Below are positions 1 to 39,091 of a stretch of DNA of 39,091 nt, piece by piece. The translations under genes were made by a program, and so were the position numbers. Below the pieces are notes generated by a model that searched no databases, had not been told where the DNA came from, and saw nothing but the letters and a program-made list of their open reading frames with translations. The number at the start of each line of letters is the position of its first letter. Within the stretch, counting starts at the first letter, position 1. Origin of the DNA: Acidobacteriota bacterium (lineage in GTDB: Bacteria > Acidobacteriota > Terriglobia > Bryobacterales > Bryobacteraceae). The DNA is taken from assembly GCA_003223115.1 (NCBI GenBank), contig QHXW01000224.1, positions 1 through 39,091 of the forward strand, in the 5' to 3' direction.

Positions 1-993
1 CGAAACGACCGCAGGCGGTCGTGCTGAACTCGGAAGGCCAAACCAGCGGTGAGTTGGCGAGAATTCTCAAGGCACCGCGATCGAAGGTGTCCGAGTGGCT
101 CCAGCGCTATCAGATCCATGGAGTCGACGGCCTGCTGGAGGGCTATCGGTCGGGCCGGCCCTCGGAATTGACGGACCAGCAGCAGCAACAGTTGGGAGAT
201 ATTCTGGACAGCGGTCCGGTGGCTTACGGACTGGACAACGGCATCTGGACATCGCCTAGGTGATCGAGGAGGAGTTCGGCATCCAGTATCATCCCGGTCA
301 TGTACGCAAGTGGCTGCATGCGTGGGGATTTTCGGTGCAACGTCCGCGCCGTATTCTGGCCCGCGCCGATGTCGCGGCGCAGAACCGCTGGCGCCGCCGC
401 ATCTATCCGAACCAAAAAAAGCCCCAGCGCGGCACTGGGCGCTGATCTTCACGGACGAAGCCAGCTTCCGGCAGGACTCGACCCTGCACGCCACCTGGAG
501 CCGCGTGGGTTGCCCTCCAGATGTTTCGGTTACCGGAGAGCGCAAGAGCGTGAAGATTCTCGGCGCCATCGAACTTTGGCGCACGCGGTTCGATTATCGG
601 CAGGACACCGCCTTCAACGCCGGCACCTATCTCGGCTTGCTGGAACAACTGGCCCGGCGATATCGCCGCCAGGGCGCCCTCATGATTCAGGACAACGCCT
701 CCTACCATAAGGATGCCGAGGTGTGGAGCTGGTTCAAATCCAACCGGCATTGGCTGGAGGTGCATCAGTTGCCGCCCTACTCGCCAGAGTTGAATCCCAC
801 GGAACGGCTGTGGCAGCACACGCGCAAGACGGGGACTCACAATCGATTCTTTGGTGGTGTGGACACCCTGTTCGCCACCCTGACGCGTGTCTTCGGAGAG
901 ATGCAGTCACACCCACAACTAATCAGTTCCTATCTGGCCCTTTTTGTTGAACCTTATGTCCCTTTAATTATGCGCGCATGTAATAGCGTCTAG
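1..993 (+). pseudogene. IS630-family transposase, frameshifted, 5' end outside window
   Basis: The first part (open from the left edge to a stop at 261-263) has a helix-turn-helix segment (SGELARILKAPRSKVSEWL) typical of the IS630/Tc1 N-terminus. The DDE catalytic part lies in another frame up to 993: FTDEASF holds the first Asp, IQDNASYHK the second, and PPYSPELNPTERLW the terminal Glu. Three frames are used. The join at about 415-421 is a -1 step on a slippery A-AAA-AAG heptamer, so it may be programmed. The join near 257-263 has no slippery site: frame 1 stops just where frame 2 opens, and a few residues expected between TSPR and VIEEEFG appear missing, so this looks like a small deletion. 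The copy is therefore probably inactive. No terminal inverted repeat could be recognised after 993. Confidence 0.85.
415..444 (+). promoter_or_regulatory. Probable -1 programmed frameshift signal of the IS630 transposase
   Basis: In the upstream frame the codons read caA AAA AAG, which is the efficient bacterial slippery heptamer A-AAA-AAG (415-421). The downstream catalytic frame is exactly -1. Three bases later a perfect 6-bp hairpin can form, with arms CAGCGC (425-430) and GCGCTG (439-444) and an 8-base loop, placed where a stimulatory stem-loop would sit. Slippery site, direction and hairpin are seen; use in vivo is inferred from other IS families. Confidence 0.6.
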
Positions 994-1037
994 CTCGCTA
1001 CCACTCCTTCGCTTTTCCCGGCTCGACCGGATGCCCG

Positions 1038-2825
1038 TCACTTACCTGGGCTGGGCCGGTTTTCAACCACAGGAGCAGGTTTCACGCTGATCGCTGGAAG
1101 CTGGATGCCATCGCCGTATTTCGCAAGGTCAGGAATCGTTACAGGCAGGTGTCCGTGAATGGCGATCTCACCGTAGAGCGCCCGAACAGCCGCGATTTCA
1201 GACGGAGGTACGGTGCTGTACGTCGTCAGGTATGCGGCAACTTTTGGAAAATGGCGTAGAAGATACGGGCTACCAAGCGCAATCAGCGTCACGGGTTTTC
1301 CGCTCGCGACCAGCGAATCAATGAGCTTGGGAAAGCTTCCCGCCAACGCGACTTCTCCGCGATAAGCTGCCACTGAGACAAAGGCCGCCACCACGGCGCT
1401 GTCGCACGCTCCGGTCCGGGCCAGAGCTTCGTCCAGAGCTGCATCCGGCAGGGACGGATCGAGCGTGATGATCTGCGCGTTCGCCGTGCGCCGCCGCAAT
1501 TCCTGAGTGAACGCCTGTCCTTCGTTGGAGTAATGGCTTTCGGTGAGCACGATAAAACAGGTCTTGTCCGGCGCTTTGAGCGGAACCTGCGCGCTTTCGT
1601 TGCGCACCAGGGTCACGGCCCGGTCGGCCATGGTTTGCGCGCGCTCGTTGGCTTCGGGCGAATTGACCACGTCTGAAATCGCCTCCAGATTCACCAGCCT
1701 GTTTTTGTCGAGTCCCACTCTGATCTTGGCCGCAAGAACGCGCGTGACGCTTTGCTCGATGCGTTTCTGCGAAATCCTTCCGCGCCGCACCGCGGTCACG
1801 ATGGCGTTGACGGCTGCTTCCGGATCGGGCGGCATTAACAGGACGTCCGCACCTGCTTCGAGTGAACGCAACGCGGCTTCGGTCGTGCCATAGGTCTTCA
1901 CGATGGCGCCCATGTCCAGCGCATCGGTGACGGTGAGGCCCTGAAAACCGAGTTGATCGCGCAGCAGCTTTGTTAACACCACGGAAGAAAGAGTCGCCGG
2001 AAGTTCCGGGTTGCCAAGCTCCGGTACGGCGATGTGGGCCGTCATCACGGCGTCCACGCCTTTGGCGATCGCCGCGCGAAACGGAATCAGCTCCAGTTCA
2101 TTCAAGCGCTTCATGTCTCCAGGCAGCGAGGCGAGTCCCACGTGCGTGTCGGTGGCGGTGTCGCCGTGTCCGGGAAAATGCTTGGCTGTGGTCAACACCC
2201 GATCGCGGCGGTCGGATTGCGCTCCTTCGATGAATGCCACAACGTGGCGCGCCACCACTTGCGGATTCTCGCCAAACGAGCGGATGTTGATGATCGGGTT
2301 ATCAGGGTTATTGTTGACGTCCGCGTCTGGATAGAAGATCCACTGCACGCCGATCGCGCGCGATTCTCGGGCCGTCACTTCGCCTTCGTACCGCGTAAGC
2401 GCCGGGTCGCCGGTGGCTGCGAAAGCCATGGCATGGGGAAAAACCGTGGTGTCGTTGACTCGCATCGAGGCGCCGCGCTCGAAATCTCCGCCCACGATCA
2501 GCGGAATGCGCGTCATGCGCTGCATGCGATTGAGAAAAGCCGCCAGCTCGTGCGGCGTTGCCCGCTGCATCAGCCGGCCCTGCGCGACGTTCACCATAAT
2601 GAGGCCGCCCACCCGGACCTCGCGCACCAGATGAACGAATTTTCGGTACTCCCTGGAGCTGGTATTGGGTGCGTGGCCCGAGAAGGGGATCATGAAGAGC
2701 TGCGCGACTTTTTCACGCAGGCTCAACGATTTCATCCAGTGGTGAACGCCTTTGCTGACGGTTTTTTCGCTGGGATCCGCGGCGACCAGTAACGGCGCAA
2801 GAAGAAAAAGAGCCAAAACCCTCAT
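1038..2825 (-). CDS. Secreted glycoside hydrolase family 3 protein (beta-N-acetylhexosaminidase-like)
   Basis: 595 residues from the ATG at 2825, chosen because it begins a clear signal peptide (MRVLALFLLAPLLVAA); an upstream extension would run into the neighbouring gene. The catalytic TIM barrel covers about residues 30-350 and carries the NagZ-type signature KHFPGHGDTATDTH (215-228). The TDALDM segment near residue 300 is where GH3 enzymes place the nucleophile Asp. About residues 370-595 look like the GH3 C-terminal alpha/beta domain, so this is the two-domain form rather than the short (about 340-residue) NagZ of enteric bacteria. The likely substrate is a terminal beta-N-acetylglucosaminide, for example in peptidoglycan turnover, but substrate is inferred from the motif only. 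It lies 37 bases downstream of a response regulator gene on the same strand, so co-transcription is possible. Confidence 0.88.
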   Translation of the reverse strand: MRVLALFLLAPLLVAADPSEKTVSKGVHHWMKSLSLREKVAQLFMIPFSGHAPNTSSREYRKFVHLVREVRVGGLIMVNVAQGRLMQRATPHELAAFLNRMQRMTRIPLIVGGDFERGASMRVNDTTVFPHAMAFAATGDPALTRYEGEVTARESRAIGVQWIFYPDADVNNNPDNPIINIRSFGENPQVVARHVVAFIEGAQSDRRDRVLTTAKHFPGHGDTATDTHVGLASLPGDMKRLNELELIPFRAAIAKGVDAVMTAHIAVPELGNPELPATLSSVVLTKLLRDQLGFQGLTVTDALDMGAIVKTYGTTEAALRSLEAGADVLLMPPDPEAAVNAIVTAVRRGRISQKRIEQSVTRVLAAKIRVGLDKNRLVNLEAISDVVNSPEANERAQTMADRAVTLVRNESAQVPLKAPDKTCFIVLTESHYSNEGQAFTQELRRRTANAQIITLDPSLPDAALDEALARTGACDSAVVAAFVSVAAYRGEVALAGSFPKLIDSLVASGKPVTLIALGSPYLLRHFPKVAAYLTTYSTVPPSEIAAVRALYGEIAIHGHLPVTIPDLAKYGDGIQLPAISVKPAPVVENRPSPGK

Positions 2826-2862
2826 CAGAACGTTGGACGGCCGAACACTTTCGAGTATTGCA

Positions 2863-3327
2863 CTAACTTTGCGCCTGTCCGGCGTTCCGCGCTTTTTTGG
2901 CTGAAGCTTGCTGCGAAAGAGCCGGCTTGCGCTGAGGCTGGCGCGTAAGCAGACGGCGCACCGAACGCAGGATCGAATCGACTTCGCCTGCACTTTTTGA
3001 AAGTACCACGTCGGCTCCGGTGCTCTGCTCCGTCAATCCTAGTGGTTCGACGAAGCCTGACAGAAGGATTACCGGCATATCGGCGCGCAGTTTGCGAATG
3101 CGCGAGATCAGCTCCACTCCATCCATGTTGGGCATGCGAAAATCTGTGATCACCAGGTCCACTTGGTGCAGCGAGAGCTGATGCAAGGCCTCTTCGCCAT
3201 TTGTCGCGGTACGTATCGAGTACCCAAGCTCCTCGAGAACCGTTCTCCGCGCGACCAAACCATGCGGATTGTCATCTACGAGCAAAATGAGAGCGCCTTG
3301 CTGTGTCGGCGCGGGTGGTGTTCTCAT
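2863..3327 (-). CDS. Single-domain response regulator (receiver only)
   Basis: 154 residues containing one CheY-like receiver domain (about 13-130) and a basic, low-complexity tail (131-154). The acidic pair is D18/D19, the phospho-acceptor is D62 in VITDFRMPNMDG, the switch Ser is S90 in LLSGF, and the conserved Lys is K111. There is no output domain, so it must act by protein contact or as a phosphorelay intermediate. No histidine kinase lies nearby. No good ribosome-binding site is visible before the ATG. It sits 37 bases upstream of the GH3 gene on the same strand. Confidence 0.88.
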   Translation of the reverse strand: MRTPPAPTQQGALILLVDDNPHGLVARRTVLEELGYSIRTATNGEEALHQLSLHQVDLVITDFRMPNMDGVELISRIRKLRADMPVILLSGFVEPLGLTEQSTGADVVLSKSAGEVDSILRSVRRLLTRQPQRKPALSQQASAKKARNAGQAQS

Positions 3328-3413
3328 GGGGACCGTGCGAGGTTAACAGAGAGCCAATGACATGTCAATGATCTCGCATCGAATTGCAGAGAGACAATTT
3401 CCGGAGCTTGACT

Positions 3414-4547
3414 TTATTCGACTTCTCGTGGCGCGTTGTATCCGCCCTTGGCGATGATCGAATATTTAATTGGCTTGCCCTTCTCATCCACCACGCGCAA
3501 GGCTTCATTGGTCGCGGGATTCACCAGCTCGATCTTGATTTTGCGAAATTTCCCGTCACGCACTTGATTCGTTGGACTGTAAGTCAGCGTGTATTGATGA
3601 CGCAGTGAATCTCCGACCGCCGCAAAGATCCCGGGAAACTCGCCGTAGAAGCGCGGGAAATACGATTGACCACCGGTTTCCTTGGCGAATGTGCGCATCT
3701 GGTTGTCGGCCTGCAGGAAGTCCATCCGCTGCATGGCTCCCATCGCGCCACGCGAATCGTACCATTCACGCAACGCTTGCATCAGTCCGATGGCGTAGAT
3801 CGGCACGTTTGCGTTCTGCAGCGCTTTTCGTGTTTTGTCGAACGTTAACTTGCTGAAGGTATCAATACCAGAGGAAATCAAGACGATGGCCTTGCGCCCT
3901 TCGATGCTCGACATCCGATCGGCCGTATCCACCAGTGCGTCATACATGTTCGACTCGGAGAACCCCGCGATGCGCAGGCGTTGCATGGCTTCATTGATCT
4001 TGCGTTTATCCGTGGTGAAATCAGCCAGGATCTCGGGCCTCATGTCGTAGGCCACAACCGCCGCATAATCCTCGGGCTTGAGCGTTTCGATAAATCCATA
4101 GGCCGCTGAAAGCGTCTGGTACCAAGTCTCGGTCCAATATTGCTGGTATCGATTGCTGAACTCAATGACCAGACAGACAGTCATGGGCGCTTCACCGGTA
4201 TTGAAGCTGGCAACCTGCTGCGGAACATTGTCTTCCAGGATCCGGAAATCCTGCCGAGGAATATTAGGAATGAAATGGCCTTTGTTGTCCAGCACCGCCA
4301 CGTCTACGTTGACGACATTGGTCTCCACTTTGAAACTCGGCGTGCCTTCGGGAAGGTCGGCTTTGTTCTTGTTGAGTTTGGATGGAATCTTGGGAAGATC
4401 CGTCTCTGAGTCGGTAGCGCCTTTCTTGCGCGGCTTGGCGACCGTCTCACCAACGTCCTGTTTAGGACCTTCCTGGCCAGACAAAAGAAATGCGACTGTG
4501 ATAAAAGCCGCAAAAACGCACAACCCCATCCAGTACCGGGTCCTCAT
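3414..4547 (-). CDS. VWFA-related acidobacterial-type secreted protein
   Basis: About 377 residues from the ATG at 4547. An ATG four codons upstream (4559) is also possible, but AGAGG abuts that one, whereas it lies 12 bases before 4547. The N-terminus is a signal peptide or anchor (MGLCVFAAFITVAFLLSG). A low-complexity Lys-rich linker follows. Then comes the acidobacterial entry segment (VNVDVAVLDNKG, IPRQDFRILEDN), and a von Willebrand A fold from about residue 120 to 320. The family corresponds to the TIGR03436 type found in many copies in Acidobacteriota. The metal-site motif is degenerate: canonical DxSxS reads EFSNR at 129-133, so metal-dependent ligand binding may be weakened. Function is unknown in the family; an extracytoplasmic binding or assembly role is inferred. 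Confidence 0.85.
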   Translation of the reverse strand: MRTRYWMGLCVFAAFITVAFLLSGQEGPKQDVGETVAKPRKKGATDSETDLPKIPSKLNKNKADLPEGTPSFKVETNVVNVDVAVLDNKGHFIPNIPRQDFRILEDNVPQQVASFNTGEAPMTVCLVIEFSNRYQQYWTETWYQTLSAAYGFIETLKPEDYAAVVAYDMRPEILADFTTDKRKINEAMQRLRIAGFSESNMYDALVDTADRMSSIEGRKAIVLISSGIDTFSKLTFDKTRKALQNANVPIYAIGLMQALREWYDSRGAMGAMQRMDFLQADNQMRTFAKETGGQSYFPRFYGEFPGIFAAVGDSLRHQYTLTYSPTNQVRDGKFRKIKIELVNPATNEALRVVDEKGKPIKYSIIAKGGYNAPREVE

Positions 4548-4755
4548 ACACACACCCATCCTCTAGTTGTAGTTATACATCAGTTGACGCTCCTAGGCGC
4601 GGCCCCGTTACGTAAACTCCATCGGGCGGTCACGTGGGACTGCATCGGAATCTCCGCGCTGGCTCGATCCATCTCATGAAAGAGGGGATTTGTCGTTGGC
4701 TGCACGCTCAGTGTTTGCTGCTCGCGCCGCCAATGAGTAAACTAGTTGGCTTCTA

Positions 4756-5757
4756 ATGGGATTCGGCAAGCTCAGCCAGGCTCTCACCGCGAAGGAAATC
4801 TTTGACCTGGTCAAAGACGACCTGCAACGCGTCGAGAAAGAAATCAGCCGCGAATCGGTGGCCGGCGCCGACGCCATCACTGCCATCGGGCAGTACCTCC
4901 AGGAGGCCGGCGGAAAACGGCTGCGTCCCTCGCTGCTATTGATTTCGGCAAAGCTCATCGGCGACGCCGGTGAAAGCGCCATCCGGTTGGGAGCCGTGGT
5001 GGAACTGATTCATGCCGCCACCCTGGTGCACGACGACGTGATCGATGCCGCACAAACGCGCCGCGGCCGGCCTTCCATTAACGTACAGTGGGGCAATCAC
5101 ACCTCCGTGCTGGCGGGCGACTGGTTGTACATGCAGGCGTTTCAAATCGCCGTGCGCGAGCGCAATTTCCATATCCTGGACCTTCTCATCGGCCTCACCC
5201 AGATGATGGTGGAAGGCGAGCTGCTGCAACTGGAGCGAATCGGCCGCATCGATGTCACTGAAGCGGATTGCATGGAACTGGTGGACCGCAAAACGGCCTG
5301 CCTATTTTCGGCTTGCGCAAAGCTCGGCGCGATCGTGGCCGGCGCTGAGTCGCAAACCGAAGAGAAGCTCGGTGAATACGCCTGGAATCTGGGCATGGCT
5401 TTCCAGCTTGTAGATGATGTGCTGGATTTCACGGCGCGAGAGAAAACCTTAGGCAAGCCCGTGGGCGGCGACCTCCGTGAAGGCAAAGTGACTTTGCCGC
5501 TGGTTTATGCACTCGAGTGCGCCACCACCGAGGAGCGCGGTCTGGTGGAGCAGGTGCTGAGCGATCGCCACTACGGCAACGTGCCGCTTGACCGCATTCT
5601 GGCGCTAATTGAAAACTACAATGGCATCGACCGTGTGAAGGATCGCGCCCAGGCTTTCACCGATAAGGCGCGGCAGGTGATTGGCGAGTTTTCCGAATCG
5701 GCCTATCAGCGGGCTCTCTCGGCCATCACTGACCTGATCACTGACCGCGACCACTGA
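4756..5757 (+). CDS. Long-chain trans-polyprenyl diphosphate synthase
   Basis: 333 residues, normal for the family. It extends an allylic diphosphate with isopentenyl diphosphate to build the side chain of a quinone (probably menaquinone in this group). Visible motifs are GGKRLRPS (52-59), the first Asp-rich motif DDVID (93-97) followed by TRRGRPS, and the second Asp-rich motif DDVLD (220-224) in AFQLVDDVLDF. The product length class (hepta-, octa- or longer) cannot be fixed from sequence alone. The ATG at 4756 matches the family's N-terminus although no Shine-Dalgarno sequence precedes it. It is transcribed away from the VWFA gene and converges on the FecR-domain gene. Confidence 0.9.
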   Translation: MGFGKLSQALTAKEIFDLVKDDLQRVEKEISRESVAGADAITAIGQYLQEAGGKRLRPSLLLISAKLIGDAGESAIRLGAVVELIHAATLVHDDVIDAAQTRRGRPSINVQWGNHTSVLAGDWLYMQAFQIAVRERNFHILDLLIGLTQMMVEGELLQLERIGRIDVTEADCMELVDRKTACLFSACAKLGAIVAGAESQTEEKLGEYAWNLGMAFQLVDDVLDFTAREKTLGKPVGGDLREGKVTLPLVYALECATTEERGLVEQVLSDRHYGNVPLDRILALIENYNGIDRVKDRAQAFTDKARQVIGEFSESAYQRALSAITDLITDRDH

Positions 5758-5771
5758 CGTTCCACGTGAAA

Positions 5772-5806
5772 TAAGCATTCCGCCGCTGCACGCGCGGATT
5801 CGCTTA
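5772..5806. terminator. Imperfect hairpin between convergent genes
   Basis: The arms TAAGCATTCCGC and GCGGATTCGCTTA can pair imperfectly around a short GC-rich loop, midway between the convergent polyprenyl synthase and FecR-domain genes. There is no T tract. It may act as a bidirectional termination or decay-blocking structure, but support is weak. Confidence 0.3.
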
Positions 5807-5836
5807 CTCTCAAAACAGATCTAAAGGACTTGCTCC

Positions 5837-7666
5837 TTAAGCTCCCTTTTTCCCGCTGCCTTTGTCCGAATGGGACCCTGCATCGTCGCTCGATCTTGAG
5901 CTGCCGGAGCTCGGCTGCGAATGCGCGGGTGGTGGGGCAGCGGGCGTCGGCGCAGCCGGCGGCGGACTTGGCGCGGGTGTGCTCGGAGCCGGAGCCGTTG
6001 AATGCGGCGGTGCTGTCCCCGAAGACCCACCTGCATGGGAGGGCGGTTCCGCGGTGTGGTGTACCGGCAACGCCGGAACCGCCGGCACAACAGCGGGCGG
6101 AGCCGGCGGACTGGGATGCGATGGCGGGGCCGCGCGCGGATCACGACTCTCTCCACGAGGCATGCCCGTAAGTCCCGTCTGCCCGGGCGTTGGTACAGCC
6201 GGAGGCTGCGAAGAAGACGGAGGAGGCGGCGACGGATGTTCGCGCCGGTGTGGACGCTGTTCCGGCGGATTCACGACCACAATGCTCGAGTACACGGGAA
6301 CCGGATAATACACCTCGACCGGTTCCGGTACAGGCACGTAAACTGCCGCACGCGGCGCGCTGTTTGGCCCCCCGTCTTCAGCCGAGTCCGTAACCTGTGG
6401 CTGAGCAGAAGCCTGCTGAGGCTGGGCAACGGGTGCCATCTGGGCTGCGAGTTCGGATGAAGGCTCGAAAGTCACTCCTGGAAGGACAGGCACAATGCGC
6501 GTGCTGCCTGCGCGCAACACCGGACGTTGCGCCTCGAGGCGAGCAGAATCGAAAGCGGGCGACGGCGGAGCAACGGTGAACGCGGCGTTTGTGGTTTTGA
6601 GTTTTTCTTCGGACTCGGCCGGAATCAACTCGCGCGCGTCCGCAGTCCAGCGCGCCAGCGTGGTGTTAATCCTCAAATAAAGACGTGGAACCGCTCGCGC
6701 ATCCCAGCTTTCACCCGGCGCCAAGGGCCCCCAGCCGATGAGATTTGTCTGGCGCAGCCAGTACACCTCGCCGGGCTTGAAGGTCAGAGTTTTGCCTGGC
6801 ACCCAGGCCCAGCCGATCCCGCTTGGCTCAATCCAGCGGCCATAATGAAACGGCAGCCAGCCCCAGGACTCATTGGCGATCCAGGTGAAGCCGGTCTCGT
6901 CGTACCACAGCCAATGTCCATCTCGATAGGGCACCCATCCTTCCGACACCTTTGGTTTCCAGACAAGCCCGTAATCAGCCGTCTGAATCCAGGTGCCGTT
7001 GGCATCCAGATCCACCAGACCGTAATGGAGACCGGGCACATGGCGTGAAGAAGTTGTCGACGCCAGCAGCCGGTCGCGCTGCTCATCCCAGCGGTCTGCA
7101 TCGAGCGGGGTGATCTCCCGATAAAGGAAGAATCGAGCCTGGTTTGCGGCCTCAGTGCGGGCGGTCTGGCCTTCGGGCAGGTCTAATTCAGCGGCAGGCG
7201 AGGAGAACCGCACATTGCCCTCGAGCACCGCAATCTGGCTGGCATCCTGGTTAACTTCGAGACGCGCCCGCACTCCCGAGCGCACAGTGGCTTGCGCTCC
7301 CGGAACGGCCAGGATCAACGCGTCGCGGCGAGCCGGTTGGCCGGTGAAGTAGGCCAGGCCGTGATCGAGTGAAACCAGCGTCACACGCTGACCCGTGGAC
7401 AGGCGGGTATAGTCGGAAAGCTCGCAGAGCGCGTCCCCCACAAGCCGTAGCGCGCTGCCGTCATCCAGCTCAATTTCAACGCGTCCAGACGCCGCCGTCC
7501 GGATCCAAGTGGATTCCACCAGCGGCGTATTGCGCACCGCCGGCCGCCAGGAATCAGCCGCGTGGAACTGTACTTCCACTTTGCCATCCAGCTCGCCGAC
7601 GCGCGCCACCCGAAACGGAGCGGCCCCGAGCGCCACGGGAAGCCATAACCAGGCCAGCGTTTTCAT
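5837..7666 (-). CDS. Secreted FecR-domain protein with Trp-rich module and Pro-rich tail
   Basis: 609 residues from the ATG at 7666, fixed by a strong AGGAGG six bases upstream and by the signal peptide MKTLAWLWLPVALGAA. Residues about 20-155 resemble the FecR fold (VGELDGKVEV, ESTWIRTAASGRVEI, AVPGAQATVRSG, IAVLEGNVRF). About 210-330 is rich in Trp/Gly/Tyr with repeated W-x-P-Y-x-x-G-x-W style segments (EGWVPYRDGHWLWYD, GWLPFHYGRW), matching the DUF6600 type. From about residue 400 the protein is Pro/Ala/Ser-rich and presumably disordered, ending in a basic SDKGSGKKGA. There is no transmembrane anchor or sigma factor partner, so it is not a classical FecR signal transducer. An extracytoplasmic surface or polymer-binding role is possible; function is unknown. 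Confidence 0.82.
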   Translation of the reverse strand: MKTLAWLWLPVALGAAPFRVARVGELDGKVEVQFHAADSWRPAVRNTPLVESTWIRTAASGRVEIELDDGSALRLVGDALCELSDYTRLSTGQRVTLVSLDHGLAYFTGQPARRDALILAVPGAQATVRSGVRARLEVNQDASQIAVLEGNVRFSSPAAELDLPEGQTARTEAANQARFFLYREITPLDADRWDEQRDRLLASTTSSRHVPGLHYGLVDLDANGTWIQTADYGLVWKPKVSEGWVPYRDGHWLWYDETGFTWIANESWGWLPFHYGRWIEPSGIGWAWVPGKTLTFKPGEVYWLRQTNLIGWGPLAPGESWDARAVPRLYLRINTTLARWTADARELIPAESEEKLKTTNAAFTVAPPSPAFDSARLEAQRPVLRAGSTRIVPVLPGVTFEPSSELAAQMAPVAQPQQASAQPQVTDSAEDGGPNSAPRAAVYVPVPEPVEVYYPVPVYSSIVVVNPPEQRPHRREHPSPPPPSSSQPPAVPTPGQTGLTGMPRGESRDPRAAPPSHPSPPAPPAVVPAVPALPVHHTAEPPSHAGGSSGTAPPHSTAPAPSTPAPSPPPAAPTPAAPPPAHSQPSSGSSRSSDDAGSHSDKGSGKKGA

Positions 7667-7787
7667 GGACGCCTCCTGTCCGTCATTATGACGGTCAGCA
7701 TCCTCTCCACGTTGCAGCCAATTTTCACGTCGCGGGTACCATGGAGTATATGACAAGCGCGGCGCCCAGGAATGGGAGAGCACGGGG

Positions 7788-10073
7788 ATGAGCGAAGCCG
7801 CCCTTTTGGAGCACATTGCGCGGCTGCCGCACGGCAAGGCCAATTACAAACAGTTGATTCGAGAGCTGGGTGCGCGCGGTGCGAGCCGGGAGGAACTGGA
7901 AATCCTGCTCGCCCGGCTGGTGGCCCGGGGTGATCTGATCGAGACGCGCGCCGGTCACTTCACCGCGGTCCGCGGCAACCGGGAATTCGCCGTAGGCCGC
8001 CTCTCGATGCATCGTGACGGGTACGGTTTCTTGATCTCGGATCATCCGCTCGAAGGCATAGCGGGAGACATTTATATTGGCGCCGATTCGGCCCGCAGCG
8101 CCATGCATGGTGATCGTGTGGTGGTTCGGATCGGGCGAGTGGCCCCGGACGGACGCGCTGACGGCGAACTCGTTAAGGTGATCAGACGAGCCCATCCCAC
8201 AGTGGTAGGCGAATTTCAGGTGCGTCCCCGCGGATTCTTCGTCATCCCGCATGACGAGCGCCTTCAGGATTGGGTCCAGATACCGGAAGACCTGGCCATT
8301 CCCGCTCCCACCGCTCAGATCGACCGGATTGGTCTCAAGCCGCTCGAGATTACCGATCCGGCGAAGCTCGACGGAATGATCGTGAACGTCGAACTGCTCG
8401 AATACCCGGCGGAGGGGCAGCGAGCCGTGGGGCGCGTGGTCGAAATTCTGGGCTTCCCGGATGATTTTGGCATCGATGTGGAAATCGTGATCCGCAAGCA
8501 TCATCTGCCGCATCGCTTCCCCGCGGATGTGGTCGAGCAGGCGGAAAGCATTCCAGGTGTGATTGCGGCTGGGGAACTTGTAGGGCGCGAAGATTTCCGC
8601 TCCCTGGACATCGTGACTATTGACGGCGAAACGGCTCGCGATTTTGACGACGCAGTGTGGGTGGACCGGCTGGCCGGAGGCAACTTCGCGCTCCAGGTGC
8701 ATATCGCCGATGTCAGCCACTACGTCAAGCCGGGAAGTCCCATAGATGCCGAGGCCCGCCTGCGGGGCACCAGCGTCTATTTCCCGGATCGGGCTGTCCC
8801 CATGCTTCCCTTCGAGCTTTCCATCAACATCTGCTCACTCAACCCGCACGTAGACCGCCTGGTGCTCTCGGCGCTGCTGGAATTCGATCATCAGGGCGAT
8901 CTGGTGTCGCAAAAATTCGTGCGCGGCGTCATTCGCAGCGCCGAGCGCATGACGTACACCGATGTCCACTTGCTGCTCGAAGGCGACGCCCGATTGCGCG
9001 ACCGCTACCGGGATCTGCTTCCACGCTTCGAGCTGATGAAGGAACTGGCGCTGATCTTGAATCGCAAGCGCATGCGCCGCGGCTCCATCGACTTCGATTT
9101 GCCAGAACCTTTGATCGAGTTCGACCAGTTCGGCGTCATGACCGGCGTGATTCGCCTGCCGCGCAACTTTGCGCATCGCATTATCGAGGAGTTCATGCTG
9201 TCCGCCAACGAAGCCGTGGCCGCGCACCTGGAAGCTTCGGGCTTACCCTCCATCTATCGCATTCATGAGCTGCCAGATCCTAAACGCGTCATGGAATTTG
9301 AAGAGGTGGCCGCGCACTTCGGTTTCTCGCTGGGCGTGGGGGCGATCCCGGTAAAAAAGTTCGGCTACGTCGATCAGCGGCGCGACGGTAAGGTGCGGCG
9401 CGAGGTGGTGCTGCCCGGAGAGGTCAAAATTTCATCGCGGCAGTATCAAAAACTGGTCGCGAAGCTCGAGGGTAAGCCCGAAGAGCGCATTTTGAGCTAT
9501 CTCATGCTGCGCTCTTTGAAGCAGGCGCGCTACTCCACCGATAATGTCGGGCATTTTGCGCTGGCGTCGCCCAGCTATACACATTTCACGTCGCCCATAC
9601 GCCGCTATCCGGATCTGATGGTGCACCGGCTGCTCGCCGCTGCGCTCGATGCCTGGGCGTATGCGACCGGGCCCGAGCTGTCGGCGGTGGCCGACGAGTG
9701 TTCGCAATCCGAGCGCCGGGCCGCCGAAGCCGAGCGCGAACTGGTGGAGTGGAAGAAAGCCAAATACATGGACCAGCGCGTCGGCGAAGAATTCGATGCG
9801 CTCGTGATCAGCACCACCAAGTACGGCCTTTTCGTGGAACTCGAGAACCTGTTCATCGAGGGTCTGGTGCCGATCGATTCCCTGCCCGGCGACCGCTACA
9901 GCTATCACGAAAACGTGCGCAAGATCATCGGCCGGCACACGCGCCGTGAGTTCTCCATCGGGGATAAAGTGCGTGTGCTGCTCGAGCGCGTGGACAGGCT
10001 CGAGCGCAAACTTCAATTCTCATTGGTGGAACCCGAGCGCGTCTCCACTAAACGAAAAAAGCGGCGGGGGTAA
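7788..10073 (+). CDS. rnr: Ribonuclease R
   Basis: 761 residues. It is a processive 3'-to-5' exoribonuclease that degrades structured RNA. Domain order is an N-terminal winged helix (about 1-65), cold-shock/OB domains (about 65-220), the RNB catalytic domain (about 245-580), and an S1 domain (about 640-730) followed by a short basic tail (KRKKRRG). The catalytic acidic cluster is in GETARDFDDAV near residues 278-290, with the later HFTSPIRRYPDL motif also present. The ATG at 7788 is preceded by GGGAG at suitable spacing. It diverges from the FecR-domain gene with about 120 bases between. Lys-rich C-terminal tails are typical of RNase R and separate it from RNase II. Confidence 0.95.
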   Translation: MSEAALLEHIARLPHGKANYKQLIRELGARGASREELEILLARLVARGDLIETRAGHFTAVRGNREFAVGRLSMHRDGYGFLISDHPLEGIAGDIYIGADSARSAMHGDRVVVRIGRVAPDGRADGELVKVIRRAHPTVVGEFQVRPRGFFVIPHDERLQDWVQIPEDLAIPAPTAQIDRIGLKPLEITDPAKLDGMIVNVELLEYPAEGQRAVGRVVEILGFPDDFGIDVEIVIRKHHLPHRFPADVVEQAESIPGVIAAGELVGREDFRSLDIVTIDGETARDFDDAVWVDRLAGGNFALQVHIADVSHYVKPGSPIDAEARLRGTSVYFPDRAVPMLPFELSINICSLNPHVDRLVLSALLEFDHQGDLVSQKFVRGVIRSAERMTYTDVHLLLEGDARLRDRYRDLLPRFELMKELALILNRKRMRRGSIDFDLPEPLIEFDQFGVMTGVIRLPRNFAHRIIEEFMLSANEAVAAHLEASGLPSIYRIHELPDPKRVMEFEEVAAHFGFSLGVGAIPVKKFGYVDQRRDGKVRREVVLPGEVKISSRQYQKLVAKLEGKPEERILSYLMLRSLKQARYSTDNVGHFALASPSYTHFTSPIRRYPDLMVHRLLAAALDAWAYATGPELSAVADECSQSERRAAEAERELVEWKKAKYMDQRVGEEFDALVISTTKYGLFVELENLFIEGLVPIDSLPGDRYSYHENVRKIIGRHTRREFSIGDKVRVLLERVDRLERKLQFSLVEPERVSTKRKKRRG

Positions 10074-10123
10074 ATGTCCCAAGCCTTTCATGAATGCCTG
10101 GCAAGAACCTTCTACTTTTCCCA

Positions 10124-10169
10124 TTGACACCGCACCCCGGCTCTGCTAACTTTTAATTCATTAAAAGTT
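10124..10169 (+). promoter_or_regulatory. Promoter of the BlaI-M56 operon with overlapping palindromic operator
   Basis: A consensus -35 box TTGACA (10124-10129) is followed after exactly 17 bases by TAACTT (10147-10152) as the -10 box. A perfect palindrome with 10-base arms AACTTTTAAT (10148-10157) and ATTAAAAGTT (10160-10169) and a TC spacer overlaps the -10 box and expected start site. This is where a BlaI/MecI dimer would block transcription, so autorepression is inferred. The gene start is 18 bases downstream. Confidence 0.8.
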
Positions 10170-10187
10170 GGTACAACCAGGTTCCGT

Positions 10188-10577
10188 ATGGCACGGCAAA
10201 AATCTCCAACGCTCACCGAAGCAGAATTGCGGCTCATGAATGTGGTCTGGGAAAAAGGGGCAGCCACAGCATCGGATGTGCTTGACGCCCTGCCCAGGAA
10301 GCCGGCGGCGGCTTACAGCACGGTGGTCACTACGCTGCGGATTCTCGAAGAAAAGGGTTACCTGCGGCACACCAAGGAGGGCCGTGCCTTTGTCTATCAT
10401 CCGGTGGTGGACCGCAGCGCGGCCAGCCTCGACGCCGTGCGGCTTCTGCTCCACCGTTTCTTTAAGAATTCTCCCGAACTGTTGGTTCTAAATGTCTTGA
10501 AGCACGAGCGGATTGACCCCGAAGAACTCAGGCGGCTCAAACAATTGATCGAAGAAAGCGAGGCGGAACAGTCATGA
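10188..10577 (+). CDS. BlaI/MecI-family transcriptional repressor
   Basis: 129 residues, the usual length. The N-terminal winged helix (about 8-75) shows the family pattern LTEAELRLMNVVWEKG, TVVTTLRILEEKGYL and GRAFVYHPVV. The C-terminal half (about 80-125) is the dimerisation part and contains the segment normally cut or destabilised upon signalling. It should bind the palindrome just upstream. The stop overlaps the start of the M56 protease gene by four bases (ATGA), so the two are translationally coupled, as in BlaI-BlaR1 pairs. No beta-lactamase lies downstream, so the regulated trait is not apparent. Confidence 0.93.
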   Translation: MARQKSPTLTEAELRLMNVVWEKGAATASDVLDALPRKPAAAYSTVVTTLRILEEKGYLRHTKEGRAFVYHPVVDRSAASLDAVRLLLHRFFKNSPELLVLNVLKHERIDPEELRRLKQLIEESEAEQS

Positions 10578-13570
10578 CCTGGCTTGCTCCTCTCAGTGTG
10601 ATCGCCCGCGCAATCCTGGAAGCGTTGTTCAACGGTCTTTGGCAAGGCTTGGCTGTCTCGGTGGCAGCGGCCTGTCTCATCTGGCTGAGCCGCCGTCCCA
10701 ACGCGGCCACACGTTACGCCGGTTGGTGGTTGGCCCTGGTGACCATTGCTGCGCTGCCCCTGACCGAACCCGGGGTGCGCTTCAGCCCTCCGCTGGCAGC
10801 GGGTCGTGTTGCCGGCGCTTCCGACTCGTTGTTGAGTCTGTCGGACGCGCGCCGGCGTGAAGCCGCTCGCCCAAGGACGCTGATCGCCTCTGCTCCGAAC
10901 CTACCCGTTTCAGACGAGACGATGTCGAGCCGGAACCTGCCAAGTTTGGGCGTTCGTGCGACAAACCCGTTGAACATGCCAGCAGCGAAATCCATCGAAA
11001 GCCGCTTACTCCCGAAATTACCGGTCACCACTTTCCATGTTGGCGATCGTTGGGCGCTGGTGCTATTCGCCGTGTGGCTTTTGGGCGCAGCGTGTATGCT
11101 GGCCCGGCCTCTCTGGAGTCTCACGCACATTGCCCGCATTCGGCGTCGTGCTCTGCCCCTGGGCGCAGAGCATCAGGCCCGTCTGGAAGCCTGGCTTCGA
11201 GTCTCAGGTGGACCACGCCGCGTCCGATTATGCGAAGCTGCCGGCGTTTCGACCCCGATGTCGGTGGGATTGCTCAACCCGCTGATCGTGATTCCGGGCG
11301 AACTCGCCAGTCAATTGAGCCCGGCCGAGTTCGATCACTTGCTGTTGCATGAGCTGGCGCATGTTCAACGCAACGACAACTGGACCCATTTGATTCAGAA
11401 ATTTGTTGAGGCGGTCCTTTTCTTCCATCCGGCTGTATGGTGGATCGGCAGGAAATTGGAACTGGAGCGCGAAAGCGCCTGTGATGATTGGGCGGTGTCT
11501 ATCACAGGTCAGCCCCGGCCTTACGCCGCGAGTCTGGCCAAGCTGGTGGAAGTTTCGGCGCCCTTGCGGGAGCCAATGCTCGCTACGGGAGTGTTTCGCC
11601 GGGCGCGGCAGATCTCGGTTCGCATCGAGCGGCTGCTGGACCGACGCCGGAATGCTAACGCCCGCATCTCGCGGAGCCTGATCTTGGCGATTGTCGTGGT
11701 GCTGGTCTCGATCGCAACAGTCTCGTCCCAAACCGGAGCAGTCCTCGCCAGACCGGCCGCCCAAGTCACCGAACGTCCAGACATTACCGCGGCAGCCGCG
11801 GGTCAGGACCAGGATGACGTCCAGGTTCAGGAGCTTGTAGATCGGATTCAGCAGCTCAAAGAACAGTTACGCCAAGCCGAAAACAGGGTGCGCAAAGCGC
11901 GGAAGATGACACCTCGCGCTGACAAACAAGTGCCGGCCGCGGAGAAATACCTCGAGCAATTTCAGGCACAAATACCGCAGATTGAAGAACAGCTTCAGGC
12001 CCTGAGCGAACAATCTCCTGAGGTCTTGATTCCGCAGGCCAGCCTCGAAATGCAAGCGCTTGGACAACAGATGGCGGCGCTGAACGCACGAAACGATTTG
12101 AACATGCTGCTTAACAGAAATCAGGCGCTGCTCGGTTCCCAGTTGAACCAGGCCGAGCAGCAGCTTCGCGAGCTCATGCAGCGCGACCAAATGCAGAATC
12201 GGGTGATGACCGACAACCTGGCTGAGTTGCACAACCTGGCCGAGGCCAAGGAGCTCGAACAAGTGAGCGCGTTGCTGGCGCAAACGGAGAAATTCGACCG
12301 CAGCAGCACGGAGTTCAACTACCAGCAATCCAATGGCATCTGGACGGGACTCAACTTCCGCACCAAGGGCCAAATCGAATTTGCCGAGGATGACTCCGAC
12401 GTGAAAAGCGTTTCGCCGGGCGGCTCCCTGACCATCGAAGAGCGGAAGGGTTGGACCACGCGCAAGTATGAAGTCACCGCAACCGAACGCCGCTATTGGG
12501 TAAATGGCGCGCCGAAGCCCCTGGATAACGAAGCCAGGGCCTGGATCGCCGCGGTACTGCCCTCAATCATCCGCGAGAGCGCCGTGGGCGCGGACGCGCG
12601 CGTGAAACGCATTCTGAAACAGCACGGAGTAAACGGCGTTCTCGCCGAAATCGGCAAAATCGCGAGCGACCACGCCAAACGGATTTATTTCGCGGAATTG
12701 TTCTCCAGTGAGCCGCTGCCGGCGGACGCACTGCAACGCGCCTCGAGGCAAATTGGCCGCGACATGGCATCGGACGGCGAGAAGGGCCGCTTGCTCATCG
12801 ATATCTTCCCTGCCTTTCTCAAGGAGTCCTCCGGGCGCGCCGAATTTTTCCATGCGGTGAACACCATAGCTTCAGACGGTGAGCACAGGCGCGTGCTTTT
12901 TGCAGTGCTCGAAAAAGACGGAGCCAGCAGGGACACTCTCGTCCTGGTGTTGAACTCAGCCGCGCGCATGGCCTCCGACGGTGAGAAGGGCCGCGTGTTG
13001 AGCCTGGCTGCGGACGCGCCGGCGTTTAACGATTCAGTCAGCGCTGATTTCCTGCATGCTGTAAACACGATGGCGTCCGATGGCGAGCATGCGCGCGTCC
13101 TCATGACTTTGATGCGCAAGGACAAGTTAGGCCGGGACACGCTGGTGATGGTTCTCAAGTCCGCGGGACGAATGGCCTCCGACGGTGAGAAGGGTCGGGT
13201 GCTGATTCGCGCGAGCGAGTTCTACACCAACGAACCCGGTGTTCGCTCGGCATTTTTCAACGCTGCGGCCGCCATGGCTTCGGACGGCGAACACGGCCAT
13301 GTGCTGACTGCTTTGATGGGCAAGAGCGTCCTGGATAAAGAAACTTTTATGGAGATCGCTCGTTCCGCGGCGCGGATGGTCTCCGATGGCGAGAAGGGCC
13401 GCGTGCTCCGTCAGGTCGCCGTGATCTGTCCAGGCGATGATGCCATGATCGACGCGCTGATGCAGGCAGTCTCAACCATCGCTTCCGACAGCGAATATCG
13501 TCGCGTCATGTCCGTCATGACCAGCCGTGGCGATGTCAGCGGAAAGATCGGCAAAATTCGGCACATCTGA
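10574..13570 (+). CDS. BlaR1-like M56 membrane metalloprotease with coiled coil and 34-residue repeat array
   Basis: 998 residues. The N-terminal part is a BlaR1/MecR1-type M56 module with hydrophobic segments at about 12-34, 45-62, 158-178 and 366-386. The zinc site HELAH is at 259-263 and the downstream Glu lies in ELERESACDDWA (about 297-307). M56 sensors cleave or inactivate their cognate BlaI repressor in the cytoplasm. After the last membrane segment there is no penicillin-binding sensor domain. Instead there is a Gln/Glu-rich coiled coil (about 415-575), a small beta-rich region (about 590-640), and nine repeats (696-998) built on an ASDGE core followed by K or H and RVL. The repeats should lie outside the cytoplasm and are the obvious candidate sensor surface. 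The ligand is unknown. Confidence 0.88.
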   Translation: MTWLAPLSVIARAILEALFNGLWQGLAVSVAAACLIWLSRRPNAATRYAGWWLALVTIAALPLTEPGVRFSPPLAAGRVAGASDSLLSLSDARRREAARPRTLIASAPNLPVSDETMSSRNLPSLGVRATNPLNMPAAKSIESRLLPKLPVTTFHVGDRWALVLFAVWLLGAACMLARPLWSLTHIARIRRRALPLGAEHQARLEAWLRVSGGPRRVRLCEAAGVSTPMSVGLLNPLIVIPGELASQLSPAEFDHLLLHELAHVQRNDNWTHLIQKFVEAVLFFHPAVWWIGRKLELERESACDDWAVSITGQPRPYAASLAKLVEVSAPLREPMLATGVFRRARQISVRIERLLDRRRNANARISRSLILAIVVVLVSIATVSSQTGAVLARPAAQVTERPDITAAAAGQDQDDVQVQELVDRIQQLKEQLRQAENRVRKARKMTPRADKQVPAAEKYLEQFQAQIPQIEEQLQALSEQSPEVLIPQASLEMQALGQQMAALNARNDLNMLLNRNQALLGSQLNQAEQQLRELMQRDQMQNRVMTDNLAELHNLAEAKELEQVSALLAQTEKFDRSSTEFNYQQSNGIWTGLNFRTKGQIEFAEDDSDVKSVSPGGSLTIEERKGWTTRKYEVTATERRYWVNGAPKPLDNEARAWIAAVLPSIIRESAVGADARVKRILKQHGVNGVLAEIGKIASDHAKRIYFAELFSSEPLPADALQRASRQIGRDMASDGEKGRLLIDIFPAFLKESSGRAEFFHAVNTIASDGEHRRVLFAVLEKDGASRDTLVLVLNSAARMASDGEKGRVLSLAADAPAFNDSVSADFLHAVNTMASDGEHARVLMTLMRKDKLGRDTLVMVLKSAGRMASDGEKGRVLIRASEFYTNEPGVRSAFFNAAAAMASDGEHGHVLTALMGKSVLDKETFMEIARSAARMVSDGEKGRVLRQVAVICPGDDAMIDALMQAVSTIASDSEYRRVMSVMTSRGDVSGKIGKIRHI
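12659..13567 (+). repeat. Nine tandem coding repeats, 34 residues (102 bases) each
   Basis: Repeat units begin at residues 696, 731, 765, 799, 833, 867, 901, 935 and 969 of the M56 protein: one step of 35 residues and then seven of exactly 34. The core is [MI]-[AV]-S-D-G-E-[KH]-x-x-V-L. The residue after Glu alternates K/H from unit 2 to unit 8, giving a 68-residue super-repeat. The second half of each unit is helix-compatible (for example DTLVMVLKSAGR, ADFLHAVNT). The last unit is truncated at the C-terminus. A two-helix solenoid is inferred from period and composition. Confidence 0.9.
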
Positions 13571-13647
13571 GCGATGTCGCCCCGATCTGGGTGTCCTCTG
13601 GAGGGCGGACCACTGCCTGGAGCCGGAGGAACCCCAGTTAAATACCC

Positions 13648-13665
13648 CCGATTCTCGAGAATCGG
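13648..13665. other. 18-bp perfect palindrome after the M56 gene
   Basis: CCGATTCTCGAGAATCGG reads the same on both strands. It lies 78 bases after the M56 stop codon. No T run follows, so intrinsic termination is doubtful; it could be a termination/decay structure or a protein site. The rest of 13571-13818 shows no supported gene. Confidence 0.4.
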
Positions 13666-13818
13666 AGGCGATTCACAGCAGCCCGCCCACAGGCTTCGAG
13701 CGGGGGAAAACCCGGAATCGTAGTTGGCGGAGTGTAGCGCAAAATAAAACTGCCAGAGAGATCTTACATTCGTTCTCCGGCAGTTCACCCGGCTAGACCT
13801 GAATGACGGCTCCTCAAT

Positions 13819-14206
13819 GCGAGTCCGGTGGCGCATCAGTCCGACTGCCACCAGTCCAGACCTCAGCAGCATGAGGGTCACAGGTTCAGGCACTTCGTTG
13901 CCTTGTCGCGCCGTGCCCGCGATTTGTAGTTAAAGATACAGGTCCTGGCTCCTCCACCCGGATGCAGCACTCATTGGGGTTGAAGGTTCGTGTTACCGGG
14001 CCGTTCCTCGCCACATTGGCGCTCACGAGATCCACTTCGGGAGCCGCGTTTCTCGCGGCCGCGATGATCCGAAAATTACTGAATGGGAGCCGCCCGACCG
14101 AGCAGCTCAGACCGGATACATTCGTTGGTCCGGTACACAATTGTGCCGCGCCGGCCAAACCCGAGAGCGCCAGCCCGGCAATAAGGAGACATGAGAACCG
14201 TTTCAC
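13819..14206 (-). pseudogene. Broken PEP-CTERM sorting-domain protein gene
   Basis: The start is a GTG at 14206 with GGAGGAAG about 7-9 bases upstream, opening a signal peptide (KRFSCLLIAGLALSGLAG). The first frame reads on to a stop near 13886-13888. The PEP-CTERM tail is in a neighbouring frame from about 13893 down to 13819: VPEPVTLMLLRSGLVAVGLM followed by the basic RHRTR. Such tails direct recognition by exosortase. A one-base shift near 13890-13905 separates signal peptide and sorting tail, and no stop follows the tail where expected. The body (about 100 residues) is also short for the family. It could be real decay or a base-call error plus a short gene. No exosortase gene is in the window. 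Confidence 0.65.
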
Positions 14207-14376
14207 GCTGTTTCTTCCTCCGATGCTCAAACAAAATCCGATGAAATACTCGGGTCTAGAGTCAGTTTAAGCATGCACCAAGCAAGGCAACAAGACTGCT
14301 TTACGACGTTCCACCAGATCGAAGTGCTAGAATGCACTGACCAGATTCTGCTTTCGTGAGCCTTTGCACGAGAACC

Positions 14377-15603
14377 ATGAAAATCCTGCGGATCGCTGCT
14401 CTCATCGTTTGCGCCATGGTATTGGCCGGCTTCATCGCCGGGCGCGAATTTGCGCGCGGGAGCCACCTTTCGCTGGTGGATTTTGCGGTTTTACTCACCA
14501 ATCCTCCCGCAGTCGGGGTCCTGGGGGGCGACTCGCTCGCGCGCTTACCCGTTGCATCCGCTGAAATCCTGCCGGGAAGCGTGTCACGCGCGGTCCGCTA
14601 CCAGGAAAAGAGTCAGTACCTGAACCACACGAGAACGGTGGTGACCCACACGATCGACGATGCGACCCAATACGTGCCTGTTTGTCTCGATACGCTCGAT
14701 AAGTATGGAGTGAAAGCCACCGTTTTCGTCAGTACCGAGGTGCAGCCCATTTCGCAGCTCTGGCCCCGGCTCGAACGGGCGGTTGGAAACGGCCATGAAA
14801 TCGGATCCCACTCGCGCCGGCACCAGTGCCACTGGCCGGACACGGCGATGTTTTGCTTTCGGGCTTATAGCGATTACGAATTGTCAGGTTCGCGCGGCGA
14901 TATTCTGCGGCATACGACTCAACCCTATGTCTGGTCCTGGTGTTATCCCTGCGGAAACTGCGCGGCCTTGGACTTCGTGCACAGGAAGACCGCGCACGCC
15001 GGATATCTGATAGCTCGTAACTATCCCGATGAAGTACACGACGGCCACGTGCTGCCGTACTTACAAACCTATGATGCTCACCCCTACAATGCGACTTACA
15101 CGCAGGTGGTGCAAAAAATGGGCGGCATCGCGCAGAACGGCCGCACCGGCGTGAGTGAGGTGAATGCCAAGTTCGACGAAGTCTACCAGCGTGGCGGCAT
15201 TTACAACTTCATGTCACACCCCCAGTGGCTCGATTATGGACCCGGCAAATTCTACGAAACAGCATTTGGCGCATATAGCCGGCCGTCAGGATATCTGGTA
15301 TGTGCCCATGGGGCGCTGTACACCTATCACACGGTCCGGGAGAGCACCTTGGTTCGCGCTCTCGATCCAAAACAGTCGAAAGGGAGATTCGCGACCTACA
15401 ACAATCTTGATCCGCATGTTTACATGAACGCCATCACCCTGGAATTTGACGCTGGTCCAGCAACCGGGATCTTCCCTAATGGCAGAGCGATCAACGAGCG
15501 AAGCTTGGGAGTGACGGATCGCTGGAATGAAGAATATTTTCGCCGTGAGGACGCGAGAATTTATCTGACTGTTCGGCCCAATCGTATTCTGGAGTTCAGA
15601 TGA
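14377..15603 (+). CDS. Exported polysaccharide-deacetylase-like (NodB-fold) protein
   Basis: 408 residues from the ATG at 14377, which opens a signal peptide or anchor (MKILRIAALIVCAMVLAGF); a GTG seven codons upstream (14356) is the alternative. Residues about 85-330 resemble the NodB/CE4 fold: THTIDDA (91-97, normally TFDDG), TVFVSTE, and GHEIGSHSRRH (139-149) with the metal-binding HxxxH. The usual RPPYG arginine motif is replaced by a Cys-rich segment (SWCYPCGNCAA). Catalysis is therefore possible but not assured; substrate unknown. Its TGA overlaps the ATG of the next gene (ATGA), so the two are co-translated and probably work together outside the cytoplasm. Confidence 0.75.
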   Translation: MKILRIAALIVCAMVLAGFIAGREFARGSHLSLVDFAVLLTNPPAVGVLGGDSLARLPVASAEILPGSVSRAVRYQEKSQYLNHTRTVVTHTIDDATQYVPVCLDTLDKYGVKATVFVSTEVQPISQLWPRLERAVGNGHEIGSHSRRHQCHWPDTAMFCFRAYSDYELSGSRGDILRHTTQPYVWSWCYPCGNCAALDFVHRKTAHAGYLIARNYPDEVHDGHVLPYLQTYDAHPYNATYTQVVQKMGGIAQNGRTGVSEVNAKFDEVYQRGGIYNFMSHPQWLDYGPGKFYETAFGAYSRPSGYLVCAHGALYTYHTVRESTLVRALDPKQSKGRFATYNNLDPHVYMNAITLEFDAGPATGIFPNGRAINERSLGVTDRWNEEYFRREDARIYLTVRPNRILEFR

Positions 15604-18560
15604 AATTTCGATTTCTTTTGCACGCACTAGCTGTTTTCAGCCTTTCTTGTTACCTGTCGTGCCGCAAATCCGCTCCACCCTATGCCGTAAACGACGCTCT
15701 AAAAACATTTCGCATCGAGCCCGGATTTCATATTGAGAAATTTGTGCTGGAGCCCGTGGTCGTTTCGCCGGTAGCCATGGACTTTGACGAGAACGGGCGG
15801 ATCTACGTGGTTGAAGATCGCGGGTACCCGCTCAGCACCGATAACCCGCTTGGGCGCGTCAAACTGCTCGAAGATACGAACGGAGATGGCGTTCCGGATA
15901 AAGTCACCATCTTCGTCGACAGGCTGGTGATGCCCACCGGAGTGATGCGATGGAAGAAAGGCATTCTGGTAACCGATGCTCCGAATGTCTGGTATTTCGA
16001 AGATACGAACGGCGACGGCGTAGCGGACGTCAAGCAGATCGTACTGACCGGGTTTGCATTCACAAATCCTCAGCACACGGTGAATAATCCCTCCTATGGT
16101 CTGGATAACTGGATCTATCTGGCGAATGAGGGTCCGGCCCGGGCAATTGTGTACAAGAAGCAGTTTGGCGATTTGGGCTCGGACATTCGATTTCCGGACT
16201 GGCCGCAGTCACCGGCGCTGAAACAACACGATCGCAGCGTGCGTTTCCGGCCTGACACTCACCAGTTGGAGGCGCTTTCCGGAAGATCGCAGTACGGCCA
16301 GGCATTCGATGACTGGGGCCACTATTTCACCGTCAACAACTCTGACCATTCCCGGGAAGAGATCATTGCCGCGCGCTATCTGGAGCGAAACCCGGATCTT
16401 CCCATTTCTTCGGCGATGCAGCAGATCTCCGATCACGAAGCCGCGGCCAAGGTTTATCCCATCACAGTTCATCCCCATTTCGAGATGCTCACCGACGTTG
16501 GACAATTCACGTCGGCTTGCGGGATCACCTTCTATCACGGCACATTATTTGTGGCGGAGCCGGTGCACAACCTGGTGCACCAGGATTTGCTCTCGGCTTC
16601 CGGCGCCACGTACGTCTCACGCCGCGCGCATCCCAATGTGGAATTTCTGGCTTCGACCGACCCCTGGTTCCGGCCGGTGAATTTCAAAATCGGGCCAGAC
16701 GGCGCGATGTACCTCATGGATTTTTACCGGATGATGATCGAGCATCCCGAATGGATGGCTACCGATGCCGCGAAATCTCCCGACCTGACTAAAGGCATCG
16801 ATCGCGGCCGCATTTATCGCATTGTTCCTGATGGAATTGCTCCGGCGCGAGCCGTCAAACTGGGTTCGGCTTCGAACCCCGAGCTGGTGCGAGAACTCGA
16901 CAATCCGAATATCTGGTGGCGCCGCACCGCACAACGCCTGCTGGTGGATCGGCAGGCTGCGGACGTTACTGCGGAGCTTGCCCGCATGGCCGCTCAAGGC
17001 CAATCGGCCACCGGACGTCTGCATGCCCTGTGGACGCTGGAGGGTCTTGGAAAACTGGAGAACAGCAACATACAGCGCGCACTCACGGACGTCGAGCCGG
17101 GTGTACGGGAAAACGGGATCATTCTGGCCGAGCCGAGACTAGCCAAATCGCCGGAACTGGCGCAAAAGCTGTTGGGAATGGTGGACGACACGAACGCCAG
17201 AGTGCGTTTCCAGTTGCTGTGTACGCTTGCAGGTCTGACAACGGCCGAGGCCCGGACAGCGCGCGACCGGCTGCTGGTGCACGAGATGGAAGACAAATGG
17301 TTTCAGGTCGCCGCTCTCAGCGCCTCTTCCGACGAAGCGCCGCGTCTCTACCAGACAGCCGTCTCGAGTGGAAAGGCGGAAACACCCGGAAGCGTCAGTT
17401 TTATTCAGCAGGTCGCATCCGTGGTCGGCGCACGCCGCAAACCGGCTGAAATCCAGAATGTAGTCCAGAGAATAGCGCGGTCCACTGAGGATTCCGCTTC
17501 GTGGTGGCGAACCGCCAGTCTCGAAGGGCTGTCTCAGGGGCTGCGGGGGAGAGCGTTCGCGCCCGGTAGTCTTCGAGCGAGCCAGCAAACTCTGCTAAAG
17601 ATCTTTTCCGGTCCCGAGATTACGGTGCGGCGGGCGGCCCTGCGCCTACTCGGTATTACCGGGCTCGCGGCTGGCGGCGAGCGTGAACTCGCCTCCGCTC
17701 TAAGTGCCGTGAGCGATGACCAGACAGATCCCGACCTCCGGGCCGACTCCATCGGCCTCTTGGCGCTCGCCGGACCCCAACCACACGAGGGCTTGCTCAA
17801 GAAGCTGGTGGACCCGCATCAGCCGGCGCAGGTGGAAGCAGCGGCCGTAGACGCGCTTGGCAAGATTAAAGGCGACGACGTAGGAAAATTTCTGCTGGCT
17901 GCCTGGCGCGCTCTGCCGCCGGATGCCCGCATGGAAGCGGCGGACGCGATGTTCCTGGAACCCAGCCGCGTCCGGCTGCTGGTGGCCGCGCTCAAAAGCG
18001 GCGACGTCCAGCCCTGGACCCTTGGGTTTCGGCACCGTCACCGGTTGATCATGTTTGACGATCCGGCTATTCGAGATTCGGTGCGGCCGGTCCTCGATCA
18101 GAGTACCAGCGATCGGGAAAAAGTGGTCCGGCGTTACGAAGCCGGCATCGATCACAACCCGGATGCAACCAAGGGGCGCGAAGTCTTCAAGACTGTCTGC
18201 ATAAAATGCCATCGTTTCGCCGGCTTCGGTGTGCAAGTAGGCCCGGACCTCGCAACCGTGCAGAATCAGCCCAAGACAGCATTGCTCGAAGACATCCTGA
18301 TCCCGAACAAAACCATCTCACAAGGCTATGAAGCCTACGTGGTGGAGACCACGTCGGGCACCCTTGACGGTGTGCTGCATGCACAAACACCGACCACCAT
18401 CACCTTACGCCACGAGGACGGCAAGGAGGACATCATCCAGCGGCGGGACATCAAGCAAATGTACGTGACGAACGTTTCCGCCATGCCGGGTGATATGGAA
18501 AAGCAGATCGATGTTCAGCAGATGGCCGACCTGCTGGAATTTCTGAAGACGGCTCATTAG
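15600..18560 (+). CDS. Exported dehydrogenase-like beta-propeller / HEAT / cytochrome c protein
   Basis: 986 residues with an N-terminal export signal containing Cys residues (FSLSCYLSC), so a lipoprotein is possible. About 30-420 resembles the putative membrane-bound dehydrogenase domain (TIGR02604 type), related to PQQ-type glucose/sorbosone dehydrogenase propellers. It carries two calcium-loop-like motifs, DTNGDGVPD (92-100) and DTNGDGVAD (135-143). About 430-820 is helical and HEAT-like. The C-terminus is a cytochrome c-like domain (TIGR02603 type) with one haem site CIKCH (867-871). This architecture is common in Planctomycetes, Verrucomicrobia and Solibacter. It probably oxidises a sugar-like substrate and passes electrons to the haem. 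It is coupled by a 4-base overlap to the deacetylase-like gene. Confidence 0.85.
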   Translation: MKFRFLLHALAVFSLSCYLSCRKSAPPYAVNDALKTFRIEPGFHIEKFVLEPVVVSPVAMDFDENGRIYVVEDRGYPLSTDNPLGRVKLLEDTNGDGVPDKVTIFVDRLVMPTGVMRWKKGILVTDAPNVWYFEDTNGDGVADVKQIVLTGFAFTNPQHTVNNPSYGLDNWIYLANEGPARAIVYKKQFGDLGSDIRFPDWPQSPALKQHDRSVRFRPDTHQLEALSGRSQYGQAFDDWGHYFTVNNSDHSREEIIAARYLERNPDLPISSAMQQISDHEAAAKVYPITVHPHFEMLTDVGQFTSACGITFYHGTLFVAEPVHNLVHQDLLSASGATYVSRRAHPNVEFLASTDPWFRPVNFKIGPDGAMYLMDFYRMMIEHPEWMATDAAKSPDLTKGIDRGRIYRIVPDGIAPARAVKLGSASNPELVRELDNPNIWWRRTAQRLLVDRQAADVTAELARMAAQGQSATGRLHALWTLEGLGKLENSNIQRALTDVEPGVRENGIILAEPRLAKSPELAQKLLGMVDDTNARVRFQLLCTLAGLTTAEARTARDRLLVHEMEDKWFQVAALSASSDEAPRLYQTAVSSGKAETPGSVSFIQQVASVVGARRKPAEIQNVVQRIARSTEDSASWWRTASLEGLSQGLRGRAFAPGSLRASQQTLLKIFSGPEITVRRAALRLLGITGLAAGGERELASALSAVSDDQTDPDLRADSIGLLALAGPQPHEGLLKKLVDPHQPAQVEAAAVDALGKIKGDDVGKFLLAAWRALPPDARMEAADAMFLEPSRVRLLVAALKSGDVQPWTLGFRHRHRLIMFDDPAIRDSVRPVLDQSTSDREKVVRRYEAGIDHNPDATKGREVFKTVCIKCHRFAGFGVQVGPDLATVQNQPKTALLEDILIPNKTISQGYEAYVVETTSGTLDGVLHAQTPTTITLRHEDGKEDIIQRRDIKQMYVTNVSAMPGDMEKQIDVQQMADLLEFLKTAH

Positions 18561-18646
18561 GAGAATGCATAGCTCCACTGCGTGCTGAGAATCACACGGA
18601 AGAACAGTACACTGATACGAATGTCTTACGATGAAAGTGAGGACGA

Positions 18647-19208
18647 ATGATGGGCACCGCACCGGGCAAGGACAAACCGTTTCTGAGCGACATCGAGGAA
18701 ATCCGCAGGCGTGCTAGAAAGCACATCGAACAAGGAGCCGTTACAGAGAGCTACAAAGCGCCTGGAAACCTCAATCCGTGTGCTTAATGAAGCTCTGGCC
18801 ACCGAGATTGTTTGCGTTCTGCGATACAGGCGCCACTATTTCATGGCAAACGGCATTCATGCCCAAGCCGTGGCGGCAGAATTCCTGGAGCACGCCAACG
18901 AAGAGCAAAGCCATGCCGACCAGATCGCTGAACGCATCATTCAGCTTAACGGCGAACCGAATTTCAGTCCGGAAGGCCTCTTGATGCGCAGCCACTCCGA
19001 GTACGTCGAAGGGAAAACGCTGATCGACATGATCAAAGAGGATTTAGTGGCTGAGCGCATCGCCGTCGAATCCTATTCCGAAATCATCCGCTATTTCGGT
19101 GACCGCGACCCCACCAGCCGCCGCCTGATGGAAGAAATTCTCGCAAAGGAAGAAGAACACGCGGACGACATGAAAACGCTGATCGAGCGAATCGGTAAAG
19201 AGGCGTAA
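18647..19208 (+). pseudogene. Bacterioferritin-type ferritin gene with a frame break near the N-terminus
   Basis: From ATG 18647 (or 18650; GAGG just upstream) one frame encodes GKDKPFLSDIEEIRRRARKH and continues to GAVTESYKA, the usual start of this ferritin subfamily. It then reads into a stop at about 18788. The remainder of the protein (LNEALATEIVCVLRYRRHYF onward) is in another frame from about 18755 to 19208. It has the four-helix di-iron ligands: E in ALATEIV, ExxH in EEQSHAD, and E plus ExxxH in VAERIAVESY and KEEEHAD. The break lies at TACAAAGCGC, where about two bases (a GAC Asp codon in relatives, from memory) seem lost. A shortened product starting at GTG 18711 would lack the native N-terminus. 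Either a real lesion or a sequencing error. Confidence 0.75.
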
Positions 19209-19435
19209 GAAGTCTGTTTTTGCCGGAATCGGTAATGCCTGCCTGTTGGTGGCGCTCGACGCGCTGAACAGGATCGTCCAAAACGACTTGCATTTCGCTT
19301 ATCCTGCGCGAATGCACCTCGGCGCGGGAGATCAGGCCCGCCTTTCGTCAAAGCGTGACCTAAACAGCCAACTCACGACTGAACTGGCGGCGCGCGGCGT
19401 CCCGCTGTCGGAAAGCGCTTCAATCGTGACCATCG

Positions 19436-20020
19436 TTATTTCCCGGCTGGTCCCCGCGACCACGGCGGGATGATATTGTTCATGCGCGAGTATGCGATGG
19501 ATTGGCCCAGGTGCTCGCTCACATGATTGCTGATTACAAGAAAAATACCGCGCAGCGTGGTCTTTGAATCAAAAAATTTGACCGGCTTTGAGAGATCCAC
19601 TTCGGTGGCTTTCGCGAGCGCCTCATGCACCGCCTTGAACGATGCTTCGAGCTGCTCCACGACTTTTGATTTTACTGTGATGGTCTTCTCGCGGTCTTCG
19701 TTGCCGCGGATCATTTTCACTAGCTCCGCTTGCGCCGGCGCCGCGCCCGCGAACATCAGCAGCAATCTGTTCCCACCAGCGATGTGCATATAGACTTCGC
19801 CCACCGAGCGCACTCCGGGGGCGGGGCGCCAAGAATACCTCTCGGCGGGTATGGCCTTGGCCAGGTTGAGGACTTTGCTTTCGGCTTCCTCGAACGGCAG
19901 CAGAAAATCCTGCTGGAAAGCCCCGGCCGGTTTTGCCGAGTCTGCCGTGTGCTGCGCGTTTGCGGGTAGCAGAGCGAAGCCCAGCACGGCCAGCGCCAGC
20001 GCGGTGAATCTGATTTGCAT
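19436..20020 (-). CDS. Exported DinB-like putative metal-dependent protein
   Basis: 194 residues from the ATG at 20020, which opens a signal peptide (MQIRFTALALAVLGFALLPANA); an upstream GTG at 20035 is less likely. The mature part fits the DinB/YfiT four-helix bundle with three putative metal-binding His: H79 (VYMHIAGGN), H166 and H170 (NHVSEHLGQ). Members in Bacillus and mycobacteria act as thiol transferases or are uncharacterised; exported versions are common in Acidobacteriota and have no known substrate. The 200-base gap upstream of 19436, between the ferritin gene and this one, shows no convincing gene. Confidence 0.8.
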   Translation of the reverse strand: MQIRFTALALAVLGFALLPANAQHTADSAKPAGAFQQDFLLPFEEAESKVLNLAKAIPAERYSWRPAPGVRSVGEVYMHIAGGNRLLLMFAGAAPAQAELVKMIRGNEDREKTITVKSKVVEQLEASFKAVHEALAKATEVDLSKPVKFFDSKTTLRGIFLVISNHVSEHLGQSIAYSRMNNIIPPWSRGPAGK

Positions 20021-20199
20021 ACCCGTTTTTAGCACGGCATTTCACGAGCGGCAATCAAATTCCTCGTCCCACCGTCGAGACAGGTATTCCCACGAGCGGA
20101 CAAGCCGGTCATAGCGTGATGGTGTAAATTAAATGGCGCAAAGCAGTTGCGGGTGGCAATCCATGTGCACGGCGAATTGGATTGTTCCACGGAGGCTGA

Positions 20200-20637
20200 A
20201 TGGCACGAATCGAGCGGTTTCGCGATGTCTTGGCGGCTCCCCCCACCGCGGAATACTGGGTCCAAAGAACCGACAGCGGCTGGCGGTTGATGGCTGTTGA
20301 ATGGGAGCGTGAAGTCGCCGGCGAGGAAGCAGGCCGGCAAGAGACCGTGGAAGAGATTCCCTACGGTCTCCAGATTGGCGAGGATTGCTTGCGGCTGGAA
20401 GTGAATGTCGCCGAACGTGAAGCCCTAATGCTGATGCTCGAGCTCATCGTTCAAGACCGTTCGCTCTCCCAGGTTGCCACAGAACTGAACCAGCGGGGAT
20501 TCCGCACGCGACGCGGCGTCGAATGGTCGCCCGCCGGCGTGTTCAACATGCTGCCGCGCATGATCGAAGTCGGCCCACGCGTTTTTCCGCAGGAGGAATG
20601 GGCTGCGCGCCGGCGCCAGATTTTCAAAGTCGTCTGA
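20200..20637 (+). CDS. Hypothetical protein with recombinase-like helix-turn-helix region
   Basis: 145 residues; GGAGG five bases before the ATG supports the start. The N-terminal half (about 1-70) has beta-rich, charged sequence with no recognised domain. About 85-130 (SLSQVATELNQRGFRTRRG, then EWSPAGVFNMLPRM) resembles the short helical segment found in the recombinase domain of large serine recombinases. There is no catalytic resolvase domain, so it is not itself a recombinase. A DNA-binding or regulatory role is possible. It converges on a 52-residue basic protein gene. Confidence 0.65.
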   Translation: MARIERFRDVLAAPPTAEYWVQRTDSGWRLMAVEWEREVAGEEAGRQETVEEIPYGLQIGEDCLRLEVNVAEREALMLMLELIVQDRSLSQVATELNQRGFRTRRGVEWSPAGVFNMLPRMIEVGPRVFPQEEWAARRRQIFKVV

Positions 20638-20652
20638 GAGCGCGCTCCGCGG

Positions 20653-20811
20653 CTATTCGACGTCCTCTCCAAGGATCGGCTTCTTGTGCTTGGGCTTCTT
20701 CCGTGACCGCTTGGGCTCGATGGGGCGTGAGGAGGGAACGGTACCCACACGTTCCCGGGCCAGCTTGCGAACCACCTGCCCAGCGTCGAACTTAGGCTTC
20801 TTCCGCGCCAC
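20653..20811 (-). CDS. Small basic hypothetical protein (52 residues)
   Basis: A GTG-initiated frame from 20811 to a TAG at 20653-20655, in the gap after lpxC and on the same strand. The product starts VARKKPKFDAGQVVRKLARE and ends in KHKKPILGEDVE, with about a third Lys/Arg in two clusters. Short Lys/Arg-rich proteins with a similar opening (RKKPKFDA) are familiar from acidobacterial genomes, from memory. The start codon lacks a good ribosome-binding site. A nucleic-acid or ribosome-associated role is suggested only by charge. It lies 57 bases downstream of the lpxC stop and may be co-transcribed. Confidence 0.6.
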   Translation of the reverse strand: MARKKPKFDAGQVVRKLARERVGTVPSSRPIEPKRSRKKPKHKKPILGEDVE

Positions 20812-20868
20812 TGGTCTGATTGTACTTTCTGCGGGCCCGGGTCTGGATGAGAGCTTAGCGGCGGTGTT

Positions 20869-21813
20869 CTACGAGACCAACGCGTGCGCCACGCGCGTGG
20901 CCAATTGATCGAAGGTAATGATTTCGTACAGCGAAGGATCGGACATGATGCGTGCCACAATCTGCGCGTGCATGGCGTGGCCGGCGCGCTCGGCGATGAC
21001 GTGACCCAGCAGCGGCTTACCGATGAGCGCCAGATCACCGATCAAATCCAGCGCCTTGTGGCGGCAGCACTCGTCGGGGAAACGCAAACCCTCCGGATTC
21101 ATGACGCGTTCGCGATCGAAGCAGACCGCATTTTCGAGCGACGCCCCCCGAATCAGGCCCATGTTGCGCATCTGATCTAATTCGTAAAGAAAGCCGAACG
21201 TGCGCGCTGGAGCGATTTCGGCGGCATAGCGTTCCGGCGTGACTTCCATCTCCAGCATCTGACGGCCCACGCTCGGGTGGTCGTATTGGCTCTCGCACGT
21301 GAGACGGAACCTGTCGTCGGGCAGAATGCTGATGCGCTTGCCCCGGTCCTCGACCGAAATGGGCCGGCGTATCCGCAGGTAGCGTCGCTTGCGCCGGTAG
21401 TGCCGTAAACCTGCCTGACGGATCAGATCGAGGAATGGCAACCCGCTGCCATCCAGAATCGGAACCTCGAGATTGTCGATTTCGATGAAGGCGTTGTCGA
21501 TTCCGACGCTGTAGAAAACGCTGAGCAGATGCTCGGTGGTGGAGATAAGCACGCCCTGCCGCATCAAGCTGGTGGCATAGCTTACGCGAGCTACGTGGCG
21601 CCAGCTCGCCAGAATGGGGAAACGGTCGAGATCCGTGCGGACAAAAACCAGGCCGGTCGAAACCGGCGCGGGTGAGACTCGAATGCTGACGGGAACGCCA
21701 CTGTGAAGGCCGATGCCTTTGGCTTGTACGGGGCGCTGAATCGTGGTCTCAAAGCGCAATCGCTGGCTCCTGGGGATGCGGCATCTGTCAGATGAAACCT
21801 TAGTTCCCAGCAT
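20869..21813 (-). CDS. lpxC: UDP-3-O-acyl-N-acetylglucosamine deacetylase
   Basis: 314 residues. It catalyses the committed, zinc-dependent deacetylation step of lipid A synthesis in the cytoplasm. The zinc ligands are H95 (STTEHLLS), H252 and D256 (CCRHKALDLIGD), with the catalytic-type His H279 in AGHAMH. The N-terminal pattern TIQRPVQAKGIGLHSG is also diagnostic. The ATG at 21813 has a purine-rich AGG/GAGA upstream; about 18 residues precede the conserved core. The product shows that the organism makes an LPS-type outer membrane. It diverges from polA over 119 bases. Confidence 0.95.
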   Translation of the reverse strand: MLGTKVSSDRCRIPRSQRLRFETTIQRPVQAKGIGLHSGVPVSIRVSPAPVSTGLVFVRTDLDRFPILASWRHVARVSYATSLMRQGVLISTTEHLLSVFYSVGIDNAFIEIDNLEVPILDGSGLPFLDLIRQAGLRHYRRKRRYLRIRRPISVEDRGKRISILPDDRFRLTCESQYDHPSVGRQMLEMEVTPERYAAEIAPARTFGFLYELDQMRNMGLIRGASLENAVCFDRERVMNPEGLRFPDECCRHKALDLIGDLALIGKPLLGHVIAERAGHAMHAQIVARIMSDPSLYEIITFDQLATRVAHALVS

Positions 21814-21932
21814 TCTCGCGACCTAATTCCAACCTATTCATTCTAAATGATCGGCGAGTCTGGCCTGTGGTTAATACGCTACACCCTAGGAGTTAGACTG
21901 TGGCCGAAATAGCTCTCAGGAGTCAATAGGAT

Positions 21933-24518
21933 ATGATGGGGCAAGTGCCGCGTCCCCGCCTGTTCCTGATTGATTCATACGGATTTATTTTTCGCGCGTA
22001 TCACGCCCGCGCCCGCACCGGCGCGCCTCCCATGCGGACCTCGACGGGACTCTCGACCGAAGCGGTTTTCATCTTCACCAACATGTTGCGGAAGCTGGCG
22101 AAAACCTACAAGCCGGAGTATATCGCGGCGGTGTTCGAGAGCCTCGGTCCAACTCTGCGAGAGCAGGAGTTTGCCGAATACAAAGCCAATCGCGCCGAGG
22201 CGCCGCCGGATTTGGGAGAGCAGATCCCTTATGTACGCCGGGTGATCGAGGCCCTGCGCATTCCGATTCTCCAGTACAAGGGCTTCGAGGCCGACGATGT
22301 GATCGGCACCATTTCGCGCCTCGCCGAAGAGGCCGGCTTCGACGTCGTGATTGTTTCGAGCGACAAAGACATGCTGCAGCTGGTGAACGACCACGTCTTC
22401 ATGCTGGATCCCGCCAAGGACGACACCTGGTACGACCCGGCGCAGGTGGAGCAGTTCATGGGTGTCAAGCCGGCACAGGTGGCAGATCTGCTGGCGCTCA
22501 AAGGCGACTCGATCGACAACATTCCCGGCGCACCCGGCATCGGCGACAAAGGCGCCAAGGATCTGATCGAGCGGTTCGGATCGGTCGAAGCCGCGCTAGA
22601 TGGCGCCGCCGAAGTAGACCGTAAGATGTACCGCGATAGTCTCCAAAACAACCGCGAGCGCATTCTGTTGAGTAAACGGCTGGCCACGATTGAAATTCAG
22701 GTTCCCATCGAGTTTTCGATCGACGCCGTCAAAGCGCAGGAGCCTGACCAGGCGGCCTTAAAGCAGGTGTACAAAGAACTGGAATTTCACAGCCATCTGC
22801 GCGAACTGGGTCCCGGCGAAGACACGCGGGCACGCGATTACCAGGTGTTGAACTCGGCCGAAGACATCGATCGCTGGCTGGGAGAAATTCCAGCGGCAGC
22901 TCCTGTCGCGGTGGCGGTAGCGAAATCCGGCGAAGGAGAGTTTCCGCTGGACACAGTCGGCCTCGCCGCGAAGACCGGCGAAGCGCGGGCGGTGCCGCTG
23001 GCGCTCATCGCAGGGCTGCGGTCATTTCTCGAAAACGCGGACCGGCCGAAAATCGGGTGTGATGTCAAGTCGGCTCTGCTGGCGTTTTCGAAGCTGGGAA
23101 TCGAGGCACGCGGGTTCAAACACGACATCATGCTGTACGCCTTCCTGCTGGACGCTGATCCCGGGGGCTGCACGCTCAATGAGCTGTCGCACCGACGCAT
23201 GGATTTAAGGCTGGGCGCGGCGCCGGAGCAGCACGCCGACTATGCGCTCGAGTTGTATGGAGCGCTCAGCCGCGAAGTGGATTCGCGTGGGCTGCGCGAA
23301 CTGTATGAAACCATCGAACTGCCGCTGGCGCGGGTTCTAGCGCGCATCGAGAGTAATGGCATTCGGATCGATCGCCATGAGCTCAAGCGGCTTTCGGATC
23401 TGATGGAAACCGAAATCTCGCGGCTCACTACGGAAATTCACCAGGTGGCGGGCAAGCCATTCAACATCAGCTCGCCCCAACAACTCGGGCGGGTGCTCTT
23501 CGAAGATTTGAAGCTTCCGGCTCCGGTGAAATATGGCAAAGGTAAGACGATTTCGACGGCGGCCGACGTGCTCGAAGAACTCGCTCCCGAACATGAGATT
23601 GTGCGCAAAGTGCTCGAATACCGCCAGCTCTGCAAACTGAAGGGCACATACGTGGACGCTTTGCCGGAGTTGATGGACGCGAGCACCGGCCGCGTGCACA
23701 CCAGTTTCACCCAGACTGGCGCGACCACGGGGCGGCTCTCGTCGTCGAATCCCAATTTGCAGAACATCCCCATCCGCACTGAACTGGGCCGCGAAATCCG
23801 CGCGGCTTTCATTCCGAGGCCGGGCTGGAAACTCGTTGTTGCGGATTATTCCCAAATCGAGCTGCGCCTGCTGGCGCACATGTCGCACGATGCAGTGCTG
23901 GTTGAGGCGTTCCGCAATGGCGAGGACATACACACGCGGACTGCCGCCGAAGTGATGGGTGTTCCGCCTTTGATGGTGACCCCCGACGATCGTCGCAAAG
24001 CCAAGGCCGTGAACTTCGGCATCGTCTATGGCATCAGCCCGTTCGGGTTGTCGCAACAGCTCGGCATTTCGCGCGGCGAAGCCGAAATCTACATCAGGAG
24101 CTATTTCGAGCGATACACCGGCGTCAAGAGATTCATCGAGGCGACCATCGCCGAAGTACGGCGTACGGGAGTGACGCGCACCCTGCTTGGCCGCGAGAGA
24201 CCCATCCCGGAAATGAATAGCCGTAACCCCACAGCCCGCGGGTTCGCCGAGCGCACTGCCGTGAATTCACCGCTCCAGGGCACGGCCGCGGATCTGATCA
24301 AGCTGGCCATGGTCCGGATCGACGGGCGCCTGGAAACGGAAAACTACAAAGCTGCGATGCTGCTGCAGGTCCATGATGAGCTGGTCTTCGAAGCGCCGCC
24401 CGAAGAAACGAAGAAACTCACTGAGATGGTGAAACACGAGATGGAGCAGGTTTACCAGCTCGCGGTGCCGCTTGTGTCGGACGTGGGCGTGGGCGAGAAC
24501 TGGCGGGACGCGAAGTAG
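21933..24518 (+). CDS. polA: DNA polymerase I
   Basis: 861 residues; AGGAG ten bases before the ATG. It fills gaps and removes RNA primers during replication and repair. About 1-290 is the 5'-nuclease domain (LIDSYGFIFRAYHA, EADDVIGT, SSDKDMLQL). About 310-470 is the exonuclease-like domain. About 480-861 is the polymerase with motif A (DYSQIELR, D638), motif B (RRKAKAVNFGIVYG) and motif C (HDE, 814-816). The proofreading acidic residues are missing: motif I reads VAVAKSGEG, and motif II (IGCDVKSALLAF) lacks the usual Asp. It is therefore probably polymerase plus 5'-nuclease without 3'-5' editing, as in Taq and Bacillus enzymes. It diverges from lpxC. Confidence 0.95.
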   Translation: MMGQVPRPRLFLIDSYGFIFRAYHARARTGAPPMRTSTGLSTEAVFIFTNMLRKLAKTYKPEYIAAVFESLGPTLREQEFAEYKANRAEAPPDLGEQIPYVRRVIEALRIPILQYKGFEADDVIGTISRLAEEAGFDVVIVSSDKDMLQLVNDHVFMLDPAKDDTWYDPAQVEQFMGVKPAQVADLLALKGDSIDNIPGAPGIGDKGAKDLIERFGSVEAALDGAAEVDRKMYRDSLQNNRERILLSKRLATIEIQVPIEFSIDAVKAQEPDQAALKQVYKELEFHSHLRELGPGEDTRARDYQVLNSAEDIDRWLGEIPAAAPVAVAVAKSGEGEFPLDTVGLAAKTGEARAVPLALIAGLRSFLENADRPKIGCDVKSALLAFSKLGIEARGFKHDIMLYAFLLDADPGGCTLNELSHRRMDLRLGAAPEQHADYALELYGALSREVDSRGLRELYETIELPLARVLARIESNGIRIDRHELKRLSDLMETEISRLTTEIHQVAGKPFNISSPQQLGRVLFEDLKLPAPVKYGKGKTISTAADVLEELAPEHEIVRKVLEYRQLCKLKGTYVDALPELMDASTGRVHTSFTQTGATTGRLSSSNPNLQNIPIRTELGREIRAAFIPRPGWKLVVADYSQIELRLLAHMSHDAVLVEAFRNGEDIHTRTAAEVMGVPPLMVTPDDRRKAKAVNFGIVYGISPFGLSQQLGISRGEAEIYIRSYFERYTGVKRFIEATIAEVRRTGVTRTLLGRERPIPEMNSRNPTARGFAERTAVNSPLQGTAADLIKLAMVRIDGRLETENYKAAMLLQVHDELVFEAPPEETKKLTEMVKHEMEQVYQLAVPLVSDVGVGENWRDAK

Positions 24519-24549
24519 TGCTTTGATTCAGGCAGCAGCTTCCTGTGCC

Positions 24550-24578
24550 TTACGATGTCTTACAATGTGTTACGATGT
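24550..24578 (+). promoter_or_regulatory. Tandem 10-bp-period operator/promoter of the toxin-antitoxin pair
   Basis: Three copies of TTAC[GA]ATGT stand at 24550, 24560 and 24570, one helical turn apart, ending just before the antitoxin start. Regular one-turn repeats are a usual binding pattern for ribbon-helix-helix antitoxins. The middle copy contains TACAAT (24561-24566), a good -10 box, so a bound antitoxin would cover the promoter. The start site would then lie within about ten bases of the start codon. Confidence 0.6.
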
Positions 24579-24583
24579 ACCAC

Positions 24584-24823
24584 ATGGCGCGTGAGACCGT
24601 TACAGTTCGCATCCCGTCCGAAACCAGAGAGGCCCTGGACGCCATTGCCGCAACGCTGGACCGAGACAGGAGCCACGTGGTGAATGAGGCGCTGGCGGCC
24701 TACATCGAAACACATCGATGGCAGCTCGAGCACATTCATCAGGGCTTCCGGCAAGCCAGAAGCGGTCGATTTGTTCCGGAACCTGAAGCAGACAAACGCA
24801 TCGCCCGTCTGCGGCGTAAATGA
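24584..24823 (+). CDS. Ribbon-helix-helix antitoxin (ParD/CopG-like)
   Basis: 79 residues from the ATG at 24584 (MARETVTVRIPSETREAL); an in-frame ATG three codons upstream at 24575 is also possible. The N-terminal strand (ETVTVRIP) and two helices (about 10-45) form the DNA-binding ribbon-helix-helix. The C-terminal charged segment (GRFVPEPEADKRIARLRRK) is where such antitoxins wrap the toxin. The last codon overlaps the toxin start by four bases (ATGA). It should repress its own promoter through the adjoining repeats. No Shine-Dalgarno sequence is visible. Confidence 0.88.
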   Translation: MARETVTVRIPSETREALDAIAATLDRDRSHVVNEALAAYIETHRWQLEHIHQGFRQARSGRFVPEPEADKRIARLRRK

Positions 24824-25098
24824 TTGTCCGCTGGACTCCAACCGGCCTTCGTGATCTCGAGTGTTTGCACGCGTATGTAGCGGAGGATAACGCTGAGGCC
24901 GCGGCCATCAATGTCGAGAGAATCCTGGCGGCAATCGAAGAATTGCGACGGCACCCTGAGATGGGCCGTAGAGGCCGCGTGTCGGGGACCCGCGAATTGG
25001 TGGTTTCACCCTATATCATTGCTTATCTCGTAAAGGGAACGGCACTCCAGATTCTCGGCATCATTCACGGCGCCCGTCGTTGGCCCGAGTTGTTCTAG
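24820..25098 (+). CDS. RelE/ParE-superfamily toxin
   Basis: 92 residues, normal for the fold. The opening MIVRWTPTGLRDL with an helical hairpin (DNAEAAAINVERILAAIEELRRHP), then GRRGRVSGTRELVV, and the terminal IIHGARRWPE are the ParE/RelE pattern. Conserved basic residues are present, so it appears intact. ParE members poison DNA gyrase and RelE members cut ribosome-bound mRNA; the sequence looks more ParE-like, but the target is not proven. It is coupled to the antitoxin by an ATGA overlap. Confidence 0.88.
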   Translation: MIVRWTPTGLRDLECLHAYVAEDNAEAAAINVERILAAIEELRRHPEMGRRGRVSGTRELVVSPYIIAYLVKGTALQILGIIHGARRWPELF

Positions 25099-25144
25099 TC
25101 CGCCCATCTTGTGCACTTTCGTAGTCTTAACGCTTGGCAGCCCC

Positions 25145-25173
25145 TTGGCACAGGGACTGAATTTGCGTATACT
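25145..25173 (+). promoter_or_regulatory. Predicted sigma-70 promoter for the 25230 gene
   Basis: TTGGCA (25145-25150) and TATACT (25168-25173) are separated by exactly 17 bases. The expected start site near 25180 leaves a leader of about 50 bases before the ATG at 25230. Confidence 0.65.
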
Positions 25174-25229
25174 CCACAACATTGCGGCCGAGTTGCCCGG
25201 GGCAGGCGGTCCGCGGTAAGGAGCGCGAA

Positions 25230-25631
25230 ATGACGTGCGTCAGCGGCCCACTGACCCTCACGCAGTTACTCGAGGAGGTCCCCGAGATTGTGAAACTGCT
25301 CCAGTCGAGCGGAATCGAACAGCTTGTCATTGAGTATGGCTGGGGATGCAAACTGGAACCGGAACGGCTCTGGCAGGACATCGAGGTCCGGGCGCTCGAC
25401 CTGGTCACATTTATTCAGGACAGCATCGACAAAGGGATTTACCCGGCCGGCCAGGCAGACCTCGTATTGCGCGATCGCGATGGCCATTTCGAGCTGTTGT
25501 TCTGCCGCGACTCGGACATCCACTTGATGACGGAAGACGATGTGATTCTCGCCGACGCCACCAAACGCTGGATGGACAAAGGTTACGGTGGCTTCAAGCT
25601 CGCGGCCCATGAAGATTGGGAACCGATTTGA
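25230..25631 (+). CDS. Hypothetical protein, 133 residues
   Basis: The ATG at 25230 follows TAAGGAG at a six-base spacing, an excellent ribosome-binding site, and a near-consensus promoter lies 60 bases further up. The product is acidic and soluble, with no signal peptide or membrane segment. The first half is helical (LTQLLEEVPEIVKLLQSS, RALDLVTFIQDSIDKG). The second half looks beta-rich with an [RD]-rich strand (ADLVLRDRDGHFELLFCRD, HLMTEDD). I do not recognise the family. It could be a small immunity- or regulation-type protein, but nothing in the sequence proves it. It converges on the 25779-27194 gene. Confidence 0.75.
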   Translation: MTCVSGPLTLTQLLEEVPEIVKLLQSSGIEQLVIEYGWGCKLEPERLWQDIEVRALDLVTFIQDSIDKGIYPAGQADLVLRDRDGHFELLFCRDSDIHLMTEDDVILADATKRWMDKGYGGFKLAAHEDWEPI

Positions 25632-25713
25632 GCGTGGCCCGATAGGCAGGCCAGCGTCTTGATGACAGGCACTAGCTAAGCGTCTGACGGCCGCGTTGCG
25701 GGCGTCTCTGGCA

Positions 25714-25772
25714 CCACTAACAGGGCCAGAACGCCCCGGCTGAAAATGCAGGACTTAAGGCCCGGTTAGTGG
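25714..25772. terminator. Stem-loop between convergent genes
   Basis: Arms CCACTAACAGGGCC (25714-25727) and GGCCCGGTTAGTGG (25759-25772) pair at 13 of 14 positions around a 31-base loop. It stands between the convergent genes ending at 25631 and 25779. It may terminate or protect both transcripts. There is no T run. Confidence 0.5.
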
Positions 25773-25778
25773 AGAGAG

Positions 25779-27194
25779 CTAGGCTGAAGCCCGGGATTCG
25801 CCGTAGCCCAAAAACGTGCGCTCTTTGATGAGACGCACCACTTCAGGCGGGACCATTTGTTCCCAAGCCGGATCACCGGACTGAATTTTCGCCAGCACGT
25901 CCGCCGGCGTCACGTGAAGCTGTCGAGCATCCACGGCGCCCATGGGTTCAATGAACCCGTTTTCGAAAAGATAGGCATACAGGTGACGAAGTTTGGGATC
26001 CACCTCTAACGTGGCGGCCGTCGAAAGATCGGCGCTGTCCGTTTCCTTCGTCGGATAAACATAGAGTTTCACCGGTCCTCGAAACAACCGGCCTAAACCT
26101 TCGAGGATTCCACCATCGAGATCGGTGTAGTATTTCTCGTCAAAAATTTCGCGCAAGGTCGGAAGGCCCAGAACCATTGCTATCCAGTTCTGCGTGTACT
26201 GCCGCAAGTAACTGGTCACGCGGTCGAACGTGGTGTAGTTCGAGATGAGCACAGTTTTCCCGAGCGCTCCGAGCATGTCAGCACGGGCCAGAAAGTCGCG
26301 ATGATCGATGACACGCCCTGTCATGAGGTTGCTCAGCGTCATTTCCATTAGCACGACGACGTCTTCGCTTTTGAGGTCAGGCTTATTTTTAATCTGGGCC
26401 AGCGCCTGCTCAATCATGCCGAGGGTCACGTTGGTGACCGGCCTGAAACTGCCTCGCTCCATCATGACGGGCTTCTGGTAAAGCACCTCGCCCGGTTGCA
26501 CAACCCGCCCATCGGCAGTGAACATCGCCGCATCCGTGAGGTTCTGCTCCACGAGCTGCAGGCTCATCAACCGATTGTCAACACCGGCAAACACGGGACC
26601 CGAGAACTCCACCATGTCCACTTCGATGCGCAGCCGGCTCAGCTCATCCATCAAGCTCGTGATCAAAACGCTGGGTTCATGGTGGTGATAGGAAGCCCCA
26701 TAAATCAGGTTCACGCCGAGGATACCCAGGGCTTCCTGTTCCCTCGGGCTCTCCTGGTCTTTGAGGTTGACATGAATGACGATCTCGGAGGGTTGGGATC
26801 GGGGCTGCGGCTGAAATCGAGTCCCCAGCCATCCGTGGCCCTCCCGCTTAGGCGAGTGGCTTCGCGTGGCCGCAGTATCAGCGAATACAAAAAAACCGGT
26901 TTTGTCGCCGCGTTTTGCGTCCAGGCGCTCGATCAACTCGTCATATTCATGGGCCAGCATCGATCCCAGCCGTTTGCGGCTGACGTAAATATCGGTAGGT
27001 CCATACAACCCGTCACTGATCGACATGTCATAGGCAGAAATCGATTTCGCAATCGTGCCGGCAGCCCGGCCCACGTGAAAGAACCAACGCGCCACTTCCT
27101 GTCCCGCGCCGATTTCAGCCAGTGTTCCAAACTTCTGGGCGTCGACGTTAATCCGCAAAGCTTTGCTGGCCGTGCTGCCGTGATCTTGTTCCAT
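25779..27194 (-). CDS. Conserved cytosolic protein of unknown function (often mislabelled TonB-dependent receptor)
   Basis: About 471 residues from the ATG at 27194; longer starts would overlap the divergent isomerase gene. There is no signal peptide, TonB box or beta-barrel pattern. Conserved-looking stretches are KFGTLAEIGAGQEVARWFF, ISAYDMSISDGLYGP, SHGW-type GHGWLGTRFQ, GILGVNLIYGA, and NRLMSLQLVEQNLTDAAMF. From memory this matches a family spread in cyanobacteria and acidobacteria, annotated in databases as a TonB-dependent receptor or nicotinamide mononucleotide adenylyltransferase without visible basis. It is probably a cytosolic enzyme of unknown reaction. It is transcribed away from the isomerase cluster across 107 bases. 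Confidence 0.8.
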   Translation of the reverse strand: MEQDHGSTASKALRINVDAQKFGTLAEIGAGQEVARWFFHVGRAAGTIAKSISAYDMSISDGLYGPTDIYVSRKRLGSMLAHEYDELIERLDAKRGDKTGFFVFADTAATRSHSPKREGHGWLGTRFQPQPRSQPSEIVIHVNLKDQESPREQEALGILGVNLIYGASYHHHEPSVLITSLMDELSRLRIEVDMVEFSGPVFAGVDNRLMSLQLVEQNLTDAAMFTADGRVVQPGEVLYQKPVMMERGSFRPVTNVTLGMIEQALAQIKNKPDLKSEDVVVLMEMTLSNLMTGRVIDHRDFLARADMLGALGKTVLISNYTTFDRVTSYLRQYTQNWIAMVLGLPTLREIFDEKYYTDLDGGILEGLGRLFRGPVKLYVYPTKETDSADLSTAATLEVDPKLRHLYAYLFENGFIEPMGAVDARQLHVTPADVLAKIQSGDPAWEQMVPPEVVRLIKERTFLGYGESRASA

Positions 27195-27301
27195 GCGTGT
27201 GCGGACCTGAAGAGAGATTAGGCGTGAACAAATCCAGCTTACACGAAGGCGACGCACCAGGACCGGCAGTGAGATAATCGGGCAATCGAAAGGACTCGTC
27301 A

Positions 27302-28219
27302 ATGAATCGCAGAACATTCTTGAAGCGGTCTGCGGGGCTGGCCGGAACAGCGGCGCCTGCGCTATTCTCGAAAACAAGCAAGGTGACCGCGGTCTCGAAA
27401 GCAGTTCGTATCGGCATCTCCACCTGGAGTTTTCATAATCTGTTCACCGCCACTCACGATAAGGAAGCTGCTCCGATTTCGGGCGCGCCGCTTGATGCGC
27501 GTAACTTCCCGGACCTGATCGCCGATCGCTATCACGTTCATGAGCTCGAGATTGTGGCTCCGCACATTTCCACCGAGACGAGTTACATTCGTGATTTGAA
27601 AGACCGGCTCGACAAGGCTCATTCGCATCTGGTGAACATTCCAGTGGACATTGAAGAGGTCTGGCATGCCGGTGGTCTCTCCGACCCTGATGTCAAGGTC
27701 CGCGAAAAGACCATCTCCGCCTGCACCAAATGGATCGATATCGCGCGTGAACTCGGCGCCCGCTCGGTGCGCTGCGACCCAGGCAAAATGAATCCGGCCG
27801 ATCTCAGTCCCACGATTTCCTCTTATCGCGCCCTCGCGTCCTACGGGGCCTCGAAAGGAATTTTCGTCGTCATCGAAAACCACGGCGGCGTTGGCTCGGA
27901 ACATCCCGAAGAGCTGGTTGAGCTATTCAAGGCTGTCGGCAAGAATTGCGGCGCGCTGCCGGATTTCGGCAATTTCCCGAACGAGACCACTCGTCAGAAT
28001 GGATTGAAGCTCCTGTTTCCCTTTGCCCGCACCGTTTGTCACGCCAAGGGGCTGGAGTTCGACGCGCAAGGCAACGAGACAAAATTCGATTTCGCACAGT
28101 GCGTGAAAACGTCGAAAGATGCGGGATATAAGGGCGTGTATTCGATCGAGTATGAAGGCGAAGGCGATCCCTACGCCGGTGTGCAGCGGGTGGTGGATGA
28201 GTTGAACAGATATCTCTAA
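27302..28219 (+). CDS. Tat-exported sugar phosphate isomerase/epimerase-like TIM barrel protein (copy 1)
   Basis: 305 residues; AAAGGA eight bases before the ATG. The start NRRTFLKRSAGLAGTAAPAL is a twin-arginine signal. The mature part is an AP-endonuclease-2-type TIM barrel (xylose isomerase-like), seen in the pattern GISTWSFHN, ELEIVAPHIS, VRCDPGKMNP, VVIENHGGVGSEHPEEL and PDFGNFPNE, which carry likely metal-binding Glu, Asp and His. It probably isomerises or epimerises a sugar or polyol in the periplasm. A paralogue follows 53 bases downstream and two oxidoreductases after that, suggesting a sugar catabolism operon. Confidence 0.85.
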   Translation: MNRRTFLKRSAGLAGTAAPALFSKTSKVTAVSKAVRIGISTWSFHNLFTATHDKEAAPISGAPLDARNFPDLIADRYHVHELEIVAPHISTETSYIRDLKDRLDKAHSHLVNIPVDIEEVWHAGGLSDPDVKVREKTISACTKWIDIARELGARSVRCDPGKMNPADLSPTISSYRALASYGASKGIFVVIENHGGVGSEHPEELVELFKAVGKNCGALPDFGNFPNETTRQNGLKLLFPFARTVCHAKGLEFDAQGNETKFDFAQCVKTSKDAGYKGVYSIEYEGEGDPYAGVQRVVDELNRYL

Positions 28220-28272
28220 CGTTTGTGGAATTGCTGATGGAATAATCATCGACTCCCGGCAAGGAAAAAGTG

Positions 28273-29199
28273 ATGAACCGCAGAACATTTCTGAAGCAAG
28301 TGGCTGCGGCAGGTTTAGAAGGCGCGGCGGCGACGAGCCTCTTCGCATCACAAATCGCGCCTCAGCAAAATGATTCTAAATTAGACCAAGTCGGCGTGTC
28401 GACCTGGAGCTTTCATAACTTCTTCACGGCCACACGTGACCATCGCGCTCCACCGCTTACCGGAAATCCGTGGGATGCGCGGGAATTTGCGGAAATGATC
28501 GCGGACCGCTATCACGTCCACCAGCTTGAGATCGTCGCGCCGCACATTTCGACCGAGCGTTCCTACATCCGCGAGTTGAAGGAACGGATTGAGAAAGCGC
28601 ACTCGCGGCTGGTGAACGTCCCCGTGGACATTGAGGAACTCGAGAAGGGCGGCGGACTTTCGGATCCGGACCCGAGACTTCGGAATGAAATTATCGACGC
28701 ATGCACTAAATGGATCGACATCGCGCACGAGTTAGGCGCACGCTCGGTGCGCTGCGATCCAGGCAAAATCAACCCGGCCGACCTCGCGCCTACTGTATCG
28801 TCGTATCGCTCGCTTGCGTCCCACGCGGCATCGAAAGACATGCATGTCATCATCGAGAACCACGGCGGAGTGGGGTCGGAACATCCTGAAGAGCTGGTCG
28901 AAATCTTCAAGGCAGTGGGCAACCATTGTGGCGCGCTCCCTGATTTCGGTAATTTCCCGAACGAGACCACTCGTCAGAATGGACTCAAGCTGTTGTTTCC
29001 CTTCGCTCGCACAGTCTGTCATGCAAAGGGATTGCAATTCGATGCGGGCGGAAACGAGACGGCCTTCGACTTCGCGCAATGCGTGAATACGGCGAAGAGC
29101 GCAGGTTTTAGGGGCGTTTACTCCATCGAGATCGGCCGCCAGGGTGACCCGTATGAAAAAGTGCAATTGGTTGCGAATGAGCTATTGAGATATTTGTGA
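28273..29199 (+). CDS. Tat-exported sugar phosphate isomerase/epimerase-like TIM barrel protein (copy 2)
   Basis: 308 residues from the ATG at 28273 (AAGGAA upstream; a GTG one codon earlier is possible). The signal NRRTFLKQVAAAGLEGAAAT is twin-arginine type. It is a tandem paralogue of the preceding gene, with the same barrel motifs (VSTWSFHNF, LEIVAPHIS, VRCDPGKINP, VIIENHGGVGSEHPEEL, PDFGNFPNE). The two differ over most of their length, but one 33-base tract (27971-28003 and 28951-28983) is identical, including third positions. It ends seven bases before the oxidoreductase start. Duplication with divergence may have split substrate or regulation. Confidence 0.85.
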   Translation: MNRRTFLKQVAAAGLEGAAATSLFASQIAPQQNDSKLDQVGVSTWSFHNFFTATRDHRAPPLTGNPWDAREFAEMIADRYHVHQLEIVAPHISTERSYIRELKERIEKAHSRLVNVPVDIEELEKGGGLSDPDPRLRNEIIDACTKWIDIAHELGARSVRCDPGKINPADLAPTVSSYRSLASHAASKDMHVIIENHGGVGSEHPEELVEIFKAVGNHCGALPDFGNFPNETTRQNGLKLLFPFARTVCHAKGLQFDAGGNETAFDFAQCVNTAKSAGFRGVYSIEIGRQGDPYEKVQLVANELLRYL

Positions 29200-29206
29200 G
29201 GTGCGC

Positions 29207-30697
29207 ATGACAAAAAACCGCAGTAATGAGGGTGTAGCTGGCTCTGACTGTTCACGCCGCGCGATTTTGTCCGGAGCGGCAGCAGCGCCGTTTCTGATTG
29301 TCCCGCGACACGTTCTGGGCGGCGGCGGAGCTCCTCCGCCTAGCGATAGGTTGAACCTGGCCTGTATCGGAGTGGGCGCGCAGGGTACGCGCGTCATGCT
29401 CGATTTTTTGAAACAGCCCGACGTACAGGTGACCGCAGTCTGCGACGTGAATCGCGAGGGCGACGATTATTCCGAATGGGGAGATAACGAGCTGCGGAAC
29501 AAAGTGCGCAGCGTAACCGGCGCTTTCTCATGGGGCGATCAGTTCAAAGGCTGCGTTGCGGGGCGCGAACCGGCCAAGCGTATCGTGGAGCTGTACTACG
29601 GATCTCACACTACGTCCGGACAATACGGGGGCTGCACCGCCTACAACGATTTTCGGGAGCTGCTCAGCAAACAGAGCGGCATTGACGCCGTCGTCATTGG
29701 AACCGTGGATCACTGGCACGCTCCGATCGCCATCGCCGCCATGAAAGCGAAAAAACACGTGTATTGCCAGAAGCCCATGGCGCACGCGGTGGGCGAGGCC
29801 CGGCGTATGGCTGAGGTCGCGCGCGAAAGCGGCACGGCTAACCAGGTGGCCATCGGCAATTCCGCTTCGGAAGATACACGGCTGCTCCAGGAATGGATCG
29901 CGGCGGGCGCCATCGGCCCGGTGCGGCGCGTCGAGAACTGGTCCACGCGTCCGTTTTGGCCGCAAGGAATCGACCGGCCTGCCGACGTTCAGCCGGTGCC
30001 GGACGGCCTCGATTGGAATCTATGGCTGGGACCGGCATTCGAGCGTCCCTTCAATCACGTCTATCTTCCGTTTGTCTGGCGCGGCTGGTACGATTTTGGC
30101 GCCGGCGCGTTGGGCGACATGGGCCAGTACAGTTTCGATACCATCTTTCGCGTGTTGAAGCTGGCTGCGCCCACGACCGTGGAAGCCAGCTCCACAAAAC
30201 CTTTCAAGGAAACGTATCCGGCGGCCTCAGTGGTTCACTTTGAATTTCCGGCGCGCGAAAACATGCCGGCCGTGACCGTCAACTGGTACGACGGCGGCCT
30301 CAGGCCGCAGACTCCACCAGAACTCGACGGCTTGAAATCAGGTGAAGACAACGAAGGAGTGCTCTTCATCGGCGACCGGGGGACGATGATGTGCGGGTTC
30401 CACGGCCAGCGCCCGCGCTTGATTCCAGAAGCGAAAATGAGCGCCTTCGAGCCGCCGCCCAAGACTCTGCCACGCTCACCCGGCCACTATCGCGAGTGGA
30501 TTGAAGCCGCGAAAGGCGGACCATCGGCAGCCGCCAACTTCGGATTTGAATCCGCCGTTGCCCAAGCCATACTGCTTGGCAATATCGCCGTGCGCACCCA
30601 GGAAAAACTCCGTTGGGACAGCACCGCCATGAAAGTAGTGAACAGTGCCGCCGCCCAGGAGCTGGTGATGCCGCCGTATCGCGGGAACTGGGGATGA
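29207..30697 (+). CDS. Tat-exported Gfo/Idh/MocA-family oxidoreductase (1)
   Basis: 496 residues from the ATG at 29207, preceded by GAGG at a five-base spacing; a GTG at 29201 is less likely. SRRAILSGAAAAP (17-29) is a twin-arginine signal. The Rossmann motif is GVGAQG (55-60), and the catalytic Lys is in VYCQKPMAH, with the usual DHWHA segment before it. Such exported enzymes typically use a tightly bound NAD(P) to oxidise a sugar or inositol, as glucose-fructose oxidoreductase does. The substrate here is unknown. It follows the two isomerase genes with very short spacing. Confidence 0.88.
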   Translation: MTKNRSNEGVAGSDCSRRAILSGAAAAPFLIVPRHVLGGGGAPPPSDRLNLACIGVGAQGTRVMLDFLKQPDVQVTAVCDVNREGDDYSEWGDNELRNKVRSVTGAFSWGDQFKGCVAGREPAKRIVELYYGSHTTSGQYGGCTAYNDFRELLSKQSGIDAVVIGTVDHWHAPIAIAAMKAKKHVYCQKPMAHAVGEARRMAEVARESGTANQVAIGNSASEDTRLLQEWIAAGAIGPVRRVENWSTRPFWPQGIDRPADVQPVPDGLDWNLWLGPAFERPFNHVYLPFVWRGWYDFGAGALGDMGQYSFDTIFRVLKLAAPTTVEASSTKPFKETYPAASVVHFEFPARENMPAVTVNWYDGGLRPQTPPELDGLKSGEDNEGVLFIGDRGTMMCGFHGQRPRLIPEAKMSAFEPPPKTLPRSPGHYREWIEAAKGGPSAAANFGFESAVAQAILLGNIAVRTQEKLRWDSTAMKVVNSAAAQELVMPPYRGNWG

Positions 30698-30787
30698 GAC
30701 ACGACATGTGCGTCGGGCTCGATCCGGGCGCCGGTGTGTGAAATTGAAGATTTGGCCAGGGGATCTCGATCAGAGCGTTGAATCCAA
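30698..30787. other. Short gap after the oxidoreductase; part of a 322-base interval (30698-31019)
   Basis: The interval up to the next long gene holds a possible 41-residue gene on the minus strand (30788-30913) and a predicted promoter (30951-30979). Nothing else is supported in 30698-30787. Confidence 0.5.
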
Positions 30788-30913
30788 TTAGAAAAGGCCT
30801 TCTTCATCGATCACGCGCTCCATCCGCGAGGCTGGAATCACCGGTGCAGCAGACGGCACATCGAACGTTGGAAAGCGGCGGGGTTCCGGTTTCTCGGGCA
30901 GGTTCTCAGGCAT
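30788..30913 (-). CDS. Possible small protein, 41 residues
   Basis: ATG 30913 to TAA 30788-30790. The product starts MPENLPEKPEPRRFPTFD and ends in MERVIDEEGLF; it is Pro-rich then acidic-helical. A purine-rich GGAGGAAGGAGGG stretch lies upstream but is about 16 bases from the ATG, farther than ideal. No domain is recognised. It opposes the flanking oxidoreductase genes. Support is its biased composition and clean start and stop only. Confidence 0.4.
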   Translation of the reverse strand: MPENLPEKPEPRRFPTFDVPSAAPVIPASRMERVIDEEGLF

Positions 30914-30950
30914 CAGACTACTAGCTTACCTTCCCTCCTTCCTCCTCGAC

Positions 30951-30979
30951 TTTCCAACCCTCCCAAACCCCACTATACT
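30951..30979 (+). promoter_or_regulatory. Predicted promoter of the second oxidoreductase gene
   Basis: TTTCCA (30951-30956) and TATACT (30974-30979) are 17 bases apart. The leader is about 34 bases and contains GAGGAG nine bases before the ATG at 31020. This suggests that the second oxidoreductase can be transcribed independently. Confidence 0.55.
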
Positions 30980-31019
30980 TTTCTATTCGACCTGATCTTT
31001 CGAGCGAGGAGACCCACTC

Positions 31020-32366
31020 ATGAACCGCCGTCAATTTCTCTCCACCACCGCCGCAGGCCTGGCTCTCTCGGCCGCGCGCGGTTGGGCAGTTCCGTATGCC
31101 GATCAAAAGCGTCGTCGCGTGGGGCTGATCGGCACGGGCTGGTATGGCAAGTGCGACCTGTTGCGGCTCATTCAGATCGCGCCGATCGAAGTGGTCTCGT
31201 TGTGCGATGTGGATAAGCAAATGGTGGCCGAGGCAGCCGATATAGTGAGCGCGCGCCAGACGTCCAAGAAGAGACCGCGCACGTTTCATGACTATCGCGA
31301 CATGCTGAAGGAAAAAGATCTGGATCTTGTCCTTATCGCCACGCCGGACCACTGGCATGCGCTGCCCATGATCGCCGCAGTTGAATCGGGCCTGGACGTT
31401 TACGTGCAGAAGCCCATCAGCGTCGATATTGTGGAGGGCCAAGCCATGCTGGCCGCCGCGCGCAAGCATCAGCGCGTGGTGCAGGTCGGGACACAGCGGC
31501 GCAGCACGCCGCATCTGGTCGAGGCAATGGAGAATTTCATCAAACCGGGCAAGCTCGGCAAAATCGGCCTAGTGGAGGTCTACTGTTATTACCACATGCG
31601 CGCCACCGAGAATCCGCCGGACACCGATCCGCCTCCGTATCTCGACTATGATTTCTGGACCGGCCCCGCTCCGATGCGTCCTTACAACAAGCTGGTGCAC
31701 CCGCGCAGTTGGCGCGCGTTCATGGAATACGGCAACGGCATCGTCGGCGATATGTGCATCCACATGTTCGACATGGTCCGCTGGATGATGGATCTCGGTT
31801 GGCCCACCCGCGTCTCTTCGGCCGGCGGCACCCTGGTGGACAAAGCCAGCAAGGCGAACATCACCGACACGCAGACTGCCACGTTTGATTATCCCGATCT
31901 GAAAATCGTGTGGGAGCACCGAACCTGGGGCGAATCGCCGGATCCCAAGTATCCCTGGGGAGCGACGTTTTATGGCGACAAGGGCACGCTCAAAGCCAGC
32001 GTCTACGGCTACGACTTCACGCCCGAGAGCGGCACACCGGTGCATCGCGACGTGACCTACGAGTTTGAACAGTATCCCGAAGACAAAACCGAGAAGGACC
32101 TGGAACGGCATGTGGCTCCGGCCATACGTCATCACATGCAGAATTTCCTGGCGGCGATTGATTCGCGCGGCAAGCCGGTCGCCGATATCGAGCAGGGTTA
32201 CATGTCGACCACCAGTTGCATTCTGGCCAATCTGGCGATGAAACTCGGCCGAACACTCACCTGGGATGCCGGCGACCAACGCGTGGCGGGAGATGAAGAG
32301 GCCAACCGCTTGCTGCGCCGCCCGTATCGTCAACCCTGGGTACACCCGGAAGTGGAACGCGCGTGA
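31020..32366 (+). CDS. Tat-exported Gfo/Idh/MocA-family oxidoreductase (2)
   Basis: 448 residues with a twin-arginine signal (NRRQFLSTTAAGLALSA). The Rossmann motif is GLIGTGWYG (35-43), then DVDK, TPDHWHA and the catalytic Lys in VQKP (129-132). The C-terminal alpha/beta domain (about 160-430) is typical. It is only distantly like the first oxidoreductase in this cluster. Probably an exported sugar or polyol oxidoreductase with pre-bound cofactor, which would explain Tat export. Substrate unknown. Confidence 0.88.
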   Translation: MNRRQFLSTTAAGLALSAARGWAVPYADQKRRRVGLIGTGWYGKCDLLRLIQIAPIEVVSLCDVDKQMVAEAADIVSARQTSKKRPRTFHDYRDMLKEKDLDLVLIATPDHWHALPMIAAVESGLDVYVQKPISVDIVEGQAMLAAARKHQRVVQVGTQRRSTPHLVEAMENFIKPGKLGKIGLVEVYCYYHMRATENPPDTDPPPYLDYDFWTGPAPMRPYNKLVHPRSWRAFMEYGNGIVGDMCIHMFDMVRWMMDLGWPTRVSSAGGTLVDKASKANITDTQTATFDYPDLKIVWEHRTWGESPDPKYPWGATFYGDKGTLKASVYGYDFTPESGTPVHRDVTYEFEQYPEDKTEKDLERHVAPAIRHHMQNFLAAIDSRGKPVADIEQGYMSTTSCILANLAMKLGRTLTWDAGDQRVAGDEEANRLLRRPYRQPWVHPEVERA

Positions 32367-32396
32367 CGACGCGGAAAAATTTCTGAACAGTTGGAG

Positions 32397-32423
32397 GTCG
32401 ACAGGCGAAAGCGCCTGTCCCAC
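32397..32423. repeat. REP-like hairpin repeat, copy 1
   Basis: A 27-base element starting GTCGACAGGCG. It forms a hairpin with arms ACAGGCG (32401-32407) and CGCCTGT (32412-32418). A second copy, inverted, is at 37980-38006 and matches at 26 of 27 positions. It lies 16 bases before the DUF983 start codon and may form its mRNA leader. Confidence 0.75.
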
Positions 32424-32439
32424 TCATACCAACAAGTCG

Positions 32440-32790
32440 ATGTCGGCAATCAAAGACATCCTGCGATATCGCTGCCCCAGATGCCGGCAAGGCCCCATCT
32501 TTCGAAACTTCACGCTGCGTGGCTGGCTCTCGATGTATGAAAACTGTCCGGTGTGTGGCCTGAAGTTCGAGCGCGAGCAGGGATATTTCGTGGGAGCCCT
32601 GTACATCAGCTACGGCCTGTCCATCCTACCCGTGCTGGCGCTGGTGCTCACCTTCTGGCGCGTAGCGCACTGGTCATATGGCACGTCCCTGGCCGGCGCC
32701 ACGGTAGCCTATCTGCCGCTTGTGCCGCTGGTGGTTCGCCTATCGAGAGTGATCTGGATTTACATCGATCGTACGCTCGATCCCAACTGA
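32440..32790 (+). CDS. DUF983 family membrane protein
   Basis: 116 residues from the ATG at 32440. A zinc-ribbon-like head has CPRC (13-16) and CPVC (about 36-39). Two transmembrane segments follow (about 55-75 and 83-103). This is the DUF983 layout; the family has no known function. The region upstream is occupied by the REP-like repeat and no Shine-Dalgarno sequence is seen. It converges on the MBL-fold gene. Confidence 0.85.
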   Translation: MSAIKDILRYRCPRCRQGPIFRNFTLRGWLSMYENCPVCGLKFEREQGYFVGALYISYGLSILPVLALVLTFWRVAHWSYGTSLAGATVAYLPLVPLVVRLSRVIWIYIDRTLDPN

Positions 32791-32825
32791 CGTGGGGCGA
32801 AAGTCGTGGTCGAAGTCGAAGATCC

Positions 32826-32861
32826 GCGATTTGCCCGGAATCAGCGATTCTCCCGGAATCC
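32826..32861. repeat. Two tandem 18-base repeats in a convergent gap
   Basis: The unit GCGATTNNCCCGGAATCN occurs twice in direct succession (15 of 18 positions identical), preceded by a related GTCGAAGTCGAAGATCC stretch. It lies between the convergent DUF983 and MBL-fold genes. From memory, similar sequence is dispersed in several bacterial genomes; only one locus is in this window. Confidence 0.55.
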
Positions 32862-32900
32862 GCGTTTTTATTTGGGCTTTCGTCTGCCAGCGCCGTCGCG

Positions 32901-33911
32901 CTATTTCGGATACGTCTTCTGGTATTTGTTGCGGCTGTTGTAGACCGTGATGGTTCCGTCTTCGGTTGCCGAGACTCTGATCCAATTGCCTTCGTCGCCC
33001 TTCTCGTAAACGTTTGCGATCAGCGCTTCCGGCGAATTGTAATCATGGCCGCCCTCCATGGCATAGTGCACTTGCCAGATATCCGGCGCACCGGCCGACG
33101 TGTGCACCGTTTGCCAGGCCTCCGGCGTTCCGCCCTTCCGCGCGCCGTTGTTCATGACAGCCACGCGCGCATGGAGCGCATGTACGATCGCGGGCGCATT
33201 CGAAATGTTCACGCCGTGATGCGTGGTGAGATACAGATCGACCGTGCCGACCTTGTTATTCGGACAGGCCAGCTCGTACTCTTTGTTCCAGGTCAAATCG
33301 CCTAAGTCGATCATCCGGAAATTCCCGTACTGCACCAGAATCCCGACCGACCGCGCATTTTCGGAAGGATCGGCTTCCAGCAGCTTGGTGCCGGCGCACT
33401 CCGGATTCGGCTGACCCGCACTCGGGAGCGGATTCGAAATCGACTCGCCACCCGAGGTCAGCACCGTCACATCCAGGCCCTTGATGGGAATTTTGTCACC
33501 CGGCTTCACCTGCAAGTGTTGCCCCGTCTCGCGCGCCTTCAGGTACCGGGTGTAGAGGCGGGTGCTCTCTTCATCGTGCTCCACGGTTTCACCATGGTCC
33601 ACAAAAGTGCGAACGGGCAACCTGTGCACAAGCTGCGGCACTCCGCCCACGTGATCGCTGTGATAATGCGTGACCACCAGGTAATCGATCTGTTTCACCC
33701 CGGCGCGTTTCGCCGCGGCAGCAATGCGATCCGCATCGCGCATGTTCAACCCGGGCCAGCCGGTGTCCACCAGCATCGACTGCTTGGAAGGAGACACAAT
33801 CAGTGTCGCTTGTCCGCCTTCCACATCCACGAAGTAGATCTCTAAGTCCTTGGCTGCGGGCAGCAGCGCGGCCGAGCACATCAACAGAAAAACAGTTGGA
33901 AAAATGCGCAT
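32901..33911 (-). CDS. Secreted MBL-fold metallohydrolase (ComEC-tail-like)
   Basis: 336 residues with a signal peptide (MRIFPTVFLLMCSAALLPA). The metallo-beta-lactamase fold shows the motif THYHSDHVGG with H82, H84, D86 and H87, and later a DLGDL strand and TTHHGVN that supply further metal ligands. The pattern YFVDVEGGQATLIVSPSKQS is like the C-terminal domain of ComEC and related exported hydrolases. The substrate is unknown and need not be a beta-lactam. It diverges from a five-haem cytochrome gene across 41 bases. Confidence 0.88.
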   Translation of the reverse strand: MRIFPTVFLLMCSAALLPAAKDLEIYFVDVEGGQATLIVSPSKQSMLVDTGWPGLNMRDADRIAAAAKRAGVKQIDYLVVTHYHSDHVGGVPQLVHRLPVRTFVDHGETVEHDEESTRLYTRYLKARETGQHLQVKPGDKIPIKGLDVTVLTSGGESISNPLPSAGQPNPECAGTKLLEADPSENARSVGILVQYGNFRMIDLGDLTWNKEYELACPNNKVGTVDLYLTTHHGVNISNAPAIVHALHARVAVMNNGARKGGTPEAWQTVHTSAGAPDIWQVHYAMEGGHDYNSPEALIANVYEKGDEGNWIRVSATEDGTITVYNSRNKYQKTYPK

Positions 33912-33930
33912 GGCCGAAATCGTATCATAG

Positions 33931-33950
33931 GGACGTACTTGGACGTACTC
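33931..33950. repeat. Tandem 10-base direct repeat in a divergent promoter gap
   Basis: GGACGTACTT is followed directly by GGACGTACTC (9 of 10 identical). It sits in the 41-base gap between the MBL-fold gene and the cytochrome gene, so one-turn spaced repeats could be a regulator site. No regulator is identified. Confidence 0.45.
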
Positions 33951-33952
33951 GT

Positions 33953-35128
33953 GTGAGACTGCGCTACCTGGTCCCGTCGCTCGTCATGGCCCTTGCCGGC
34001 GCTACTCTCGCCAAGGTCAATATCCTCGGTTTCTGGTGGGAAAATCCCTTGCCCTACCAGCGCATGCCGCGGGGCCTCAGCTCCTTGGCAGCCGCGAATT
34101 GCGGCCAGTGTCATCAGGAAATTTACGCCGAGTGGAAAGCTTCGGCGCATGCACACGCACTGAGCGATCTGCAGTTTCAGGAGGAGATGAAAAAGTCGCC
34201 GGAAACGCAATGGCTCTGTTTGAACTGTCACACACCGCTCGAGAACCAGATGGAGCGTATCGCATTCGATGTGCGCAACGGTTCGGCGCGGCAGCCCCTG
34301 TTTCAGAGCAATGCGCTCTTTGACGCCCCATTACATCAGGAGGCAGTCACCTGCGCCGTGTGCCACGTCCGCGATGGCGTGATTTTGGGACCCTACGCCG
34401 ATTCGAACGCGCCTCATCCGGTGCGTCAGGACCGTCGTCTGCTCACCGGTGCAGTGTGTGTCATGTGCCACCAGGCCACGGCGTCTTATGGCGATTCACT
34501 GATATGCACCTTCGATACTGCCAATGAGTGGAAGTCCGGGCCTTACGGCAAGAGTGGCGTTGCCTGTTCCTCCTGCCACATGCCGCCCGTCCAGCGTGCA
34601 GTAGCAAACGGCGGTCCATCGCGGCGCTCGCGCAGGCATTTATTTTTCGGCAGCAAGATTCCCAAACAAATGCGTCTCAGCAGGAGCGAGCTCGGCGATT
34701 ACAAGCTTTACCGTCCAGGACTCTCGGTCGAAATTCTCTCCGCCAAGCGCACCGGTGACCTGGCGCTGATCACACTGAAACTGAAAAACGCGCGCGCCGG
34801 ACACATGCTGCCGACCGGCGATCCGGAACGTTTCATCCGCGTGGACTTGAAGCTTGTTGCAGGCGATCAGGTGATCGATTCCAAATCGCTGAGAATTGGT
34901 CAAAAGTGGGAGTGGTGGCCCAAAGCGCGCAAACTGGATGACAACCGCCTGAAGCCGCTCGAAGAACGCACCGAAACGGTTCAATTGCACCTAACCCGTC
35001 CGGCAGCGCTCCACATTTCGGTATCCAATTGTCGGCTTTCGGAAGAGAACGCCCGCTATCATAATCTGATCGGCCGGTACCCGCTGGAGTCAAAGGTGCT
35101 AGACCTGGCCCCGTACCCTTTGAAATGA
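33953..35128 (+). CDS. Exported pentahaem c-type cytochrome
   Basis: About 391 residues from a GTG at 33953; an upstream frame extension would overlap the MBL-fold gene, and an ATG 11 codons in (33986) is the alternative. The N-terminus is a signal anchor (RYLVPSLVMALAGATLA). Five haem sites are seen: CGQCH (50-54), CLNCH (89-93), CAVCH (134-138), CVMCH (169-173) and CSSCH (205-209). The layout resembles the cytochrome c-554 type fold, followed by a beta-rich C-terminal domain (about 250-390) with AGHMLPTGDPERFIR. It likely carries electrons in the periplasm or at the surface; partner unknown. Confidence 0.88.
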   Translation: MRLRYLVPSLVMALAGATLAKVNILGFWWENPLPYQRMPRGLSSLAAANCGQCHQEIYAEWKASAHAHALSDLQFQEEMKKSPETQWLCLNCHTPLENQMERIAFDVRNGSARQPLFQSNALFDAPLHQEAVTCAVCHVRDGVILGPYADSNAPHPVRQDRRLLTGAVCVMCHQATASYGDSLICTFDTANEWKSGPYGKSGVACSSCHMPPVQRAVANGGPSRRSRRHLFFGSKIPKQMRLSRSELGDYKLYRPGLSVEILSAKRTGDLALITLKLKNARAGHMLPTGDPERFIRVDLKLVAGDQVIDSKSLRIGQKWEWWPKARKLDDNRLKPLEERTETVQLHLTRPAALHISVSNCRLSEENARYHNLIGRYPLESKVLDLAPYPLK

Positions 35129-35301
35129 ACGGAGGAAGCGGCGCCCGAAGCGCCAGCGTAGGACTTGGGACTCAATGAGGGTCGTCGGGAGGCCCTCAAA
35201 TGCGGCTTGCGACTATATCGCATGAAAGTGCGTTCATCCGTGGTTCCGGATACCTCGTTGCCGGAACATTCGCTTCTGGCGTAACGTATTGAAGGATATA
35301 G

Positions 35302-35751
35302 ATGCCCTTTTGCAGCAGTTGCGGGAACACGGTGAACCCCACGGACCAGTTCTGCGCCAAGTGTGGAGCGCGGCAGCCGATCGCAGGTCCGCATCCGGTC
35401 GATCCGTTGGCCGGGATTACTCCGCGGACCGCCTCCATCCTTTGCTACATACCTGGAATCGGCTGGATCGCATCGGTCATTGTGCTGGCAGCCGACAAGT
35501 TCCGAAATAACCGCATCGTCCGCTTTCACGCTTTCCAGGGCCTGTACTTGTTCGTGGCATGGCTGATTGTCGAATGGGTGATCAGCCCGATTTTCCGCGA
35601 AATTCACTACCCCATCTTGCGTGTCGACAAACTGCTGAACATCCTCATTCTGTTTCTCTGGATCTTCATGATCATCAAAACCAGCAAGGAGGAAGCATAC
35701 TCCCTGCCGATCATCGGTGAGCTGGCGCAAAAATCAGCAGCGGAACATTAA
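35302..35751 (+). CDS. Zinc-ribbon membrane protein (DUF4870-like)
   Basis: 149 residues; AAGGA seven bases before the ATG. The head is a zinc ribbon with CSSC (4-7) and CAKC (18-21). Membrane segments follow at about 52-68, 82-102 and 110-126, with a conserved-looking FRNNRIVRFHAFQGLYL between them, as in DUF4870/chloroplast-import-Tic20-like proteins. Function unknown. Confidence 0.82.
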   Translation: MPFCSSCGNTVNPTDQFCAKCGARQPIAGPHPVDPLAGITPRTASILCYIPGIGWIASVIVLAADKFRNNRIVRFHAFQGLYLFVAWLIVEWVISPIFREIHYPILRVDKLLNILILFLWIFMIIKTSKEEAYSLPIIGELAQKSAAEH

Positions 35752-35982
35752 ATCCATCGCGCATTTACGACGCATCAACAATTTCGACGTGTGCTGACAT
35801 GGCAGCCGTTCAACCTGTCATTCAAAATCTCGCACCGTGCAACACAACAAACGTAAAATTCCACGCCGAGCCTCCGAGCCTCTTGCCCGCAATAAATCGA
35901 AGTGATAATGTAGCCGGGAGTCCAAAGGGGAGTGCTCAACCGGCTGTCTAACGGTCGATTGACACATTAAAACGGGGGGGAA

Positions 35983-36790
35983 ATGTCGTCTAGCGGTGTT
36001 TTTCGCGTTACATGTGTCGCAGTCGTTGTGGCTCTGGCAGCCCTGCTTTTGTTCCCCGTCACGATAGTAGGTCAGCAGGTTTATGGCAGCATTTACGGCA
36101 GCGTCGTGGATGTGTCCGGTGCCGGTATTCCAAATGCCAACGTCTCCGTCACGGAGCTCACTAAGAACATTCAGCTAAAAGCTGTAACCAACGAATCGGG
36201 CAATTATCGCCTCGGCCAGTTGATTCCTGGAAACTACCGCGTCGAGGTCGAAGCCAAAGGTTTCCGGAAGGCTGTGACCGACACCGAGGTGCGCGTGGAT
36301 CAGGCGGCGCGCGCTGACTTCGCGCTCGAGTTGGGAGCTGTCACCGAGACGGTGGAAGTCACTGCGGCTACGCCGGTTCTGCAGTCTGACCGCTCGGATG
36401 TCGCCACCACTTTCAGCTCAAAAGAGCTGATTGAGCTACCTTCGTTCGATCGCAACTTCCAGGCTCACCTGCTCCTCTCCCCAGGCACCAATCTGCTTGG
36501 CTGGCAGCACGCTTCGAGCGAAAACCCGCAGGGCAGCCACCAGATCACTGTAAACGGCCAGCCGTTCAGCGCCTTCAGCGGGCAGTTGCACTGGTTGGTG
36601 CCGAGCGAATATCCGAGATTGGTGCCGGCGTCCCCGTTGATAAAGAAGGCGGGCATTCCGGCAATCCCGATGGAACCGGACGCCTGCCGTTTGCGAACAA
36701 CGTGATTCCCGCCAGCAAAGTGAGCAAACAGGCTCTGGTAATCATGAAGTATCTGCCGGAGCCGAACGCGGTGGATCAAGGCGGCACGCG
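35983..36790 (+). pseudogene. Rearranged N-terminal fragment of a TonB-dependent receptor
   Basis: The first 200 residues are intact: signal peptide (VALAALLLFPVTIVGQQ), a carboxypeptidase-regulatory-like domain (SVVDVSGAGIPNANVSV, GNYRLGQLIPGNYRVEV), and the start of a plug (FDRNFQAHLLLSPG, QITVNGQPFSAFSG). The sequence then jumps. From about 36640 a second frame (-1) encodes a short piece normally found in the barrel (RLPFANNVIPASKVSKQAL, then IMKYLPEPN). The several hundred residues between are missing and the rest of the barrel is absent. The 5' end has a G-run ribosome-binding region. The fragment ends against a minus-strand gene remnant at about 36790-36810. Confidence 0.8.
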
Positions 36791-36804
36791 CCGGCTTCGG
36801 TCAC

Positions 36805-37413
36805 AACATCCATGCCAGAGAATCCCGGTTGGCCATCGGCGCCATCACGCGGGCGTAATGAGCGCGCACGATCGAGAACCACGTTGGCATGATGCACCAC
36901 ACGCTTGTTCCCCGGCCGCAATTCAATGGCGCGGATAAAGCGGGTTTGTTTGAGCTCGAGCGGCACCACGAAGTTGCGGAACACATCACCGCTACTTGCG
37001 GGCAACGTGAACGGACGAGGAATTTGCGCTACCAGATCAGGCGGCCCCAACTCCCATCCTTCTGGAAAATGTGGCGCGGCAGGCAGATCGGCTGGATTGC
37101 CCTCTAGTGTTCCGCTCTCTACCCATTGCGCGAATAGCCGGATCTGGCCGTCAGAAAGCCGGCGCGTAGCTTCGAAGTCACCGTACCCGGGCGCCGGGGG
37201 CCACGGCGGCATGTAACTCCGCCCCGTCACCGCCACAATCTGTCAAGCGTGGCTCTTGACCTCCTCGTAGGTGAGCAGAGGGAATGGCGCGGCTTCTCCT
37301 GGCCGGTGACATGGCGCGCAGGAGTGAAAGATGATGGGCGCAATATCCTTGTTAAAGGTGATGGGTTCGGCAACCACGGGTAGTGCCAGCAGCACTCCGG
37401 CCAGATACCTCAC
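36805..37413 (-). pseudogene. Truncated haem/copper-monooxygenase-type protein gene with in-frame TGA
   Basis: The start is a GTG at 37413 overlapping the redoxin stop (GTGA). The frame begins with a signal peptide and DIAPIIFHSCAPCHRPGEA (haem site CAPCH), then LTYEEVKSHA. It meets a TGA at 37243-37245, and continues in the same frame with QIVAVTGRSYMPPWPP, RRLSDGQIRLFAQWVESG and IELRPGNKRVVHHANVV. In the family the stop position is normally Arg (HARQI, from memory), so CGA to TGA is a one-base nonsense change. The frame is lost after GFSGMD near 36810, where the copper-monooxygenase part should begin. So the gene is both nonsense-mutated and 3'-truncated. Confidence 0.85.
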
Positions 37414-37913
37414 CGCAGCGGCTCGATCGCGCAGCCCACGGCCTCGGTACGGCGAGCGCGCGGGTCGTGCCCAGCCAGCACCGCCGCGAGCGCGTCTTCC
37501 AGATCATGCACCGATGGTGTGGACCGCACCTGCGCAACGCTCACATATTGATTGTCGATTCTGCCGCGATACACCAGGCGGCCGCGCAAGAACAGCGCCG
37601 CTTCAGGCGTAACATGAACGCGAGCTCTCGCAACGTAAAGATGTTTCGGATCGGCAACACCGGTAATTGTGTAGCCGTATTCGCGACGGTGGCGCTCGAT
37701 CGATTCTTCGGTTACTCCCGCTTCGGGATACACCAGTTCAAATGTCACGCCTTGCTTGTGGAACCGCTGTGCGATCCGCTGAATCTCCGGTGCGTAACGA
37801 TTCGAGACAGGGCAGTCCGTGCGCACAAAAAACAGCACCAGCACACTTTCGTTGAAGGGCGGCAGTTCGCCGGTCTGCATGGCGAGAAAGGAAGCTACCA
37901 GAAGCGCGATCAC
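37410..37913 (-). CDS. Exported redoxin/thioredoxin-fold protein
   Basis: 167 residues from a GTG at 37913, just after an in-frame TAG, opening a signal peptide (IALLVASFLAMQTG). The thioredoxin-like fold is shown by VLVLFFVRTDCPVSNRYAPE with Cys34 alone (no CxxC), so peroxiredoxin- or SCO-like chemistry is likelier than disulfide exchange. Later GVTFELVYPEAG, VTPEAALFLRG and YRGRIDNQYV are typical. Its stop overlaps the start of the damaged haem/monooxygenase gene by four bases; in Acidobacteriota such redoxins commonly pair with that family. Its partner is lost here, so it may be an orphan. Confidence 0.82.
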   Translation of the reverse strand: MIALLVASFLAMQTGELPPFNESVLVLFFVRTDCPVSNRYAPEIQRIAQRFHKQGVTFELVYPEAGVTEESIERHRREYGYTITGVADPKHLYVARARVHVTPEAALFLRGRLVYRGRIDNQYVSVAQVRSTPSVHDLEDALAAVLAGHDPRARRTEAVGCAIEPLR

Positions 37914-37979
37914 CAGCCGCCAGTCCTAGAACAAATTCTGGCACAAGTTATCTCTATTGAGCGTATGCCTGACTCCTTG

Positions 37980-38006
37980 GTGGGACAGGCGCTCTCGCCT
38001 GTCGAC
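37980..38006. repeat. REP-like hairpin repeat, copy 2 (inverted)
   Basis: The reverse complement matches the element at 32397-32423 at 26 of 27 positions. The only mismatch is in the hairpin loop (a G for an A), while both arms are conserved. It lies upstream of the TPR gene and downstream of nothing obvious. Confidence 0.75.
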
Positions 38007-38111
38007 TGTCCTTTGTAGCGCGCCGCTGGCGCGGGTTGTGCGGCAGACTTGCGGATTTTCCAGGTGATTCCTGCGGTCAATCTTCTAGAATGGAGTCGAG
38101 GCTTCTCTCGT

Positions 38112-39091
38112 TTGCGTTTCACGCTGTTTCTGTTGTGCGTTGCGGCAATCGGCGTAGCTCAAACGCGTCGCACCGCAACTCCTGTCTGGCGCGCCGAAGT
38201 CGACGCTCTGAAGGTCACGGGGGACGCTGCCGCGGCGGTCGCGAAGCTCGAGCAGCTGGAGCAAACATCAAAACCCTCGGCGGCGCTCGAAGACGAGATG
38301 GGATTCTTGCTGGCAGTTCTCAATCGAGGACCCGAAGCTATCGATCGCTTCCGCAAGGCCCCGGCCATTGATCCCAACTTTGCCGCCGCGCATTATCACC
38401 TGGGAGTGGCGCTGTGGCTCGCGGGCAATCATCAGGAGGCGGTTCCCTCGCTCGAAAAGGCCGCCCGTATGGGGCCGAAGATCTTCGACTATCGCTATCG
38501 CTATGGCGCGGCACTCACCGAGCTCGCCCGGTTTACCGATGCCGCCACCGAACTAAAAGCAGCTATCGAGTTGCAGGCGAACAACGCAGCCACCTGGAAT
38601 CAGCTTGGTATCGCTCTTCAACGCCAGGGAGATCCCACGTCCGCGGCCGAAGCTTATTCCAAGGCTGTCGGTCTCGAGCCGCGCAATTCCGACTTCCACA
38701 ACAATTACGGCCTGATGTTGCTTGAAACGGGCGCTCCTGAAAAAGCCATCGCTCAGTTTCAGGCCGTGCTGGCGTCTGACCCGCGCAACCAGGGCTCGCT
38801 CGGCAACATCGGCCTGGCTTACCTCAATCAGGGCAATCTGAGCAAGGCGATCGAGCAATTCGAACATGTCCTGCAACTCGATCCCACTTCCGCCCCCGTT
38901 CAATACAACCTCGGCCTCGCCTATAAGCAGAAGGACGACCTGGCAAACGCCAAGGTGCACCTGCGACTCGCCACCGAACTCGATCCGCGGATCGCCGAAG
39001 CGCATTACACACTCGGCGTGGTCCACTGGCAGGACGGTGAGTTCGCCGATGCCATCCGCGAATTGCGGGCTGCTGCCGCCGTGAATCCTCA
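38112..39091 (+). CDS. Exported tetratricopeptide-repeat protein, 3' end outside window
   Basis: Over 326 residues, open at the right edge. A TTG at 38112 is favoured as start: GAGG lies nine bases upstream and the reading opens a signal peptide (RFTLFLLCVAAIGVAQ). A GTG at 38064 is the alternative. From about residue 40 there are tandem TPR units with the standard A-x-x-x-Y-x-x-G-x-A-L and P-x-x-A pattern (AAAHYHLGVALWLAGNHQEA, ATWNQLGIALQRQGD, GSLGNIGLAYLNQGN, VQYNLGLAYKQKDD). It is a scaffold for protein contacts outside the cytoplasm. Partner unknown. Confidence 0.82.
   Translation, partial: MRFTLFLLCVAAIGVAQTRRTATPVWRAEVDALKVTGDAAAAVAKLEQLEQTSKPSAALEDEMGFLLAVLNRGPEAIDRFRKAPAIDPNFAAAHYHLGVALWLAGNHQEAVPSLEKAARMGPKIFDYRYRYGAALTELARFTDAATELKAAIELQANNAATWNQLGIALQRQGDPTSAAEAYSKAVGLEPRNSDFHNNYGLMLLETGAPEKAIAQFQAVLASDPRNQGSLGNIGLAYLNQGNLSKAIEQFEHVLQLDPTSAPVQYNLGLAYKQKDDLANAKVHLRLATELDPRIAEAHYTLGVVHWQDGEFADAIRELRAAAAVNP

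Follow-up and report, generated by a model that had tools for sequence, protein, structure and literature searches.

We report that a two-gene locus in the window (the whole stretch of DNA analysed, 39,091 nucleotides of an Acidobacteriota contig from a soil bacterium) pairs a BlaI-type repressor with an M56 protease that has a spacer, a beta domain and a solenoid of helical repeats where Staphylococcus aureus BlaR1 has its beta-lactam sensor. In staphylococci a switch of this type turns on penicillin resistance. Beta-lactams are what the best studied M56 receptors sense; the M56-solenoid proteins join this known protease-repressor switch to an entirely different outside module, which is widespread and seemingly unnamed. 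The gene pair, the zinc-site residues, a conserved operator-like site, the modelled fold and the family-wide linkage of the module together describe what is most likely a receptor of BlaR1 type whose solenoid sensor is exchangeable, for which ligand and sensing are predicted. At least in Acidobacteriota, M56/BlaI probably serves as a general platform to which different outside parts can be joined.

The blaI gene (10188..10577, + strand) encodes a BlaI/MecI-type winged-helix repressor of 129 aa (Pfam Penicillinase_R, E 3.4e-32, 111.6 bits against a cut-off of 22.6; matches to MecI and BlaI in the PDB) and, according to the ORF coordinates, shares the 4 bases ATGA with the M56 receptor gene (10574..13570, + strand; 998 aa), in keeping with the M56/BlaI pairing proposed in the original prediction. 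Upstream lie a promoter-like site (TTGACA, 17 bases, TAACTT; 10124..10152, + strand; a consensus match seen by eye) and the probable BlaI operator CTTTTAATTCATTAAAAG (10150..10167), a palindrome with the core TTAATTNNTTAA. Of 27 promoters of fused loci, 19 carry the pattern TTAATTnnTTAA with at most one mismatch (11 exact), several of these 19 being close relatives, compared to 1.1% of random 130-base stretches. A trial pattern for the TACGAA-type palindromes of other lineages was found in 0/27 promoters at ≤2 mismatches and a TACTACA-type operator in 2/27 at ≤3 mismatches. Searching the 9.1 Mb assembly returned six exact 12-mer operator sites versus four for the reversed pattern, and seven versus four at three mismatches; only the window's own promoter was convincing, and the output of the switch may therefore be its own operon only.

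Residues 1-390 of the M56 protein (10574..11743, + strand) comprise four helices placed like the membrane helices of BlaR1 and the zinc protease domain, and Peptidase_M56 (PF05569) matches with 107.6 bits against a cut-off of 31 (E 8.7e-31). The zinc site reads H259ExxH263 and E300xxxD304. In the alignment to BlaR1 (8exp_A), H259, H263 and D268 pair with H201, H205 and D210, and E300, D304 and Y317 with E242, D246 and Y261; the roles of these BlaR1 residues and the motif list are given in excerpts of PMC9834060. The protein is thus a BlaR1-like M56 protease, as had been proposed. It shares with the S. aureus BlaR1-BlaI system (MEROPS M56; PDB 8exp) the gene pair, the BlaI/MecI repressor, the HExxH and ExxxD zinc protease, the helix layout in the model and a C-terminal part after the fourth helix. 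For the full-length AlphaFold model the top Foldseek matches are BlaR1 structures (8exr_A at 3.0 Å over 170 columns), with helices 4-38, 44-64, 158-192 and 367-392 in the membrane-helix places; by hydropathy the third and fourth are clear, the first is weak and the second below threshold, with an extra weak peak around 231. By analogy to BlaR1, the C-terminal part would lie outside.

Several details set the protein apart from the S. aureus system or count against the receptor reading. Helices 2 and 3 are joined by a long loop in the EL1 position (residues 66-154; 10769..11035, + strand; pLDDT < 50) with about 89 low-confidence residues, compared to the 41 of BlaR1 EL1 (residues 56-96 in the PMC9834060 excerpts). 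A candidate counterpart of BlaR1 Arg294 is R350, which is spaced correctly relative to Y317 and does not vary among six fused rows, whereas the 8exp_A alignment has a gap at R350 and pairs R353 with BlaR1 Arg293. F341 corresponds to the autocleavage Phe of BlaR1, which by eye is absent in L050-L053. Aligned to MecI and BlaI of the PDB, the repressor has Asn102-Val103 at the cut place, i.e. no Asn-Phe; S. aureus BlaI has Phe at P1', a residue described in the excerpted PMC9834060 text as almost invariant. The NCBIfam model blaR1_generic reaches 88.7 bits against a cut-off of 400 and covers residues 162-382 only.

Beta-lactam sensors carry the motifs SxxK, SxN and KTG. A motif scan of residues 391-998 found one SxxK (608) and no SxN, KTG or KSG, and the model of this part consists of a beta domain and helical repeats, not a class D beta-lactamase fold. 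With SxN and KTG absent we reject a beta-lactam sensor in the C-terminal part, and that the protein is an ordinary BlaR1-type beta-lactam receptor, as M56 plus BlaI might suggest, is highly improbable.

What stands there instead begins with long helices at residues 412-543 (11807..12202, + strand; modelled at 412-444, 456-477 and 491-543 with partly low confidence), a probable coiled-coil spacer with weak Laminin_II and SMC matches in Pfam and NCBIfam profile searches. Then follow the beta domain (residues 580-648; 12311..12517, + strand), the module part with the widest occurrence, two long helices leading into the solenoid (residues 652-695; 12527..12658, + strand) and the nine-unit SDxE solenoid (12659..13567, + strand), the coordinates of which had been predicted correctly. 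AlphaFold gives an eight-strand beta domain followed by an alpha/alpha solenoid, pLDDT 90, built of helix pairs throughout, a repeating helical fold. The original prediction overlooked the domain at about 580-648 and took the array alone to replace the sensor; this was wrong, since the conserved unit is the beta domain plus the solenoid. It had also placed the array next to a coiled coil: the probable coiled coil is a spacer, but the beta domain intervenes, and other spacer types exist (proline-rich ones, as read from the sequences of other module members).

For residues 575-998 Pfam gave no match with E ≤ 1, and NCBIfam (below cut-off) and PDB sequence searches gave chance matches only. The SDxE (ASDGE) signature thus fits no named family in Pfam, NCBIfam or PDB sequences, as had been suspected, and the profile searches matched no characterised family with a known ligand. 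HEAT/ARM alpha-solenoids resemble the module in having two helices per unit and a superhelix, and its best VIA matches include HEAT/ARM proteins (Integrator, the PP2A A subunit, importins) with Z 10.4-14.4, scores that according to the tool common helical arrangements also reach, and rmsd 5-16 Å; the highest Z, 14.4 (rmsd 12.2 over 305 residues), is in the range called a possible common arrangement. The window protein, however, has no Pfam HEAT match, and HEAT_2 matches 3 of 16 alignment members (best E 9e-6). The TPR unit is 34 residues long. The module likewise has a 34-residue two-helix unit, and designed consensus TPRs are among its best Foldseek matches (E ~1e-3, TM ~0.2-0.3), whereas the window protein matches no TPR profile in Pfam at E up to 10. 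Apart from one listed paper on fungal genomes, no paper on M56, BlaR1 or BlaI with Acidobacteria or repeat domains was found in a search whose coverage excluded supplements and most subscription journals, and a broader search had no title on such repeats among the matches listed. The repeat kind appears to be widespread and unnamed.

The module occurs in 41 of 396 genomes of the phylum (its own included), patchily but widely, and is also present in other phyla. Across genomes it is linked to M56 and blaI: 30 of 43 examples are fused to M56, and blaI is in the locus of 29 of these 30, the remaining gene running off its contig. In the window's genome the module was found once, while M56 has nine other matches; BlaI-type ORFs lie near eight of the ten M56 matches, the window's included, within the stretch examined. 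Hence the BlaI/M56 pairing is general and not special evidence for the SDxE module. Three of four scanned sister M56 proteins from the same genome, with a BlaI-type ORF upstream like that of the window, end in C-terminal domains different from its module (TonB_C, TPR or DUF3738), which is what an exchangeable outside part would predict.

We consider it rather probable that the operon of blaI and the M56 gene is autoregulated, the product being a BlaR1-like receptor that triggers BlaI cleavage upon ligand binding via the beta domain and solenoid. BlaI would repress the operon by binding at CTTTTAATTCATTAAAAG, and the M56 protein would, as BlaR1 does, reside in the inner membrane, the zinc site of its protease turned towards the cytoplasm; residues from ~391 would be periplasmic, the spacer holding the beta domain and helical solenoid. 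Consistent with a periplasmic location, M56-less module proteins can start with a signal-peptide-like segment (by eye, e.g. in L048 and L025). When these two parts of the receptor, beta domain and solenoid, bind a ligand or partner protein, the membrane domain may change, after which the protease would cut BlaI near N102/V103 and derepress the operon.

In a distinctly less likely reading, the module is an envelope effector or scaffold, the amount of which is set by M56 and BlaI, with the protease reporting occupancy or folding. The 13 of 43 modules without M56 in frame are consistent with this and indicate that the module can work without M56 signalling; the single convincing operator in the assembly and the TonB_C of two sister M56 proteins, a domain that serves energy transfer and not sensing, also fit. 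In addition, the module gene of L074 is flanked, by eye, by a sigma-factor-like gene upstream and an FtsX/MacB-like permease gene downstream. The near-constant blaI in the fused loci argues against it, as does BlaR1 itself, in which the corresponding place is the sensor (PMC9834060, excerpts). The existence of M56-less module proteins, AFA motifs after the fourth helix of L052 and L053 (by eye) and the cleavage of the BlaR1 sensor by signal peptidase (same excerpts) would also agree with release of the part after the fourth membrane helix by signal peptidase to act as a free periplasmic protein; the window protein has GAVLA there and no clear AxA site, and we regard this as improbable.

Returning to the array of the predicted receptor, the SD positions of the nine units are residues 698, 733, 767, 801, 835, 869, 903, 937 and 971, two residues after the unit starts given earlier (696, 731, 765 and so on), with a first step of 35 and then seven of 34, as described. 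Units 2-8 read SDGEK, SDGEH, SDGEK, SDGEH, SDGEK, SDGEH and SDGEK, the K/H alternation that had been noted, and the end units deviate (SDHAK in unit 1, SDSEY in unit 9). The proposed 68-residue super-repeat is borne out by the self-identity of residues 641-998, which is higher at lag 68 (0.32) than at lag 34 (0.21); in 1000 shuffles, lags 10-109 never gave more than 0.145. When the order of the seven units is permuted, the window by itself yields p = 0.032. Tested protein by protein, alternation has p < 0.05 in nine of the ten proteins with at least seven units (L050 and L051 being near copies; L024 fails), and in none of 16 with fewer units apart from L013 and L029, where the comparisons are empty. 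The phase of the A/B super-repeat is kept between distant proteins, the contrast between L020 and the window being weak. The relatives support the alternation more strongly than the window-only test does.

Within a protein, most units have the same residue at the x of SDxE, and this residue differs between proteins (0.66 vs 0.22, z 23), forming a ladder of G, Y, F, S or E depending on the protein; unit positions 11-33 have no such within-protein effect. The ladder is not universal, units being mixed in L128, L134 and L135. It provides a handle on the binding of the module, since it shows which residue to mutate and relatives offer natural variants of it. Speculatively, SDxE repeats may be an undescribed solenoid family in which an array-wide strip reads a periodic ligand, so that M56/BlaI would sense a polymer. 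The strip would consist of the turn preceding the first helix together with the beginning of that helix (positions 34, 2, 3 and 4), with its residue swapped in concert by evolution while most helix positions drift freely; it would make a repeated identical contact with e.g. a glycan, peptidoglycan or fibrous protein, and the ladder residue would set specificity.

Plainer explanations of the ladder are contact between neighbouring turns, or unit turnover from one founder with slow change at the strip positions. Comparing codon identity at identical residues with 200 permutations of the codons, we reject recent duplication as a general cause: identity is not raised in L048, L052, L053 and L055 (73, 184, 137 and 176 permutations as high, respectively). 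It is weakly raised in L054 (25/200) and raised in the window (7/200), L051 (9/200) and L019 (0/200), so duplication contributes in some proteins, perhaps including that of the window. Unit correspondence, with ranks that are somewhat optimistic as the best offsets of the phase comparison were used, is supported across a ladder change in L053 (G) versus L054 (D/E), rank 6 of 576, and L052 versus L054 ranks 327 of 14400; the window and L051, both G, rank 1 of 576, and each versus L019 ranks 4 of 36, where correspondence is not clear. Finally, the last unit of L054 keeps SDGEY, so that the change affected internal units but spared the end one; the L054 pattern might alternatively stem from turnover of those internal units.

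The M56 receptor of the window is encoded by a 998-codon gene (10574-13570, forward strand) that starts inside the 3' end of blaI (10188-10577). Pfam assigns Peptidase_M56 to residues 102-352 and Penicillinase_R to the protein encoded upstream, both far over the cut-off, and the NCBIfam model blaR1_generic gave 88.7 bits compared to a cut-off of 400. The first 390 residues align with Staphylococcus aureus BlaR1 (8exp_A, E = 1.3e-5), and H259, H263, D268, E300, D304 and Y317 are in register with BlaR1 H201, H205, D210, E242, D246 and Y261 (for the roles of the BlaR1 residues see PMC9834060). A candidate counterpart of BlaR1 Arg294 is R350, which has the corresponding spacing from Y317 and is invariant in six rows of fused proteins, i.e. 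proteins with M56 in frame with the repeat module, but the alignment to 8exp_A has a gap at R350 and pairs R353 with BlaR1 Arg293. A full-length model was of middling quality (pLDDT 74.7, pTM 0.45), with BlaR1 as its top PDB matches (8exr_A aligned at 3.0 Å over 170 columns). By alignment, the predicted cut in the window BlaI would be at N102/V103; for S. aureus BlaI a cut at N101/F102 is reported in PMC9834060, as is an almost invariant Phe, in place of which the window protein has Val103. The C-terminal part of the window protein has one SxxK, and a motif scan of this part showed that SxN, KTG and KSG are all absent; a beta-lactam sensor is therefore very unlikely.

Outside the membrane domain the protein carries a module composed of a beta domain (residues 580-648) and a solenoid of 34-residue SDxE units. 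As in the original prediction nine units are present, with steps of 35 and then seven times 34 residues, and the alternation of K and H after SDGE was borne out in units 2-8. Self-identity of the array was 0.21 at lag 34 and 0.32 at lag 68 (shuffle maximum 0.145), and no Pfam family matched residues 648-998 scanned alone at E-values up to 10. An AlphaFold model of residues 575-998, built on an 11-row alignment, reached pLDDT 90.3 and pTM 0.83; model residues 5-74 hold eight strands and helices follow from there to the end. Comparing unit positions with model helices, the Ser of SDxE sits one residue ahead of the helix start in 9/9 units, which suggests that it acts as helix N-cap and that S-x-x-E may be a capping box. 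Foldseek against PDB gave nothing at E ≤ 0.001 for this model, and the 50 VIA matches listed included helical solenoids, among them HEAT/ARM proteins, with Z 10.4-14.4, a range that for helical repeats means a possible common arrangement by the tool's own reckoning.

Units were also compared between proteins, excluding positions 34 and 1-4. Among the best seven offsets, those of one parity scored far higher for the window protein versus those of L051 (26-47, other parity 3-5) and L019 (27-36, other parity 3-10); against L055 the preference was less marked (14-19, other parity 1-4), and against L020 it was weak (11-21, other parity -3 to 11). As judged from sequence, this preference identifies the 68-residue pair as the repeating unit, common to proteins with different residues at x of SDxE.

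Residue x and nearby positions form a "ladder", mostly alike within one protein and differing between proteins. Our test covered 40 loci (L123 was dropped as a near copy) and 30 proteins with at least four units (206 units), the register being scored from positions 1 and 8-33 only with a profile seeded by motif-found units. Within-protein agreement at x was 0.66 versus 0.22 in shuffles (z 23; 0.80 versus 0.26 in a first pass with motif-based register and 22 proteins), and agreement likewise exceeded the shuffles at positions 34 (z 13.5), 4 (10.7), 2 (7.0), 7 (5.3) and 10 (4.0), and slightly at 5, 6 and 8 (z 2.1-2.5). The shuffles ignore relatedness, and the unaffected positions (1, 9 and 11-33, at most 2 sd from the null) serve as internal control. 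Founding of an array by one unit and slow later change would give a similar picture. A codon comparison gave no general sign of recent unit copying, the window being among the exceptions, and unit order is kept across a ladder change between L053 (all G) and L054 (D/E; rank 6 of 576). We read the ladder as probable selection on a strip along one solenoid edge, for binding or packing.

We tabulated 43 module proteins, counting repeated contigs once and omitting five M56 loci (L085-L089, BlaI match in 5/5) that matched the beta domain but not the repeats. M56 is in the same frame in 30 of the 43 but not in the other 13. L055 starts at a contig end and may therefore be a truncated fused gene. Of the fused genes, 29/30 have blaI in their locus; the exception, L130, extends past the end of its contig. 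Fused and unfused forms are intermixed on the module tree, with nine changes (shuffled mean 11.4; 30/500 shuffles as low), of which well supported branches require only two. L056 (3114-6901) has BlaI-type ORFs, followed by an M56 ORF with the repeats ahead of the beta domain, i.e. in reverse order, and then by a separate ORF for the module that begins with a signal-peptide-like segment, and is the system in split or duplicated form. By eye, the L074 module gene (3275-5652, without M56) follows sigma-factor-like and small membrane-protein genes and has an FtsX/MacB-like permease gene downstream. An in-frame signal-peptide-like stretch immediately precedes the start of the L054/L012 module gene (near base 648), with a stop codon between it and the long open frame; this stop is due to an error in the assembly or to a recent nonsense mutation.

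TTAATTnnTTAA with at most one mismatch was present in the blaI promoter of 19/27 fused loci scored, several belonging to close relatives (11 exact; background 1.1%). Here 29 fused loci were considered; L056 and L130, with no blaI inside the permitted distance, were unscored, and L120 was excluded for its truncated promoter. A TACTACAnnTGTAGT-type palindrome was present in 2/27 promoters, from other lineages, and by eye we saw TACGAA-type palindromes as well and, in several promoters, two palindrome copies, one touching -35 and the other past -10. An operator-like site with three mismatches near base 1501 of L067, between genes labelled by eye as CpxP/Spy-like and response regulator, is at chance level but a lead for an envelope-stress target.

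The best supported reading is an autoregulated M56/BlaI receptor with periplasmic spacer, beta domain and solenoid, in which the gene pair, the residues, the operator-like site and the fold come directly from sequence or model. By analogy with BlaR1, the protein would sense a ligand, take up the BlaR1 orientation in the membrane and cleave BlaI. In BlaR1 the sensor site is plugged by loop EL1 (56-96), which beta-lactam displaces (PMC9834060); the matching loop of the window protein differs in having about 89 low-confidence residues in the model, and could, speculatively, be a putative internal peptide ligand of the solenoid.

One copy of the module was found in its own genome, together with nine other M56 matches, several with different C-terminal ends. 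Two of these paralogs (L006 and L004) have by eye a C-terminal xGVxP repeat spaced roughly 28-30 residues, without convincing Pfam match for the L006 part, apparently a further family of repeats carried by M56 proteins. The polysaccharide deacetylase gene and the gene for a DUF7133, HEAT_2 and cytochrome c protein at 14356-18560 begin 785 bases past the M56 gene and are probably outside its operon. Counting the own genome, the module is present in 5/41 near relatives, and matched in at least 41/396 genomes of the phylum (many with beta domain only) and at least 29/250 of the order (a few being weak matches to other repeats); at most four and seven candidates per genome, respectively, were scored, so these counts may be low. 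Eleven named module loci in the genome collection include Acidicapsa, Longimicrobiaceae, Zixiibacteriota, Chiayiivirga and Vicinamibacteria. The open-access literature searched yielded no publication describing repeats of this kind in M56 proteins. Finally, L116, L117 and L118 matched the profile weakly (E = 7e-8, 2.6e-4 and 5.5e-4, respectively); L116 and L118 are by eye large helical-repeat proteins, the latter with a NACHT domain, and a distant link between SDxE-type repeats and NLR-like sensors is possible.
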